Below, in pieces: positions 1-64,000 of a stretch of DNA of 64,000 nucleotides (its first letter is position 1; each line of letters starts with the position of its first letter). The translations under genes were made by a program, and so were the position numbers. This stretch comes from Mesorhizobium sp. WSM4313 (GTDB taxonomy: Bacteria; Pseudomonadota; Alphaproteobacteria; Rhizobiales; Rhizobiaceae). The stretch covers positions 124,001-188,000 of the forward strand of contig NZ_NSFT01000003.1 in NCBI RefSeq assembly GCF_002294725.1. Direction: 5' to 3'. A model generated the notes under the pieces. The model was not told the origin of the DNA. It was given only the letters and a program-made list of their open reading frames with translations, and did not search any database.

Positions 1-275
1 AAGCCCACCGCAACGTGCTGACCGTCAAGGGCGAGCGCAAGGAAGAGAACAACAGCGAGGGTTCCGAGCTGCTTTACCGCGGCATCGCCTCGAGGTCCTT
101 CGAGCGCCGCTTCCAGCTCGCCGACCACGTCGAAGTGGAAGGCGCCACGCTGAAGAACGGCCTGCTCTTCGTCGACCTCAAGCGCAACATTCCCGAGGAA
201 CTGAAGCCGCGCAAGATCGCGATCACCTCGTCCGCGGACAAGGCCAAGCAGATCGAAACCAAGGCCGCCGCGTAA
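1..275 (+). CDS. Hsp20/alpha-crystallin small heat shock protein, C-terminal part
   Basis: The reading frame is already open at the left edge (first full codon at position 3) and ends in TAA at 275, so only about 90 C-terminal residues are present. They contain the end of an alpha-crystallin domain: a 'LTVKGERK' strand near the start, the 'LKNGLLFVDLKR' strand, and a C-terminal 'RKIAI' that matches the I-x-I/V tail motif used for oligomer assembly. Proteins of this family are ATP-independent holdases that bind unfolding proteins in the cytoplasm. A strong intrinsic terminator follows 44 bp downstream, so this is the end of its transcript. Promoter and N-terminus lie outside the window, so heat regulation cannot be judged. 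Confidence 0.88.
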   Translation, partial: AHRNVLTVKGERKEENNSEGSELLYRGIASRSFERRFQLADHVEVEGATLKNGLLFVDLKRNIPEELKPRKIAITSSADKAKQIETKAAA

Positions 276-318
276 CCCGCGGGGCCCGTAGTAGACAACG
301 TCTCCCTCCCGAGACGAA

Positions 319-346
319 AGCGGCGCCGCGAGGCGCCGCTTTTTAT
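319..346 (+). terminator. Rho-independent terminator of the Hsp20 gene
   Basis: A perfect 9-bp GC-rich stem (agcggcgcc / ggcgccgct) with a 4-nt loop is followed directly by a run of T residues. Confidence 0.9.
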
Positions 347-410
347 TGTGCCACCGGCAACGCGCCGTTCTGGCTCTTTTGAAGCATGCAGCGGCGGATC
401 ATGAAGGGCG

Positions 411-1163
411 ATGTCCGATTTTTCCCTGCTGCTGACACTCACCGTTGCAATCACTTTCCTGCTCGCCGGTATCGTCAAGGGCGTCACCGGCATGGGCCTG
501 CCGACGCTGGCCATGGGATTGCTTGGCACCATCATGCCGCCGGTGACCGCGGCGTCGCTGCTGATCGTGCCGTCCTTCGTCACCAATCTCTGGCAGCTTT
601 TCGCCGGCCCGAGTTTTTCGGCGGTCCTGCGCCGGCTTTGGCTGATGATGGCGGGCATTCTGATCGGCACGATCGCCGGCTCGCGGCTGCTCGCCAGCGA
701 CAATGTCAAATGGACGACCGCCGGCCTCGGCGCGGCATTGATCGTCTATGCCGCCTATAGCCTGCTCGCGCGGCAGCCTGTCGTTCCCGAGAAAAGCGAG
801 CACTGGTCGTCGCCGGCCGTGGGTTTCCTCACCGGCCTGGTCACGGGCGGCACCGGCGTCTTCGTAGTGCCTGCCGTGCCTTACATCCAGGCGCTGGGCT
901 TGAGCCGGGACGATCTGATCCAGGCGCTCGGTCTTTCCTTCACGGTGTCGACGATCGCCCTGGCGCTGGGCCTTGCCTCGCATGGCGTCTTCGAGGCGGG
1001 ACATCTGGCGATGTCCTCGCTTGCCGTGCTGCCGGCCCTGCTCGGCATGTGGCTGGGGCAAATCCTTCGCCGGAAGATCAGCCCGGCAACTTTTCGCCGC
1101 TGGTTCCTGATTTTTCTGGTCCTGCTCGGCGTCGAGTTGTTGCTGCGGCCCTTTGTGGCCTAG
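411..1163 (+). CDS. TauE/SafE (TSUP) family membrane permease
   Basis: A 250-residue, strongly hydrophobic protein with about seven to eight membrane segments. It starts 'MSDFSLLLTLTVAITFLLAG', and glycine-rich repeats such as 'GIVKGVTGMGLPTLAMGLLG' and 'GFLTGLVTGGTGVFVVPAVP' sit in both halves, the duplicated signature of the TSUP/TauE-SafE family. Members export or import sulfite, sulfoacetate or other small organosulfur anions; the substrate here cannot be read from sequence. A purine-rich AAGGG lies just before the ATG. The gene stands alone and converges on the minus-strand metallo-hydrolase gene, with 10 bp between the stops. Confidence 0.85.
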   Translation: MSDFSLLLTLTVAITFLLAGIVKGVTGMGLPTLAMGLLGTIMPPVTAASLLIVPSFVTNLWQLFAGPSFSAVLRRLWLMMAGILIGTIAGSRLLASDNVKWTTAGLGAALIVYAAYSLLARQPVVPEKSEHWSSPAVGFLTGLVTGGTGVFVVPAVPYIQALGLSRDDLIQALGLSFTVSTIALALGLASHGVFEAGHLAMSSLAVLPALLGMWLGQILRRKISPATFRRWFLIFLVLLGVELLLRPFVA

Positions 1164-1173
1164 CTGCAGGGGA

Positions 1174-2067
1174 CTACTTATTATTTGCCGCAAGAACGGC
1201 TTCGAGATTCCGCCGGTGAACGGCTTCGTATGGCGCGAAATACTCGGTCGCCGTGGTGGCGAAAATCTCGGCGCCGAAGGTCCGCAGATCCTGCTTGGCT
1301 AGGTCGGGGTCTTGCCGGCAGGCAAGCAGCTTTCGGACGTAAGCCTCGGTGGCATCGATGAAGCTTCTGTCATAGCCGCCGGCTTCGATCGCCTCAAAGG
1401 AACCGTGGTTGGGCAGGATCCGGTCGAACTGCCAACTGGACATGCGCCCAAGGTCGACCAGATGCTCGCTCAGGCGCTCCGGCTCCGACACATAGGTGAC
1501 GGAGTCTTCCAGCGTGTCGCCTGCCAAAAGCAGGCCGGCGTCGGGCATCAGCAGCACCGTGCCGTCATGGCTGTGGATCTCGACCTGGCGCAGTTCGATG
1601 GGGACCGCCCCGACCGTCAGGCTGAGGCTGTTGTCGAAAACTCTGTTGGGCAGCACAAGCGGCTTGATCGGCGGATTACCGCCCTCGATGTCGGCCCGGC
1701 CGCGTTCGAGCGCCAAGGCGGTGAGGCGGTTGGCGATGATCTCGCAATCCTCAAACACCTCGTTGCCGGCGATATGGTCGTCATGCCAGTGGCTGAGCAC
1801 GACGCGGATCGAGGTCACGCCCATCTCTTGGAGGGTTTTCCGGATGAAGCGGGCATGGGGCAGGGATATGTGCGTGTCATAGACAAGCGCCTGCGACCCA
1901 TCGACGATCGCATAGGTGCAGATGCCAAGCGTGTAAGCGCCGTCGTCAAGCCAATTCGGCTCGTCCGACCAGATGCGAACGCCTTCGATGCGGCCGTCAT
2001 AGAAGCCCAGCACGTTCGGCGCCGGACGGGCCAGCCGCATCGTCGAGCCGAGAGACGGCTTGGTCAT
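1174..2067 (-). CDS. MBL-fold metallo-hydrolase
   Basis: 297 residues from the ATG at 2067, the first methionine in front of recognisable sequence; it is preceded by GGGAGC. The zinc-binding motif H-x-H-x-D-H is visible as 'SHWHDDH' at residues 93-98. Further family features are 'LLAGDTLEDSVTY' (the Asp bridging the metals) and 'ILPNHGS' (a later histidine). It is therefore a metallo-beta-lactamase-fold hydrolase. The substrate is unknown; this broad family includes thioesterases, lactonases and beta-lactamases. The gene begins 25 bp after the threonine aldolase stop on the same strand, so the two are probably co-transcribed. Confidence 0.85.
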   Translation of the reverse strand: MTKPSLGSTMRLARPAPNVLGFYDGRIEGVRIWSDEPNWLDDGAYTLGICTYAIVDGSQALVYDTHISLPHARFIRKTLQEMGVTSIRVVLSHWHDDHIAGNEVFEDCEIIANRLTALALERGRADIEGGNPPIKPLVLPNRVFDNSLSLTVGAVPIELRQVEIHSHDGTVLLMPDAGLLLAGDTLEDSVTYVSEPERLSEHLVDLGRMSSWQFDRILPNHGSFEAIEAGGYDRSFIDATEAYVRKLLACRQDPDLAKQDLRTFGAEIFATTATEYFAPYEAVHRRNLEAVLAANNK

Positions 2068-2092
2068 CTGGCTGCTCCCGAGTGCCGCAAGC

Positions 2093-3142
2093 TCAGCCAA
2101 GCAACTGGCCGAGACGGTCGATCTCTTGCTTCGTGGTGGCGAAGCTGGCGACGAAGCGGTAGATCGCTTCATTGTCGCCGAGGTGGCCATCGAACCCCTG
2201 CGGCACGCCCCACTCGTAGAATTTGGCGCCGGCCGCTTGCAGCTTTTCCGCGGTGGCCCGACCGAGGATGGCAAACACTTCGTTGGCCTGCGGCAGCCAG
2301 GCGAGCTTGCCGGCCGGCGCATCCTCGATCGTCTCGGCCAGATGCGCGGCCATCGCATTGGCGTGGCCTGCCATCCTCAACCACAGATCGTCGGTGAAAT
2401 AGGCCTCGAACTGGGCCGAGATGAAGCGGGCCTTGGAAAAAGTCTGTCCGGCGCGCTGGCGCAGCAGGCGCAGATCCTTGCTGGCATCCGGATTGAGAAC
2501 CACGACCGCATCGGCCATCCAGCAGCCATTCTTGGTGCCGCCGAAGGAGATAAGATCGACGCCGCTCTTCCAGGTCATTTCGGCCGGGCTGACGCCGGTC
2601 GCTGCAATCGCATTGGCGAAGCGCGCGCCGTCCATGTGCAGCGGCAGCTTGTGGCGGCGGCTGACCTCGGCGATCGCCTTGACATCGTCGACGCTGTAGA
2701 CCGTGCCGACCTCGGTCGCCTGGGTCACGGTGACCGCCATCGGCTGGCCGGCGGGGGCCAGGTCCTGCGAATATCGCTTGATGGTCCGGTCGAGAGCCTC
2801 CGGGGTCATGCGCCCCAGCGGTCCCGCCACCGGCGCCATGCGCGCGCCGCCGGTGTAGAAACCCATCGCGCCGAACTCGTCGACATTCATATGCGCTTCG
2901 TAATGGCAAAGCGCGATACCGCCGATGCGGTTCAACGCAGCCATCGAAAGCGCGTTGGCCGCCGTGCCGGTCGCGACGAAGAAGACCTGCACCTCGCGCT
3001 CGAAGATCTCGTTGAAGCGACGATAGACGGCGCGGTCAAGATCGCCGTCGCCATAGGCGGTCGCGATGCCTGCGGCGTGGCGCGACAGGTTGGCCGAAAT
3101 GTCGGGATGGACGCCCGCCCAGTTGTCGGATGCAAAGAACAT
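2093..3142 (-). CDS. ltaE: Low-specificity L-threonine aldolase
   Basis: 349 residues beginning 'MFFASDNWAG', the usual N-terminus of the family; upstream codons in the same frame look non-coding. It is a PLP-dependent fold-type I enzyme that cleaves threonine or allo-threonine to glycine and acetaldehyde. The PLP lysine is K204 in 'SFGGTKNG', and the cofactor-contacting 'LHMDGARFANA' stretch lies about 30 residues before it. Length fits the family. It is followed by the MBL hydrolase gene and is divergent from gltB across a 490-bp region containing palindromes. Confidence 0.9.
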   Translation of the reverse strand: MFFASDNWAGVHPDISANLSRHAAGIATAYGDGDLDRAVYRRFNEIFEREVQVFFVATGTAANALSMAALNRIGGIALCHYEAHMNVDEFGAMGFYTGGARMAPVAGPLGRMTPEALDRTIKRYSQDLAPAGQPMAVTVTQATEVGTVYSVDDVKAIAEVSRRHKLPLHMDGARFANAIAATGVSPAEMTWKSGVDLISFGGTKNGCWMADAVVVLNPDASKDLRLLRQRAGQTFSKARFISAQFEAYFTDDLWLRMAGHANAMAAHLAETIEDAPAGKLAWLPQANEVFAILGRATAEKLQAAGAKFYEWGVPQGFDGHLGDNEAIYRFVASFATTKQEIDRLGQLLG

Positions 3143-3334
3143 CGAGAAATCCGTATCGTGATCGGCGAAAGTGGCGGGACTTGACCGCTTCGGCAGTCGA
3201 AGCGCAAGGGCCAATCGTCGGCGAAGCGGTGAAGCCAGCAATCGACGCCAAAATGCCTGGACCAAAGCTTGCGTTTCCGACGCCTTTCACGAAATTTTGT
3301 GTCGTGGCACGCCCAAGTTTTTTGTGAATCGGTC

Positions 3335-3404
3335 TTGTGCGGCTGTCTGATTTCTGCCATAAAAAATTTAGGACAGTAGTGCTGTCTTATTTTGTCGCAC
3401 AAAA
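3335..3404 (+). promoter_or_regulatory. Candidate gltB promoter and palindromic operators in the ltaE-gltB intergenic region
   Basis: The 490-bp gap between the ltaE and gltB starts holds no convincing gene. In it, TTGTGC (3335-3340) and CATAAA (3358-3363) are spaced by 17 bp, a plausible -35/-10 pair facing gltB. Immediately downstream come two palindromes: gacag-tagtg-ctgtc (3372-3386) and ttttgt-cgc-acaaaa (3390-3404, perfect 6-bp arms). Their position around and just after the inferred start site suggests a regulator-binding region, possibly of the Lrp/AsnC type that often controls glutamate synthase. The regulator is inferred, and a promoter facing ltaE through the same sites is also possible. 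Confidence 0.4.
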
Positions 3405-3632
3405 CAGGCCGGACTGGCGTATCATCGCTGCCATTCCGGCCATTGTCGCGAGCGGCGGGTAGACGGCCCGGCTCTGGCCTGTACGATACCGGATGCGAAC
3501 CGGGCGTATAGCCGTTTGGTTCGGTGGATTTCGCGAGACGTGCAGCAACATGAAGGGGAAGCATCATGCTTCCCAAGGCAAACCAGCGTCCTGAGACAGT
3601 CGGGGCCAAGGTGGAGAACGGAGGATAGGACG

Positions 3633-8369
<4,737 letters not shown>

Positions 8370-8379
8370 TTTCGGGCAT

Positions 8380-8403
8380 GGCCGGAAAGATGACTTTCCG
8401 GCC
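8380..8403 (+). other. Perfect 10-bp hairpin between gltB and gltD
   Basis: ggccggaaag and ctttccggcc pair perfectly around the 4-nt loop atga, starting 11 bp after the gltB stop. No T-run follows, so it is not a classical terminator. It could protect the 3' end of gltB mRNA or set the GltB:GltD ratio. Confidence 0.6.
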
Positions 8404-8511
8404 GGCCTCCTCACCAACAATCCTGACCTCGGAACGAAGGTTGCCACGGCAGCCTTATGGGGTTAACGGGTGCGCTGCAAAAGCGTGCCTTCGGACAGCA
8501 GGGACTGGACT

Positions 8512-9966
8512 ATGGGCAAGGTAACAGGCTTTCTCGAGATCGACCGGCAGGTGCACAAGTACCAGCCGGCCTCCGACCGCATCCGGCATTTCCGCGAATT
8601 CACGCTGCCGATGTCTGACAAGGAGGTTGAGAAACAGGCCGCGCGCTGCATGGATTGCGGCATTCCGTTCTGCCATGGGCCGACCGGCTGCCCGATCCAC
8701 AACCAGATCCCGGACTGGAACGACCTCGTCTACAATGGCGACTGGGACAGCGCGATCCGCAACCTGCACTCGACCAACAATTTCCCGGAGTTCACCGGCC
8801 GCATCTGCCCCGCGCCTTGCGAGGAAGCCTGCACGCTGAATCTCGAGGACATTCCGGTCGCCATCAAGACGGTCGAGCAGGCGATCGCCGACAAGGCATA
8901 TGAGACCGGCCACATCCGGCCCTATCCGCCGGAGAAGAAGACCGGCAAGCGCGTTGCCGTCATCGGCTCAGGCCCGGCCGGCATGGCAGCGGCGCAGCAG
9001 CTCGGGCGCGCCGGTCATGACGTGCATGTCTATGAGCGCGAAAGCCGCCCCGGCGGGCTGATGCGCTACGGCATACCGGACTTCAAGATCGAGAAGCACT
9101 ATATCGACCGGCGCATCGAGCAGATGCAGGGCGAGGGCGTGACCTTCCATTGCGGCGTCAATGTCGGCGTCGACATGAAAGCGGCCGATCTGCTCGGGGA
9201 ATTCGACGCTGTGCTCTATTGCGGCGGTTCGGAGACGCCGCGTCCGGCCGGCATTCCGGGCAGCGACCTCAGCGGAGTCTATGACGCCATGCCCTACCTG
9301 GTGCAGCAGAACCGCCGCGTCGGCGGCGAGCCGATCCAGTCGGTGGCCTGGCCCTCGCACCCGATCATTGCCGGTGGCCAGCATGTCGTGGTCGTCGGCG
9401 GCGGCGACACCGCGTCCGACTGCATCGGCACCGCCTTCCGCCAGGGCGCGGTGCGCGTGACGCAGCTCGACATCCGCCCGCAGCCGCCGGAGAAGGAAGA
9501 CAAGCTTGCCGTCTGGCCCTACTGGGCGACGAAAATGCGCACGTCCTCCTCGCAGGCCGAGGGCGCCGAGCGCGAATTCCAGGTGGCGACGCTCGAGTTC
9601 ATCGGCGAGGAAGGCCAGCTGACCGGCGTGCGCTGCTGCGAGGTCGACGACAAGCGCAAGCCGATCGCCGGCAGCGAGTTCGTCATCCGCGCCGATCTCG
9701 CCTTCATCGCCATCGGCTTCGCCGGTCCGGCGGGCGACAGCCTGATGAAGGAGCTCGACGGCAAGATCAAGGTCGTCACCGACAGCCGCCGCTCGAACAA
9801 TGTCGAGGCCAACGATCGCGACTACAGGACCAGCGTCGACAAGCTCTATGCGGCGGGCGACGTGCGCCGCGGCCAGTCGCTGGTGGTGTGGGCGATCCGC
9901 GAGGGCCGCCAGGCGGCGCGCTCGATCGACGAGGCGCTGATGGGATCGACGGTGCTGCCGCGGTAA
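8512..9966 (+). CDS. gltD: Glutamate synthase small subunit (NADPH/FAD, Fe-S)
   Basis: 484 residues, typical length. The N-terminal Fe-S region has cysteines in 'CMDCGIPFC' (Cys46, 49, 54), 'GCPIHN' and 'CPAPCEEAC'. It is followed by an FAD Rossmann motif '[18 protein letters not shown]' and an NADPH motif '[15 protein letters not shown]'. The subunit takes electrons from NADPH and passes them through FAD and Fe-S centres to the FMN of GltB. The start '[10 protein letters not shown]' matches the family; an upstream extension of 14 codons is open but not conserved-looking. It forms an operon with gltB across a 142-bp gap containing a hairpin. Confidence 0.97.
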
Positions 9967-10007
9967 GGCTTCAAAGCACTCACTGAGCCGTAAGCTTCTT
10001 GAAGCGT

Positions 10008-10415
10008 CTAACCGGCCAGCAGCTTTACCGCCCAGTAGAGGCCGATGGCCATCTGGATCGCGAACGCGGAAAATCGAGCCTTGACCGCGTTTGGACTTGT
10101 CGATGCCAGATGAATGGCCGACTGGATTAGCCGCGCGGCGATAAACCAGTATGCAAGTGGGTCGGTGATCCCCGTCCGCGAAGTCATCATGGCCACGCCC
10201 ATGAGGCCCCCGAATATCGGGAGTCCCTCAATGCAATTTGCGTGGGCTCGCGCAAGCCGCTGCAAAAAGGGCGAAAGACCTGCGTTATCCGGCGTGAAGC
10301 CATTTGCCGGGATGCGCCCACTCACCACAAGACAGGTGCGCAGGATCTCCATCCATACAAGCAGGAGGAGGGTCCAAGTTACGAACCCAAGCAAGGCATA
10401 GCCCGTCGCCGACAT
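10008..10415 (-). CDS. MAPEG family membrane protein
   Basis: 135 residues with about four hydrophobic segments. The pattern 'FLQRLARAHANCIEGLPIFG' corresponds to the conserved R-A-x-x-N-x-x-E core of the MAPEG family (membrane-associated proteins in eicosanoid and glutathione metabolism). Bacterial members may act as glutathione transferases or peroxidases in the inner membrane, but the activity of this one is unknown. The gene stands alone between gltD (convergent) and the SGNH-like gene. Confidence 0.85.
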   Translation of the reverse strand: MSATGYALLGFVTWTLLLLVWMEILRTCLVVSGRIPANGFTPDNAGLSPFLQRLARAHANCIEGLPIFGGLMGVAMMTSRTGITDPLAYWFIAARLIQSAIHLASTSPNAVKARFSAFAIQMAIGLYWAVKLLAG

Positions 10416-10506
10416 GTTCGCCCCCTGTAATCCCAGCCGAATAGAACAATGCCATTGTTCGGCCTGGCGTGAAATCGCTCCTCCCGACGAATCCGATGGA
10501 CGTCGA

Positions 10507-11772
10507 TTAAGGGCTGGCGGGCGTGGGGTCCGACTCGACAGTTGCTGTCGCCGGCTGCGTCTTCGGCGGCCACGAAAAATCGTCGGCGCGGCCCGGCGAG
10601 GCGGCGGGCGCCTTGCCTTCGACGATCAGTTTTTCGCCTGGCAGGTTCGGATCGGCCCTGGCCGGCTGCGCGGCGCCGAGCAGCTCGGTGCCGCCGTCGA
10701 GCGCCGGGTCGCCGAGAAGCATCGGCGCGGTGCGGTCGACGATGACGGGCGCCGCGGCCGGTTTCGGCGCCTCGACCGGAGCGCCGGCCGGCGCCGACAC
10801 GGTCGTGACGCTTCCGGGCGCCGCCAGGCCCAGGATCTTCGCCAGCGGCTTTTCCGCATAGAAGGCGAGCTTGCGCTTGCCGGCCTTGGTGACGTTGATG
10901 CCGTCATCGGAACGCAGGCGAACAGGCTGGCCGTTGATGTCCGGGCCGGAGGTGACGAAAGCGCCGTTCTCGTCGACGAAGCCGTCCCAGACGTCGACGA
11001 ATTCGCCGCCATGCTTTTCGGCGACCGAATGGTAGATGTCGTTGAAGGCGAGCATGTCCGAGTTCATCTTCGACACACCGAAAGCCGGCATGCCGATCCA
11101 TAGGAACGGCACCTTGGTGTCCTGGATGCCCTTGCCGAGCGCATCGGCGCGGCGCTCGTATTCCTTGGTCCAGTTCTCCGAGCGCGGCTGCTCGCGCACC
11201 TCGCCGACCCGCATCTGCTGGCGGTCATTGGAGCCCAGCATGACGATCACGGCCGACGGCTTCTCGGTCTCGATCAGTGACTTGATCTCGACCGGCCAGT
11301 TATAGAAATCGTCGCGAACGAAGCCCGACGACCCGTTGGCGCGGGCGACGATCCTGACGGCGGGATTGTCGGCAAAGGCGGTGTCCAGGCCCTCGGCCAG
11401 CCCGCCCGCCAGAAAATCGCCGACCACCAGCACGACATGGGCGTCGTTCGTCTTCTCGACGACCGGCGTTTCCGGCTCGGCCGGCGGGCGCGGCTTGGAT
11501 TTCTTCTTCGGTTTCGGCCTTGATTTCTGGATTTCGAACGGTGGCTCGACCCGTTCGCTGCGGCGCGGGAACAGAAGGTCACGCAACGACCAGCCGCGGC
11601 TTTCCTCCTGCGCGAATGCCGGTGCGTGGAAAGCGCCCGCGGCAGTGACGACGAGCACGGCCAGGGCGAGAATCAGGATCGGCGCCCGGCGAATGCCCTG
11701 CCTGATACGCGCGACCGAAACCAAACACCTCTCCATCCCTTGGCGCATGACCGGAAGACGTGGGAAAGTCAT
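10507..11772 (-). CDS. DUF459/SGNH-fold exported protein lacking catalytic Ser and His
   Basis: 421 residues from the ATG at 11772; TTG at 11778 and methionines at residues 9 and 13 are alternative starts. A hydrophobic segment at residues 31-54 ending 'AFAQ' looks like a signal peptide. A basic proline-rich stretch (about 83-100) precedes an SGNH-type domain (about 112-310), and the C-terminus is Ala/Pro-rich. The block I motif reads 'VVGDFLAGGLAEG' (Phe120 where GDSx has Ser), block III 'LGSNDRQQM' is intact, and block V reads 'DDGINVTKAG' (Asn293 instead of His). So two catalytic residues are absent, and it is more likely a binding or envelope protein than an esterase. It is downstream of a lytic transglycosylase gene, consistent with a cell-wall role. 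Confidence 0.75.
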   Translation of the reverse strand: MTFPRLPVMRQGMERCLVSVARIRQGIRRAPILILALAVLVVTAAGAFHAPAFAQEESRGWSLRDLLFPRRSERVEPPFEIQKSRPKPKKKSKPRPPAEPETPVVEKTNDAHVVLVVGDFLAGGLAEGLDTAFADNPAVRIVARANGSSGFVRDDFYNWPVEIKSLIETEKPSAVIVMLGSNDRQQMRVGEVREQPRSENWTKEYERRADALGKGIQDTKVPFLWIGMPAFGVSKMNSDMLAFNDIYHSVAEKHGGEFVDVWDGFVDENGAFVTSGPDINGQPVRLRSDDGINVTKAGKRKLAFYAEKPLAKILGLAAPGSVTTVSAPAGAPVEAPKPAAAPVIVDRTAPMLLGDPALDGGTELLGAAQPARADPNLPGEKLIVEGKAPAASPGRADDFSWPPKTQPATATVESDPTPASP

Positions 11773-11781
11773 GCGCAAGCC

Positions 11782-11828
11782 GAAGCGCTACAGCATCCTT
11801 GCCGTCTTTGAGAGGATGCTGGCGCTTC
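11782..11828 (-). other. Hairpin filling the gap between two cell-wall genes
   Basis: Arms gaagcgc/gcgcttc and agcatcct/aggatgct pair with small bulges around a 13-nt loop and occupy almost the whole 64-bp gap between the transglycosylase stop and the SGNH-like start. No T-run follows, so I read it as an mRNA-processing or attenuating hairpin rather than a proven terminator. Confidence 0.5.
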
Positions 11829-11836
11829 CCCAGGCT

Positions 11837-13057
11837 TTACTGCTTGCGGAGCCATTTGAGCACTTCCAGGCTCGGATAGCCATCCTGGTTCAAGCCGACC
11901 TTGGCCTGGTAGGCCATGATGGCGGCTTTCGAGCCATCGCCGATCTTGCCGTCGAACTTGCCGTCATAGTAGCCGTGATCTGAAAGCCGCTTCTGCAGTT
12001 CCTGCCGTTCCTCGAAGCTTAGCTTGGTGAAAGGCCGCTGCCAGTCCTGCACCAGGCCGGTGCCGCCGGCGATCTCGTCGGCCAGAAGGCCCACGGCCAA
12101 AGCGTATTTGTCGGCGTTGTTATAGGCCTTGATGACGGAGAAATTCCTGATCATCAGGAAGGCGGGTCCACCCCGGCCGTCCGGCACTTTCAACGTCGCC
12201 TTGTCGGTCAGGTTCTTGAACGGCTTGCCGCCGGCCCTGACGACGCCGAGCGCCTGCCATTGGGCGATCGTCTTTGGGCCGCCGGGCAATTTGCCGGCCG
12301 GTATGGAGACCTCATAGCCCCAGGTCTTGCCGGCCTGCCAGCCGTTCTTCTTGAGCAGATTGGCGGAGGTCGCCAGCGCGTCGGGGATCGAACTCCAGAT
12401 GTCGCGCTTGCCATTGCCGTCCATGTCGACCGCATAGCGCTGGTAGCTGGTCGGGATGAATTGGGTCTGGCCCATCGCGCCTGCCCAGGAGCCCATCAGA
12501 TGGCTTTCATCGATGTCGCCGGTCTGCAGGATCTTCAAGGCCGCGATCAGTTGGGTGCGGGCATATTTCGAGCGCTTCGGATCGCCATAGGCAAGCGTCG
12601 CCAGCGAGCGGACGACGTTGCGCATGATGTCGTCGCGCTTGAGCGTCTCGCCATAGTTCGATTCCATCGACCAGATGGCCAAAAGGATGTTGCGGTCGAC
12701 ACCGAACCGCGCCTCGATGCGATCGAGCCACGGCCTCCATTTCTTCGCCATCGCCTGGCCGTTGGCGACTGCCTGGTCGTGCACGCGGTTGTCGAAATAG
12801 TCCCAGGCGGGCGCGGTGAATTCCGGCTGGGTGCGGGCCTTTTCCAGCACGACCGGGTCGGGCTCGATGCCTCTCATGGACTGATCGTAGACCGCCCCCG
12901 AAACGCCGCCCGCCACCGCGGTTGCGCGGAAATCCGAGACCCACTGGCGGAATCCGGCATCGGCCAAAGCGGGTCCGGCGGGCATCAGCAAGGCCAGCGT
13001 GAGGCCGGCGGCCGTCGCCAGTGCCGTCAGGCGCCTCGCGGTGTTGCGAACGGACAT
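11837..13057 (-). CDS. MltB-family lytic murein transglycosylase with peptidoglycan-binding domain
   Basis: 406 residues starting at the second of two tandem ATGs, which has the better spacing to 'aaggagg'. A signal peptide ends around 'GPALADAG'. The catalytic domain carries 'LLAIWSMESNYGE' (the essential Glu of family GH103) and 'LMGSWAGAMGQTQFIPTSY', followed by 'DMDGNGKRDIWSSIPDALAT'. A C-terminal PG_binding_1 domain spans roughly the last 60 residues ('LQKRLSDHGYYDGKFDGKIG'). It cleaves the MurNAc-GlcNAc bond, making 1,6-anhydro ends, in the periplasm. It is divergent from galU. Confidence 0.93.
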   Translation of the reverse strand: MSVRNTARRLTALATAAGLTLALLMPAGPALADAGFRQWVSDFRATAVAGGVSGAVYDQSMRGIEPDPVVLEKARTQPEFTAPAWDYFDNRVHDQAVANGQAMAKKWRPWLDRIEARFGVDRNILLAIWSMESNYGETLKRDDIMRNVVRSLATLAYGDPKRSKYARTQLIAALKILQTGDIDESHLMGSWAGAMGQTQFIPTSYQRYAVDMDGNGKRDIWSSIPDALATSANLLKKNGWQAGKTWGYEVSIPAGKLPGGPKTIAQWQALGVVRAGGKPFKNLTDKATLKVPDGRGGPAFLMIRNFSVIKAYNNADKYALAVGLLADEIAGGTGLVQDWQRPFTKLSFEERQELQKRLSDHGYYDGKFDGKIGDGSKAAIMAYQAKVGLNQDGYPSLEVLKWLRKQ

Positions 13058-13292
13058 CATTTCCTCCTTCGTCAAATCAGGAAGATCATTCAACGCCGAA
13101 CCGGGTTAGCATTTGGTTTACCATAGGTCCCCCGGGGAACGAAAAGAGGTGTCGCGGCTTTTAGTTCTCACGTTCACTGCTCGCCCTTAATCCAACATTC
13201 CGGCGTGAAAATGATTTCCGTCGGGAAATGTTTGGGGGATTGCGGAGCGTGCCGCCGAGCGGATAATTGGCTGAAACGCAGGGGGTGTCAGC

Positions 13293-14198
13293 ATGAAGCG
13301 CGTTCGCAAGGCAGTTTTCCCGGTCGCCGGCCTCGGCACGCGGTTTCTTCCGGCCACCAAGGCCATCCCGAAGGAAATGCTCACCGTCGTCGACCGGCCG
13401 GTCATCCAATATGTGGTCGATGAGGCACGCGAGGCCGGCATCGAGCATTTCATCTTCGTGACCGGACGCAACAAGGCGGTCATCGAGGACCATTTCGACG
13501 TACAGTTCGAGCTGTATGACACGCTTGCCCAGCGCGGCAAGGACGATCAGCTCGCCCATCTGCAGCGGCTGCAGCCGGCGCCGGGACAGACGAGCTTCAC
13601 GCGCCAGCAGGTGCCGATGGGCCTTGGCCACGCCGTCTGGTGCGCCCGCGAGCTGGTCGGCGAGGAGCCGTTCGCCTTGCTTCTGCCGGACATGATCATG
13701 CAGTCGGAAAAGAGCTGCACGAGGAGTATGGTCGAACTCTATGCCGAGACCGGCAACAATATCGTCGCCGTGCAGGAATGCGATCCGGCGGAAGCGCATA
13801 AATACGGCATCGTCGGCCGCGGCGAGGACGCGCATTACGGCTTCCGCATCACCGGCATGGTGGAGAAGCCGAAACAGGGGACCGCGCCCTCCAATCTCTT
13901 CATCAACGGCCGCTACATCCTGCAGCCGGAAATCTTCGGCATCCTGGAGAGCCAGGAGCGTGGCGCCGGCAACGAGATCCAGCTGACCGACGCGATGCTG
14001 AAGCTGGAGAAAGAGCAGCCCTTCTACGGCTATCACTACAAGGGGCGCACGTTCGATTGCGGCTCGCCGGAAGGTTTCGTCGAGGCCAATGTCGCCTTCG
14101 CGCTCTGGCGTAGCGACATGAACGGAAGCATGGCCGGCGTCATCCGCACGCTGCTGGACGAGGTGCGGCCGGTAGAGCGGCGCGGCGCCGCGTCTTAG
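13293..14198 (+). CDS. galU: UTP-glucose-1-phosphate uridylyltransferase
   Basis: 301 residues, with the nucleotide-binding signature '[20 protein letters not shown]' at residues 9-28, then '[12 protein letters not shown]', 'LLPDMIM' and '[10 protein letters not shown]'. It makes UDP-glucose from UTP and glucose-1-phosphate for exopolysaccharide, LPS core, cyclic glucan and galactose metabolism; rhizobial orthologues are also called exoN. A GGGGG-rich site lies upstream of the ATG. The gene is transcribed alone, and its stop lies inside the left end of a 144-bp palindrome that separates it from a convergent gene. Confidence 0.96.
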
Positions 14199-14340
14199 CC
14201 TATGCCGATATTCAGGTGAGGCCGGTCTGCGAACGGCAGTTTCCTGCGCTTCCGGTGCTCACGTACTTTGAGTACGCTCCGCTCCGGTTCTCGGAAGTCA
14301 CCGTTCTCGACTCGGCCTCACCTGAATCTCGGCATAGGCT
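14197..14340. repeat. 144-bp imperfect palindrome between convergent genes
   Basis: The outer 28 bp (14197-14224) match the reverse complement of 14313-14340 with one mismatch. The centre cgtact-ttg-agtacg (14262-14276) is also a perfect inverted repeat, and the regions between are partly complementary. The element fills the gap between the galU stop and the stop of the outer-membrane gene and can form a long hairpin on either strand. It probably acts as a bidirectional transcription barrier or belongs to a dispersed palindromic repeat family. Confidence 0.85.
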
Positions 14341-14355
14341 TGGCGGTTGCTGCCT

Positions 14356-16158
14356 TCAGCGCTGGACCTTCAGGCCGAGATAGACACTGTTGGTCGTATA
14401 GTCTCGGCCAGGCAGATTGCTGGTCAGCTTCTCCGTCCTTACCCTGGTGGTGACCCCGGCATAGCGGTTCAACCACCAGGTCAGCCCGGCCTCGGCGCTC
14501 AGGATCAAATCGTGGCCGTCGGAGCCGGTGTAATCGCGCCAGTCGAGGCCGAGCGCCGAGTTCGCCGTGAGATTGGCGCGGATCTGGCGCTCGCCGGTCA
14601 GACGGCCGGAGTAGAGGATATCGCCGCTCTCATTAGCCGTCGTGGTTGTTTCGACCCTGGTCTTGCCGGTCAGGCCTATAGTGGTGCCGCGCTCGGGCGA
14701 CCATTTGAGGTCGGCATCGATGCTCGGACCCGCTACCGCCGGAAGGCGGTTGTCGTCGATCGCCTCGCGCAGCCAGCCGACGGAAAATTCGCCGGACAGC
14801 TTCTCGCCCATGTCGAGCTCGAGCCCGGCGCGCGCGCCAAGCCTGGTCGAGGATCGCTCGAAGCCGTCGGTGTCGACGCGCAGGTCATAGAGGCGCCGCC
14901 CGGCCTCGACTTCCGTGAACGGCGTCAGCGCCGGCGAAATCTCGTAACCGGTGCGCAAGGTCGCGGTATAGAGCGTGGAGTCGCGATCCTTCTGCGAAAC
15001 GGTGGTGCCGTCGGAGAGTTCGGCATCGCCGTAGAAATCATGCGAGACCGCGCCGGTCAGCGCGTAGCGCATCTTGCCGACACTCTTTTCGAGACCGAGG
15101 CTGCCGTCGACGGTCTGGCGCAGCGGCTGTTGGGTGACACCGGCGATCGCATCCGGCGAGGAGGCCGATTCTGGCGCGGCCTCGTAGCCCAGCTTGGCGA
15201 TGGCGCGCAGCTCGTTGTCGAGGTCAACATTGAGCTGACCCTCGATACGGCCCTGCGCGTCGTTAATCTTCTGGCCAGAGACGGTGTTGCGGAACTGGCC
15301 GTAGCCGGTAATCAAAGCCGAATTCTCGCGCCAGTCGGAGGTCGCGGTGAAGCGCAGCGCCGTCTCGGACAGAACCGCCGATTTGCCGGTGCTGCTGGAA
15401 TCGGCATTGGAGGTCGCGGTGAAGCCCTGCTCGAGCGTCGGCCGGAAGAGAAAGGTGCCGACCTTGATGCCCGGCGCGGCGAAGGGATCCTCCTCCGGCT
15501 TGACTTTCAGGCCTTCTATGGAGGCGGTGCGCTCCTGACCGGGGTCCAGCTTCTGCTTGTCGACGCTGTCGATGGTGACGGCACGGCGGTTGCTGCCGTC
15601 TTCATCGCCGGTGGCCGCGGCGTCGGTCCGGTTGCCTGTGCCGGCGGTCGCGGCGGTGGTCGTGCTGTCCGTCGCTTCGCCGGTTTTCTTCTTGGCCTTT
15701 TTCTTGTCGGCGGTTTTGGTGCCGGCCTTGGCGTCCTGAGCACGCTGCTTTGCCGTCGAAGGTCGGCGGGGTTTTACCGGAGCCTTCGTATCGGCCAATG
15801 GATCATCCGTTGCCTGCGGCTGGTCGAAGATGCTGTCCGTCGCGCCCGCCGTCTGATCGTCATCGGGAACGGCGCCGGGGCTTGACGGCTGATAGGTCGT
15901 CGATGCCGTGTCCTGGACGGCAGCGGCGGCGGGCGGGGTCTGACCCTGCGATTCCCGCGCCCGCAACTGCCTGGCCTTGCGCTGCTGGTCGGCGAGTATG
16001 GCCGATTCGGAGACCTCGCCGCGCAGCTCGGTTTCCTGGGAGAATGCCGGCGCGGGACGCAGCAAGGCTAGCGCGCTTGCTGTCAGCAGCAGTGCTGCAA
16101 CGGCAATGCCCTTCCGACCGATTTTCGTTTCAGGCTGGCCCCCGGACATCGTCACCAC
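14356..16158 (-). CDS. Outer-membrane beta-barrel protein with long disordered N-terminus
   Basis: 600 residues. A signal peptide near residues 14-40 ('VAALLLTASALALL', cleavage near 'AFSQ') is followed by about 190 residues rich in Ala, Thr, Lys and Asp with no fold apparent. From about residue 230 ('VGTFLFRPTLEQGFTATSNA') the sequence becomes a series of amphipathic strands ending 'NSVYLGLKVQR', as in the rhizobial outer_membrane_beta-barrel (BBP2-like) family. Such proteins sit in the outer membrane; some are linked to exopolysaccharide export, others are uncharacterised. The function here is unknown. It is convergent with galU. Confidence 0.75.
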   Translation of the reverse strand: MVTMSGGQPETKIGRKGIAVAALLLTASALALLRPAPAFSQETELRGEVSESAILADQQRKARQLRARESQGQTPPAAAAVQDTASTTYQPSSPGAVPDDDQTAGATDSIFDQPQATDDPLADTKAPVKPRRPSTAKQRAQDAKAGTKTADKKKAKKKTGEATDSTTTAATAGTGNRTDAAATGDEDGSNRRAVTIDSVDKQKLDPGQERTASIEGLKVKPEEDPFAAPGIKVGTFLFRPTLEQGFTATSNADSSSTGKSAVLSETALRFTATSDWRENSALITGYGQFRNTVSGQKINDAQGRIEGQLNVDLDNELRAIAKLGYEAAPESASSPDAIAGVTQQPLRQTVDGSLGLEKSVGKMRYALTGAVSHDFYGDAELSDGTTVSQKDRDSTLYTATLRTGYEISPALTPFTEVEAGRRLYDLRVDTDGFERSSTRLGARAGLELDMGEKLSGEFSVGWLREAIDDNRLPAVAGPSIDADLKWSPERGTTIGLTGKTRVETTTTANESGDILYSGRLTGERQIRANLTANSALGLDWRDYTGSDGHDLILSAEAGLTWWLNRYAGVTTRVRTEKLTSNLPGRDYTTNSVYLGLKVQR

Positions 16159-16309
16159 TGCTTGCGCGGCGCGGTTGCGCCATACTTACCGAACCGTAAA
16201 TGCGGATGGTTAACGGAGGGTTGAGAGAGCCGCCTCTGAGCCTCCCCAATCGGAGGTTGAGGGCAATTCCGTTGGACAGGGGCGCGGCAAAGCGCTAATC
16301 GCTTGCGCC

Positions 16310-17311
16310 ATGCATGCGGGGTCCCCAGAGAGAAAGCAGCCGGACAGGCAGGCCGTGATCGAATCGGCGCTGAGAACGGTGGCGACGGAGCAGACCGGCG
16401 TGGCGGCCCTGGCCGCCGCGCTCGCAAACGGGCTGACCGAGCCTTTTGCCGCCGCGATCGACCTGATCTCGCGGATCGAGGGCCGCGTCATCGTCACGGG
16501 CGTCGGCAAGAGCGGGCATATCGGCGCCAAGATCGCCGCGACGCTTGCCTCGACCGGCACGCCAGCCTTTTTCGTCCATCCCGCCGAGGCCAATCACGGC
16601 GATCTCGGCATGATCGCCAAGGACGACGCCATCATCGCCATGTCTTGGTCGGGCGAAAGCAAGGAATTGATGGGCATCGTCGCCTATTCGAGGCGTTTTT
16701 CCATCCCGCTGATCGCCATTACTTCCGGCGAGAGCTCGGCGCTGGCGCGTGCGGCCGATGTGGTCTTGCTGCTGCCGGTCGTGCCCGAGGCTTGTCCGCA
16801 CGGGCTGGCACCGACGACATCGACCCTTCTCCAACTCGTGCTGGGCGACGCGTTGGCTATCGCTCTGCTCGAAGCGCGGGGCTTCACGCCGGATCACTTC
16901 CGAACCTTGCACCCCGGCGGGCAGCTTGGCGCCAATCTGACCCTGGTGTCGGAGATCATGCGGACCGGCGATCAGGTGCCGCTCGCCCTGCTCGGCACCA
17001 AGATGCCGGAAGCGGTGATGACGCTGTCGCAGAAGAAAGTCGGGTGCGTCTGCATTGTCGATGCGAGCGGCAAACTGGTCGGGATCGTGACCGACGGCGA
17101 CGTTGCACGCAATCTGCATCGCAATCTGGCCGACGTGACCGTCGATGAGGTCATGACCCGCACGCCCAAGACGATCGATCCGCAGACGCTGGCGGGCACG
17201 GCGATCGCCATGCTCAACGAGCACAATATCGGCGCGCTGGTCGTGACCAAAGACAAAATGCCGGTGGGCGTAGTTCACTTCCACGACCTGCTGCGCATTG
17301 GCGCAGCCTAG
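16310..17311 (+). CDS. kdsD: KpsF/GutQ arabinose-5-phosphate isomerase
   Basis: 333 residues: an SIS sugar-isomerase domain (about 45-185, with 'VTGVGKSGHIGAKIA' and 'SWSGESKEL') followed by 'TLHPGGQLG' and two CBS domains (about 210-333). This is the exact architecture of arabinose-5-phosphate isomerases, which convert ribulose-5-phosphate to arabinose-5-phosphate, the first step to Kdo of LPS. The start 'MHAGSPERKQ' has no strong ribosome site, and a start a few codons downstream cannot be excluded. The gene is monocistronic and converges on the NfeD/SPFH pair. Confidence 0.93.
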   Translation: MHAGSPERKQPDRQAVIESALRTVATEQTGVAALAAALANGLTEPFAAAIDLISRIEGRVIVTGVGKSGHIGAKIAATLASTGTPAFFVHPAEANHGDLGMIAKDDAIIAMSWSGESKELMGIVAYSRRFSIPLIAITSGESSALARAADVVLLLPVVPEACPHGLAPTTSTLLQLVLGDALAIALLEARGFTPDHFRTLHPGGQLGANLTLVSEIMRTGDQVPLALLGTKMPEAVMTLSQKKVGCVCIVDASGKLVGIVTDGDVARNLHRNLADVTVDEVMTRTPKTIDPQTLAGTAIAMLNEHNIGALVVTKDKMPVGVVHFHDLLRIGAA

Positions 17312-17367
17312 CCACGCACTTTTCCAGGAATTGCCTTAGTCTCAGCCTGTCCGATACCTGTCTCGGT

Positions 17368-17832
17368 TCAAGCCGCCTCGACCGTCAGCTCCAGGTCGGT
17401 GTCGGCGGCGCCGACAACGCGCACTTGCGTGCCGGCAGGGAGGTCAGGACCGGAAACGCGCCACAGCGTGTCGCCGAGCTTGATGCGGCCGCGGCCGTCC
17501 TTGATCGGCTCGGCCAGCGTCGCCAGCTTGCCCACCATCTGCGCGCCGCGGCGGTTGAGCAGCGGCTGGTCGGCATCGTCGTGGCGGCCGGCCATCAGCT
17601 TCTTGCCGACGAAAGCCGAGATCAGCGACAGGATCAGGAACGCCAGCACCTGCACCTGCCAGGTCCAGAAAGCGGCGTCCCATATCGCCAGCGACACGGC
17701 GCCGACGATGAGCGCGGCGATGCCGATCCACAGCATGAAGACGCCCGGCGCGACGATCTCCATCACCAGGAGCACGAAGCCCAGAACCATCCAGTTCCAC
17801 GGGCCGAGCTCGGAAACGATACGGTCGAACAT
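17368..17832 (-). CDS. NfeD-like membrane protein
   Basis: 154 residues: three hydrophobic segments in the first 80 residues ('VLGFVLLVMEIVAPGVFMLW', 'LIVGAVSLAIW', 'VLAFLILSLISAFVG') followed by a small soluble OB-fold domain ('GRIKLGDTLWRVSG') that ends 'TDLELTVEAA'. This is the short NfeD class that partners SPFH/stomatin proteins. It begins 20 bp after the SPFH gene on the same strand, which is the standard two-gene operon for this pair. Proposed roles are membrane microdomain organisation and quality control. Confidence 0.9.
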   Translation of the reverse strand: MFDRIVSELGPWNWMVLGFVLLVMEIVAPGVFMLWIGIAALIVGAVSLAIWDAAFWTWQVQVLAFLILSLISAFVGKKLMAGRHDDADQPLLNRRGAQMVGKLATLAEPIKDGRGRIKLGDTLWRVSGPDLPAGTQVRVVGAADTDLELTVEAA

Positions 17833-17852
17833 GGGAGCAGCCTCCTATGATC

Positions 17853-18803
17853 TCAGTTTTCGTTCGGCCGAACCAGCGGCGGGCGTGCGGCCTGCCGCTG
17901 CGCGCCGGCCGTACCTTCACTCCTGAAAACTTCCTTGGCGATCTCGCCGATGCCGCCGAGCGTTCCGATCAGCGACGAGGCTTCAAGCGGCATCAGCACC
18001 ACCTTGCTGTTCGTGGCCGAGCCGATCCTGGTCAACGCCTCGGTGTATTTCTGGGCGATGAAGTAGTTGAGCGCCTGGACGTCGCCCTTGGCGATGGCTT
18101 CCGACACGACCTGCGTCGCCTTGGCCTCCGCTTCGGCCGAGCGCTCGCGCGCCTCGGCGTCGCGGAAGGCTGCTTCCCTGCGGCCCTCGGCCTCGAGGAT
18201 CTGCGACTGCTTGAGGCCTTCGGCGGCCAGGATCTGGGCGCGCTTGTTGCGCTCGGCCGTCATCTGGCGGCCCATAGATTCGATCAGATTGGCCGGCGGA
18301 TTGATGTCCTTGATCTCGACGCGGGTGATCTTGATGCCCCACGGATGCGCCGCCTCGTCGACGACGCGCAACAGGCGCTCGTTGATGGCGTCGCGATTGG
18401 ACAGCAATTCGTCGAGGTCCATCGAGCCCATGACGGTACGGATGTTGGTCATGGTCAGGTTGAGAATGGCGTTCTGCAGCCCGGCCACCTGATAAGCGGC
18501 CTGCGCGGCATTGAGGATCTGGTAGAAGGCGATGCCGTCGACACCGACGATGGCGTTGTCGCGGGTGATGATCTCCTGCGTCGGCACGTCGAGCACCTGC
18601 TCCATCATATTCATCTTGGCGCCGACGCGCTCGAAGATGGGGTTAATAATGTTCAGGCCAGGCGTCAGCGTCTTGGTGTACCGGCCGAAGCGTTCCACCG
18701 TGTAATTATAACCTTGCGGCACCGTCTTGATGCCTTTGAAAAGAAGGATGATGACCAGGAAGACAAGAACAATGATGGCAATATCGAAACCGCTGAAGCC
18801 CAT
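17853..18803 (-). CDS. qmcA: SPFH/Band 7 (stomatin-like) membrane protein
   Basis: 316 residues: one N-terminal membrane anchor (residues 7-24), the Band 7 domain from '[19 protein letters not shown]' to about residue 190, and a coiled-coil rich in Ala, Glu and Arg ('[14 protein letters not shown]') that drives oligomer formation. The motif '[17 protein letters not shown]' is typical of the QmcA/paraslipin branch. It is expected to form large ring assemblies on the inner membrane and to work with the NfeD protein encoded 20 bp downstream. The symbol follows E. coli usage for this branch. Confidence 0.9.
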
Positions 18804-18938
18804 TTCGTTTCTCCCTCAAAAGGCGGCGACCTCACGGAATCACTTAAGTGTGTTTCCGCAGCGTTACAATCAGGTGATCGGGAATATTGGTTAGCGAAGG
18901 CTTTTGCGCACCGGTTTCGAGCCTGTCGGTGAAACCGG

Positions 18939-20003
18939 TCACACCCAGCCGGAAAGCTCGCGCCGGGCCAGCGCTTCGATGACCGCCATGCCCTCGGCGC
19001 TGTCGTTGAGGCAGGGGATGTGCGCAAAATTCTCGCCGCCGGCGTGATGGAAGGTTTCGGCCGCCTCGCGGCCGATCTCGTCCAGCGTCTCGATGCAGTC
19101 GACGGAGAAGCCCGGATTGACGATGGCGATCGATTTCACGCCGTCCTTGGCCAGTTTCTCGACGGTGACGTCGGTGTAAGGCTGCAGCCATTCCTGCGCG
19201 CCGAAACGCGACTGGAAGGTGGTGATGAGCTTGTTCTCGTCCCAGCCGAGCCTTGCCCGCAGCAGCCGCGTGGTCTCCAGGCAATGCGCCCGGTATGGAT
19301 CGCCCTTGTCGGAATAGGGCTTGGGGATGCCGTGATAGGAGGCGATCACGACCTCCGGCACGAAGTCGAGGGTCGCCAGGTGCTGCTCGATCGAACGCGC
19401 AAGCGCGTCGATATAGACCGGTTCGTCATAATAGGGCGGCACGCTGCGGATCGCCGGCGCGCGCCTGATCTTCATCAGCGCGCGGAACAACTGGTCGTTG
19501 GCGGTCGCCGTCGTCGTCGCCGAATATTGCGGATAGAGCGGAAAGGTGAGGATGCGGTCGCAGCCCTGGTCGACCAGCTTCTGAGTGACGCTTGCCGTCG
19601 AGGGATTGCCGTAGCGCATCGCCCAGTCGACCACCACATCGGGCAGGTCGGCAAGTGCGGCGGCCAGCTTCTGGCCTTGAGCGCGGGTGAAAGTGCGCAG
19701 CGGCGACTCGTTCATCTCCCGGTTCCAGATACGGGCGTAGTTGGCGCCGGATTTCTTCGGCCGGGTCGTCAGCACCAGTCCATACAGGATCGGATACCAG
19801 ATCGCCTTGTTGAGCTCGATGACGCGCGGATCGGAGAGGAATTCGCGCAGGTAGCGCCACATCGGCCTGAAATCTGTGCCGTCGGGCGTGCCGAGATTGA
19901 CCAGCATGATGCCGATCTTGCCCGGCCTGACCGGCGCGGCATGCGCCGGCGGCAGGCCGACGGCCTTTGCGGCTTTGGCATCGGTGGGGTTGGCAAGGGT
20001 CAT
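18939..20003 (-). CDS. hemH: Ferrochelatase
   Basis: 354 residues from the ATG at 20003. Family motifs are visible in order: 'IMLVNLGTPD' near the N-terminus, 'YGNPS', 'FPLYPQYSATTTA', 'ASYHGIPKPY' with the metal-site His224, and 'NPGFSVDCIETLDEI' with the conserved Glu. It inserts Fe2+ into protoporphyrin IX at the cytoplasmic face of the membrane, the last step of haem synthesis. A 23-codon upstream extension is open but lacks family similarity. A terminator of the next upstream gene lies 88-123 bp before this start. Confidence 0.96.
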   Translation of the reverse strand: MTLANPTDAKAAKAVGLPPAHAAPVRPGKIGIMLVNLGTPDGTDFRPMWRYLREFLSDPRVIELNKAIWYPILYGLVLTTRPKKSGANYARIWNREMNESPLRTFTRAQGQKLAAALADLPDVVVDWAMRYGNPSTASVTQKLVDQGCDRILTFPLYPQYSATTTATANDQLFRALMKIRRAPAIRSVPPYYDEPVYIDALARSIEQHLATLDFVPEVVIASYHGIPKPYSDKGDPYRAHCLETTRLLRARLGWDENKLITTFQSRFGAQEWLQPYTDVTVEKLAKDGVKSIAIVNPGFSVDCIETLDEIGREAAETFHHAGGENFAHIPCLNDSAEGMAVIEALARRELSGWV

Positions 20004-20090
20004 CGACAGTCTCCGGTAGCGCCGCGAAACTAGCGATGCCCTGCCGGGTTTCAATGCCGCGTCTGGCCGCACCTTATCGCGTCAGGACCT

Positions 20091-20126
20091 CAAAAAGGAA
20101 CACCCGCCCGGTTGCCCGGACGGGTG
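20091..20126 (-). terminator. Terminator of the 5'-nucleotidase gene
   Basis: On the minus strand, cacccg-t-ccgg / ccgg-g-cgggtg form a stem of about 10 bp followed by ttccttttt, starting 22 bp after the stop. Confidence 0.8.
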
Positions 20127-20147
20127 CGATCAGTCCCGGCCCAGGCG

Positions 20148-22283
20148 TTACTTCGCGGCCGGCGGAATGGTCAGCGTCGCGCCGAGCGGCAGGCGCCGCG
20201 GCTTAAAGTCCTTGTTGGCTTCGGAGATGAGCTTCCACTTGGTTGCGTCGCCATAGGCTTTCTTGGCCAGGTCCCAATAGGTATCGCCGGCGGCGATGGT
20301 GTGGCTGGTCTCGGCCGGTTTCGCTTCGGGCTGCGTTGCCTGCGCCGGCTTGGCCGGCTCGGCTGCGGGAGCAGGCGTTGCCGGGGCGGTCTCGGCGGGC
20401 TTTGCCGGTTCCGCGGCCGGCGCCGCGGGCGCGGTCTCGGCCGGCTTCGCGGTCTCGGTGGGCGCGGCCGGAGCGGTTTCAGTAGAAACCGCCGGCGGCG
20501 TGCCGGCAATGTCGCTGGAACCGGAAGGCGGAGCCGGCATCGCCGGCTCGCTGTTTGCCGGCGCAGTCTCGGCTGGTTTTGCTGCCCCGGCCGCAGGCGC
20601 CTGGGTGGCGGGGGCGGTCTCGGCAGGCTTTGCCGATTCCGCAGGCTTGGCCGGCTCGGCCGCCGTCGCCGTTGCCGCAAGCTCGGTGATGCGGCCGTCG
20701 AGCTTGGGCGTATAGGGACGGTGGGCGCCGAGATAGTCGGCCACCACCTGCTCCAGGCCGGGGCCGTAGTCATAGGCGTCGGTCGCCTTGTCGGCGAAAA
20801 CCTTGTAGCCGTCGCCGCCCTGGCGGACGTAGTTGTTGGTGGCGACGAGGTACCGCTTGTCCGGGCTGATCGGCGTCCAGGCGCCGTTCTCCATCACCTC
20901 GACGGATTTGACGCGGCCGGCATTGGGCGCGACGGATCTGTCGAAGGAATATTTGATGCCGGCAACCTGCGGGAAGCGGCCGGCGCCGTCCTCGATCTGG
21001 CTGAGGCCGTTTTCAAGGCCCGCGACCAGGTCCTTGCCCGAGATCTTGAAAGTGGCCAGCGTGTTCTGGAACGGCAGCACGGTCAGCACCTCGCCCATAG
21101 TCACTGTGCCCTGGTCGATCGAGGCGCGCAGGCCGCCGCCATTGGAGATGACGATTTCGACGCCCTGGCCCTTGGTGCGGTCGAGAATGGCGTCGGAGAC
21201 GAGATTGCCCATCTCGCATTCGCGCGCGCGGCAATTCTCGCGGCTGCCGTCGATGGCCTTGGTGGTCTCGGCCACCTCTTTGTTCTTCAGCGCCTCGATC
21301 GGCGCGCCGAGCTCCTTGATGCGGGCAAGAACGGCGGGATCGGGGGTGATCGACTTGTCGAGATAGATCGGCGCGCCGCTCGCCTCCTTGACGACGCCGT
21401 TGTCGTCGAACACGACCTTGAACTCGCCGAGATATTTCGAATAGGACGCCGCCTGCACCACCGGCACCTTGTAACCGTCGGGGTTGTCGACCATCGTCGG
21501 GTACGGTCCCTCGGCCTTCGGATCGGTGTTCGACAGAAGGGTGTGGCTGTGGCCGCCGACCACCACGTCGACACCCGGGATTTTCGCTATGACGTCGCGC
21601 TCGCGCCTGTAGCCGATATGGGTGACCGCGATGATCTTGTTGATGCCTTGTGCCTTGAGCTTCTCGACCTCGGCCGTGATCGACTTGACATCGTCGGCGA
21701 TGGCGATGTTCGGGCCGGGCGAGGCGAGTTCCGGCGTGTCGTTGGTGACGGCGCCGACGATGCCGATCTTCTGGCCACCGACCTCGACGACGATCGAAGG
21801 CTTGATCTTGTCCTTGGCGCCGGACTTGTCGTTGGGCACGACATTGGCGCTGACGATCGGGAATTTCGCCTTGTCGAGATAGGGAACCAGCGCAGTCTCG
21901 CCGTCGTCGAACTCGTGGTTGCCGAGCGTTACCGCGTCGGGCTTGATCTGATTGAGGAATTCCTCTTCCGCCGCACCCTTGTAGGTGATGTAGAACAGCG
22001 ATCCCTGGAAGCTGTCGCCGGCATTGAGCAGCAGCAGGTTCTGGCCTTCGAGCTTCTTGCGCTCCTGAGCGATCGCCGTGATCAGCCGGCCGGCGCCGCC
22101 GATGCATTCGCCCTTGGTCTCCTCGTCGGCGGAGCAGGTCGACTCGTATTTGTTGTTACCTTCGATGCGGCTATGCCAATCGTTGAAATGCAGGATGTTC
22201 AGCGTGTAGTCGGCAAAAGACGCGCCTGCCGACAGGCCGAGCGCCGATGCCGACAGGGCTAGGATCGCGGCAATCTTCTTCAT
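20148..22283 (-). CDS. Exported 5'-nucleotidase/UDP-sugar hydrolase fused to a LysM domain
   Basis: 711 residues. A signal peptide is followed by a calcineurin-type phosphoesterase domain (about 25-290; 'ILHFNDWHSRIEG', 'LNAGDSFQGS', 'TLGNHEFDDG', 'VVVGGHSH') and the 5'-nucleotidase C-terminal domain (about 330-510; 'ISNGGGLRASIDQG', 'NNYVRQGGDGY'). Residues about 534-655 are a repetitive Pro/Ala/Glu/Lys linker ('EPAKPAETAPA' repeated), and residues 660-711 form a LysM domain ('HTIAAGDTYWDLAKKAYG'). The linker and LysM should tether the enzyme to peptidoglycan, keeping nucleotide salvage in the periplasm. The fusion is unusual: most relatives end after the nucleotidase domain. Confidence 0.92.
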   Translation of the reverse strand: MKKIAAILALSASALGLSAGASFADYTLNILHFNDWHSRIEGNNKYESTCSADEETKGECIGGAGRLITAIAQERKKLEGQNLLLLNAGDSFQGSLFYITYKGAAEEEFLNQIKPDAVTLGNHEFDDGETALVPYLDKAKFPIVSANVVPNDKSGAKDKIKPSIVVEVGGQKIGIVGAVTNDTPELASPGPNIAIADDVKSITAEVEKLKAQGINKIIAVTHIGYRRERDVIAKIPGVDVVVGGHSHTLLSNTDPKAEGPYPTMVDNPDGYKVPVVQAASYSKYLGEFKVVFDDNGVVKEASGAPIYLDKSITPDPAVLARIKELGAPIEALKNKEVAETTKAIDGSRENCRARECEMGNLVSDAILDRTKGQGVEIVISNGGGLRASIDQGTVTMGEVLTVLPFQNTLATFKISGKDLVAGLENGLSQIEDGAGRFPQVAGIKYSFDRSVAPNAGRVKSVEVMENGAWTPISPDKRYLVATNNYVRQGGDGYKVFADKATDAYDYGPGLEQVVADYLGAHRPYTPKLDGRITELAATATAAEPAKPAESAKPAETAPATQAPAAGAAKPAETAPANSEPAMPAPPSGSSDIAGTPPAVSTETAPAAPTETAKPAETAPAAPAAEPAKPAETAPATPAPAAEPAKPAQATQPEAKPAETSHTIAAGDTYWDLAKKAYGDATKWKLISEANKDFKPRRLPLGATLTIPPAAK

Positions 22284-22418
22284 CTTCGTCTCCCGGATAA
22301 GCTGACTTCGAATATGCTTAGCGCCCTCGCTTGACTGGAAAATAACAGTCAGCTCCGGTCATGTTCACATCGGGTTCCGGTCGATGCAAGCACAAATCAG
22401 GGAGATGTTTGCCGGCAC

Positions 22419-22445
22419 AAAAAAGGACGGCGGCTTGCGCCGCCG
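22419..22445 (-). terminator. Terminator of the omp10-like gene
   Basis: On the minus strand, cggcggc-gcaa-gccgccg forms a perfect 7-bp stem and is followed by tcc and six T residues, about 29 bp beyond the stop. Confidence 0.88.
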
Positions 22446-22473
22446 GCCCTGTCGGCTGACGATTTGCGAACGC

Positions 22474-22848
22474 TCAAGCCCGGCGCGTCAGCACGAAATT
22501 CTGGCCGCTGGCGCTGGTGCAATTGAGTTGGCTGATGGAGACCATCAGGCAGTTGAAGCTGACCGGCGTCTGGCGGATCAGCGAGGTGCCGTGGATCTCG
22601 ACCGAGGTCGCTCCGGTCATGGTGTAGCTGCCTTCCGACAGTTTCTGGCCGGTGTCGGTGGCGACGGTGGTGAAGCTGCCGGCCGCGAAGGTCGACAGGC
22701 CGGTGCCCTTGGCGTCGATCCAGTTGCCCTCGACGCCCTTCGGCGCCGCCATCGAAGGCTGGTCCGCGGGGCCGGTGGTGGTGCAGGCGGCCGCAGCCAG
22801 AAGGCTTGCCGCGGCGCCTGCCGAAAGCAGTTTGCGCGCAATGGTCAT
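22474..22848 (-). CDS. omp10: Omp10-like outer-membrane lipoprotein
   Basis: 124 residues from the ATG at 22848, which has a good ribosome site (aggagagg). A lipoprotein signal ends in 'LLAAAAC', so Cys22 would be lipidated. The mature part aligns by eye with Brucella Omp10: 'GVEGNWIDAKG', 'TDTGQKLSEGSY', 'FNCLMVSISQLNCTSA' and the terminal 'LTRR', including the paired cysteines. Small beta-barrel lipoproteins of this kind are periplasmic-facing components of the rhizobial/Brucella envelope and include protease-inhibitor folds. The gene has its own terminator. Confidence 0.85.
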   Translation of the reverse strand: MTIARKLLSAGAAASLLAAAACTTTGPADQPSMAAPKGVEGNWIDAKGTGLSTFAAGSFTTVATDTGQKLSEGSYTMTGATSVEIHGTSLIRQTPVSFNCLMVSISQLNCTSASGQNFVLTRRA

Positions 22849-22975
22849 TTTGAAAATCCTCTCCTCAGTCCGCCGATACTCAATCGCCCGATTTCCGGGC
22901 GATTGCAAGGCGCAGAGGGAGAGCGTCTCCACCGTTTCGCGGAAACGGCGAGCCGCTCTATCCCCTTGTTTTCAC

Positions 22976-23019
22976 GCAAATCCGGACGGAAAACCGTTTC
23001 ACACTTTTCCTCGAATTGC
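22976..23019. repeat. Small palindromic repeat, copy 1
   Basis: Imperfect inverted repeat with ends gcaaatcc / cgaattgc around a core containing cggaaaaccg and cacttttcc. It shares gttttcacgcaa-tccggacggaaaaccg with copy 3 (48872-48900), with one base different. It lies just downstream of the homospermidine synthase stop. Confidence 0.8.
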
Positions 23020-23036
23020 TCTGGTAGGTCCGGCTG

Positions 23037-24482
23037 CTATCGGACCAGAATGTTGCGGAACTGCCACGGGTCGTCCTTGTCCAGGTCCTCGGGGAAGAGA
23101 CCCGGCCGGTTATCCAGCGGCGTCCAGTCGGTGTAGTAGCCCCTGACCGGGCCGAGATAGGGAAGTTGCACTTCGAGGCAGCGCCGGTAGTCCATCTCGT
23201 CGGCCTCGACGATGCCGGCGGTCGGGTTCTCCAGCGCCCAGACCATGCCGGCGAGCACAGCCGAGGTGACCTGCAGGCCGGTTGCGTTCTGATAGGGGGC
23301 GAGCTTACGCGCCTCGGCCAGCGACAGCTGCGATCCATACCAGTAGGCGTTCTTGTCGTGGCCGTAGAGCAGCACGCCGAGCTCGTCGACGCCGTCGACC
23401 AATTCGTTCTCGTCGAGCACGTGGTGGACGGGCTGCGACTTGCCGGCGGCGCCGAACATCTCGTCCAGCGACAGCATGGCGTCGTTGCAAGGATGGTAGG
23501 CGTAGTGGCAGGTCGGGCGATACTGGACCTTGCCCTTTTTCGAGCGCACGGTGAAGAAGTCGGCGATCGAGATCGACTCGTTATGCGTCACCAGCAGGCC
23601 GTATTGCGCGCCGGGCGTCGGGCACCAGCTGCGCACGCGCGTGTTGGCGCCGGGCTGTTCCAGATAGATCGCCGCTTTGGAGCCGTGCTTGTGCTTCTTG
23701 CCGTTCTTAGGCATCCAGTTTTCATGCGTGCCCCAGCCGAGCTCGGCCGGCTGCAGGCCCTCCGAGATGAAGCCTTCGACCGACCAGGTGTTCCAGAACA
23801 CGTTCATCGGCTTCGGCTTCTTCGTGCGCTGGGTGTCGCGCTCGGCGATATGGATGCCCTTGACGCCGGCCTTCTTCATCAGCCTGGCCCAGGCCTCGCG
23901 ATCCTCCTGCGCGGGCTCGGAAAACTCGAGACCGAGATCGGTGGCGAGGTTGACCAGCGCCTTCTTGACGAACCACGAGACCATGCCAGGATTGGCGCCG
24001 CAGGTGGAGACCGCCGTCGGGCCGCCGGGCTTGTCTTGCTTTTCCTTGATCATCGCCTCGCGCAGCGCATAGTTGGTGCGGCTGGCATTATCGGCCTCGG
24101 TGTCGAAATAGAAGCCGAGCCACGGCTCGACGACGGTGTCGATGTAGAGCACGCCGAGCTTGCGGCACAATTTCATCAGGTCCACCGAGCCGGTGTCGAC
24201 CGACAGGTTGACGCAAAAGCCCTGGCCGCCGCCATTGGTCAGAAGCGGCGTCAGCAGCTTCTTGTAATTCTTCTCGGTCACCGCGTCCTGCATGAAGGCG
24301 ATGCCGCGCTCGTCGAGCAGCTTGCGGTCGGTGTCGCGCGGGTCGATAACCGTCATGCGCGACTTGTCGAACTTGAAATGGCGCTCGATCAGCGGCAGCG
24401 TTCCCCGTCCGATCGAGCCGAAGCCGATCATCACGACAGGGCCGGTGATTTCACCGTAAACGGGCCAGTTTTCGTTCGCCAT
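23037..24482 (-). CDS. hss: Homospermidine synthase
   Basis: 481 residues from the ATG at 24482, which has 'aaggag' upstream. The N-terminal NAD-binding motif is 'VVMIGFGSIGRGTLPLIERH'; further family segments are 'VLYIDTVVEPWLGFY', 'STCGANPGMVSWFVKKAL', 'SWCPTPGAQYGLLVTHNE' and 'CHYAYHPCNDAMLSLDE'. The enzyme makes sym-homospermidine from putrescine (two putrescines, or putrescine plus spermidine) in an NAD-dependent reaction, and homospermidine is the main polyamine of many rhizobia. The putrescine donor enzyme, ornithine decarboxylase, is encoded at 46862 in this window. The gene is alone, with a palindromic repeat after its stop. Confidence 0.97.
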   Translation of the reverse strand: MANENWPVYGEITGPVVMIGFGSIGRGTLPLIERHFKFDKSRMTVIDPRDTDRKLLDERGIAFMQDAVTEKNYKKLLTPLLTNGGGQGFCVNLSVDTGSVDLMKLCRKLGVLYIDTVVEPWLGFYFDTEADNASRTNYALREAMIKEKQDKPGGPTAVSTCGANPGMVSWFVKKALVNLATDLGLEFSEPAQEDREAWARLMKKAGVKGIHIAERDTQRTKKPKPMNVFWNTWSVEGFISEGLQPAELGWGTHENWMPKNGKKHKHGSKAAIYLEQPGANTRVRSWCPTPGAQYGLLVTHNESISIADFFTVRSKKGKVQYRPTCHYAYHPCNDAMLSLDEMFGAAGKSQPVHHVLDENELVDGVDELGVLLYGHDKNAYWYGSQLSLAEARKLAPYQNATGLQVTSAVLAGMVWALENPTAGIVEADEMDYRRCLEVQLPYLGPVRGYYTDWTPLDNRPGLFPEDLDKDDPWQFRNILVR

Positions 24483-24614
24483 TTTTTCGCACACTCCTTC
24501 AAACACGCGCAAAACCGGGGCCTTTTGCCCGACGGCCAAGCGCTACAACCACAGATCATTGTCATAAACCAGCGAAAAGCACCAACCGCCGGCCAGGCCC
24601 GGCTGGCACCTTGG

Positions 24615-25550
24615 TTAAGGCGTGCAGGCCATGCCGCTGAGGAATTCGACAAGCCGGTCGCGGTCCGCGGTCAGGCCCTTATAGTCGAGTTGTTGCTGAT
24701 CGAGGGCCAGGAGCTGCTCCGCGAAGGAGACGGCGAGGGCTGCCCGGTCAGGATGGCGAACGAGCAGCTTGAGCGGATCGAGATGGATGCGGATGGTGAA
24801 GAGGATGTCGCGCGACAGGGGAAGCTTGCGCAGCGTCTGGCGTTCGACGCGGATGAAGGCGTGGACGTCGACATCGCCGTCGGCGAAGCGGCCCGGGCGG
24901 TTCGTGGCGCGGTCGATGCGTTCGACATTGGAGAGCGGATGATAGAGCGCATCGCCGGCCTGGATCGACCAGTTGAAGCGCTCGACCGCCTGGCCCTGCA
25001 GGCCGTCGAACATGCGGTTGATGAGCTCGGCCGGCCGCGTGCCGGGTCCGAATCCAGGCACCGGTTTGTGAATCTCCTGCAATGGCTTGCCGAATTTTTC
25101 CTGCAGCGACCAAGACGAAGGGAAGCAGAGCGAGCCGGCGGCGAGTCGCCAGCCGCGTTCGTCGCGGCGCATCAGGATCAGGTCTTCCTGGACGAGCAGC
25201 GAAGCCTTAGCCAGCGGCGCCTCGCGCAGGGCAGGAGGCAGCCTGTCGCTTGCCGTCTCGAAACCGATCGGCTCGACAACCTCTCCGTTGCGACGATACG
25301 TGCCGGGATGCGCGGCTTCGAGATGCGCGACGAGCAGGTCCAGCACTTCGCGCTGAGCCTCGCTTGTGTGGTCTTCCTCGACAAAGACCTTTTCCGGGAT
25401 TTCCGCATAGAGCCGTTGCTTCTCGGCCAGATGCGGCAGCAGCAATTCATCGACCTCGATCCAGCGGTCGAAGTCGAGCGGCTTCAGCCCGATGGTGAAG
25501 AGTTTCGAAGACCCGTCATAGGGCGTGTGCGTCGGCTGGCGAATGGTCAT
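24615..25550 (-). CDS. DUF3445 / haem-dependent oxidative N-demethylase-like protein
   Basis: 311 residues matching the DUF3445 (HDOD) family: 'GLKPLDFDRWIEVDE' near the N-terminus, 'DLILMRRDERGWRL' with 'GSLCFPSSWSLQEKFGKPL' (the conserved S-W-x-x-x-K-x-G-x-x-L core), 'IHKPVPGF' and 'RVERQTLRKLPLSRDILFTI'. Characterised relatives are haem proteins that demethylate secondary amines such as dimethylamine, but many members are untested. It is 40 bp or less from the pab genes on the same strand but probably unrelated to them. Confidence 0.82.
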   Translation of the reverse strand: MTIRQPTHTPYDGSSKLFTIGLKPLDFDRWIEVDELLLPHLAEKQRLYAEIPEKVFVEEDHTSEAQREVLDLLVAHLEAAHPGTYRRNGEVVEPIGFETASDRLPPALREAPLAKASLLVQEDLILMRRDERGWRLAAGSLCFPSSWSLQEKFGKPLQEIHKPVPGFGPGTRPAELINRMFDGLQGQAVERFNWSIQAGDALYHPLSNVERIDRATNRPGRFADGDVDVHAFIRVERQTLRKLPLSRDILFTIRIHLDPLKLLVRHPDRAALAVSFAEQLLALDQQQLDYKGLTADRDRLVEFLSGMACTP

Positions 25551-25589
25551 GCCTGTTTGGGTGTTATCCAGTTTATGTCTCCAGCACGG

Positions 25590-26252
25590 TCAGCCGAGTC
25601 GCGCCGGAATCAGCCCGCGCAGCGAGTTACCGACGAAGATCGCCTTCGCCGCCTTCAGATCGTCGAAGCTGTAGATCGCTTCCACGGCGCGGCCTTCGTC
25701 CAGAAGCGCGCCGCGCAATATTCCAGGCAAAAGGCCGCAGTCGAGGCGAGGCGTGACAAGCGGGCCGTCGCCGAAATCGGCGAAGAGATTGGTGATCGTG
25801 CCCTCGCAGAGCTCGCCGCGCTCGTTGGCCAAAAGCACTTCGTCGGCGCGGGTCGCGAGATATTCGCTGCGCGCCTGCGTGTAGACCTGGCGCAGGCTTG
25901 TCTTGTGGCGCAGCAGCGTGTTGGCTGAATCGAGACGGATGCGCGCCAGCTGCAGCCGCCAGACCTTGTCGGCGGGCAGCGGTTCATAGGCTTGAGCGGC
26001 GGCTGCCGCTTCGCCATTGCGCTGCAGGGCGAGGCGCACGCGCAAGGCAACTCCCTGTCCGCCGACGGTATTCGAAAGCACCTCACCGATCCGCGCCGGA
26101 TCGCAGGTGAAGCCGAGTTCAGCGGCGGACGCATAGAGCCTCGCAAGGTGGCGCTCGAAGCGCAGAAAGCCTGTGGCCGGCTCCCAGCGCATGGTCTCGA
26201 TCAGCTCGAAGCCGGCACCGTTCCCGTCGCGAAGCGAGCTTTCAACAGGCAC
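25590..26252 (-). CDS. pabC: Aminotransferase class IV (4-amino-4-deoxychorismate lyase-like)
   Basis: 220 residues from a GTG at 26252, inside the end of pabB and preceded by 'gaggag' at about 8 nt. There is no ATG before 'ETMRWEPATG', which is too far into the fold. Fold-type IV PLP motifs are visible: 'FELIETMRW', 'HKTSLRQVYTQARSEY' (the PLP Lys in 'KTS'), 'DEVLLANERGELCEGTITNLF' and 'GLLPGILRGALL'. It likely releases pyruvate from aminodeoxychorismate to give 4-aminobenzoate for folate. The 52-bp overlap with pabB suggests translational coupling; in some rhizobia the two are one polypeptide. Confidence 0.85.
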   Translation of the reverse strand: MPVESSLRDGNGAGFELIETMRWEPATGFLRFERHLARLYASAAELGFTCDPARIGEVLSNTVGGQGVALRVRLALQRNGEAAAAAQAYEPLPADKVWRLQLARIRLDSANTLLRHKTSLRQVYTQARSEYLATRADEVLLANERGELCEGTITNLFADFGDGPLVTPRLDCGLLPGILRGALLDEGRAVEAIYSFDDLKAAKAIFVGNSLRGLIPARLG

Positions 26253-27346
26253 TCCCGATACTCCTCCTCGGCGGTGGAATCGAAGACGACGCCGCCGCCG
26301 ACATTGTAGACGGCCTCGCCGTCGGCAAAGAGCGAGATGGTGCGGATCGCCACCGAAAAGCGCATCCTGCCACCCGGCGCGATCCAGCCGATGGCGCCGC
26401 AATAGACGTCTCGCGGCGCGTCTTCCAGCTCGTACAGGATTTCCATGGCGCGGATTTTCGGCGCGCCGGTGATCGAGCCGCAGGGGAAGAGCGCGGCGAA
26501 GACCTGGCGGATGCCGATGTCGGGCAAAAGCCGCGCCCGCACGCGGCTGACCATCTGGTGCACCGTCGGATAGGTCTCGATGCGGAACAGTTCCGGCACG
26601 TCGAGCGTGCCGACTTGGCTGATCAGCGAGATATCGTTGCGCAGAAGGTCGACGATCATCCGGTTCTCGGCCTGGTTCTTCTCGTCGTTGCGAAGGAAGG
26701 CCTTCAGCCGGGCGTCTTCGGCCTTGGTCGCGCCGCGCGGCGCGGTGCCTTTCATCGGATGCGTCTCGATCATGCCGTCGGCATCGATCTCGAAGAACAG
26801 TTCGGGCGAGCGCGACAGGACGATCGGATCGCCGAGCGAGACCAGCGCGCCGTATTTCACCGGCTGGCGTTCGGTGAGCGCGTCGAAGGCCGCAAGCGAA
26901 TCTCCGGACCACTGCGCACGGACCGGAAAGGTGAGGTTGCCCTGATAGCAATCGCCCTTGCGGATGTGGTTGTGAAGGCGCGCGAAACGGCCAGCATAGT
27001 CCTCGGCCGACCAGGCTGCGCGGGCATCGAAGATTGGACCATTGCTGGCTGACGCCCGTGACTGCGGGACCTCCTCCTCGTCCGGCGCATCGAATACGCC
27101 GAGGCAAACCAACGGCGCGCGGCGGCCATCGGGCAGCAGCGGCACCAGTTTCGGCTCGAGCAGGTAACCTGCTTCGTAGGAGAAATAGCCCGCCAGCCAT
27201 TTGCCGGAGTCGGAGGCGGCCTGGGCCCTTTCAAGCGCAGGCCCGAACTCTTCAGCCTCGTGCGCGACGATGATCTCATCCGGCCGGTCGAAGACCAGCT
27301 GACGAGCGGTCGCGTCGTTGCGGAAAATGGCTGCGGGCAGGGACAT
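26201..27346 (-). CDS. pabB: Aminodeoxychorismate synthase component I
   Basis: 381 residues. The chorismate-binding domain is evident from 'HNHIRKGDCYQGNLTFP', 'SRSPELFFEI', 'THPMKGTAPRG', 'KNQAENRMIVDLLRND', 'TVHQMVSRVRARL' and 'FPCGSITGAPKIRAMEI'. 'PMKGTAPRG' carries the catalytic lysine/threonine region used by PabB rather than anthranilate synthase. It converts chorismate plus ammonia to 4-amino-4-deoxychorismate; the glutaminase (PabA) is not in this window. The aminotransferase-IV gene overlaps its 3' end. Confidence 0.93.
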   Translation of the reverse strand: MSLPAAIFRNDATARQLVFDRPDEIIVAHEAEEFGPALERAQAASDSGKWLAGYFSYEAGYLLEPKLVPLLPDGRRAPLVCLGVFDAPDEEEVPQSRASASNGPIFDARAAWSAEDYAGRFARLHNHIRKGDCYQGNLTFPVRAQWSGDSLAAFDALTERQPVKYGALVSLGDPIVLSRSPELFFEIDADGMIETHPMKGTAPRGATKAEDARLKAFLRNDEKNQAENRMIVDLLRNDISLISQVGTLDVPELFRIETYPTVHQMVSRVRARLLPDIGIRQVFAALFPCGSITGAPKIRAMEILYELEDAPRDVYCGAIGWIAPGGRMRFSVAIRTISLFADGEAVYNVGGGVVFDSTAEEEYRECLLKARFATGTVPASS

Positions 27347-27445
27347 GAGCCTCGGATGCGGACAATTCAGCCGACCGCTCTATATGGGGGTTCGGCGTGG
27401 CGCAATCGAGGGAACGGCGTCGCGCGCCGCAAAGGCGGCTGGGCC

Positions 27446-27477
27446 AAAACAAAGACGGCGCCCGTGAGGACGCCGCC
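27446..27477 (-). terminator. Terminator of the helix-hairpin-helix protein gene
   Basis: On the minus strand, ggcggcgtcc / gggcgccgtc form a 10-bp stem (two G-U pairs) followed by tttgtttt, about 22 bp after the stop. Confidence 0.75.
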
Positions 27478-27498
27478 TTGCTTCAACAAGCGGATTGT

Positions 27499-28203
27499 TC
27501 AGCTGTTGCTTGCGGTTCCGGCCGTCGGGAACTGGCTGGCGAATTCGGCCTCGTTGCCCGAAGCCAGCAATTTTGCCTGCTCGATCCACTTTTCACGCGC
27601 GATGCGGCCGTCGAAATTGAGCACCTCCTCGATGCGTTTGACGTCGGCGGCGGTCCAGGCGGCGATCTGGGCGTAGGTGGTGACGCCTTGGCCTTTGAGC
27701 AGCCTTTCATTGACCGGCCCGATGCCGATGAGGCGGCGCAGATTGTCTGCCTTGCCGGACGCGGCCTGCGGCGCTGCCGCCTTCTTTGCCGCGGGCGCTG
27801 CCGCCTTCTTCGGCGCGGCGGCTTTGGCCGCCGGCTTCGGTGCCGCTGCAGTCTTCGTTGCGGCCGGCTTCTTTGCAGCGGCGGGCTTTGCGGGCCCGGC
27901 CTTTGCCGTCGCCGATGTCGTCGGCATCAGCGCCGACGGCGCCGGCGTGGCGGCCTTGTCGGCGCCGGCCTTGGCGGAAGGCGTATCACGTAGCCGGCTT
28001 TCGAGATCGGCGCGGGCACGGCCGCTGGCGTCGAGCTCGCCCTTCAACCGATCGCTGTCGGCGCGCAGCCTGTCGCGCTCGCTCCGCGTGCGGTCGAGAT
28101 CGCCACGCACGCTGTCGAGCTCGCCGCGCAGACGGCCCCAGATGAACCAGCCGACCAGGATACCCACAACGAACGCCAGGAGCATGTAGAAAAAAGTGCT
28201 CAT
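27499..28203 (-). CDS. Membrane-anchored helix-hairpin-helix protein (NuoE-tail-like domain)
   Basis: 234 residues: an N-terminal membrane segment ('LLAFVVGILVGWFIWG'), a coiled coil of Arg/Asp/Leu heptads (about 27-70), an Ala/Lys/Pro-rich flexible linker (about 85-150) and a C-terminal domain of about 65 residues starting 'LRRLIGIGPVNERLLKGQGV' and continuing 'TYAQIAAWTAADVKRIEEV'. The last domain is a helix-hairpin-helix of the kind found as a tail on alphaproteobacterial NuoE and ribosomal L21 proteins; its role is unknown. Not a full homologue of a characterised protein. It has its own terminator and a candidate promoter 280 bp upstream. Confidence 0.7.
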   Translation of the reverse strand: MSTFFYMLLAFVVGILVGWFIWGRLRGELDSVRGDLDRTRSERDRLRADSDRLKGELDASGRARADLESRLRDTPSAKAGADKAATPAPSALMPTTSATAKAGPAKPAAAKKPAATKTAAAPKPAAKAAAPKKAAAPAAKKAAAPQAASGKADNLRRLIGIGPVNERLLKGQGVTTYAQIAAWTAADVKRIEEVLNFDGRIAREKWIEQAKLLASGNEAEFASQFPTAGTASNS

Positions 28204-28479
28204 TTCCCTCTCCAGTCCGATCTGTCGGCCGAGGCCCGGAAAGGCGAGCTCACGCCAGGGATCGTCAAAGGTTCCGTGATCGGCGCAATCGCCGGCTTCA
28301 ATCGAGCCATCGGCGTTGGCCTTGTCCGAAGCCGACGGCCGTCATCGCATTCGCCGTGGCGGCGCGACCAGCCATCTCTGGCCTGCGCGATGCATCCGGC
28401 TGAGCTTGAGGCCGGACGCTATCATATGGCTTGTCGAAAGCCAGTTGAAAAATGCGCCGGAGAGTTATTCAAGAACAGC

Positions 28480-28508
28480 TATTTAGGGCAAGAATAGATT
28501 CTTGCTAA
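28480..28508 (-). promoter_or_regulatory. Candidate promoter with embedded palindromic operator, in a 353-bp gene-free region
   Basis: On the minus strand TTAGCA (28508-28503) and TAAATA (28485-28480) are exactly 17 bp apart. A perfect palindrome, gcaagaat-ag-attcttgc (28488-28505), lies between and overlaps the -35 box, the arrangement of a repressor site. It would drive the helix-hairpin-helix gene with a leader of about 270 nt. The rest of 28204-28556 shows no gene or terminator that I can support. Confidence 0.4.
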
Positions 28509-28556
28509 TATGCGTCTTGGCTAAACTATAGCTGCCGATGCGCCCTTCGTTGCTGT

Positions 28557-30395
28557 TCACCTCTCGAGCGCTTCCAACTCGTCGATCAGCGAACCAATCA
28601 CGCCAAGGCCGATCTGCCAGAAAGCGGGATCGGTGGCGTCGAGGCCGAAGGGCGCCAGAAGCTCCGAATGATGCTTCGTGCCGCCGGCGCGCAGCATCTC
28701 GAAATACTTCTCCTGAAATCCGCGCTCGGCATTCTGGTAGACGGCGTAGAGCGAATTCACCAGGCAATCGCCGAAGGCATAGGCATAGACGTAGAAAGGC
28801 GAGTGGATGAAGTGCGGGATGTAGGTCCAGAAGACCTCGTAGCCCTCGCGCAGCTTGATCGCCGGCCCCAGGCTCTCGGCCTGCACCTCCAGCCAGAATT
28901 CGCCGAGCCTGTCCGAGGTCAGCTCGCCGTTCTTGCGCTCGGCATGCACCTTGCGCTCAAACTCGTAGAAGGCGATCTGGCGCACGACGGTGTTGATCAT
29001 GTCCTCGACCTTCTGGGCAAGCATGGCCTTGCGCTCGCGGCGGTCAGCGGTCTGCTCGAGCAGCGAACGGAAGGTCAGCATCTCGCCGAAGACGGAGGCG
29101 GTCTCGGCCAGCGTCAGCGGCGTCGAGGCCATCAGCGCGCCCTGGCCGGCGGCCAGCACCTGGTGCACGCCATGGCCGAGCTCATGCGCTAGCGTCATCA
29201 CATCGCGCGGCTTGCCCATGTAGTTCAGCAGCACATAAGGATGCGCCGACGGCACCGTCGGATGGGCGAAGGCGCCGGGCGACTTGCCCGGCCGCACCGG
29301 CGCGTCGATCCATCTGCGATCGAAAAAGCCGCGGGCGATCTCGGCCATGTCGGGCGAGAAGCGCTGATAGGCGGAAAGCACCGTGTCCTTGGCGTCGTCC
29401 CAGCGGATCACCGCCTGCGGCGTCTCCGGCAGCGGCGCGTTGCGGTCCCAATGGTTCATCACCTCCATGCCGAGCCAGCGCGCCTTCATCGCGTAATAGC
29501 GATGCGACAGCCGCGGATAGGCCTCGCGCACCGCCGCGGCCAGCGCGTCGACGACGTCGCGCTCGACGCGGTTGGCGAGGTGGCGCGAGTCGGCGATGTC
29601 CTGGAATCCGCGCCAGCGATCGGAGATTTCCTTATCCTTGGCTAAGGTATTGGTGATGAGGGTGAAGGTGCGCAGGTTCTTGCGGAAGGTCGCCGCGAGC
29701 GCCTCGGAAGCACGGCGCCGCACCTCGCCATTGGCATCCTGCAGTCGGTTCAGCGCCGGCTCGAGCGTCAGCTCCTCGCCGTCGACGTCGAAGCGCAGGT
29801 CGGTCATCGTCTCGTCGAACAGGCGGTTCCAGGCGCCCCGCCCGGTGACCGACTTTTCGTGGAACAACTGCTCGACGCGATCTTCGAGCTGGTAGGGCTT
29901 GTCCTTCCTGAGGTCGAGCACCCAAGGCCGGTAGTGGCCGAAGTCCTTGTCGGCGGCTAAGGCGTTCTCGATCGCCGCATCGTCGATCAGGTTCAGCTCG
30001 AGCGCGAAGAACAGGAGATGGGCGCTGGCGTCCGTCATCTTTTCCTGGACGTCGCCATAGAGCTTGGCGCGCTGCGGATCGGCGGTGTTGCCGGCATAGA
30101 CGAGCCCGGCATAGGAGACGATGCGGCCGATCAGTTCCTCGAGCGCCTCATAGGTTTTCAGCGCCTCGCCAAGCCGGCCGGCGCCGCCGCGCCCGGCCTC
30201 GGTGGCCAAAGTGCCCTTCCAGCGGGCTTCGAAGGCAATGGCGTCGCTGGCCGCCTTGGCGATGTCGCGCTTCAACTCGGGCGCTTCCATGCCCGAATAG
30301 AGATCGGCGAGATTCCACTCCGGCAGGTCGCCAAGCTCCGCCGCGCCCTGGCCGGACGCTGGGGCCGCAAGCCGCCGGCCAAACATCATGCGCAT
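28557..30395 (-). CDS. pepF: M3 family oligoendopeptidase F
   Basis: 612 residues starting 'MRMMFGRRL' at 30395 with 'agaagg' 8 nt upstream; a longer frame to 30452 lacks family similarity. The zinc-binding H-E-x-x-H is 'AHELGHGVHQ' at residues 404-408, and the third ligand is expected in 'TLAETASVFGEMLT'. The N-terminal region ('LPEWNLADLYSGMEAPELKRD') is typical of PepF/M3B peptidases. It degrades oligopeptides of roughly 7-17 residues in the cytoplasm. It is divergent from the response-regulator gene with 156 bp between starts. Confidence 0.94.
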   Translation of the reverse strand: MRMMFGRRLAAPASGQGAAELGDLPEWNLADLYSGMEAPELKRDIAKAASDAIAFEARWKGTLATEAGRGGAGRLGEALKTYEALEELIGRIVSYAGLVYAGNTADPQRAKLYGDVQEKMTDASAHLLFFALELNLIDDAAIENALAADKDFGHYRPWVLDLRKDKPYQLEDRVEQLFHEKSVTGRGAWNRLFDETMTDLRFDVDGEELTLEPALNRLQDANGEVRRRASEALAATFRKNLRTFTLITNTLAKDKEISDRWRGFQDIADSRHLANRVERDVVDALAAAVREAYPRLSHRYYAMKARWLGMEVMNHWDRNAPLPETPQAVIRWDDAKDTVLSAYQRFSPDMAEIARGFFDRRWIDAPVRPGKSPGAFAHPTVPSAHPYVLLNYMGKPRDVMTLAHELGHGVHQVLAAGQGALMASTPLTLAETASVFGEMLTFRSLLEQTADRRERKAMLAQKVEDMINTVVRQIAFYEFERKVHAERKNGELTSDRLGEFWLEVQAESLGPAIKLREGYEVFWTYIPHFIHSPFYVYAYAFGDCLVNSLYAVYQNAERGFQEKYFEMLRAGGTKHHSELLAPFGLDATDPAFWQIGLGVIGSLIDELEALER

Positions 30396-30551
30396 CGACA
30401 ATACCTTCTTTGAACCAAGGCCAGAATCAAAGGGAAAGGAGAAGCCGGTCAAATCCTAAGGAATTCGTTCACCGGGTTTTTTGAAACCTTATTTAGAACC
30501 CTGTGCCAAGATGATCCATGGGATTTTCTCGGGCGGACAACTCAAACAGTC

Positions 30552-32099
30552 ATGACAGGTTCCATACTCATAGTCGATGACGATCCGGTGCAGCGCAGGC
30601 TGGTCGAGGCCGCGTTGACCAAGTTCGGCCACACCGCGATCGTCACGGATAGCGGCGCCGCCGGCCTCGACGTGCTCGACGGGCCGAACGCGCGCGAGGT
30701 CTCGGTCGTCATTCTCGATCTCGTCATGCCCGGCCTCGACGGCATCGGCGTGCTGAAGGCGATGCGCGAGCGCGCCATCAACATCCCCGTCATCGTGCAG
30801 ACCGCCCAGGGCGGAATCGAAACCGTCGTCTCGGCGATGCGGCACGGCGCCTTCGACTTCGTCGTCAAGCCGGCCTCGCCTGACAGGCTGCAGACCGCGA
30901 TCTCCAACGCGCTCAAGGTGGAAGCCGTCGAGGACGAGATGAAGCGTGCGTCGCGGCGGCGCGGCGGCGGCCACCTCACCTTCAAGGACATGATCACGCG
31001 CAGCCCGGCAATGGACCGCGTGATACGCCTCGGGCAGAAGGCGGCGGCCTCCAACATCCCAATCCTGATCGAGGGCGAATCCGGCGTCGGCAAGGAACTG
31101 GTGGCGCGCGCCATCCAGGGCAGCGGCGACCGCCGCTCAAAGCCCTTCGTCACCGTCAATTGCGGCGCTATCCCCGACAATCTGGTCGAATCGATCCTGT
31201 TCGGCCATGAGAAGGGCTCCTTCACCGGCGCAACGGACAAGCACATCGGCAAGTTCGTCGAGGCGAATTCCGGTACGCTGTTCCTCGACGAGATCGGCGA
31301 CCTGCCGCTCGACGTCCAGGTCAAGCTTTTGCGTGCCGTGCAGGAAGGCGAGGTCGATCCGGTCGGCGGCCGCTCGACCGTCAAGGTCGATATAAGGCTG
31401 ATCTCGGCCACGCACCGCAACCTTCTGCAGCAGGTGAAGGACGGCAAGTTCCGCGAGGACCTGTTCTACCGGCTGAACGTCTACCCGATCTTCGTGCCGC
31501 CGCTGCGCGACCGCCGCGACGACATTCCCTACCTGGTCCGGCATTTCATGGAAAAGGTCGCTCCGACCGATCCGCGCCGCCGCCTTGCCGGCATATCGGC
31601 CACGGCGCTTGCGATGCTCCAGGCCTATGACTGGCCGGGCAACATCCGCCAGCTGGAGAATGCGGTCTTCCGGGCGTCGGTGCTTGCCGAGGGCGACGTG
31701 CTGACCGAGGAGGAATTCCCGCAGATCCGTGCGCAGGTGGAAGGAACGGTCAATCTCGGAGCGGAACCGGCATCCGCCATCGCCGATACCGTTGCGGACA
31801 CGACTCGGCAAGGGGATGAGACTGTCGCAGATGCAATGGGAGCCGGCTTGTCCGACGGCGAAGCGTCAGCCAGGCCGCAGCCGCGTTTCGGAACGCTCCG
31901 TGCGCTCGATGAGCGCGGCAATGTGCGGGCGCTGGCCGACGTCGAGCTCGAGATGATCAAGCTTGCGATCGACCATTACAACGGCCAGATGAGCGAAGTC
32001 GCCCGGCGATTGGGCATCGGCCGCTCGACGCTCTACCGCAAGTTGAAGGAATATGGCATTGATCCCGAAGCTGGTCGCGTCGACCGGCTTGCCTCATGA
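30552..32099 (+). CDS. Orphan NtrC-type response regulator with variant GSFTGA loop
   Basis: 515 residues: a receiver domain (1-120; phospho-acceptor Asp56 in 'VILDLVMPG', Lys in 'VVKPASP'), an AAA+ sigma-54 interaction domain (about 143-375; Walker A 'GESGVGKE' 174-181, Walker B 'LFLDEIGD'), a low-complexity linker of about 50 residues, and a C-terminal Fis-type helix-turn-helix ('EVARRLGIGRSTLYRKLKEY'). The sigma-54 contact loop reads GSFTGA (222-227) instead of GAFTGA. No histidine kinase gene is adjacent. The target genes are unknown; the DUF882 gene downstream is a candidate by position only. Confidence 0.9.
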   Translation: MTGSILIVDDDPVQRRLVEAALTKFGHTAIVTDSGAAGLDVLDGPNAREVSVVILDLVMPGLDGIGVLKAMRERAINIPVIVQTAQGGIETVVSAMRHGAFDFVVKPASPDRLQTAISNALKVEAVEDEMKRASRRRGGGHLTFKDMITRSPAMDRVIRLGQKAAASNIPILIEGESGVGKELVARAIQGSGDRRSKPFVTVNCGAIPDNLVESILFGHEKGSFTGATDKHIGKFVEANSGTLFLDEIGDLPLDVQVKLLRAVQEGEVDPVGGRSTVKVDIRLISATHRNLLQQVKDGKFREDLFYRLNVYPIFVPPLRDRRDDIPYLVRHFMEKVAPTDPRRRLAGISATALAMLQAYDWPGNIRQLENAVFRASVLAEGDVLTEEEFPQIRAQVEGTVNLGAEPASAIADTVADTTRQGDETVADAMGAGLSDGEASARPQPRFGTLRALDERGNVRALADVELEMIKLAIDHYNGQMSEVARRLGIGRSTLYRKLKEYGIDPEAGRVDRLAS

Positions 32100-32478
32100 G
32101 GGGCAAGCCTCGAACCAGCTTGCCTGCCTAAAATCCGAATCAAATTGTCGCTTTTGACCTGAAAACGCTGGGTTTTCAGCGGTTGGCGTTGCCGAGGATC
32201 ACGCATTAACGCTAACGGTAACAGATCGTGTTCTCGGCGAGGCCGGATTCTTGATATAAACCAGCGGTTTACCACGAAATGCTGTGCATCATTTTTGACG
32301 GGATATCGCCACGGTGTTACCGCATTTCGGCTTCAATAAACGATGATTAACCATTAGGATCGATATTCGGATGTGAAAACGACGCATCCGTTTGGTCAAA
32401 TCCGGGGACAAACGGCAGCCTGCAAGGCCATTTGATTTGAACAAAGTCGAACGACACAACAACGGGCGGCATTTTCAC
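32100..32478. other. 379-bp intergenic region
   Basis: No gene is supported here. It holds a perfect 8-bp inverted repeat, ctgaaaac-gctgg-gttttcag (32159-32179), without a T-run, and AT-richer sequence after 32200 that probably carries the promoter of the DUF882 gene. I cannot point to a convincing -35/-10 pair. Confidence 0.4.
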
Positions 32479-34335
32479 ATGAGCGTCTGGCCGAGGTGGC
32501 TGGCGTTCGTGATTTTGGCCGTCGGTTTTCTGTCCGCGGCGACGTCGGGCGCCCGGGCCGAGGTTCGTACGCTCAAGCTCTATCACCTGCACACCCACGA
32601 GAAGGCCGAGATCGTCTACAAGCGCAATGGTCGCTACGATCCCGAAGGCCTGCGCAAGATCAACATCATCCTGCGCGACTGGCGCCGCAACGAGCCGACC
32701 AAGATGGACCCGCGGCTGCTCGACCTCGTCTGGGAAGCCTATCGCGAAAGCGGCGCGACCGACTATATCCAGGTCGTCTGCGGCTATCGCTCGCCGTCGA
32801 CCAACGCGCTGTTGCGCTCGCGCAGCCGCGGCGTCGCCGAGAAGAGCCAGCACATGCTAGGCAAGGCGATGGATTTCTACATCCCCGGCGTGCCGTTGAA
32901 GAAACTGCGCAACATCGGCCTCAAGATGCAGGGCGGCGGCGTCGGCTATTACCCGACTTCCGGTTCGCCCTTCGTGCATATGGATGTCGGCAACGTGCGC
33001 CATTGGCCGGGCATCAGCCGCCAGGAACTGGTCAGCCTGTTCCCCAACGGCAAGACGCTGCATGTGCCGAGCGACGGACGCCCGCTGCCCGGCTATGAGC
33101 AAGCAGTGGCAGCGTATCAGGCCCGCAAGGGGGCCGGCACCCCGAACATCGAACTGGCCAGCGCCGGCGGCTCGACCAAGCGCTCCGGCGGCCTGCTTGC
33201 GGCCTTGTTCGGCGGCGGTGCCGACGAGGCCGACGACGCCGCCGACGAAAGTGCCCCGGCGCCCCAGCGGAAAGCCGTGAAGCAGGTTCAGGTCGCTACT
33301 GCTGCCACGGCACGCGACAGCAATCTTCCGGGCATCGCGATTGTTTCGCCGAAGGATGCCAAGCGCGCCAGCATCCCGCAGATCGCGGATGACGGCGCCG
33401 ACGAGCAACAGCAGGATACGCCGGAGACGATCATCGCCGCCCTGCCGCCCAAGGAAATCCCGCTGCCCGATTTCGCGCCGCGTCCGAAGGTTGATGTCGG
33501 CCAGCAGACGCCGCAGAACGTGCCGTTCGCCATGGCGGATGCCTCGGCGACGACGGAGCAGGCGGTTTCGACTGCGCAGGCGCCGGTGCCGGACAAGGTT
33601 CCGTTCGCCACGGCCAGCGCCGCCGAGGCCGCGAGCACCGATCCGGCCCAGGTAGCGGTCAACAACATCCCGCTGCCAACCTGGCGTCCCGACCGCTCGG
33701 CGACGCCGGCCGATCTGGCGCCGAAGGACAAGAGCGTGCTTCTGGCGCTGGCCGAAACCGCTTCGCAGGACAAGAGCGCGACCGACGCGTTCTCCGTGCT
33801 GCCGACCGCCCGGCCGCAGCCCGGCAAGCAGGACGAGGTCAAAGCCGTCCTCGAACAGGCCAATGCCACCGTCGAGGCCGATGGCGTCGGCGTCGCCGAA
33901 TATCAGCTTGCGTCGCTGACCGAGCCGGAGCCGCGCTCCGCGTTCAACGACCCGTCGGGCGTCGATGCGGCCTCGCCGCGCCAGGCCATTGCCGCGCTCC
34001 CGGCCGGGAGCGATCCGGCGCAGGCAATTGGCGCCGGCGTGAAGACGACGGCCAAGGAAGCCAGGGCGTCTGCCCACGATCTGAAGCCCGGGCCCAAGGC
34101 CATGGTGGTGGCGACGCCGCCGCAAGCCGCGCGCTGGGCGCTGGGCAGCGGCGTCAACATTGCCACGGTATCCGACCCGACGACAGCGCCGCGCTATGCC
34201 TACAACATCGTGCATACGCCGCCGAGCGAAGTGTATACGGCCGGCTTCCAGGCGGATGGCGGGGTGCCGGACGCAAGCCGGTTCACGGGCAACGCGGTGA
34301 AGTTCCTCTCGGTCGCGCGTTTCCAGACGAAATAG
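32479..34335 (+). CDS. DUF882 (M15-like) exported murein peptidase with long low-complexity tail
   Basis: 618 residues from the ATG at 32479. A signal peptide (residues 8-28) precedes the DUF882/YcbK-type domain (about 29-190), whose zinc ligands are visible as His125 and Asp132 in 'SQHMLGKAMDFY' and His167 in 'PFVHMDVG'. 'VVCGYRSPSTNALLRS' is the conserved R-S loop. Such proteins resemble D,D/L,D-carboxypeptidases acting on peptidoglycan. The remaining 420 residues are Ala/Pro/Asp-rich with recurring short motifs ('VPFAMA', 'VPFATA', 'IPLPDF', 'IPLPTW'). Usual family members are nearer 180-300 residues, so the tail is notable. Confidence 0.85.
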   Translation: MSVWPRWLAFVILAVGFLSAATSGARAEVRTLKLYHLHTHEKAEIVYKRNGRYDPEGLRKINIILRDWRRNEPTKMDPRLLDLVWEAYRESGATDYIQVVCGYRSPSTNALLRSRSRGVAEKSQHMLGKAMDFYIPGVPLKKLRNIGLKMQGGGVGYYPTSGSPFVHMDVGNVRHWPGISRQELVSLFPNGKTLHVPSDGRPLPGYEQAVAAYQARKGAGTPNIELASAGGSTKRSGGLLAALFGGGADEADDAADESAPAPQRKAVKQVQVATAATARDSNLPGIAIVSPKDAKRASIPQIADDGADEQQQDTPETIIAALPPKEIPLPDFAPRPKVDVGQQTPQNVPFAMADASATTEQAVSTAQAPVPDKVPFATASAAEAASTDPAQVAVNNIPLPTWRPDRSATPADLAPKDKSVLLALAETASQDKSATDAFSVLPTARPQPGKQDEVKAVLEQANATVEADGVGVAEYQLASLTEPEPRSAFNDPSGVDAASPRQAIAALPAGSDPAQAIGAGVKTTAKEARASAHDLKPGPKAMVVATPPQAARWALGSGVNIATVSDPTTAPRYAYNIVHTPPSEVYTAGFQADGGVPDASRFTGNAVKFLSVARFQTK

Positions 34336-34355
34336 GCGAGCCAGCGTGGCCGCTG

Positions 34356-34388
34356 AAAAGCCGCGTTGGCCCGCCAGCGCGGCTTTTG
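34356..34388. terminator. Bidirectional terminator between DUF882 gene and eda
   Basis: aaaagccgcg / cgcggctttt pair perfectly over 10 bp around a 12-nt loop; A-run on one side and T-run on the other serve both convergent genes. Confidence 0.88.
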
Positions 34389-34407
34389 CTTTATGGCGGC
34401 GGACCGA

Positions 34408-35046
34408 TTACTTCTTGAGCTTGCTTGCCTCACGCGCCAGCGCTTCGATCTCGTCCCACTTGCCGGCCTTGATGAGATCGTCGGGCGCGACCCAGGAGCC
34501 GCCGACGCAGACGACGTTCGGCAGGCTCAGATAGTCGGCGGCGTTCTTGGCCGTGATGCCGCCGGTCGGGCAGAATTTCACGTCGGCCAGCGGCGAGGCG
34601 AAGGCTTTCAGCGAAGCGATGCCGCCGGACTGCTCGGCCGGGAAAAATTTCAGGAAGCGCAGGCCGGCTTCGCGGGCGGCCATGATCTCGCCGGGCGTGA
34701 TGGCGCCGGGCAAAAGCGGCACCTGGCTGTCCTTGGCAGCGTCGAGAAGCTGGCTGGTGATGCCTGGGCTGACGATGAATTTCGAGCCGGCGGCGGCCGC
34801 TTCATCGAACTGCCTGGCATCGAGAATGGTGCCGGCGCCGACAACCGCGTCCTCAACCTCGGCCGCGACGCGGCGGATCGCCTCCAGCGCGCCGGCGGTG
34901 CGCAGCGTGATCTCGATGGCCCGCAAGCCGCCGCGCGACAAAGCGCGGGCGAGCGGCACCGCATCGGCGACATTGGCAATCTTGAGCACCGGGATGACCG
35001 GCTGACCATTGAGGAGCGACAGGAGCTTTTCGGTCTTGCTGGTCAT
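34408..35046 (-). CDS. eda: KDPG/KHG aldolase (2-dehydro-3-deoxy-phosphogluconate aldolase)
   Basis: 212 residues, standard length. The Schiff-base lysine is K133 in 'LRFLKFFPAEQSGG', and the catalytic Glu45 lies in 'AIEITLRT'. 'VGAGTILD' and 'CPTGGITAKN' form the phosphate-binding part of the TIM barrel. It splits KDPG into pyruvate and glyceraldehyde-3-phosphate, the last step of the Entner-Doudoroff pathway, the main sugar route in rhizobia. It is not next to edd or zwf here. It is divergent from trhO. Confidence 0.96.
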   Translation of the reverse strand: MTSKTEKLLSLLNGQPVIPVLKIANVADAVPLARALSRGGLRAIEITLRTAGALEAIRRVAAEVEDAVVGAGTILDARQFDEAAAAGSKFIVSPGITSQLLDAAKDSQVPLLPGAITPGEIMAAREAGLRFLKFFPAEQSGGIASLKAFASPLADVKFCPTGGITAKNAADYLSLPNVVCVGGSWVAPDDLIKAGKWDEIEALAREASKLKK

Positions 35047-35196
35047 GTGCTGGTCTCCAATTCGATCGTTTTAAACCGATTAGCAGAAGGGTTCGCTCAA
35101 GTCCACGGAGCCCAGCGTGTCGCTATGCCGCGCAACGGGTCGTGCGCCGCGTGAACTTTCTTTGCCTTGAAACAGCTTTGACCACAGTCTAGTGGC

Positions 35197-36132
35197 ATGG
35201 CCATGACGACAACCAAGGAAATTCAGCCCATCCGTGTCGCCGCGCTTTACAAATTCGCGCGGCTCGACGGATACGAGGCCTTGCGCGCGCCGCTCGCCGC
35301 CTTCTGTTGCGGGCGCGGCATCAAGGGCACGCTGCTGCTGGCGCATGAAGGCATCAACGGCACCGTCGCCGGCAGCGAGGAGGCGATCGCCTCGCTCATC
35401 GACCATCTCCAGGCCATCGAAAACCTAGCAGGTCTGGAAGTCAAATACAGCAGCGCCGCAGAGATGCCGTTCCACCGCATGAAGGTGCGGCTGAAGCGCG
35501 AGATCGTCACCATGGGCGTCGAGGACATCGATCCGAAGGCGAGCGCCGGCACCTATGTCGCGCCGGCCGACTGGAACGCGCTGATATCGGATGCCGACAC
35601 GCTCGTCATCGACACGCGCAACGCCTACGAAGTCTCGCTCGGCACTTTCCGGGGCGCGGTCGATCCCAAGACCACCAGCTTCCGCGAGTTCCCCGCCTGG
35701 GTCGAGCAGCATCGTGGAGAGCTCGATGGCCGCAAGGTGGCGATGTTCTGCACCGGCGGCATTCGCTGCGAGAAGGCGACGGCCTATGTGAAGTCGCTCG
35801 GCCTCAAAAACGTTTTCCATCTCAAGGGCGGCATCCTGAAATATCTGGAGGACGTGCCGGCCGAAGAGAGCCTCTGGCAAGGCGAATGTTTCGTGTTCGA
35901 CGAGCGGGTCTCCGTCTCGCATGGTCTGGTCGAGGGGGAAGCGGAGCTCTGCCGGGCCTGCCGGCATCCGCTGACGGTCGAGGACCGGCTGTCGCCGAAA
36001 TACGCAATCGGCGTCTCATGCCCGCATTGCTTTGAAGTGCGGTCCGACGAGGATCGCGAGCGCTATGCCGAACGCCACCGCCAGGTCGAGCTGGCGCAAG
36101 CGCGCGGCGGCAAGCGCCATATCGGCAATTAG
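35197..36132 (+). CDS. trhO: tRNA uridine(34) hydroxylase TrhO (rhodanese family, YceA)
   Basis: 311 residues. An N-terminal ferredoxin-like domain ('[15 protein letters not shown]') is followed by a rhodanese domain (about 125-225) with active-site Cys185 in '[12 protein letters not shown]', and a C-terminal cysteine-rich part ('CRACRHPL' and 'CPHC') likely to bind zinc. The enzyme hydroxylates U34 of certain tRNAs as the first step to 5-methoxyuridine-type wobble modifications. The second codon pair gives M-A-M; either methionine could start. Confidence 0.94.
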
Positions 36133-36255
36133 AGCGGCCAGCTCTGCGAGCGAAAAGCTGCCCCCGTCATTGTAATGTCGATGCACGGGGCCTACCTCTT
36201 GCCGGTCCGAAACCCTGCCCGGGCGCGTTCGGCCGGGCCCATTCTGGAGGCATTG

Positions 36256-36987
36256 ATGCTCGATCCCAAGAAGCTGCTCGACGACCTTCTCGGCTCGCAA
36301 ATCCCCGGGACCGGCTCGACTGTCCGTGACAAGGCGGGGCAGGCGGTGCAGATGGCAAAGGACAATCCGCTCGCCGCCGGCGCGCTGGCAGCCGTGCTGC
36401 TCGGCACCGGCACTGGCCGGCAGGTCACGGGCGCGGCCGTCAAGCTCGGCGGCCTGGCTGCGATCGGAGGCCTCGCCTATAAGGCTTATCAGAACTACAA
36501 GGCCGGCAAGGAGCCGGCGCAGGCGCCGGCCGCCGGCGAGCCGGAGCTGCTGCCGCCGCCGGCCGACACCGCCTTCCATCCCTCGCAGGCGCCGCAGGGC
36601 GAGGCCGAGTTCACGCTGACGCTGGTCAGGGCGATGATCTCGGCGGCGAAGGCCGACGGCCATGTCGACGATGACGAGCGCAAGAAGATCGCCGACAAGC
36701 TCAAGCTCGCGGGCATGGGCGCCGAAGCGGAAAAATTCCTGCTTGCGGAGCTCGAAAGCCCGCTCGATCTCGACGCGCTGATCGCCGGCGCCAAGACCGA
36801 TGCGCAGAAGCTCGAACTCTACACCGCCTCGCGGCTCACCATCGATCCCGACACGCGCACCGAGCGCGGTTATCTCGACCTGCTCGCCGGCCGCCTCGGC
36901 CTGCCGGACGCCCTGGTCGATCATGTCGAGGCGACGGTTTCGGCGGCCAAGGTGCCGGCGGGAACGGCGTCCAATTCACCGTGGTGA
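36256..36987 (+). CDS. DUF533 (TerB-like) protein
   Basis: 243 residues; the ATG at 36256 has 'tggagg' at the right distance. The N-terminus 'MLDPKKLLDDLLGSQ' and a glycine-rich hydrophobic hairpin ('GALAAVLLGTGTG', 'KLGGLAAIGGLAYKAYQNYK') are typical of DUF533. A C-terminal alpha-helical TerB-like domain follows ('LVRAMISAAKADGHVDDDER'), carrying the acidic D-G-x-x-D-x-x-E pattern seen in TerB metal-binding proteins. The function is unknown; some relatives are inner-membrane associated. It lies 123 bp after trhO on the same strand and has a terminator downstream. Confidence 0.83.
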   Translation: MLDPKKLLDDLLGSQIPGTGSTVRDKAGQAVQMAKDNPLAAGALAAVLLGTGTGRQVTGAAVKLGGLAAIGGLAYKAYQNYKAGKEPAQAPAAGEPELLPPPADTAFHPSQAPQGEAEFTLTLVRAMISAAKADGHVDDDERKKIADKLKLAGMGAEAEKFLLAELESPLDLDALIAGAKTDAQKLELYTASRLTIDPDTRTERGYLDLLAGRLGLPDALVDHVEATVSAAKVPAGTASNSPW

Positions 36988-37108
36988 TTCGGCGTGGTAA
37001 ACGTCCTTCGGGGACGCCTTGCCGGTCGTTAATCTTCCGTTAACCCAGCAAGCGCATCATTCTAATCAGTCGGACCGGCTTTTCTTCCTCCCAAGCGCGG
37101 TTCAGATC

Positions 37109-37137
37109 GGGGCGGTCGCCAATGGCCGCCCTTTTTG
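37109..37137 (+). terminator. Terminator after the DUF533 gene
   Basis: gggcgg / ccgccc stem (with possible inner pairing) followed directly by five T residues, 120 bp after the stop. Confidence 0.75.
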
Positions 37138-37225
37138 TTGGCCTTTCTTTATTGCCAACAGCGGCTTGCCATGACCCCATGCATTTGCGATGCCACGTCT
37201 TTCCATCCATGACCGGAGGACGGCG

Positions 37226-37987
37226 ATGACAGCCATAGCAGAGAAGACCGCCATCGTTACCGGCGCCGGCACCGGCATCGGCAAGAGCGTCGCGGCGGCG
37301 CTGCTCAAGGCAGGCTGGAACACGGTGTTCTGCGGCCGCCGCAAGACGCTGCTGGATGAGGCGATCGCAGAGGCGGGGAAGACGCAGGCCAAGGCATTGG
37401 CCATCGCCTGCGACATCAGCAAGGCCGAGGAAGTCGACGACATGTTCGAGACCGTGCTCGAAGGCTTCGGCCGCGTCGACCTGCTCTTCAACAATGCCGG
37501 CATGGGCTACAAGTCGACGCTGATCGACGAGATTCCGGTCGAGGTGTGGAACGACGTCGTCGGCGTCAATCTCACCGGATCGTTCCTGTGCGCTCGCGCA
37601 GCCTTCGGTGCGATGCGGCGGCAGAAGCCGATGGGCGGCCGGATCATCAACAACGGCTCGGTGTCGGCCTATGCACCGCGCCCGGGCTCAGCGCCCTATA
37701 CGGCGACCAAGCACGCGATCACCGGGCTCACGAAGACGCTGGCACTTGACGGCCGGCCCTTCGATATCGCCTGCGGCCAGATCGACATCGGCAATGCGCT
37801 GACCGAGATGGCGCAGCCGATGACGGTGGGCGTGCCGCAGGCCAATGGTTCGATCGCCGCCGAAGCGGTGATGGATGTGCAGCGCGTCGCCGACGCGGTG
37901 CTGCATATGGCCAGCCTGCCACTCGACGCCAACGTGTTGTTCATGACGGTGATGGCGACGAAGATGCCATTCGTCGGGCGCGGATGA
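37226..37987 (+). CDS. SDR family oxidoreductase
   Basis: 253 residues from the ATG at 37226, preceded by 'ggagga'. Classical short-chain dehydrogenase motifs are seen: cofactor loop 'TGAGTGIG' (12-19), 'NNAG' (89-92), and the catalytic Ser145, Tyr158 and Lys162 ('YTATK'). Arg38 and Arg39 after the second strand ('CGRRK') suggest NADP(H). The substrate is not predictable. It is convergent with the aminotransferase gene, with 12 bp between stops. Confidence 0.9.
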   Translation: MTAIAEKTAIVTGAGTGIGKSVAAALLKAGWNTVFCGRRKTLLDEAIAEAGKTQAKALAIACDISKAEEVDDMFETVLEGFGRVDLLFNNAGMGYKSTLIDEIPVEVWNDVVGVNLTGSFLCARAAFGAMRRQKPMGGRIINNGSVSAYAPRPGSAPYTATKHAITGLTKTLALDGRPFDIACGQIDIGNALTEMAQPMTVGVPQANGSIAAEAVMDVQRVADAVLHMASLPLDANVLFMTVMATKMPFVGRG

Positions 37988-37999
37988 GCGCTTGATCGA

Positions 38000-39184
38000 T
38001 CACTTGTTCAGGAACGCCTCGATCCGCTCCAGCGCGCGCAGGATGTTCTCCTCCGAATTGGCATAGGAAAGCCGGATATAGCCTTCGCCGAGAACGCCGA
38101 AATCGGGGCCGCCGATGAGCGCCACGCCGGCGTCTTCCAACAGCGCCGAGGCGAGCTTCTTCGCCTTCCAGCCAGTCTTCGAGACATTGGGGAAGGCATA
38201 GAAGGCGCCCTTCGGCGTGATGCAGGAAATGCCCGGGAGCGCGTTCAGCCCTTCGACCACGATCTTCCTGCGATTGTCGAAGGCGCGCATCATCTTTTCG
38301 ACATCGTCCTGCGGACCGTCGATCGCGGCGATGCCGGCGAACTGGCTCGGCGCGTTGACGCAGGACCAGCAGTTCACCGCCAGCTTGCGAACCTTGTCAT
38401 AGAGATGCGCGCCCTTGTCGCCGTTCGGCCAGATCGACCAGCCCATGCGCCAGCCGGTCATCGCCCAGGTCTTCGACCAGCCGTTGAGCACGATCAGCCG
38501 GTCGCGGATCTCGGGGAAATTGAGTAGCGAGCAGTGGGTCTCGCCGTCATAGGTCATGACGTCGTAGATCTCGTCGGACATGATGGCGACCTCAGGGTGC
38601 TTCTCCAGGCCCTTGACCAGCTTCTCGATCTCGGCCCGCGGGGTAACGCCGCCGGTCGGATTGGCGGGCGAGTTGAGGATCAGCAGCCTGGTCCTGGGCG
38701 TGATCAGCGCCAGCGTCTCGTCGGCCGAGAAGGCAAAGCCGTTCTCCTCGCGGATCGGAACCGGCACCGGAGTGGCGCCGGTGAACTCGATCATCGAGCG
38801 GTAGATCGGAAAGCCGGGATCGGGGTAGAGGATCTCGGTGCCGGCCTCGCCGAACATCAGGATCGCGGCGAACATGGTCGGCTTGCCGCCGGGCAGGATC
38901 ATCACGTTCTCGGGCGACACCTCGACGCCGGTGGTGGTCAGCGTGCGGCGCACGACGGCCTCGCGGGTGGCCAAGAGGCCGTTTGCCGGCGTGTAGCCAT
39001 GGTGGCCGTCGCGCAGCGCCTTGATCGCCGCCTCGACGATGTGCTGCGGCGTCTTGAAGTCGGGCTGGCCGATGCCGAGGTTGACGATGTCGCGACCCTG
39101 ATGGGCAAGCGCGGTGGCCCTCGCCAGCACCGCGAAGGCATTTTCCTCGCCGAGACGGTCGAAGGCCGCGATCGTGTGGAGCAT
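38000..39184 (-). CDS. PLP-dependent aminotransferase, class I/II (aspartate aminotransferase-like)
   Basis: 394 residues from the ATG at 39184. Fold-type I signatures: 'IVNLGIGQPDF' near the N-terminus, 'NSPANPTGG' (171-179), 'MSDEIYDVMTYDG' (Asp and Tyr contacts), PLP-lysine K238 in 'NGWSKTWAMTGWRMGW', and the terminal carboxylate-binding Arg in 'GYIRLSYA'. The closest family is the aspartate/tyrosine-type aminotransferases, but substrate choice cannot be read. It is divergent from the GNAT gene with 76 bp between starts. Confidence 0.92.
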   Translation of the reverse strand: MLHTIAAFDRLGEENAFAVLARATALAHQGRDIVNLGIGQPDFKTPQHIVEAAIKALRDGHHGYTPANGLLATREAVVRRTLTTTGVEVSPENVMILPGGKPTMFAAILMFGEAGTEILYPDPGFPIYRSMIEFTGATPVPVPIREENGFAFSADETLALITPRTRLLILNSPANPTGGVTPRAEIEKLVKGLEKHPEVAIMSDEIYDVMTYDGETHCSLLNFPEIRDRLIVLNGWSKTWAMTGWRMGWSIWPNGDKGAHLYDKVRKLAVNCWSCVNAPSQFAGIAAIDGPQDDVEKMMRAFDNRRKIVVEGLNALPGISCITPKGAFYAFPNVSKTGWKAKKLASALLEDAGVALIGGPDFGVLGEGYIRLSYANSEENILRALERIEAFLNK

Positions 39185-39260
39185 TTTTCCCGATCCTGTG
39201 GTTCTTTCTGTGAGCGAGCGTTTTTGTGACCGTCCGCAGGCAAAAGTCAAACGGATTGGA

Positions 39261-39953
39261 ATGGCCGTGTCGGAAGATCTGAAGAATTGGCAGCCGCGCC
39301 CGCGGCCGGAGCGCAAAGCGATAGAGGGACGCACCGTCAGGCTCGAGCCGCTGAGCGCGGCAAAGCATGGCGACGGCCTCTACGAGGCCTCCTCGGTTTC
39401 GGATGCCGGCGGACGTTTCGCCTGGCTGCCGGACTATCCGCCAGAGACCCGCGCGGCCTTCCAGCCTTGGCTGGACAAGGCCGAAGCGAGCGAGGACCCG
39501 CTGTTCTTCACCGTCATCGACAAGGCGAGCCGCAAGGTCGCTGGGCGTCAGACGCTGATGCGCATCGACGCCGCCAACGGCGTCGGCGAGATCGGCAACA
39601 TCTATTGGGGTCCGCTGATCTCGCGCAAGCCGGCCGCGACCGAGGCGCAGTTCCTGTTTGCGAAATATCTCTTCGACGATCTCGGCTACCGCCGTTACGA
39701 GTGGAAGTGCAACAACCGCAACGAGCCCTCGAAGCGCGCCGCCGAGCGCTTCGGCTTCAGGTTCGAAGGCATTTTCCGGCAACACCTTGTGGTCAAGGGT
39801 GAAAACCGCGATACGGCGTGGTATTCGATCATTGACAAGGAGTGGCCGGCCTTGCGCAACGCCTATGAGGGCTGGCTCGATCCGGCGAATTTCGACCGCG
39901 AAGGCGCTCAGAAGCGGCGGCTCGAGGATTTCCGCGCTGATTTCGGCGCGTGA
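39261..39953 (+). CDS. GNAT family N-acetyltransferase (RimJ-like)
   Basis: 230 residues. The acetyl-CoA-binding region includes 'EIGNIYWGPLISRKPAATEA' and 'FLFAKYLFDDLGYRRYEWKC', and 'NEPSKRAAERFGFRFEGIFR' is the classic C-terminal GNAT motif of the RimJ/RimL group. It should acetylate an amine; the substrate is unknown. Only a weak ribosome site precedes the ATG at 39261. The CDF transporter gene starts 13 bp downstream, so the two are probably in one transcript. Confidence 0.87.
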   Translation: MAVSEDLKNWQPRPRPERKAIEGRTVRLEPLSAAKHGDGLYEASSVSDAGGRFAWLPDYPPETRAAFQPWLDKAEASEDPLFFTVIDKASRKVAGRQTLMRIDAANGVGEIGNIYWGPLISRKPAATEAQFLFAKYLFDDLGYRRYEWKCNNRNEPSKRAAERFGFRFEGIFRQHLVVKGENRDTAWYSIIDKEWPALRNAYEGWLDPANFDREGAQKRRLEDFRADFGA

Positions 39954-39966
39954 CAGGAGTTCAGCG

Positions 39967-40950
39967 ATGGCGCATGACCACGCTTCGCACGATCACGGCC
40001 CGGCCGGTCCCGGCCATGTGCATGGCTCGACTGACAAGAAACGGGTGCTGATCGCGACCTGCCTGACCGCGGGCTTCATGGTCGCCGAGGCGCTAGGCGG
40101 CTGGCTGACCGGATCGCTGGCGCTGGTCGCCGATGCCGGGCACATGCTGGCCGACGCCATCGCGCTCGGTCTCGCCTGGTATGCCTTCCACCTGACAGGC
40201 CGTCCGGCCACCGGCCGCCTCACCTATGGCTTCGCCCGGGTGAAGACGCTGGTCGCCTACACCAACGGCATCGCCATCTTCGTCATCGCGCTCTGGATCG
40301 TCTACGAGGCCTGGGGGCGGCTGATGAACCCGGCGCCGGTGCTCGGCGGGCCGATGCTGGTGGTGGCGGTGGCAGGCCTCCTGGTCAACATCGCGTCCTT
40401 CTTCGTGCTGCATGGCGGCGATCGGGAAAGCCTCAACATGCGCGGCGCCATCCTGCATGTGCTGGGCGACTTGCTGGGTTCCGCGGCGGCGATCGTCGCC
40501 GCCATCATCATCGTGGCGACGGGGTGGACGCCGATCGATCCGATCCTGTCGGTGCTGGTAGCGCTGCTCATTCTCTCGACAGCATGGTCGCTGATGCGCG
40601 AGGCGGCCCACGTCCTGCTCGAAGGCGTGCCGGCAAGCCTCGACCGCGACGTGGTCGCCAAGGACATCGAAAGCGCGGTCAAAGGCGTGCGCGAGGTGCA
40701 TCACATGCATGTCTGGTCGCTCGACGGGACCTCCAACATGGCGACGCTGCATGCCTGCCTGAACGACGGCGTCGATGCGCATGTGGCGGTGAGCGCCATC
40801 AAGAAGCGGCTTGCGGTCAAGCACGGCATCGAACATGCCACGGTCGAGCCCGAATTCGGACAATGCGCCGACAGCCATGACGAGCACGACCACCATCATG
40901 ATCACGACCATGCGCATGATGCGCCGCGCGATCGCCGGCACTATCACTGA
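39967..40950 (+). CDS. Cation diffusion facilitator metal exporter with His-rich termini
   Basis: 327 residues with six membrane segments. The metal site is visible in TM2 as 'ADAGHMLAD' (D56, H59, D63) and in TM5 as 'HVLGDLLGS' (H-x-x-x-D). The H-D pattern is usual for zinc/cadmium and some cobalt/nickel exporters. Both ends are His-rich: 'HDHASHDHGPAGPGHVHG' and a C-terminal 'HDEHDHHHDHDHAHD'. It exports divalent metal in exchange for protons at the inner membrane. A nickel/cobalt NicO-type transporter with a similar His-rich loop is encoded about 1.3 kb downstream on the other strand. Confidence 0.93.
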   Translation: MAHDHASHDHGPAGPGHVHGSTDKKRVLIATCLTAGFMVAEALGGWLTGSLALVADAGHMLADAIALGLAWYAFHLTGRPATGRLTYGFARVKTLVAYTNGIAIFVIALWIVYEAWGRLMNPAPVLGGPMLVVAVAGLLVNIASFFVLHGGDRESLNMRGAILHVLGDLLGSAAAIVAAIIIVATGWTPIDPILSVLVALLILSTAWSLMREAAHVLLEGVPASLDRDVVAKDIESAVKGVREVHHMHVWSLDGTSNMATLHACLNDGVDAHVAVSAIKKRLAVKHGIEHATVEPEFGQCADSHDEHDHHHDHDHAHDAPRDRRHYH

Positions 40951-41001
40951 TCGCGGCGTGATGATGAACCCGAACAGCCTCGAACTGAAGAACGTCAGCT
41001 G

Positions 41002-41208
41002 ATGGATCGTGACACCCGCAACGCGGCGACGGCCGCGGCCGTGATACTGCTCGTGTTCGGCCTCGCCGCCTATTTCCTGCCGGCCATCATGCTGGCCGCC
41101 GGCAAGGTGTCGACGGTGCTCGCGGCCGTCATCGCCGCGATCTTCATGGTCGGTCTGTTCGTCGTCCTGTGGCTGCGCGGACGCAGCCAGCGCAAGAAAG
41201 GTCTCTGA
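41002..41208 (+). CDS. Small two-segment membrane protein, unknown function
   Basis: 68 residues: 'AAAVILLVFGLAAYFLPAIM' and 'VLAAVIAAIFMVGLFVVLWL' form two membrane helices with a short loop, and the C-terminus is basic ('RGRSQRKKGL'). I do not recognise a family. It lies 51 bp after the CDF gene and 2 bp before denD, all on the plus strand, so it is very likely translated as part of this group. Confidence 0.7.
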   Translation: MDRDTRNAATAAAVILLVFGLAAYFLPAIMLAAGKVSTVLAAVIAAIFMVGLFVVLWLRGRSQRKKGL

Positions 41209-41210
41209 AG

Positions 41211-42185
41211 ATGAGAATACTGATCACGGGCGCGGCCGGCATGGTCGGCCGCAAGCTTATCGCGCGGCTCGCCAAGGACGGCGCCTTGCGCGGGCGAAAG
41301 ATCACGGCGCTCGACCTGCATGACATCGTGGCGCCGCAGGCGCCGGCGCTCGCCGGCGTCGATGTCTCGATCCATACCGGCGATCTTTCCGCGCCCGGCG
41401 CCATGTCCGCTCTCGTGGCTCCGCGCCCGGATGTGATTTTCCATCTGGCGGGCATCGTCTCGGGCGAGGCAGAGGCTAATTTCGACCTCGGCTATCGCGT
41501 CAATCTCGACGGCACGCGCACCCTGTTTGACGCCGTGCGGCTGGCGGCGTTCGCGCCGCGCCTCGTCTTCACCTCGTCGATCGCCGTGTTCGGCGCGCCG
41601 TTTCCGGACGTCATCCCGGACGAATTCCATCCGACGCCGCTCACCTCCTACGGCACGCAGAAGCAGATGAGCGAAGCGCTGCTCGCCGACTATACGCGGC
41701 GCGGCTTCTTCGACGGCATCGGCATCCGGCTGCCGACGATCTGCGTCCGCCCCGGCAAGCCGAACAAGGCGGCGTCGAGCTTCTTCTCAGGCATCATCCG
41801 CGAGCCGCTCGCCGGGCAGGAGGCGATCCTGCCGGTTCCGCGTTCGGTGCTGCATACCCATGCCAGCCCGCGCTCGGCGGTGAATTTCCTCATCCATGCG
41901 GCCGAGATCGACGGCGACAAGGTCGGCCCGCGCCGCAACCTTACAATGCCGGGCGTCGCCGTCACGGTCGGCGAGCAGATCGAGGCGCTGCAGCGCATTG
42001 CCGGCGCCGAGGTCGCGCAGCGGATTCGCGAGCAGCCCGACGAGACCATCTGGGCGATCGTCAAAGGCTGGCCGACGCGCTTCGAGGCGAGGCGGGCGCG
42101 GGAATTGGGGTTTACCGCCGAAAGCAGCTTTGGCGAGATCATCCGCGCGCATATCGAGGATGAGCTTGGCGGGAAGATCGCCTGA
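41211..42185 (+). CDS. denD: NAD-dependent epimerase/dehydratase, D-erythronate dehydrogenase-like
   Basis: 324 residues beginning 'MRILITGAAGMVGRKL', a Rossmann G-x-x-G-x-x-G motif. Catalytic residues of the extended SDR family are visible in 'FTSSIAVFG' and 'LTSYGTQKQMSE' (Tyr and Lys). The segments 'GIRLPTICVRPGKPNKAASSFFSGIIREPL' style region (split here as 'IRLPTICVRPG' and 'SSFFSGIIREP') match DenD, which oxidises D-erythronate to 2-oxo-tetronate in four-carbon acid sugar catabolism. The partner genes (DenK-type kinase, OtnC/OtnI) are not in the window, so the physiological substrate is uncertain. Confidence 0.82.
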   Translation: MRILITGAAGMVGRKLIARLAKDGALRGRKITALDLHDIVAPQAPALAGVDVSIHTGDLSAPGAMSALVAPRPDVIFHLAGIVSGEAEANFDLGYRVNLDGTRTLFDAVRLAAFAPRLVFTSSIAVFGAPFPDVIPDEFHPTPLTSYGTQKQMSEALLADYTRRGFFDGIGIRLPTICVRPGKPNKAASSFFSGIIREPLAGQEAILPVPRSVLHTHASPRSAVNFLIHAAEIDGDKVGPRRNLTMPGVAVTVGEQIEALQRIAGAEVAQRIREQPDETIWAIVKGWPTRFEARRARELGFTAESSFGEIIRAHIEDELGGKIA

Positions 42186-42250
42186 CGTCTATCGATGCCA
42201 AGTGATGCCGGCCTGACCCGAAGCTCAATACAGCTTTGGGCACTGCCTGG

Positions 42251-43465
42251 TCAGGCGCCGCCCGACAGGCCGGCCGACAGAAGCAGCAGGCCGACCAGGA
42301 AGATGAAGGCGGCGCCGCCGATCTCGACGATCGAGTGGATGCGGTTGCCGATGCGTCCATCGCCGGCGAAATAGACCGCCCAATTTTTGGCCAGCACCGC
42401 GATCGTCGCCAGCGCCGAGACGGTGATCGCGGTGCCGATCGACATCGCCAGCACCGACAGCAGCCCTCCTACCCACAGTCCGTTGAGCAGCGCGAAGCTC
42501 AGCACGATCAGCGCGCCGGAGCAGGGGCGGATGCCGACGGCGGCCACCGCCGACCAGGCGGTCTTCCAATCGAAGCGGTCACCCGACAGCATTGCCGGAT
42601 CCGGGGCATGCGAATGGCCACAGGTCTCGCAGACTTCTCCCGGGCCATGATCGTGGTGGTCGTGGTCGGTGTGATGGTGACCGTGCGAATGATCATGATC
42701 GTCATGCACGTGCAGTGCATGCGTATGAGCATGCGAGTGGCCCGCATGCCCGCCATGCGAATGACCGGCATGAGCGGCCGACAGGCTGTAGGCAGGCGTC
42801 CTGCCGAACAGGCGCAGGATCGACGGCCCGAGCTTGCGCCACAAAAGCCAGGCGCCGAACAGCGTCACCAGCACGTAGCTCGAGATTTCGAGGAACCAGG
42901 CCGCATCGGTCATCGAGATCGCGGTGCCGCGCAGCACGAAATAGGCAAGCATCATGACGACCACCGCCGTCAGGCCCTGCAGCATCGCCGAGACAAAGGA
43001 GAGCATGATGCCGCGTCTCAACGCCACTTCGTTGGCGACCATATAGGAGGAAATCACCGCCTTGCCGTGGCCGGGACCGGCGGCGTGGAAGATGCCATAG
43101 GCGAAGGACAAGCCGATCAGCAGCCAAAGCTTGCTGCCGTCCTGGCGCATCGCCTTCATGGCGGCCGCCAGCGAATGGTAGAACTCCTGCTGACGCAGAT
43201 TGATCCACATCAGGATGTGGGCGAACGGACCGGTGGTGGTGGGCGCCAGGCCGTCATTGGTGCCGATGCCGAGCGAACTTTGCGCATGCGCGACGACAGG
43301 CAGATGGGTCACAATCAAGGCGGCGGCCAAGAGCCCGAGGGCCAGTCGGATATTCGTGGGATGCCCCACGAATATCCGCTTGGATTCCCTTGTTTGTCGC
43401 AGGTTCCGATCGCAAAACCGTGAGACACTTTTGCGGAACCTGCTTGCGCGCAGCGACGGTTTCAT
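42251..43465 (-). CDS. NicO-family nickel/cobalt efflux transporter with His-rich loop
   Basis: 404 residues from the ATG at 43465; TTG/GTG codons at 43471/43468 and a GTG inside a strong hairpin (V33 of the longest frame) are other possible starts. A signal-like hydrophobic segment ends 'HLPVVAHAQ'. The family motif 'HAAGPGHGKAVISSY' is present, a cytoplasmic His-rich loop ('HSHGGHAGHSHAHTHALHVH' and more) follows, then 'GIRPCSGALIVLSFALLNG'. It should expel Ni2+/Co2+ across the inner membrane. The first 40 codons are written by two palindromes, which is odd. It lies 7 bp after a DUF1007 gene, a standard pairing. Confidence 0.88.
   Translation of the reverse strand: MKPSLRASRFRKSVSRFCDRNLRQTRESKRIFVGHPTNIRLALGLLAAALIVTHLPVVAHAQSSLGIGTNDGLAPTTTGPFAHILMWINLRQQEFYHSLAAAMKAMRQDGSKLWLLIGLSFAYGIFHAAGPGHGKAVISSYMVANEVALRRGIMLSFVSAMLQGLTAVVVMMLAYFVLRGTAISMTDAAWFLEISSYVLVTLFGAWLLWRKLGPSILRLFGRTPAYSLSAAHAGHSHGGHAGHSHAHTHALHVHDDHDHSHGHHHTDHDHHDHGPGEVCETCGHSHAPDPAMLSGDRFDWKTAWSAVAAVGIRPCSGALIVLSFALLNGLWVGGLLSVLAMSIGTAITVSALATIAVLAKNWAVYFAGDGRIGNRIHSIVEIGGAAFIFLVGLLLLSAGLSGGA
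43347..43378. promoter_or_regulatory. Perfect 14-bp hairpin at the 5' end of the NicO gene
   Basis: cggatattcgtggg (43347-43360) and cccacgaatatccg (43365-43378) are perfect inverted repeats with a 4-nt centre. It could be a metal-sensor operator or an mRNA hairpin; an in-frame GTG lies within it. Confidence 0.6.
43399..43443. repeat. Small palindromic repeat, copy 2 (inside NicO 5' coding sequence)
   Basis: Perfect 9-bp ends gcaggttcc / ggaacctgc flank a core with gcaaaaccg and cacttttgc, related to the cores of the other copies. It lies within the predicted N-terminal codons. Confidence 0.75.
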
Positions 43466-43472
43466 CACCAAA

Positions 43473-44141
43473 TCATCCTTCCGGCGGGCAGTTCAACTCG
43501 AGCTTGGTGGCGAAGATCTTGCTCATGTTGGTGCCTGTCGGATCGTTGAAGAACGCCTCCGTCAGGGTCTTCTGGTTTTCCTTGATCGCCTCGTCAGGAT
43601 CGGGCCGGATGACCTTTTTGGTGCAGGTCGATGGCAGGCCTTCGACGGCAAGGTTGGCGTCGTCGGTGAAGTCGATCGCTGTATAGAAGGTCGGATCGTA
43701 GACGCCGATGTCGACTTTGCCGGCGAGCTTGATCGGGGTCTTCGGCTGCGACTCGAACAGGATGATCAGCTGGTCGTTGTCGAAGTTCGCCATCAGATGC
43801 GGCGGCGGCACCATCGGCACGTCCTTGCCGTCCTGGGTGACGAGCTGGAAGTAATTGAACTCGGCCAACGAGGAATGGACGGTGTCGGCCACTTCCTTGA
43901 GCTCTTTGTCGTCAAGTTTCAGATCGGAGTTCTTGTCGAACTCCATCATCACCGTACTCGAAAAAAGGTCGTCGAAGCGCCAAAGGTGGCGCAGCGCCGT
44001 CACACTTTGGTGATCCTGGCTGAGGATCACGTCGAGGCGAGCCTCGGCGAAGACATGCGGGTGCACCTCGGCCTGCTCGACCGAGGCGAACGTGGCCACT
44101 ATGGCCGAAGCCAGCATGGCTGCTTGCCGTTTCAGATGCAT
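43473..44141 (-). CDS. DUF1007 family periplasmic protein (metal transport accessory)
   Basis: 222 residues from the ATG at 44141, chosen because 'MHLKRQAAMLASAIVATFAS' makes a proper signal peptide; ATGs at 44159 and 44192 are also in frame. The mature N-terminus 'HPHVFAEARLDVIL' is the conserved His-x-His start of DUF1007, and 'RHLWRFDDLFSSTVMMEFD' is typical of the family. DUF1007 genes regularly sit next to NicO/RcnA transporters and are thought to bind or deliver metal in the periplasm. It precedes the NicO gene by 7 bp, so the two are co-translated. Confidence 0.85.
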   Translation of the reverse strand: MHLKRQAAMLASAIVATFASVEQAEVHPHVFAEARLDVILSQDHQSVTALRHLWRFDDLFSSTVMMEFDKNSDLKLDDKELKEVADTVHSSLAEFNYFQLVTQDGKDVPMVPPPHLMANFDNDQLIILFESQPKTPIKLAGKVDIGVYDPTFYTAIDFTDDANLAVEGLPSTCTKKVIRPDPDEAIKENQKTLTEAFFNDPTGTNMSKIFATKLELNCPPEG

Positions 44142-44220
44142 TCCGGGCCGCGATTCCATCGACTTCGGGAGTGAGGGCCCGAGAGTTAACATAAAGGGGG
44201 CGAAATTGGGACGCGGGTTA

Positions 44221-45120
44221 TCACGCTGTGTCGCGCGTCTTGAACCACTGCACCAGGAAATCGACGAGGACCCTTACCTTGGCCGGCAGATAGCGGCGGT
44301 GCGGGTAGACGGCGAAGATGCCGGTGCCCGCCAGGAGACGATCGTCGAGCGCGGTGACCAGCTTGCCGGATGCGACGTCGGGGGCGGCGACGAAATCCGG
44401 CAGCATGGCAAAGCCCAGGCCGGAGAGCGCGGCGGCTCTCGCCACGATCGGGCTGTTGACCTCGATCGGGCCCGAAACGGCGACGCTGATGGAGTCCTCG
44501 CCCTCGCCCTTGAAGCGCCAGTTGGACAGCGAGCGGCCGTTGGTGTCGACGATGCAGGGCATGTTGGCGAGATCCTGCGGACGTGTCGGCTTGCCATGCT
44601 TGGCCATCAGCTCCGGCGACGCGCAAAGCCTGACCGAGAACGGCGCCAGCCGCCTGGCGATCAGCGAGGAGTTCTCCAGCCGCGAGATGCGCACGGCAAG
44701 GTCGAAGCCTTCCTCGACAAGATCGACGAAGCGGTCGTCTAGATGGATGTCGAGCACGATATCGGGGTGCTGCCTGGCGAAGTCGACCAATGACTGACCG
44801 ATCGGCGCATCTGCGAAGGTACGGGCGGCCGACAGCTTGATCCTGCCGCGGACGTCGCCGGAAGACTGGCGCACAGCCTCGGCGAGGCTGTCGACCTCAC
44901 GCACGATCTCGGAGGCGCGCTGATAATAGGTGTGGCCGGCTTCGGTCAGCGAGAACTGGCGCGTTGTGCGGTTCAAGAGCAGCGCGCCGAGCTCGTCCTC
45001 CAGCTCGCGCACATATTTCGACAAGAGCGCCTTGGAGCGGCCGATCTTGCGCGCCGCGGCCGAAAAGCCTTCCGCCTCGACCACGTCGATGAAGGCGCGC
45101 ATGCGCGTCAATGTATCCAT
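44221..45120 (-). CDS. LysR family transcriptional regulator
   Basis: 299 residues: an N-terminal winged helix-turn-helix (1-60; 'FSAAARKIGRSKALLSKYVR') and a substrate-binding domain from about residue 90, with 'IGQSLVDFARQHPDIVLDIH' and 'GLGFAMLPDFVAAPD'. The pattern resembles the CrgA/PecT-like branch. Its start lies 3 bp after the amidase gene stop on the same strand, so regulator and amidase are probably co-transcribed; the regulator may respond to the amidase substrate or product, but this is inference. Confidence 0.94.
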   Translation of the reverse strand: MDTLTRMRAFIDVVEAEGFSAAARKIGRSKALLSKYVRELEDELGALLLNRTTRQFSLTEAGHTYYQRASEIVREVDSLAEAVRQSSGDVRGRIKLSAARTFADAPIGQSLVDFARQHPDIVLDIHLDDRFVDLVEEGFDLAVRISRLENSSLIARRLAPFSVRLCASPELMAKHGKPTRPQDLANMPCIVDTNGRSLSNWRFKGEGEDSISVAVSGPIEVNSPIVARAAALSGLGFAMLPDFVAAPDVASGKLVTALDDRLLAGTGIFAVYPHRRYLPAKVRVLVDFLVQWFKTRDTA

Positions 45121-45122
45121 GG

Positions 45123-46319
45123 TCAGACCTTTCGTACCGCGTCTAGAATCCTCCGGGCGAGCCGTATCAGGGCAACGTCGCTGCCGGAAGGGCCGAGCAG
45201 CGAAAGACCGAAAGGCGCGCCATCGACGGAGCCGATCGGCAAGGTGATCTGCGGAAAGCCCGAAAGACCGGAAAGGCACAAGAGATGCAGCGCCCTTTCG
45301 CGGTAGGCCTGGAACTGTTCCGGCGTGCTGGCGGCGAGCGGCGCCGCGCCGGGAACGGTGGGCAGGACCAGAAAGCCGTTGTTGCCGAGCAGCGCCCCGA
45401 ATTCGGCCCGGAACGCCAAGCGGCGCGCGGCTTCGGTGGTGGCAGTTTTGGCATCGATGGTGCGGCCGAAGCCGAAACGCTCCTCGACGCCCGGGCTGAG
45501 CCGGCCGCCGGCCGAGATCCAGGGGCCATGCTCGCGCCAGGCCTCGAAGGCCTGCAGGCGGCGGAAGCACCAGTAAAGCTCGTCCGGGAAAGAAGCGAAG
45601 GCGTATTCGGTCTCCACCGGCTGGCCGATGACGCCGGCCGCCAACGCCTTTATGCGCGCATATTCGGTGGCTTCCGCCGGACCCATGACGAAAGCGTCAA
45701 GCCAGCGGATCGACAGCGGCCGGTTGAGCGGGTGCTGGTGCGGATCGCGGCCGAGCAAAAGCTTGCCGACGGTCTCATAGGTCTCGATGTCGTCGGCGAA
45801 CCAGCCGAACGTGTCGAAGCTCGATGCTAGCTTCATCGCGCCGTCGAGCGGGATGCGGCCATGGGTGGTGCGCAGCCCGATCAGGCCGCAGAAGCTTGCC
45901 GGCGCGCGGATCGAGCCGCCAGTGTCGGAGCCGGTGGCGATGTTCGCCAGCCCGCCGGCAACAGCGGCCGCCGAGCCGGAGGAGGAGCCGCCGGTGACGC
46001 GCTCGGGCGCGGCGGGATTGATCGGGTAGGGGAAATGCGCGTTCTGGCCGAACAGCGAGAAGGCCAGCTCGTCGGTCTGGGTCTTGCCGACGAATCGCGC
46101 GCCGGCGTCGAGGATCGTCTGCACCGCTTGCGCCGTGCGCGAGGCAGCGTGCGCCTCCTCGAATTTTTGCGGGTTGCCGCAGCCTGTGCGGTAGCCGGCA
46201 ACGTCATAGATGTCCTTGACGGCCAGGCGAAGGCCTGCGAGCGGGCCCAATTCCGCATTCGCCACAGGCATTTGGCGCAGATCGAGGAAGGCGTTGAGCG
46301 GTGCTTGAGTTCCTGGCAT
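45123..46319 (-). CDS. Amidase signature family protein
   Basis: 398 residues. The Ser-cisSer-Lys triad of the family is visible: Lys35 in 'LAVKDIYDV', serines 112-114 in 'GGSSSGSAAAVAG', and Ser136 in 'GSDTGGSIRAPA'. The protein is short for the family (often 450-500), as in AtzE/indoleacetamide hydrolase-like members and bacterial mandelamide-type amidases. The substrate amide is unknown. It is divergent from the ornithine decarboxylase leader and upstream of the LysR gene. Confidence 0.9.
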   Translation of the reverse strand: MPGTQAPLNAFLDLRQMPVANAELGPLAGLRLAVKDIYDVAGYRTGCGNPQKFEEAHAASRTAQAVQTILDAGARFVGKTQTDELAFSLFGQNAHFPYPINPAAPERVTGGSSSGSAAAVAGGLANIATGSDTGGSIRAPASFCGLIGLRTTHGRIPLDGAMKLASSFDTFGWFADDIETYETVGKLLLGRDPHQHPLNRPLSIRWLDAFVMGPAEATEYARIKALAAGVIGQPVETEYAFASFPDELYWCFRRLQAFEAWREHGPWISAGGRLSPGVEERFGFGRTIDAKTATTEAARRLAFRAEFGALLGNNGFLVLPTVPGAAPLAASTPEQFQAYRERALHLLCLSGLSGFPQITLPIGSVDGAPFGLSLLGPSGSDVALIRLARRILDAVRKV

Positions 46320-46394
46320 CGTTCGATATCCGGATACAGTGCGGCAAGCATTGTTCGATGCCAGAAATTTTACAACCTGCGCTTACGATTTTTA

Positions 46395-46423
46395 TTGATT
46401 GTGAAACCCTTCGCTCCTATATG
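46395..46423 (+). promoter_or_regulatory. Promoter of the ornithine decarboxylase gene
   Basis: TTGATT (46395-46400) and TATATG (46418-46423) are exactly 17 bp apart and match a vegetative sigma factor promoter well. Transcription would start near 46430, leaving a leader of about 430 nt. Confidence 0.75.
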
Positions 46424-46429
46424 GCGCTT

Positions 46430-46861
46430 GCCCAAAGTCGCACGTGCCTGTGGGTGTCCGCCGATCCTCGAATGGTGAGGGCAATCGGTAAGGTAACTGG
46501 AGCCAACCCCTCCAGTCGGTCAGTGGCCAACCACAAGACCGAGGACACCTTGAAGCAACGACGGTGCGGGCCTTTCTGGTTCTCTTCCGGTTGTCCAAAG
46601 ACCGGGGTTACTAAAGAGGCACACCTTCATTGCCGGCAGTGCGGACGGGGTCTCCCATCCAAGCCAAGGCAGACAAAGCGAACCGAGGCCGGGCAAGGCC
46701 AAGGTTCACCGCCGCGAGACGGCGATTCGTGGTTCCGGGGTCTCCACCGGCTGGTTCCATGGATTTTCCGTCCCGCCTTTGTCCACCGCGAGTTCGCGAG
46801 GCTGAGCGCCCGCGTTCCGCAGCCTTTGTGCGCGCCGAAAGGCGCCAATGGAGAGACCTCG
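46430..46861 (+). ncRNA. Long structured 5' leader of ornithine decarboxylase (speF-type element)
   Basis: No convincing protein gene fits the 542 bp before the decarboxylase. The leader starts with a closed four-way junction: P1 ggtgtcc/ggacacc (46453-46459 with 46543-46549). It encloses hairpin 1 (ccgat-cctc / gagg-atcgg, 46461-46488), hairpin 2 (ctgga/tccag, 46497-46515) and hairpin 3 (tcggtc-gtgg / ccac-gaccga, 46516-46542). Near the gene, gcgcc-gaaa-ggcgc (46832-46845) is a GNRA-capped hairpin just before the ribosome site ggagag. Alphaproteobacterial ornithine decarboxylase genes are known to carry a conserved leader called the speF motif; the structure seen here is direct, the family assignment is from context and memory. 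Confidence 0.75.
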
Positions 46862-47995
46862 ATGGCCACTCAGCGCATCCTTGATTTCCTCGCCACCCGA
46901 CGTCCGAACGGCCCTTGCCTCGTCGTCGACCTCGATGTCGTGCGCGACAATTTCCGCGCCTTCGAGAAGGCGTTGCCCGATTCCAAGATCTACTATGCGG
47001 TGAAAGCAAACCCGGCGCCGGAAATCCTGCGCCTGCTTGCTGCGATGGGCTCGTCCTTCGACACCGCATCGGTTGCCGAGGTCGAGATGGCGATGGATGC
47101 CGGCGCGCCGGCGGACCGCATTTCCTTCGGCAACACCATCAAGAAGGAGCGTGACATCGCACGCGCCTACCAACTCGGCATTCGCCTCTACGCGGTGGAC
47201 TGCGTCGAAGAGGTCGAGAAGATCGCGCGTGCCGCTCCCGGCTCGCGCGTGTTCTGCCGCGTGCTGACCGACGGCGAAGGCGCGGAATGGCCGCTGTCGC
47301 GCAAGTTCGGCTGCGAGCCGGCGATGGCCGTCGACGTGCTGCGTCATGCCAAGGGCCTCGGCCTCGATGCCTATGGCGTGTCGTTCCATGTGGGCTCGCA
47401 GCAGACCGACCTGTCGGCCTGGGATCGCGCGCTGGGCGACGCCAGGAAGGTGTTCGCGACGCTCGCCGAGGAAGGCATCGTCTTGAAGATGGTCAACATG
47501 GGCGGCGGCTTCCCGACCCGTTACCTGAAGGACGTGCCGGCGGCCCAGGCCTACGGCCAGGCGATCTTCTCGGCCCTGCGCAAGCATTTCGGCAACGCGC
47601 TGCCCGAGACGATCATCGAGCCGGGACGCGGCATGGTCGGCAATGCCGGCGTGATCAAGTCGGAAGTCGTGCTGATCTCGAAGAAGGCCGACAACGACAA
47701 TGTGCGCTGGGTGTTCCTCGACATCGGCAAGTTCGGCGGTCTCGCCGAGACCATGGACGAGGCGATCCGCTATCCGCTGGTCACCCGCCATGACGGCTCG
47801 GAGACCGCGCCCTGTGTGCTCGCCGGCCCGACCTGCGATTCGGCCGACGTGATGTATGAGAAGACACCTTATCCGCTGCCCTTGTCGCTGACCATCGGCG
47901 ACGAGGTGCTGATCGAAGGCACCGGGGCCTACACGACCACCTATTCGGCGGTCGCCTTCAACGGCTTCGAACCTCTCCGATCCTACGTGATCTGA
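46862..47995 (+). CDS. odc: Ornithine decarboxylase (alanine racemase-fold, type III PLP)
   Basis: 377 residues. PLP lysine is K48 in 'YYAVKANPAPE'; 'VSFHVGSQQTD' (the conserved His stacking on PLP), 'NMGGGFPTRYL', 'EPGRGMVGNAG' (phosphate binding) and 'GPTCDSADVMYE' with catalytic Cys325 follow, as in eukaryotic-type ornithine/lysine decarboxylases of Alphaproteobacteria. It makes putrescine from ornithine, which feeds the homospermidine synthase encoded at 23037. Some relatives also accept lysine. A long structured leader precedes it, and a GNAT gene follows after 100 bp. Confidence 0.95.
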   Translation: MATQRILDFLATRRPNGPCLVVDLDVVRDNFRAFEKALPDSKIYYAVKANPAPEILRLLAAMGSSFDTASVAEVEMAMDAGAPADRISFGNTIKKERDIARAYQLGIRLYAVDCVEEVEKIARAAPGSRVFCRVLTDGEGAEWPLSRKFGCEPAMAVDVLRHAKGLGLDAYGVSFHVGSQQTDLSAWDRALGDARKVFATLAEEGIVLKMVNMGGGFPTRYLKDVPAAQAYGQAIFSALRKHFGNALPETIIEPGRGMVGNAGVIKSEVVLISKKADNDNVRWVFLDIGKFGGLAETMDEAIRYPLVTRHDGSETAPCVLAGPTCDSADVMYEKTPYPLPLSLTIGDEVLIEGTGAYTTTYSAVAFNGFEPLRSYVI

Positions 47996-48095
47996 GCATT
48001 TCGCAAGAAACCGCTCAGATCAAACCGGCGCGGGCGCCTGTCGCCCGCCCGGGCTCGCTTGTGGGACAGATCTCCGCTCGTGAAGGATCGCGGAC

Positions 48096-48863
48096 ATGGA
48101 ATACCTGACCAAATCGGCCTTCGCGGCCACTGAAATTGCCCCCTCGTCCGGACCGTTGGCTGAGCTTTTCTCCGCGGGGGAGAATGGCTCGACGGCAGCG
48201 CTTCTCGGCTCATTTTCTTACGGCGAACCGGTCTCCACTTCGCCTGAAAATGGGTTTGCGCCCTCCCTGGCCCTGCGGGCACAGGCTGGCTCGCGCGGCG
48301 CGCCGGACGAGGGGGCCGCCCAGGCGCCGGCCTTCGTCATTCTTGGCGAAGGCGCGGGCGACGTCGCGGCGCGCGAAGCGCTGCTCGACCGCGCCATGGG
48401 GCCGAAGCGCAAGAAGAAGTCATCCGAGAAGCTGCGGCGCGGCCGCCGGCCCTCGGAAGGCCTGGCCTTTGTCGCCCGCGATGCGTCGGGCGCGGTCGTC
48501 GGCACGGTGCGGCTGTGGGATGTGAGGTTGGGCGAGGGCGGTCCGGCAGCGCTGCTGCTCGGCCCGCTCGCGGTCGAGCCGGGATTGAAGAGCGGCGGCA
48601 TCGGCTCGGCGCTGATGCGGCACGCACTCGCCGAAGCGGCGCGGCTCGGCCATGGCGCGATCCTGCTCGTCGGCGATGCGCCGTATTATGGACGCTTCGG
48701 CTTCTCGGCCCACCGAACCGGGGCGCTTGCCATGCCCGGCCCCTATGAGCGGCACCGGCTTCTGGCGCTGGAACTGCAGGAAGGCGCGTTGGACGGCGCC
48801 AAAGGCACGATCAAGGCCGCCGGCCGCAAGATCAAAGGACAGGCGCTGGATTTCGTCGCCTGA
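48096..48863 (+). CDS. GNAT family N-acetyltransferase (YhbS-like) downstream of odc
   Basis: 255 residues; 'aagga' precedes the ATG. The C-terminal two thirds is a GNAT domain: 'GLAFVARDASGAVVGTVRLW', then the acetyl-CoA motif 'PGLKSGGIGSALMRHALAEA' and 'LVGDAPYYGRFGFSA', which is typical of the YhbS group. Residues 1-75 are low-complexity (Ala/Ser/Gly) and look unstructured; a start further in is possible. It is 100 bp after odc on the same strand, and this pairing suggests a link to polyamine or amine acetylation, not proven. Confidence 0.85.
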   Translation: MEYLTKSAFAATEIAPSSGPLAELFSAGENGSTAALLGSFSYGEPVSTSPENGFAPSLALRAQAGSRGAPDEGAAQAPAFVILGEGAGDVAAREALLDRAMGPKRKKKSSEKLRRGRRPSEGLAFVARDASGAVVGTVRLWDVRLGEGGPAALLLGPLAVEPGLKSGGIGSALMRHALAEAARLGHGAILLVGDAPYYGRFGFSAHRTGALAMPGPYERHRLLALELQEGALDGAKGTIKAAGRKIKGQALDFVA

Positions 48864-48879
48864 AACCTTTGTTTTCACG

Positions 48880-48922
48880 CAATTCCGGACGGAAAACCGC
48901 TACGCACGTTTCCTGGAATTGT
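48880..48922. repeat. Small palindromic repeat, copy 3
   Basis: gcaattcc / ggaattgt ends around a core cggacggaaaaccg...cacgtttcc. Almost identical to copy 1 at 22976 over its left half. It lies just after the GNAT stop and before a terminator. Confidence 0.82.
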
Positions 48923-48934
48923 TTTAGGTTCGAC

Positions 48935-48975
48935 AAAAACAGCAACGCCGCCCGATGGGCGGCGTTGCTGTTTTT
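48935..48975. terminator. Strong bidirectional terminator
   Basis: A perfect 19-bp stem (48935-48953 with 48957-48975) around gat, with A5 and T5 at its ends. It ends both the odc-GNAT transcript and the convergent SCP2 gene. Confidence 0.97.
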
Positions 48976-48983
48976 GCAAAGGG

Positions 48984-49268
48984 TCAGCCGAGCAACTGGC
49001 TGAGTGCCATGGCGACGGTCATGTCGCCCTCGACCTTCAGCTTGCCGGACATGAAGGCCATGGTCGGATTGAGGTCGCCGGCAATCAGCGAGTCCAGATC
49101 GTCGAGCGACAGCTTGACGGTGCAGTCGGTCGGCGCGTCGGTGGTCGAGACGGTCGCGCCGTCGATGACGATGACGCCGTCGCTGCCGGTGTCGAACTTG
49201 ACCGAATGCTCGAAGCCGGCGCTTGCCACGCGCGACTTGATCTTGTCGGCAATCTCCTGAACGCCCAT
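48984..49268 (-). CDS. SCP2 sterol-binding domain protein
   Basis: 94 residues, a stand-alone SCP2 domain: 'IADKIKSRVASAGFEHSVKF', 'DCTVKLSLDDLDSLIAGDLN' and 'AFMSGKLKVEGDMTVAMALS' are the typical elements. The ATG at 49268 has 'gaggag' upstream. Small SCP2 proteins bind lipids or acyl-CoAs through a hydrophobic tunnel. A promoter with a palindromic operator lies about 90-120 bp upstream, and a strong terminator follows, so it is a single-gene transcript. Confidence 0.92.
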   Translation of the reverse strand: MGVQEIADKIKSRVASAGFEHSVKFDTGSDGVIVIDGATVSTTDAPTDCTVKLSLDDLDSLIAGDLNPTMAFMSGKLKVEGDMTVAMALSQLLG

Positions 49269-49358
49269 GGCGGTTCTCCTCGTTGGTTGCGTTGACGCGC
49301 ACCGGCGCTTGGCCGCTGGGCGAGGTAGACGCGCCGCGCTCCAGCGCGACCACAGGCG

Positions 49359-49389
49359 CATATAGCTTCGAGTTGACGTTTACGTCAAC
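49359..49389 (-). promoter_or_regulatory. Promoter and palindromic operator of the SCP2 gene
   Basis: On the minus strand TTGACG (49388-49383) and TATATG (49364-49359) are 18 bp apart. A perfect 18-bp palindrome, gttgacgt-tt-acgtcaac (49372-49389), covers the -35 box and part of the spacer. The motif resembles operators described for MerR-family LiuR regulators of acyl-CoA/branched amino acid catabolism, which would suit a lipid-binding product; the regulator is inferred. Confidence 0.6.
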
Positions 49390-49458
49390 GCGGTCACCAT
49401 GCGTCATATCGCTTAGGGAAACTGGGCCATGTCTATCGCCGCGGACGCGGCCACGCAG

Positions 49459-49989
49459 TCAATGCTCCGGCGCCGCCTGGAAAGGCTTGGTCATCGCCGC
49501 CGCGGTGTCGCCGGCATTCTTGCGGCGCCGAAGCGCGTTGTCGCGGATATCGTCCTTGGACAGGAAGTTGACCTGGTCGATCAGCACCTCGTGCACCAGC
49601 TCGACGCCGACGCGGGTGTTGATGGTGTCGCGGATCGACTTGCGGAAAGCGTCGAGATCGATCGATTCCTTCTTGGTGAAATCGATCTGCGGGTTGGAAT
49701 AGAGATAGGAATAGACCTGGTCGGTCATCAGCGCCTGCGCCGGGATCGACAGCTTCTTTATCTGGTCCGGCTCAACCGTGTAGACGAGCTTGGTGAGGAA
49801 ATAGCCCTCGATCGTCCCGTCGCGCAGCAACGGCACCGAGATCATGTCGGTCTTGACATAGTCGAGGCCGCCCAGCATCGGCTTCGGCGGCTCGGCCGCG
49901 CCGCGCTGGCCCGCCGCCTGGAAGGAATAGAAGACCGCGCCGAGCGTCACGGCGCAGATCCACAGCGCGGCGGCGATGAATTTTATCAC
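49459..49989 (-). CDS. FliL-like flagellar cluster protein
   Basis: 176 residues: one N-terminal membrane segment ('MIKFIAAALWICAVTLGAVF') and a periplasmic domain with a strand-rich part ('GTIEGYFLTKLVYTVEPDQI') and a helix ('DLDAFRKSIRDTINTRVGVE'), followed by 'LVHEVLIDQVNFLSKDDIRD'. The topology and the helix-strand ending resemble FliL, the stator-associated ring protein, but similarity is weak and I would call it FliL-like only. It is the last gene of the flagellar run, 30 bp after the FlgN-like gene. Confidence 0.6.
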   Translation of the reverse strand: MIKFIAAALWICAVTLGAVFYSFQAAGQRGAAEPPKPMLGGLDYVKTDMISVPLLRDGTIEGYFLTKLVYTVEPDQIKKLSIPAQALMTDQVYSYLYSNPQIDFTKKESIDLDAFRKSIRDTINTRVGVELVHEVLIDQVNFLSKDDIRDNALRRRKNAGDTAAAMTKPFQAAPEH

Positions 49990-50019
49990 CGGGTCTGTCC
50001 TTGCGCCTCGATCATCTCA

Positions 50020-50439
50020 TCAGGCTCGCGCCATTCCGAACTCACCGGCCGAATAGGTGCCGTCGGTATCGGCGCGCTGGATGGCGTTCCTCAAAAGCGT
50101 GGCGACTTCGTTGACCGCGTTGAGATGGGCAAGGATCGCCGCCTCGTTCCTAGCCAGCTTCTGGCGCAGCCGCAGCAGGCCTTCGCGATGCTGCTCGAGG
50201 AATTCGATCTCGTTGGCGCCCTTCATGGCGCGGTTCAGCTCGTAGAGATACCGGCTCTTGCGCGCGTTCGAGGCCTTGAGATCATAGGCCGTTCCGCTGC
50301 GGATGCCGGCGGTTTCCTCGTCCACGACTTCCTCGATGCGGCCGATGATGGCGGCGAGGTTGCCGGGTCGCGCGGCGGCGGGCGCCGCCATTGCGCTGGT
50401 GCGTGCGGGAAGGTTGGAAAGGTCCGTTTGGTCGGCCAT
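50020..50439 (-). CDS. FlgN-like flagellar export chaperone
   Basis: 139 residues, almost wholly helical: 'LAAIIGRIEEVVDEETAGIR', 'NARKSRYLYELNRAM' and 'LRLRQKLARNEAAILAHLNA' form long amphipathic helices as in FlgN, the chaperone for hook-associated proteins FlgK and FlgL (both encoded at the right end of the window). It lies 8 bp after the rod-binding protein gene. The assignment rests on helical pattern and location. Confidence 0.65.
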   Translation of the reverse strand: MADQTDLSNLPARTSAMAAPAAARPGNLAAIIGRIEEVVDEETAGIRSGTAYDLKASNARKSRYLYELNRAMKGANEIEFLEQHREGLLRLRQKLARNEAAILAHLNAVNEVATLLRNAIQRADTDGTYSAGEFGMARA

Positions 50440-50447
50440 GTAGGTCC

Positions 50448-51017
50448 CTAGATCTTAATATCTGTTTTTATGGTCGTCTCGTCGCCGGTCATCGACCGTG
50501 CTGCTTTGCGCTCAAGCTCCTCGATCATCGAGGCCGAAAGCCGGGTCTGCCGGTCGATCTCGGTTTTCTGCGCTCCACCGGCAATGGGGCCGACCGGCAC
50601 CTTGTGCTTGCCGTCGAGATAATGGTCGGCAAGCATGGATCTGGCGATGCCGATGCCGCCATGCGCGGCCATGACATCGGCCACCTTTTCGGCGAGCTGC
50701 GACTTCCACATGTCGCCGGCCAGGCCCTTGCCGTAAACACCCTCGGTGTCCTTGGGCATCATGTTCTGGATGAAGGTGGTCAGCACCATCGCCTCGAAGC
50801 GCTGGAACTTCTTCGCCGGATTGGCGGCTTCCGCCTTGTCGGCCGTTGCGCGCGAGAGAATGGAGCCGGCATCGACCGTCGCGGATGGATCGACAGAGAA
50901 AGGCGCCGAGGTGCCATTCGCCCTTCTCGCGAGCGCCGCGCGCGCGGCCTCGACATCGGCCGGCTCCGCTGCGCGGGCAACGTCCATGACGATGTCGCTG
51001 GGTGGGGAAATGGCCAA
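50448..51017 (-). CDS. flgJ: Rod-binding protein (FlgJ N-terminal domain/CheL-like)
   Basis: 189 residues. The rod-binding domain is clear from 'KKFQRFEAMVLTTFIQNMMP' and 'YGKGLAGDMWKSQLAEKVAD' with 'AAHGGIGIARSML'. The muramidase half of enterobacterial FlgJ is absent, as is usual in Alphaproteobacteria, where a separate lytic transglycosylase acts with it. It caps the growing flagellar rod in the periplasm. It lies between the FliJ-like and FlgN-like genes. Confidence 0.85.
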   Translation of the reverse strand: MAISPPSDIVMDVARAAEPADVEAARAALARRANGTSAPFSVDPSATVDAGSILSRATADKAEAANPAKKFQRFEAMVLTTFIQNMMPKDTEGVYGKGLAGDMWKSQLAEKVADVMAAHGGIGIARSMLADHYLDGKHKVPVGPIAGGAQKTEIDRQTRLSASMIEELERKAARSMTGDETTIKTDIKI

Positions 51018-51087
51018 GAAAGTCCGCCCTTTGCCGGTTTTGTTAGTTGCACAATGACTGAAGAAGCTTGTGGCAGGCTTGCGATGA

Positions 51088-51474
51088 TCAGCCGTCGGAG
51101 GTTCGCTTCTGCATGATCAGATCGAGCCGCTCGCGGTCGGAGCGTTCGCGCTCGTCGCGGCGGCGCTCGTCCTTGTAGGCGCGCTCGACCATGTTGGTGC
51201 GCGCCGTCGCAGTGGCGATCAGCGATACTTCCTGGCGGGCGTTCTCGAGGTTCCGTTCCTGACGGCCGAGCGCGTCGGTGATGCGGCGGTGGTAGATTTC
51301 CGGAAAGAGGGAACCCAGCGAGCTGTCGGTGTCGAAGCGCTCGATCAGCTCCTTGGCCTCCGTTTCGGCCTTGACGGCGGCGGCGAGGAAGCCGGCATGG
51401 CGGGTCTCGTGCAGCGCTTTCAACTGCTCCTGCACCTTGACCAGTTTCTTCAGGCGGTCTTTGCGCGCAGTCAT
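51088..51474 (-). CDS. fliJ: FliJ-like flagellar coiled-coil protein
   Basis: 128 residues from the ATG at 51474, 2 bp after the fliR stop. It is one long coiled coil: 'RKDRLKKLVKVQEQLKALHE', 'AKELIERFDTDSSLGSLFPE', and a strongly charged end 'YKDERRRDERERSDRERLD'. This fits FliJ, the stalk-like component that connects the FliI ATPase to FlhA. The fliH and fliI genes are not in the window. Assignment is by fold and position. Confidence 0.75.
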   Translation of the reverse strand: MTARKDRLKKLVKVQEQLKALHETRHAGFLAAAVKAETEAKELIERFDTDSSLGSLFPEIYHRRITDALGRQERNLENARQEVSLIATATARTNMVERAYKDERRRDERERSDRERLDLIMQKRTSDG

Positions 51475-51476
51475 GG

Positions 51477-52229
51477 CTATCTCGCCAGCGTGAGGTCGAC
51501 GAAGCCGTCGACGAACAGCGACAGCAAGGTGCCGACGGCGAAATAGAAGATGATCATGCCGCCGGCGATGACGAAGGGCAGCGAGATGAAATAGACCGGG
51601 ATCTGCGGCGTCAGCTTGTTGACGAAACCGATCGTCAGATTGACCAGGATGGCATAGGCGACGAACGGGCTGCCGAGCCGAATGACCAGAAAGAACGCAT
51701 CCGACACCGTGTCGGTGACGTCGACCAGGGCGGCCTGCGGGTTGAAGAACACGTTGACCGGAGCGACCTGGTAGGAGGCGACGAGCGCCTTGACGATCTC
51801 GTGGTCGAAGTCGAAGACGAAGAGCAGAAGCAGCGCCGAGAACGAGATGATGGCGGCAAGCGCCGCCTGCGGTTCCGGCTCCTCGATCGCCGGTCCGCCC
51901 GAGCCGCCATAGCCGATCAGCATGGCGATGGCCGAACCCATGAAGCGCAGCGCCTCCATGTAGAGCCTGGTCATGGCGCCGATCAGGCCACCGACCAGGA
52001 GCTCCGAGACGATCATCGGCGCCAGGACCTGCGGGCGCGGATCGACGAACGGGTAGATGCGGTCCCAAAGGAAAGCGAGCAGGCCGCCGGTGGCGGCGAG
52101 CGAAACGAACAGCCGGATCTGCAGCGGCACGCGGGCGCTGGACAGGCCGGGCATCAGCATGAAGCAGGCGCCGATACGGCAGAAGGCGAGGAAGGCGGCG
52201 ATGACGACGCCTTGCGAGAGCGCGTTCAC
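51477..52229 (-). CDS. fliR: Flagellar export gate protein FliR
   Basis: 250 residues starting at a GTG (52229) that overlaps the flhA stop codon as GTGA, so translation is coupled. Six membrane segments; '[20 protein letters not shown]' and '[18 protein letters not shown]' are the typical N-terminal FliR/YscT segment, and '[20 protein letters not shown]' (the N-K-x-x-P-Q-I-P-V-Y-F motif) the C-terminal one. With FliP and FliQ it forms the export gate in the inner membrane. Confidence 0.95.
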
Positions 52230-54313
52230 GAGATTGTTCCGAGCACCTTGATCTCGACGCCCTTGGCGATCTCGACATGGCTGAGAACGGGAAGCGTCGT
52301 GAACAGCCGCTCGATGATCATGCGTACATAGGGACGGGCGTCGGGCGCGGTGACGAGCACAAAACGCTCGCCGGCCTCGAGATGCTTGCGGATCGCCTTG
52401 GTGGCGTCCTGGCCGAATTCCTCGAGCTGACGCGGATCGATGTCGAACTCGCGCACCTCGCCCTTGGCGTCGCGTTTGAGGCTCTGATGGAAGGCCAGGT
52501 CCCAGCGGTTGCCCAGGCGCAGCACCTTGAGCGTGCCGCCTTCGGAGAGGTCGCCGCAGATCTGCTGCGCCATGCGGATGCGCACGTGCTCGACGATCTG
52601 CTCTGTGCGGCGCACATGCGGCGCGATCTCGGCGATCGCCTCGATGATCAAATGCAGGTTGCGGATCGAGACGCGCTCGGCGAGCAGCAGCTTCAGCACG
52701 GCCTGCAGGCCCGGATAGGAGATGTGCGAGGTGCATATCTCGTCGGCGAGCTTGCGGTATTCCGGGTCGAGCCGCTCCAAGAGCGCCTTCATGTCCTTGT
52801 AGGACAGAAGCTGCGGCAGGTTGTTGCGGATCACCTCGGAGAGATGCGTGAGCAGCACCGACATGTTATCGGCGAAGGTGAAGTTCTCGCGTCTCAGATC
52901 CTCGGCGAAGGTTTCGAGCACCGAATAGGCGCGCATGCCGAAGGCCGGCTCGCGAATTTCCTCGCCGGGGATTTCCGGCACGCCGCGCGTGCCGAGCAGC
53001 ACCATGATCTCGCCGACGCGCATCTGGTATTCGGCGACCACCGTGCCGTGCACCTTGATCTGGTAGCTCTTCGGCGGGATGGCGAAGTCGTCGGCGACGC
53101 GCACCTCCGGCACCACGAAGCCGTATTGCTGGGCGAATTTCTTGCGCATCTTCGACATGCGGAACACCAGTTCCTGATGCGCCACCATCAGCCTTGTCGA
53201 AAGCTGCTTGCCGATCAGAAGCTCGATCTCGGCGGTGACCAGCGAGGCCTTGACCGAGTTCTTCTCCTCCTCGACCTTGTTCGCCTTTTCCTGCGTCTTC
53301 AGGGCTTCGGCGGCGGCACGCTCGCGGCTCAGGCGCAGCGGGATGATGTAGCCGAGGCCGGCCATGCCGCCGGCAAGCGCGAAGAAGGGGAACAGGGGCA
53401 GGCCGGGCATCAGGCCGAGGATGACCAGCAGCGAGGCCGCGACATAGAGCGCTCGCGGATGCGCGCCGAGCTGGCCGAACACCGCCTGGTTGGTCGAGCC
53501 GCGCGTGCCGCCCTTGGAGACGAGCATGCCCGCGGCGAGCGAGACGATAAGCGCCGGGATCTGGGTGACGAGACCGTCGCCGACCGACAGCTTGATGAAG
53601 ACGTCGGCCGCCTGGCCAAGGCCCATGCCGTGGCGCAGATAGCCGATGGCGATGCCGCCGACGATATTGATGGCGGTGATGATCAGGCCGGCGATGGCGT
53701 CGCCGCGCACGAATTTCGAGGCGCCGTCCATCGAGCCGAAGAAGGAGCTCTCCTCCTCCAGCTCGCGGCGGCGCAGCTGCGCCGTCTTCTCATCGATCAT
53801 GCCGGCGGAAAGGTCGGCGTCGATCGACATCTGCTTGCCGGGAATGGCGTCGAGCGTGAAGCGCGCGCCGACCTCGGCGATACGGGTCGCGCCCTTGGTG
53901 ATGACGATGAAGTTCACCACGATCAGGATCATGAAGACGATGAGGCCGATGACGAAGTCGCTCGACATCACCAGCTTCGAGAAGCCCGAGATGACATAGC
54001 CGGCAGCATGCGTGCCCTCGTTGCCGTGCGACAGGATCATGCGCGTGGTGGCGATGTTGAGCGATAGCCTGAGCATGGTGGCGATGAGCAGCACGGTCGG
54101 GAAGGACGAGAAGTCGAGCGGCCGCTGGATCCACAGCGCCACCATCAGGATCAGCACCGAAAGCGCGATCGAGAAGGCGAGGCCGATATCGATCAGGAAG
54201 GCCGGAATCGGCAGGAACAGCACCGCCAAGATGAAGACGATGCCGAGCGCGAAGAAGATGTCGCGGCCGTTCTTGACCGCCAGGCCGGACGGTAGTGTTT
54301 CGCTGATCGCCAT
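52226..54313 (-). CDS. flhA: Flagellar export protein FlhA
   Basis: 695 residues, full length. The first half has about eight membrane helices and the FHIPEP signature around '[20 protein letters not shown]' and '[20 protein letters not shown]'; the second half (from about residue 340) is the cytoplasmic domain that docks chaperones and FliJ. The start '[10 protein letters not shown]' is at 54313. It forms the nonameric ring of the export gate. Upstream, on the opposite strand, lies a foreign gene rather than fliQ, so flhA must have its own promoter in the 121-bp gap. Confidence 0.97.
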
Positions 54314-54434
54314 GTCGTCCTCAAATCCAGGGCAGCCACGCACAGGGCAGGCCCTCGACCGTAGCCCTCCAAGCTTGCGCGAAGGTGGGAGAGCGGCTAC
54401 GGCGCCTTAGCCACTTATCGGAAGGGAAAAGCGC

Positions 54435-54734
54435 ATGCTCCTGATCATCGGCACGGTCCGCTTGCCGCCCGACAGGCTCGACCAGGCAAAGCCGGCGATG
54501 CAACGCATGATCATGGCGAGCCGCGCCGAGCCGGGCTGCCTCGACTATTCCTACGCGCAGGATGTGCTGGATGCCGGGCTCATCCATGTCTCGGAGGCCT
54601 GGAGCGACCGTGCCGCGCTCGAAGCCCACTTCAAATCGGCGCATATCGCGGAATGGCGCGCGAGCTGGGCCGAGCTCGGCATCGGCGAGCGCAAGCTCAC
54701 GCTTTTCGAGACGGACGGCGGCGCGCCGACCTGA
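54435..54734 (+). CDS. Antibiotic biosynthesis monooxygenase (ABM) domain protein
   Basis: 99 residues; a single dimeric alpha/beta-barrel domain: 'LLIIGTVRLPPDRLDQAKPA', 'SRAEPGCLDYSYAQDV', 'IHVSEAWSDRAALEAHFKSA' with the conserved E-x-W and H pattern. Members act as quinol monooxygenases or haem-degrading or stress proteins; activity cannot be told here. It is transcribed away from flhA and is the first gene of the block that separates flhA from fliQ. Confidence 0.88.
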   Translation: MLLIIGTVRLPPDRLDQAKPAMQRMIMASRAEPGCLDYSYAQDVLDAGLIHVSEAWSDRAALEAHFKSAHIAEWRASWAELGIGERKLTLFETDGGAPT

Positions 54735-55054
54735 TCGTGTGAGGCATTTACGGCTGTGCCGCATCCGCGGTCGCGACGGCGACCAGCCAGCGCCGCACGG
54801 CGCGTTCTTCCGCGGCGGAGAGGCCGGCGGGCGGAGCTGCTGGCGATCTTCGTCGTACAAGACGATTCCGGCCCTCTCACCATACCGGTGCCCGACTAAG
54901 TCTATCTCCTGGTCACGCGGCAAGTCTTGCTTAAGACTAATGCGGCGCAACGCCAAAATGGCCACATGCGGTCGGCATTGCGGTTGCCACGCAAAGCCGC
55001 CGCGCGTATCAGGCACGGCAGTTCTTATCTTTCGCATACCGGCGAGCCGCTTCG
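54735..55054. other. 320-bp intergenic region before the CLC gene
   Basis: No gene, terminator or clear promoter is supported. On the minus strand a 42-codon open stretch ending at 54748 ('LSAAEERAVRRWLVAVATA') looks protein-like but has no start codon or ribosome site; it may be a remnant. Confidence 0.35.
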
Positions 55055-56836
55055 TTGCCTGCCAGAAACGACCCACAAGTTTACGCCCGCCGGCTTCGCG
55101 CGGTGCTGATCAGCTCGATCCCCGTGCTCGAGGCGCGCGGCATCGTGATCGTGCTGATGGCCGGCATGGTCGGCGTCATCGCGGGCGCGCTGGTCACCGG
55201 CATGAGCGCGCTGGTGCAAGGCATGCATTACCTGCTGTTCGACGTGCAGCCGGGCGGCCGGCTTTCGGCGATGTTCTCGCTTGCCGACCCCGTACAGGCG
55301 ATGTTCCCGGCGATCGGCGGCCTGCTGCTCGGACTTTCCGTCCTCTGGCTCAGAAAGCGCAAGTTTCGCACACCTGTCGACCCGATCGAGGCCAACGCGC
55401 TCTATGGCGGCCGCATGTCGCTCACCGACACGTTCATCATCGTGGCGCAGACGATGATCTCCAGCGGCTTCGGCGCCTCGGTCGGATTGGAAGCCGGCTA
55501 CACGCAGATCGGCTCCGGCGTAGCTTCCCGACTTGCCCGCGCCTTCCACCTGCGCCGCAATGACGTGCGCATTCTGGTCGGCTGCGGTGCGGCCGGCGCG
55601 ATCGCCGCCGCCTTCGACGCGCCGCTGACCGGCGCCTTCTACGGTTTCGAGCTGGTCATCGGCATCTACTCCGTCGCCAATGTGGCGCCGGTGATGGCGG
55701 CGGCGATCGCCGCTTCGCTGACGGCGGAAATGTTCGGCGGCGTGCCGTTCCCGCTGGAACTCTCAGGTCTGCCGAATCTGACCGCCAGCGAATATGTGCC
55801 GTTCCTGCTGCTGGGGCTGCTCGGCGGGGCTGCCTCGATCGCGATCATGCATCTGGTGAGCATCGTCGAGCGGCTCTTTGTACGGTTGTCGATCGACGTA
55901 TCGGTCAGGCCGTTCATCGGCGGCATCTTCGTTGGCTTGCTCGGGCTGGTCACGCCGCAGGTGCTCTCCAGCGGCCATGGCGCGCTGCACCGCGAGTTCG
56001 CCATGAATTATGCCCTTCCCGTGGTGGCGAGCGTCTTCGTGATGAAGCTGGCAGCCTCCGCCATCTCGCTCGGCTCGGGCTTCCGCGGCGGCCTGTTCTT
56101 CGCCTCGCTGTTCCTGGGGGCCTTGCTCGGCAAGGTCTTTGCCGGCGTCATGGCGCTGACCGCGCCGTCGGCTGGCATCGACCCGGCGGTCGCCGCCGTC
56201 GTCGGCATGACCTCGCTTGCGGTGGGCGTCGTCGGCGGTCCGCTGACCATGACGTTCCTGGCGCTGGAATCCACCCGCGACCTGACGCTCACCGGCGTGG
56301 TGCTGGCCGCCTCGATCATGTCGGCGATCCTGGTGCGCGAGACCTTCGGCTACTCCTTCTCGACCTGGCGTTTCCACCTGCGCGGCGAAACGATCCGCAG
56401 CGCCCATGACGTCGGCTGGATGCGCAGCCTCACCGTCGGCTCGATGATGCGCAAGGACGTCCGCACCGTCCCTGCCTCGACCACGCTCTCCGAATTCCGC
56501 AAGGAGGTGCCGCTCGGCTCGGCGCAGCGGGTCATCGCCGTCGAGCAGGCCGACCAATATGTCGGCATGCTGCTGGTGCCGGAACTGCACAGCGATCGCT
56601 CTGATGGCGAAATGCCGGTGAGCACGCTCGCCCAGTTCAAGGATGCGGTGCTGGTGCCGTCGATGAATGTCCAGACCGCCGCCGAGACCTTCCAGCGCAC
56701 CGGGGCCGAGGAACTGGCGGTGGTCGAGGATTTCGACGAGCGCATCGTGCTTGGCCTGCTCACCGAAAGCCATCTGATGCGCCGTTATGCCGAAGAGCTC
56801 GACAAGGCGCGCCGCGATCTGTCGGGTGAGGGCTAG
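55055..56836 (+). CDS. CLC-family chloride channel/transporter with CBS pair
   Basis: 593 residues if it starts at the TTG at 55055; GTG at 55103 is an alternative, and neither has a good ribosome site. About ten membrane helices (30-430) are followed by two CBS domains (about 450-580; 'RSLTVGSMMRKDVRTVPAST'). The gating glutamate is kept in 'SVGLEAGYTQIGSG' (E146), but the GSGIP anion motif is replaced by 'YGGRMS' (117-122) and GxFxP by 'RGGLFFASLFLG'. This marks a divergent CLC subgroup whose ion selectivity cannot be assumed to be chloride. Confidence 0.88.
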   Translation: MPARNDPQVYARRLRAVLISSIPVLEARGIVIVLMAGMVGVIAGALVTGMSALVQGMHYLLFDVQPGGRLSAMFSLADPVQAMFPAIGGLLLGLSVLWLRKRKFRTPVDPIEANALYGGRMSLTDTFIIVAQTMISSGFGASVGLEAGYTQIGSGVASRLARAFHLRRNDVRILVGCGAAGAIAAAFDAPLTGAFYGFELVIGIYSVANVAPVMAAAIAASLTAEMFGGVPFPLELSGLPNLTASEYVPFLLLGLLGGAASIAIMHLVSIVERLFVRLSIDVSVRPFIGGIFVGLLGLVTPQVLSSGHGALHREFAMNYALPVVASVFVMKLAASAISLGSGFRGGLFFASLFLGALLGKVFAGVMALTAPSAGIDPAVAAVVGMTSLAVGVVGGPLTMTFLALESTRDLTLTGVVLAASIMSAILVRETFGYSFSTWRFHLRGETIRSAHDVGWMRSLTVGSMMRKDVRTVPASTTLSEFRKEVPLGSAQRVIAVEQADQYVGMLLVPELHSDRSDGEMPVSTLAQFKDAVLVPSMNVQTAAETFQRTGAEELAVVEDFDERIVLGLLTESHLMRRYAEELDKARRDLSGEG

Positions 56837-56935
56837 TCGGTCGACGGCACAGCCACTCGCAAGCTCTACATGATCCAGAGCGCCGACTGATCGTCGACCC
56901 TTTGCACGCCGAAGCAGGCTTCGGACGACGTGCGA

Positions 56936-58579
56936 TCAGTGATCGATCGGCCCCTTCGGCGAGACAAGCGTCGTGCCCGCGGTGGTCGGACGCTCGATCA
57001 TGCGGCGCACGCGCGGCGGGTTGTCGCCGCTGTGCAGCGCGCGGATGCGTTCGCCGACCACGGCGTCGGCATGGGTGGCGCGCCGGTTGTGGCGGATATA
57101 CTCGACCCAGGTCGGCGTGTGGTAGTGCTCGATCCACACCGACGGATTTTCGAGGTCGCGGGCCAAAGTCCAGTTGCGGGCGCCGTCACGGCGGCGGATG
57201 CGGCCGCGCTCGGCCATGGTCGCCAGGAATTCCGGCACGTCCTCCTCGCGGATGATGTATTCGATCATGATAGCGATCGGGCCGATGCGCGGCTTGAGGT
57301 CGAGCGCCAGCATCGGTTCCTTGAAACGGTTGAGCGGATCGAGGTTGAGCACCGTCTGCCGCGGCAAGGGTAGGACGAAGCCGATGGCGCCGCCGGCGAG
57401 CATCGCGACCGCCGCAGCGGTCAACGCGGTCTCCGCGCCATGCGCGTCGGCGACGACGCCCCAGATCCAGCTGCCCAGCGCGATGCCGCCGAAGGTCGCC
57501 GTCTGGTAGATCGACAGCACGCGGCCGACCACCCAGCGCGGCGTCGACATCTGCACCGTGACGTTGAAATGCGAGAGCGCGATCACCCAGCAGGCGCCGC
57601 CGATGAGCAGGCCCGCCGATGTCTGCCAGGCATTGTGGCTGACTGCGGCGTTGAGGGCGCAGAGCGCGAAGCCGCTAAAGGCCATGCGCACCATCGTCTC
57701 GCTGGACAGCAGCTGCCGCAGCCGCACACTGATCAGCGCGCCGCCCACCGCGCCGATGCCGAAAGCGCCGAGCATGATGCCGTAGGTCAGCGCATCGCCC
57801 TTGACGACATCGCGCGCCACCAGGGGAAGAAGCGCCAGCACCGCGCCGGCGCTGAAGCCGAAGGCCGAACCGCGGACCAGCACCTTGGCGATGTTGGGCG
57901 ACATGGCGACATAGCGCAGGCCGGCGCCCATCGCCGCGCCGAGCGACTCGCGCGGCAGGGTTTGCTCGGGCAGCGCCGGCTTCCAGCGGGCGAGCACGAC
58001 GATCAGGCCGATATAGCTGACGGCGTTGGCGGCGAAGGCGGCCGCCGCACCCGCGGCGGCGACGATGACGCCGCCGATGGCCGGGCCGACACTGCGGGTG
58101 ATGTTGAAGCCCAGCGAATTGAGCGCGACCGCCGCCGGCACCTTGGCGCGCGGCACCATGTCGCCGACCGAGGCCTGCCATGACGGGCTGTTCAGCGCCG
58201 TGCCGCTGTCGATCAGGAAGGTGAAGGCAAGCAGCGTCCAGGGCGTCATCCAGCCTTGCCAGGTGAACAAGGTCAGCAGCGCCGAGACGACCAGCATGAA
58301 GGTCTGCGCCACCAGCATCACCTTGCGGCGGTTGAAGCTGTCGGCGATGGCGCCGGCAACGAGCGCGAACAGCATGATCGGCAAGGTAGTCGAGGCCTGG
58401 ACCAGCGCCACCTGGTAGGGCGAGGTAGCGATCGTGGTCATCATCCAGGCGGCGCCCACGCCCTGGATCAGGCCGCCGAAATTCGACACCAGGCTGGCCG
58501 ACCAGACGGCGCGGAAGATGCCGTGCCGGAACGGCGCCAGCGCGGAGACGCGTTCGCTTTCCGGCTCGTCGTCGATCAT
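56936..58579 (-). CDS. MFS transporter (MFS_3/EntS-like) with C-terminal alpha/beta-barrel-like domain
   Basis: 547 residues from the ATG at 58579. Twelve membrane helices occupy about 1-415 ('FRHGIFRAVWSASLVSNFGG', 'GAIADSFNRRKVMLVAQTFM', 'GDMVPRAKVPAAVALNSLGF'), matching the EntS/enterobactin-exporter-like MFS_3 family. The last 130 residues are soluble: 'MIEYIIREEDVPEFLATMAE', 'WIEHYHTPTWVEYIRHNRRA' resemble a dimeric alpha/beta-barrel (ABM-like) domain. It probably exports a small organic molecule. It follows asnB by 150 bp on the same strand. Confidence 0.88.
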   Translation of the reverse strand: MIDDEPESERVSALAPFRHGIFRAVWSASLVSNFGGLIQGVGAAWMMTTIATSPYQVALVQASTTLPIMLFALVAGAIADSFNRRKVMLVAQTFMLVVSALLTLFTWQGWMTPWTLLAFTFLIDSGTALNSPSWQASVGDMVPRAKVPAAVALNSLGFNITRSVGPAIGGVIVAAAGAAAAFAANAVSYIGLIVVLARWKPALPEQTLPRESLGAAMGAGLRYVAMSPNIAKVLVRGSAFGFSAGAVLALLPLVARDVVKGDALTYGIMLGAFGIGAVGGALISVRLRQLLSSETMVRMAFSGFALCALNAAVSHNAWQTSAGLLIGGACWVIALSHFNVTVQMSTPRWVVGRVLSIYQTATFGGIALGSWIWGVVADAHGAETALTAAAVAMLAGGAIGFVLPLPRQTVLNLDPLNRFKEPMLALDLKPRIGPIAIMIEYIIREEDVPEFLATMAERGRIRRRDGARNWTLARDLENPSVWIEHYHTPTWVEYIRHNRRATHADAVVGERIRALHSGDNPPRVRRMIERPTTAGTTLVSPKGPIDH

Positions 58580-58729
58580 GGTTGCGCCTTCGTCCGCTTT
58601 AGAGGCTCGCCGCGCCCGCGCAGGCGGGCGACTCGCCAAAGAGTGCGACCCAACAACAGGATGGCAAAGGCGAAAATGCGTCGGTGAAGCTTTAAGCCAA
58701 GCATCTGGCCTGTCTGGACCAACTTCTGG

Positions 58730-60595
58730 CTATGTCGCGTTTCTCGCCTCGGCATGCAGGGCCTCGGTCAGGCCGCCTGGCGTCTCGCCATTCATGTAAA
58801 GCCTGAGCAGCATTTCCATGCCGACGAGACGCAGGCGCGACGTTTCCTGGCTGCTTGCCATGTCGATCAGGTCGTCCAATTCGGAAGCAGACCATTTCAT
58901 CGCGTCGCGTAGCAGACCGCCGCGCAGCAGGCCCTGCGTGCCGGCTGAAAAAGCGGCCCCGATCTCGAAACCGTTCTTCGCTGCGCGAACATTTTCGCGC
59001 GGCAGATGGCGTTCGGCGACCTTCTTGAGCAGCCACTTGCCGGTCCCGTCGCGATATTTCTGCCGTCGCGGCAAATGAAGGGCGAAGTCGATCAGCCGGT
59101 TCTCGAGGAACGGCACCCTGAGCTCGACGGACGCCGCCATGCTCAACCGGTCGTGCCGGTGCAGCAGGTCCTGCAGGTGCGAATAGAGGTCGTAAAAACA
59201 GCTTGCCAGGAAAGCGCGATCGCCGGGCGGCGCGACACCGTCCAACCTGTCGAACAGCTTGGTCTGCAGGAAGTTCAGCTCGGGGGACAGGGCTCTGAGC
59301 GCCATGGCGCGGTCCGTCGGCGAGCCGCGACCGATCGAATTGCGGAACGGGGCGCGGCGCAATTCGGCGAATTTGCGGTCGCGCCCGGCTTTCGACCGGA
59401 ACAGGCGCTGCAGCCAGGACTGGCGCCAGAGCCTGATCGTCGATGCCTGCCATTTGTAGCCGCCGAAAAGCTCGTCGGAGCCCTCGCCGGTCAGCAGCAC
59501 CTTGACGCCGTCGGCGCGGCACTGCTCGGCAAGCGCCAGCAGCGCCGCGTGGCTGGCATGCCAGCCATCGGTTTCGAGATGCCAGACCGCGCGCGGCCAG
59601 AGCTCGAGGAACCGGTCTCTGTCGAACGGCACTCGGCGCAGGCTAACGCCGATATGGCGACCGGTCCGCTCGGCATCCTCGGCCTCGCTGCGGCCGAGCT
59701 TCGGGTCGACGACATAGCCGTGCAGCTCGGGCCTGAAGCGTTTGGCAAGCGCAGTGATCAGGCCCGAATCGATGCCGCCGCTGCAGGCGGTGGCAAGGCT
59801 GGTATCGGCGATGCAATGCAGCTCGACACTTTCCTCGAGCAGCGTCTGGAGCATCGCCATGTGTCCGGCGTCGGACGTCTTGTCGCCGGCGATGCGCGCG
59901 GTCTCGAGGACGTCGAGGACGTGCCAGAAGCGGCGCTTGTCGATGCCGTCCCCGGTGATCTTCCAAAGGCCGGCCGGCGGCAGCCGCTCGATCCCGTCGA
60001 AAACGCTGTAGCTCGAATCGCGGCTCTGCCAGGCGAGCCGCAGCGTCAGCTCGCGCGTGTCGATCCGGCGGGTAAAGTCGGGGCAGGCGAGGATCGCCTT
60101 GTCCTCGGAGGCGAACAGAACGCGGTCGCCGGTCTCGGCGACCGACATCGGTTTGATGCCCAGCCTGTCCCTGGCAAGCCACAAGGCGCCGGCGCGGGCA
60201 TCGAAATAAGCGAAGGAGAACATGCCGTCGAACAACGGCACCGCCTTTTGCGGGCCCCAGTGATGCAGGGCCTGAAGCACCACCTCGGTGTCGGACACCG
60301 TGCGGAACGTCAGGCCTTCCGCCTCCAGCGACCTGCGCAACGCGCGAAAATTATAGACCTCGCCGTTGTAGCAAAGCACACTGTCGCCGGACGCGATCAG
60401 CATCGGCTCGCGCGCGGCGGGCGATGGGTCGATGATGGTCAGCCGGCGATGGCCGAGCGCCAGGCGGGCGTCGTTCCAGTTGCCGTGATCGTCGGGACCG
60501 CGATGCGCCAATGCCTGCATCATGCGCGCGACGTCGCGACGATCGCCGCTGCCGATCGGATCGCGCTTTCGCCAGACGCCGGCTATTGCGCACAT
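58730..60595 (-). CDS. asnB: Asparagine synthase (glutamine-hydrolysing)
   Basis: 621 residues. The N-terminal glutaminase begins 'MCAIAGVWRKRD' so Cys2 becomes the nucleophile; 'HRGPDDHGNW', 'YNGEVYNFRALR' and 'MFSFAYFD' complete the class II amidotransferase site. The synthetase domain has the PP-loop 'ACSGGIDSGL' and 'TGEGSDELFGGYKW'. It makes asparagine from aspartate, ATP and glutamine, though relatives amidate other carboxylates in polysaccharide or natural product clusters. It sits inside the flagellar region, 162 bp after fliQ, which is an odd place for it. Confidence 0.92.
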   Translation of the reverse strand: MCAIAGVWRKRDPIGSGDRRDVARMMQALAHRGPDDHGNWNDARLALGHRRLTIIDPSPAAREPMLIASGDSVLCYNGEVYNFRALRRSLEAEGLTFRTVSDTEVVLQALHHWGPQKAVPLFDGMFSFAYFDARAGALWLARDRLGIKPMSVAETGDRVLFASEDKAILACPDFTRRIDTRELTLRLAWQSRDSSYSVFDGIERLPPAGLWKITGDGIDKRRFWHVLDVLETARIAGDKTSDAGHMAMLQTLLEESVELHCIADTSLATACSGGIDSGLITALAKRFRPELHGYVVDPKLGRSEAEDAERTGRHIGVSLRRVPFDRDRFLELWPRAVWHLETDGWHASHAALLALAEQCRADGVKVLLTGEGSDELFGGYKWQASTIRLWRQSWLQRLFRSKAGRDRKFAELRRAPFRNSIGRGSPTDRAMALRALSPELNFLQTKLFDRLDGVAPPGDRAFLASCFYDLYSHLQDLLHRHDRLSMAASVELRVPFLENRLIDFALHLPRRQKYRDGTGKWLLKKVAERHLPRENVRAAKNGFEIGAAFSAGTQGLLRGGLLRDAMKWSASELDDLIDMASSQETSRLRLVGMEMLLRLYMNGETPGGLTEALHAEARNAT

Positions 60596-60757
60596 GGCCC
60601 GCCGGCCGTTTCTGCCCGATGCATCGCTTCCTGAAGTGGCCTAGGACAAGGGCACCGGCCGATGCCGGCGCGCTTCACAATCTAGCTGCTACAGATTCCG
60701 CCGCAAGAGATCATCCGGGGTCGGGGCGAAAGGCTACCCGACGCTCGCTGCCTTGCG

Positions 60758-61024
60758 TCAGAAGCCGTGCTCGATGCGTTCGAAGATGACGTTGGTGAAG
60801 GCCGAGATCTGGCCGCCGATGAAGGGGCCGGTCAGCGCCACCACGAGCATGATGGCGACGATCTTCGGCACGAAGGTCAGGGTGATTTCCTGGATCTGGG
60901 TCAGCGCCTGGATGAGCGCGATGCCGATACCGACAACCATCGCCACCAGCACCACGGGAGCGGAAGCGGTAAGAACCGTCCACACGGCGTACTGGACGAT
61001 GTCGAGGGCATCGGCCTCGTTCAT
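60758..61024 (-). CDS. fliQ: Flagellar export gate protein FliQ
   Basis: 88 residues with two membrane helices; 'SAPVVLVAMVVGIGIALIQA' and 'TQIQEITLTFVPKI' are the family signature (Q-I-Q-E-x-T-L-x-F-x-P-K). It packs with FliP and FliR in the export gate. It lies 122 bp after flgD; the gap contains a palindromic repeat. The following genes on the same strand are not flagellar. Confidence 0.95.
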   Translation of the reverse strand: MNEADALDIVQYAVWTVLTASAPVVLVAMVVGIGIALIQALTQIQEITLTFVPKIVAIMLVVALTGPFIGGQISAFTNVIFERIEHGF

Positions 61025-61100
61025 GGCTGACCTCTCGCGAGCCCGCTAAAGCGGGTCGCATGAAAAACAGTACACGCGACCTGTTTTTGGCTTTGATTTA

Positions 61101-61147
61101 AGCATGTCTTTGCCCCGAAAACCGGATCCACTTTCGTGAGACATGCT
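61101..61147. repeat. Small palindromic repeat, copy 4
   Basis: Perfect 9-bp ends agcatgtct / agacatgct around a core ccccgaaaaccgg...ccacttt. Shares the aaaaccg and cacttt core with the other copies. It sits between flgD and fliQ. Confidence 0.8.
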
Positions 61148-61554
61148 CAGGCGGCCGGCTTGATCGACACGCCCGCGCCGACGGGAACCTGGGTGCCGTC
61201 CTGCAGCACGGCGATCAGGCCGCTGCTGGAGAGCGTCACCGAAGCCACCGTTCCGGTTGTCTTGCCGTCGGCCGAGGTGATCGAGCGGCCGATCAGCGCA
61301 TCGGCCTGCGACAATGCCGAGGACTGCATGATCTGGTCGAGCTTGGTGTTGGTCTGCACCGACTGCTCGACCTGGGAGAAGGTGGCGAGCTGCGCGACAT
61401 ATTGCGTGGAATCCATCGGCTTGGTCGGATCCTGGTTCTTCATCTCGGCGATCAGGAGCTTCAGGAACGACTGGTAGTCAACCGCCGTCTTGGAAGTCTT
61501 CTGGCTGGCCTGGTTGGCGCCAACCGGGATCGTTGTCCTCATGTCGACGGCCAT
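61147..61554 (-). CDS. flgD: Flagellar hook assembly protein FlgD (short form)
   Basis: 135 residues. 'DYQSFLKLLIAEMKNQDPTK' and 'DSTQYVAQLATFSQVEQSVQ' are the hallmark FlgD N-terminal motif. The tudor/Ig-like C-terminal domains of longer FlgD are nearly absent, as in other rhizobial FlgD. It forms the temporary cap for hook polymerisation. The start follows the flbT stop by 1 bp with 'ggagc' as ribosome site. Confidence 0.95.
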   Translation of the reverse strand: MAVDMRTTIPVGANQASQKTSKTAVDYQSFLKLLIAEMKNQDPTKPMDSTQYVAQLATFSQVEQSVQTNTKLDQIMQSSALSQADALIGRSITSADGKTTGTVASVTLSSSGLIAVLQDGTQVPVGAGVSIKPAA

Positions 61555-61555
61555 C

Positions 61556-61993
61556 TTATGCTCCTACAGCCAGTGCGCGCGGCGTTTGGGAAATGTCGTC
61601 ATCGTCTTCGAGCACCCTGCGCTCGAGCGGATAGAGCGCGCGGATCGCTTTCAGCGCCTCGTAGATCTCATCCTCGCCGACCATCCGGTCGATCTGCTTC
61701 AGGCTCTTGCAGATGTCCTGATTGTCGAAGCTTGCGATCAGCATCGGCAGCGAGCGGCGGAACATCTCGCGCGCCTCGGGGGCGCCGAGCGGGTTGATCA
61801 GCATGATCTGCACGATGAAATAAAGCTGCCTGAGCGGCGTAGAGGCCTGATCGGCCTGGAGGACGTGGCTTTCGAGCAGGAACTGCACGTCGTTCATCAG
61901 CTCGATGGTGACCTTGCGGTCGACGCGGATGACCGCGCCGTTGATATAGATCTTCTCGTTGGGCTTTAGCGAGATCTTCAGCGTGTTGGTCAT
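61556..61993 (-). CDS. flbT: Flagellin synthesis repressor FlbT
   Basis: 145 residues from the ATG at 61993. 'LKISLKPNEKIYINGAVIRV' and 'VQFLLESHVLQADQASTPLR' match FlbT, an RNA-binding protein that destabilises or blocks flagellin mRNA until hooks are complete. It is specific to Alphaproteobacteria. Its start codon overlaps the flaF stop (ATGA, 61990-61993), so the pair is translationally coupled. Confidence 0.96.
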   Translation of the reverse strand: MTNTLKISLKPNEKIYINGAVIRVDRKVTIELMNDVQFLLESHVLQADQASTPLRQLYFIVQIMLINPLGAPEAREMFRRSLPMLIASFDNQDICKSLKQIDRMVGEDEIYEALKAIRALYPLERRVLEDDDDISQTPRALAVGA

Positions 61994-62337
61994 TGGATGC
62001 CGTCTCGGATGATCTGGGAGACCTCGATCAGTCCTTCGAAATTGTTGGTGCGGCCCTGGCGGATGTCTTCCGTCTCGCGCAGCAGCCATAGGCCGATCGA
62101 GATCAGGTTGGCGCGCAGTTCCTTGGGCAGGGCGTTGTCGCTGGAGCCGAGATCCTCGACGAAGGTGGTCCAGATGCGGTTGGTGAAATGCAGCGCCTCG
62201 ACGGCTTCCATCGACTCGGTGCCAACGGCTGCTGCCGCTGCCAGCATGTCGATCGACCGGGTGAGCAGCTGCCGCTCCCGGTCCTTGGCATCGGCGACGG
62301 AGTCGGTCTGGATGTCGGCGTAGGAGAATTGATACAT
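61990..62337 (-). CDS. flaF: Flagellar biosynthesis regulator FlaF
   Basis: 115 residues, helical: 'RERQLLTRSIDMLAAAAAVG', 'NRIWTTFVEDLGSSDNALPK', 'ELRANLISIGLWLLRETEDI'. It acts opposite to FlbT and is needed for flagellin production or secretion in Caulobacter, Brucella and rhizobia. It overlaps flbT by 4 bp and lies 31 bp after flgL. Confidence 0.95.
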   Translation of the reverse strand: MYQFSYADIQTDSVADAKDRERQLLTRSIDMLAAAAAVGTESMEAVEALHFTNRIWTTFVEDLGSSDNALPKELRANLISIGLWLLRETEDIRQGRTNNFEGLIEVSQIIRDGIQ

Positions 62338-62368
62338 CGTCGGCGCTCTGGCGTTCCGGTTTACGTGT

Positions 62369-63418
62369 TCAAGTCAGATAGTTCAGCAGGCTGAGCTGCT
62401 GCAGACGCGCGGTCAAGGCGAAGGAGGTCTCGATATGCTGTGTCAGGTCGGCGACCCGGGTAGCGGCTTCCGCGGGATCGACGCCTTCGAGATCGACGAT
62501 ATGCTTCTCGAACAGGTCGACTTGGGTTTTCATGCGGTCGCTGGCGTCGAATACGCGCTGCTGGGCAAGGCCCGTTTCGGCCCGCACCTGGGTAATGCCG
62601 CCGATGGCTTCGCCGACCAGCGCCTGCGCGCGGCTGACGACCGCGTTCTGGGCGGCCTCGCTGATGCTGCCGGTAAGCAGGCTGCTGACCATGGCGGACG
62701 CCATGGCGAGCTTGCGGATACCCTGTTCGTTGGCGCTGACCGAGGTCTGGGTGGTTTCGTTGAGCGAGATGCGGCTGGTGATCTGCTCATCGGTGGCGCT
62801 CGACCAGTTGGCCTGCCAGCCGGCGCCCAGGAATTGCGGCTCGACTTTGGTGGTGATGAAGTCGTCCATCTGGGCAGCGGTGATGTTGGCCGCCGCCGGG
62901 TCGGTTTGGGCAAAGCCGAAATAGCTCGAGAAGGCCGCATCGAAGGCGGCTTTGGCCGGCGAGCCAGTGGCGTTGAAATCGTCGATCGGCTTGACGTCGG
63001 TGTTGGTGCCGGCAAACAGATATTCGCCGTTGACGCTGGTGTTCAAAATACCCGTCATCTGCTGCAGCGCCGAGGCGCCGGCGGTCTGCAGGATGCTGGT
63101 CGAGGAGTCGCCCGACACGCCGCTGGTCAGTGCCGACAGGAAGCTCTGCGCGGCACCGGCGATCTGGCCGAGCGAATCCTGGGTCGATGTCAGTCGCGCG
63201 GTGACGAGCGCGTTGGAATCGACGATGCCGTTCAGCCGGTCGAGGTCGCGCTGGAAGGTGACGGCCTGGGTCGTGCGCCCGCCAAGCGCCAGACCGACAT
63301 CCGCGACCTTGCCGGTCGTGGATTCCGTCGTCGCCTTCACAAGGTCGGCCTGCATTTTCGCTTGCTGGTAACGCAGGGCGTTGGAGATGGCGGCTGAGGA
63401 AACGGCTGTCGCTTTCAT
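62369..63418 (-). CDS. flgL: Hook-filament junction protein FlgL
   Basis: 349 residues. The N-terminal helix ('SNALRYQQAKMQADLVKATT') and C-terminal helix region ('DVEATRVADLTQHIETSFAL'-like, here 'ATRVADLTQHIETSFALTAR' and 'LQQLSLLNYLT') form the coiled-coil core typical of flagellin-like axial proteins, with 'GEYLFAGTNTDVKPI' (the FAGT motif) in the middle. It starts 3 bp after the flgK stop, so the two hook-associated proteins are co-translated. Confidence 0.94.
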   Translation of the reverse strand: MKATAVSSAAISNALRYQQAKMQADLVKATTESTTGKVADVGLALGGRTTQAVTFQRDLDRLNGIVDSNALVTARLTSTQDSLGQIAGAAQSFLSALTSGVSGDSSTSILQTAGASALQQMTGILNTSVNGEYLFAGTNTDVKPIDDFNATGSPAKAAFDAAFSSYFGFAQTDPAAANITAAQMDDFITTKVEPQFLGAGWQANWSSATDEQITSRISLNETTQTSVSANEQGIRKLAMASAMVSSLLTGSISEAAQNAVVSRAQALVGEAIGGITQVRAETGLAQQRVFDASDRMKTQVDLFEKHIVDLEGVDPAEAATRVADLTQHIETSFALTARLQQLSLLNYLT

Positions 63419-63421
63419 GAA

Positions 63422-64000
63422 TTATCCTACCGCGCTCATCAGGGCGTCCAGCATGTCGCTCACGGTCTTCATCATATGCGCCGAGGCCTGATAGGTGTGC
63501 TCGAGGTCGAGAAGCAGGGACATCTCCTGGTCGACATTGACCCCGGTATCGTTGGACAGCGCCTCGGCCGTTCGCGCTGCCAGCGCCTGCTTGCTGTCGG
63601 CGTTGGTCGAGGCCTGCTGGCGCACGCCTTCGAACCATCCGATGGCATTGGCCGCGTAATCGGAGACGCCGGAGCTGACGGCGATGCCGGCCGAGGCATC
63701 GAAGGCCATCGGCTGATCGAGCTTGTTGCCATAGCTGATCAGAAGGTCCGAATAGGATGCGTTGCCGGTGTTGACGACATAGGCCGCGCCGTTGGCGCCG
63801 CCGTCGCGCAACAGCGCGGGATTGCCGCCAGCGCTCGGATCGAAGGCGGCGTTGACGCCGATCGATCCGGCGAGGCCGTCGACCAGGGTGCCGGCGGCCG
63901 GGATTGCCGGCGCGCCGGACCATGTGAACAGGCCGGCCGCATTGGGCTGCGATGGCGCGGTTTCGGCAAATGCGGTGATAAGGCCGCGCGCGATCTCGTC
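63422..64000 (-). CDS. flgK: Hook-associated protein FlgK, C-terminal part
   Basis: The frame is open from the right edge of the window to a stop at 63422, giving about 192 C-terminal residues. 'SNDTGVNVDQEMSLLLDLEH' followed by 'TYQASAHMMKTVSDMLDALM' is the highly conserved FlgK end that forms the axial D0 helix. The N-terminus lies outside the window. It is the first visible gene of the flagellar run and directly precedes flgL. Confidence 0.95.
   Translation of the reverse strand, partial: DEIARGLITAFAETAPSQPNAAGLFTWSGAPAIPAAGTLVDGLAGSIGVNAAFDPSAGGNPALLRDGGANGAAYVVNTGNASYSDLLISYGNKLDQPMAFDASAGIAVSSGVSDYAANAIGWFEGVRQQASTNADSKQALAARTAEALSNDTGVNVDQEMSLLLDLEHTYQASAHMMKTVSDMLDALMSAVG

Follow-up and report, generated by a model that had tools for sequence, protein, structure and literature searches.

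What does a structured leader of 432 nt do ahead of an ornithine/lysine decarboxylase (ODC) gene in Mesorhizobium sp. WSM4313, and how are the two catalogued RNA families that lie within it related to each other? The window analyzed here, i.e., the whole stretch of DNA under study, comprises 64,000 nt, and all coordinates refer to it, on the plus (+) strand unless stated otherwise. The speF leader entered the literature in 2005, when it was proposed as a regulatory RNA with no ligand assigned, and ar45 (SmrC45) followed in 2007 as an sRNA; the functions of both are still called unclear in the available portions of PMC7717549 and PMC12403871. Earlier literature has described ar45 and speF either separately or as one locus (PMC2573895, PMC7717549).

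Methods

The window was scanned with all Rfam models at their curated cut-offs, and the ar45 and speF leader models gave the only two matches reported in it. The Mesorhizobium alignment consisted of 79 rows, namely the window and 78 of 80 relatives; L020 and L025 were omitted because their upstream sequence was too short. The family alignment was composed of the window and 97 loci passing the core scores, while six loci failed, and L129 (a second copy in one genome) and L167 (no ODC) were omitted. Alignment A1 contained 53 loci less than 88% alike, minus the length outlier L166. The strand table was based on 176 of 178 loci, L091 and L187 having been dropped, and folding predictions were made for a set of 170 of the 176 leaders. 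For the test of pairing with the Shine-Dalgarno (SD) region, the 178 loci were reduced to 175 with a recognised core, then to 167 unique leaders, and finally to 162 in which a start codon was found.

Organization of the leader

The region from 46395 to 46861 was read from the sequence as a promoter followed by a 432 nt leader, with the ODC ATG at 46862. As had been proposed in the initial annotation, the promoter consists of TTGATT (46395-46400), a 17-nt spacer, and TATATG (46418-46423), and it is conserved in Mesorhizobium except for the last base of the -10 hexamer: TTGATTG and TATAT are invariant in the 79-row alignment, and the G found in the window at the sixth base of the -10 is common to fewer than 1 in 10 of these rows. 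A strict sigma-70 scan found no promoter (0.1 expected); the two hexamers match at 8 of 12 positions, and the scan needs 9. The predicted RNA start is 46430, and the ar45 model begins 7 nt past the -10. The distance from this start to the ATG is 432 nt, in agreement with the leader of about 430 nt estimated earlier, and the whole leader has a more stable fold than its shuffles (z -4.1). The minus strand had been described as open for more than 400 bp across the leader, which is not the case, as each minus frame has one or two stops in 46430-46861; a minus-strand ORF of 152 codons (46611-47069) extends far into ODC. On the plus strand, the frame of ODC is without stops over 46301-46862 in the window, and automatic annotation could lengthen the gene. 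Coding through the leader in this frame was rejected, since stops are present in 158 of 171 relatives. The ODC gene itself (46862-47995, +) is 93-99% identical to the 80 kept Mesorhizobium-like loci and about 80% identical to genes annotated odc2 in S. meliloti and Neorhizobium. It is followed by an N-acetyltransferase-like gene (48096-48863, +), and records of S. meliloti, Neorhizobium, and Thalassospira likewise have an N-acetyltransferase annotated behind ODC.

The first half of the leader (46430-46575, +) is an ar45 domain (RF02347), matched at 150.5 bits against a cut-off of 40 and over the full model, 1-148. It contains a four-way junction (+) formed by the stem 46452-46459/46543-46550 and by hairpins at 46460-46489, 46497-46515, and 46516-46542. 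A four-way junction at 46453-46549 had been taken for a real fold from the letters alone, and it is identical with that of ar45. The comparison with relatives that was proposed at the time, in which compensatory changes were to be looked for, speaks for the junction: on 98 Rhizobiaceae leaders, 90.6% of the cells of the ar45 fold are paired, compared with 33-46% in slid controls, and changes on both sides were found in 17 of 43 pairs. The three inner pairs of the first junction hairpin are paired in just 9-33 of the 98 rows of the same alignment. Outside the family, the junction insert is variable, with 5 to 239 nt between the conserved ar45 strands in clear cases. Two loci, L233 and L240, have 5 nt in place of the junction between 24-nt conserved ar45 strands, and the junction is thus dispensable for the element. 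The strands on either side of it are the near-invariant ar45 5' strand GCCCAAAGUCGCACGUGCC (46430-46448, +) and the ar45 3' strand (46555-46575, +), which has the layout GCAACGAC, a variable 4-6 nt, GGGC, and a pyrimidine tract.

The junction had originally been assigned to the speF motif, which is incorrect, as the Rfam speF model lies after ar45 with 9 nt between them. The speF leader (RF00518) is nevertheless present: the Rfam speF scan that had been suggested for the conserved alphaproteobacterial ODC leader matches at 46585-46732 (+), immediately 5' of the ODC gene (COG0019), with 86.5 bits against a cut-off of 37. Among 151 Rhizobiaceae genomes, ar45 was found in 130, and speF in 129 of those 130 and nowhere else. 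ODC (E 1e-100 or better) was found in 131 of the 151, and 128 of these 131 carry ar45, compared with 2 of the 20 genomes without ODC at this threshold; all three (ar45, speF, and ODC) are absent from 18. G241, G272, and G329 encode an ODC that is more distant (51-62% identity) and have no match to ar45 or speF. The two genomes with ar45 and without ODC at the cut-off are G269, in which a shorter ODC match follows the leader, and G333. The leader of the latter (L167) has both ar45 and speF with no ODC match after it and, from ORFs compared by eye, appears to lie immediately 5' of the N-acetyltransferase gene whose counterpart in the window comes after ODC; the locus constitutes a natural test of the role of the leader without its gene.

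ODC was located downstream in 99 of 100 fetched ar45 regions (99 genomes). In the order, 85 speF loci were found besides that of the window, and each of the 69 that were fetched has ODC downstream as well. A class-wide search with a model of the bridging hairpin (see below) covered 337 genomes and gave matches in 15, of which 11 lie outside the order; since just 12 candidates per genome were scored, no frequency is derivable from these counts. ODC was downstream in 14 of 14 of the class-wide loci other than the window. Phylum-wide, the same model matched 37 of 299 genomes, all in the class of the window, with 242 non-matching genomes unlisted and nothing firm to be said on other classes. Between the ar45 3' strand and the speF core, 175 of 176 leaders have a spacing of 51-62 nt. 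We conclude that ar45 and speF are one element, the two halves of a single ODC leader.

Pairing between the two domains

The two halves are joined by a helix between the ar45 3' strand and the speF core (the GUUACUAAAGAGGCACACCUUCAUUGC region, 46606-46634, +). In this arrangement, designated state B, the segments GCAA, GGUG, and GCCUUU of the ar45 3' strand pair with the core, and hairpin H1 (46587-46605, +) forms the tip of the bridging stem; in A1, 5 of 5 counted H1 pairs are double-changed and 93.5% of cells are paired. For the bridging helix itself, 94.4-96.3% of the cells are paired in the 52 diverse leaders of A1, compared with 44-56% for slid strands, and 61 cells are double-changed compared with 16.9 in shuffles, with 0 of 500 shuffles as high. 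The joint changes of ar45 strand and core include GGUG:CACC, GUAG:CUAC, GUAA:UUAC, GAAC:GUUU, and GGAC:GUCU. When one genome per family was taken from 20 families, native combinations were better than permuted ones by 1.47 kcal/mol (z -4.55), and 0 of 400 permutations were as good in every draw. Nearly the same helix was recovered unaided by RNAalifold, and it holds in loci that were found later (GUAG/CUAC in L267 and GUAAG/CUUAC in L277). A test on sister pairs gave 17 to 4 in its narrow version (p 0.007) and 18 to 13 in its wide version (sign p 0.47, Wilcoxon 0.025). The bridging positions hardly vary within the family of the window, and the support for the helix comes from other families.

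The bridging helix is part of neither Rfam model: GGUGC is left unpaired in ar45, and in speF the core is paired with itself. It probably corresponds to the long stem-loop with bulges, about 80 nt in length, that Corbino et al. described in 2005 (PMC1273637). Two further contacts between the domains were examined. Long-range pairing of ar45 GUGCCU with speF AGGCAC was rejected, as AGGCAC changes to AGGCAA, AGGCGA, or AGGCUU while GUGCCU stays constant. In state B, CGCAC (46439-46443) of the ar45 5' strand is predicted by folding to pair with GUGCG (46639-46643); covariation was looked for between these segments and none was found, one CGCGC/GCGCG double change being set against at least two misfitting leaders.

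Alternative folds of the ar45 strand

In state A, the ar45 3' strand is paired with the ar45 5' strand in a closing stem made up of GCCC (46430-46433) and GGGC (46568-46571) plus inner pairs. As the closing stem and the bridging helix use the same ar45 3' strand, the two compete for it. The closing stem is nearly invariant in the 98 leaders; it is compensated in two loci, L215 (GUUC/GGAC) and L277 (CCGUC/GACGG). The second of these (G642) has a short leader of 226 nt and is the lowest-scoring class-wide match. According to folding predictions, an RNA of ar45 length has the closing stem formed in 169 of 170 leaders, and the full-length leader keeps it in 1 of 170 and forms the bridging helix in 132 of 170. 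In the predicted fold of the window, 4 of 11 closing pairs are lost as early as 46582, ahead of synthesis of the speF core, and all 11 bridging pairs are present once 46634 has been made. Equilibrium predictions place the bridging state 4.9 kcal/mol below the closed state at 46634 and 16.8 kcal/mol below it at 46650.

A pyrimidine tract, CUUUCUGG in the window (46572-46579, +), follows the closing stem and is likely the end of the short ar45 RNA. Among 170 leaders, the tract directly after GGGC reads CUUUCUGG in 85 and UUUUUUGG in 54. Its conservation is no proof of termination because the tract is also part of the bridging helix. A local-hairpin scan of the window for canonical terminators found none (0.6 expected); what would serve a transcription attenuator here is a closing stem with an adjoining pyrimidine or U tract.

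Short RNAs corresponding to ar45 have been published for several organisms. In S. meliloti, SmelC706/SmrC45 is given as 148 nt in a sequencing table (PMC2873474), a U-run terminator and a length of 181 nt have been assigned to the short RNA (PMC2780559), and it co-precipitates with Hfq (PMC2848018). The speF element was detected there as SmrC45, and the short RNA was called possibly independent of it (PMC2573895); a review places SmrC45 among the trans-sRNAs (PMC7143759). In Bartonella, ar45 is a neighbour of speF and was read as 'independently expressed' by northern blot (PMC7717549), and in Methylosinus it forms a transcription unit whose start and end have been mapped (PMC12403871). We infer that the published short ar45 RNA is an aborted ODC leader.

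The ribosome-binding region of ODC

A stretch of 20-32 nt that follows GUGCG is complementary to the SD region of ODC. In the minimum-energy fold, this anti-SD segment, GGGGUCUCCCAU (46647-46658, +), is paired with the ribosome-binding region at 46848-46860 (+), which includes GGAGAG (46850-46855) with A46852 bulged, and the unpaired probability of the SD is 0.20 in the full leader of the window. Pairing of disjoint sister leaders was better in the native combination in 57 of 81 pairs and in the swapped combination in 21, with three ties (mean gain 2.6 kcal/mol, sign p 5.6e-5). Examples of the helix are GAUAUUCCC : GGGGAAUAUC in L131 and CCCGUUCCAA : UUGGAACGGG in L099. When 34 leader windows and 19 gene windows were scanned in the same manner, peaks were found at the anti-SD segment (53 to 24) and at gene positions -20 to -1 (49 to 25), and the windows neighbouring the peaks were weaker. 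The opposite direction was obtained at p <0.05 for the leader windows -170 and -140 (26 to 45 each) and +80 (24 to 49, p 0.005) and for one gene window, -70 (27 to 48).

Permutation with one genome per family from 18 families gave z -3.3 for the SD helix, with a median p of 0 and 0.035 in the worst draw, and three control leader segments were null in the same analysis. Pairs outside the family of the window, taken alone, gave 18 to 9 (p 0.12), and a hold-out of 7 families gave the expected direction without significance (p 0.083-0.175 over nine choices); an earlier version of the hold-out, with 10 loci of which three were not new, had given 0.038. The pairing probability of the SD helix exceeds 0.5 in 74 of 160 leaders. 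In the family alignment, where this stretch is poorly aligned, from 3 of 9 to 81 of 93 rows pair per position, and at most 28 rows are double-changed. Translation attenuation had been among the roles suggested at the outset; it is plausible and gains support from the covarying SD helix, which had gone unseen in that first reading. An arm that would free the SD was looked for and none was found, a local hairpin after GUGCGG, tested for this role, showing no covariation.

Other structures are present between the anti-SD segment and the start codon. The conserved block GGUCUCCACC (46739-46748, +) resembles a second anti-SD, and its motif is present in 80 of 105 family leaders; as a second anti-SD, it gave 23 native to 12 swapped (p 0.09). 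In the last third of the leader (46672-46783, +), GACAAAG (46672-46678) and CUUUGUC (46777-46783) form a long helix, with 89-96 of 97-98 rows paired per pair. Two hairpins inside this helix (46680-46684/46703-46707 and 46687-46690/46697-46700, +) are paired in 61-94 rows and double-changed in 2-35 rows per pair. The long helix and the two covarying hairpins lie in the stretch that was left unassigned by Corbino et al. in the available part of their report. Just 5' of the SD, a GAAA-capped hairpin (46832-46845, +) is found in the minimum-energy fold, which agrees with the GNRA-capped hairpin noted near the ribosome site in the initial annotation; it is kept in Mesorhizobium and mostly gapped in the family alignment.

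Candidate signals

In-line probing had given no measurable binding of ornithine, lysine, diaminopimelate, putrescine, cadaverine, or spermidine (PMC1273637). The RNA probed in that work started at -400 relative to the A. tumefaciens start; across the family loci, the 5' end of the GCCC strand ranges from about -378 to -534 (-400 in S. meliloti L086), and its first bases may therefore have been lacking from the probed RNA. Homospermidine is absent from these six compounds, as far as the available text of that report goes, and a review (PMC10385936) mentions, in the part available, no commercial product of it. In S. meliloti, about 90% of the free putrescine is produced by Odc2, and putrescine is the precursor of homospermidine (PMC10385936, PMC13293326). 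A leader peptide starting at UUG 46630 was also examined and rejected, as the distance from UUG to the next conserved block is spread over the three frames (54, 46, and 44 of 144 leaders). No conserved short leader ORF of the SpeFL kind was found in these 144 leaders, the frame being unkept, and candidate leader ORFs range from 2 to 494 codons.

Proposed mechanism and alternatives

These results are best accommodated by a single ODC leader that probably works as a strand-exchange switch with two predicted limits on expression, early ending of the transcript and then hiding of the ribosome site. The first 146 nt would fold as ar45, with GCCC/GGGC closed beside the pyrimidine tract, as modelled, and some transcripts would likely stop there and yield the ar45 RNA of about 148 nt, for which short transcripts have been published. 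Once the speF core has been made, the ar45 3' strand is predicted to exchange the 5' strand for the core; here the covariation is observed and the refolding comes from prediction. The segment 46647-46658 would then pair with the ODC ribosome site, with which it covaries, and would presumably lower translation. The weakest step is the last, in which the balance might be set by a pathway end product, with homospermidine as one candidate, or by a protein, for instance Hfq.

A more specific form, in which a two-tier switch is set by homospermidine, its strand either closes a terminator-like domain or shuts the ribosome site, and ar45 is what remains of aborted transcripts, is on present evidence unlikely. 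If it were true, the two Rfam families would capture a single RNA at different moments of its refolding, in many alphaproteobacterial families, and released ar45 could relay a polyamine signal via Hfq.

Several other explanations were weighed against the proposed strand exchange. That ar45 has a promoter of its own and is an independent sRNA gene acting in trans, merely adjoining the speF leader, would fit the separate short transcript and its co-immunoprecipitation with Hfq in S. meliloti (PMC2873474, PMC2848018), its listing in PMC7143759, and the 'independently expressed' northern signal in Bartonella (PMC7717549). However, the presence of ar45 in 128 of the 131 ODC-carrying genomes and in 2 of the 20 others, its near-fixed spacing to the speF core, and the covariation of its 3' strand with that core make an independent gene very unlikely; ar45 may still have a second job in trans beside its role in the leader. 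Alternatively, a ribonuclease could release the short RNA by cutting the full leader in the linker (46572-46585), with no premature termination. The window has a pyrimidine-rich linker and no canonical terminator, as such cleavage would allow, but the occurrence of UUUUUUGG right behind GGGC, in 54 of 170 leaders, speaks for termination, as does the Methylosinus ar45 unit, which was derived from transcript-end mapping (PMC12403871), although cut ends are mappable too; cleavage in place of termination is regarded as improbable. Quite unlikely, in turn, is a static structure in which the bridging fold is the sole functional state and the closing stem is a passing intermediate without regulatory effect: in its favour, the closing stem is kept at full length in just 1 of 170 leaders and is mostly invariant, but the stem is compensated in L215 and L277, and the short RNA accumulates in cells, as published.

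The remaining alternatives concern the signal. Direct binding of a polyamine or precursor by the ar45 or speF domain, i.e., a metabolite riboswitch, would account for the near-strict link to ODC and the very conserved strands, and homospermidine was not among the compounds reported. On the other hand, six compounds of the pathway gave no measurable binding by in-line probing (PMC1273637), and double pairing duty may at least partly explain the invariance of the strands; a riboswitch is accordingly rated as somewhat unlikely, if less so than cleavage or a static fold. A leader-peptide attenuator sensing ornithine, translated for example from UUG 46630 after the SD-like AAGAGG, is hardly credible. 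By eye, AAGAGG lies about 8-14 nt 5' of a near-invariant UUG, UUGC is present in 52 of 52 rows, and UUG is 9 nt from GUGCG in 160 of 171 leaders; but the bridging helix, of which AAGAGG and UUGC are strands, accounts for both motifs, and neither the frame (54/46/44 over 144 leaders) nor the ORF length (2-494 codons) is maintained.

In the open-licence PMC literature, as far as its text was available, no description was found of competition for the ar45 3' strand or of pairing between the leader and the ODC SD. The unity of ar45 and speF, the covariation of the ar45 3' strand with the speF core, and the covariation of the leader with the SD are new. With the bridge and the SD helix both covarying in one RNA, each of the two functions can be tested by a few paired mutations. 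The reading as one RNA also suggests that the two Rfam families be merged, and the abundance of ar45 may report attenuation of polyamine synthesis and not expression of an sRNA gene.

Comparison with known systems

The speF leader of gammaproteobacteria is a leader-peptide attenuator in which ribosomes read a short ORF and sense ornithine. That of Salmonella (PMC6386406) is likewise a regulated leader before an ODC gene, whereas the leader in the window is without a conserved leader ORF. The spermidine riboswitch class (PMC10853860) is a polyamine-sensing RNA of bacteria, and it has been described as a variant of a SAM aptamer; in the window, by contrast, the curated Rfam scan gives only ar45 and speF. 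With ar45/SmrC45/SmelC706 (RF02347), the leader in the window shares a full-length match and the same four-way junction; ar45 has been catalogued and discussed as an sRNA, possibly trans-acting, and here it is the first domain of an ODC leader. With the alphaproteobacterial speF leader (RF00518, PMC1273637), it shares the gene and the core. In the available text of PMC1273637, the structure of the last 150 nt is not confidently assigned, whereas here an SD helix and covarying helices are placed there. Finally, the core is paired with itself in the Rfam speF model (GGCA/UGCC) and the ar45 strand lies outside that model, whereas in the leaders compared here it is the ar45 strand that covaries with the core.
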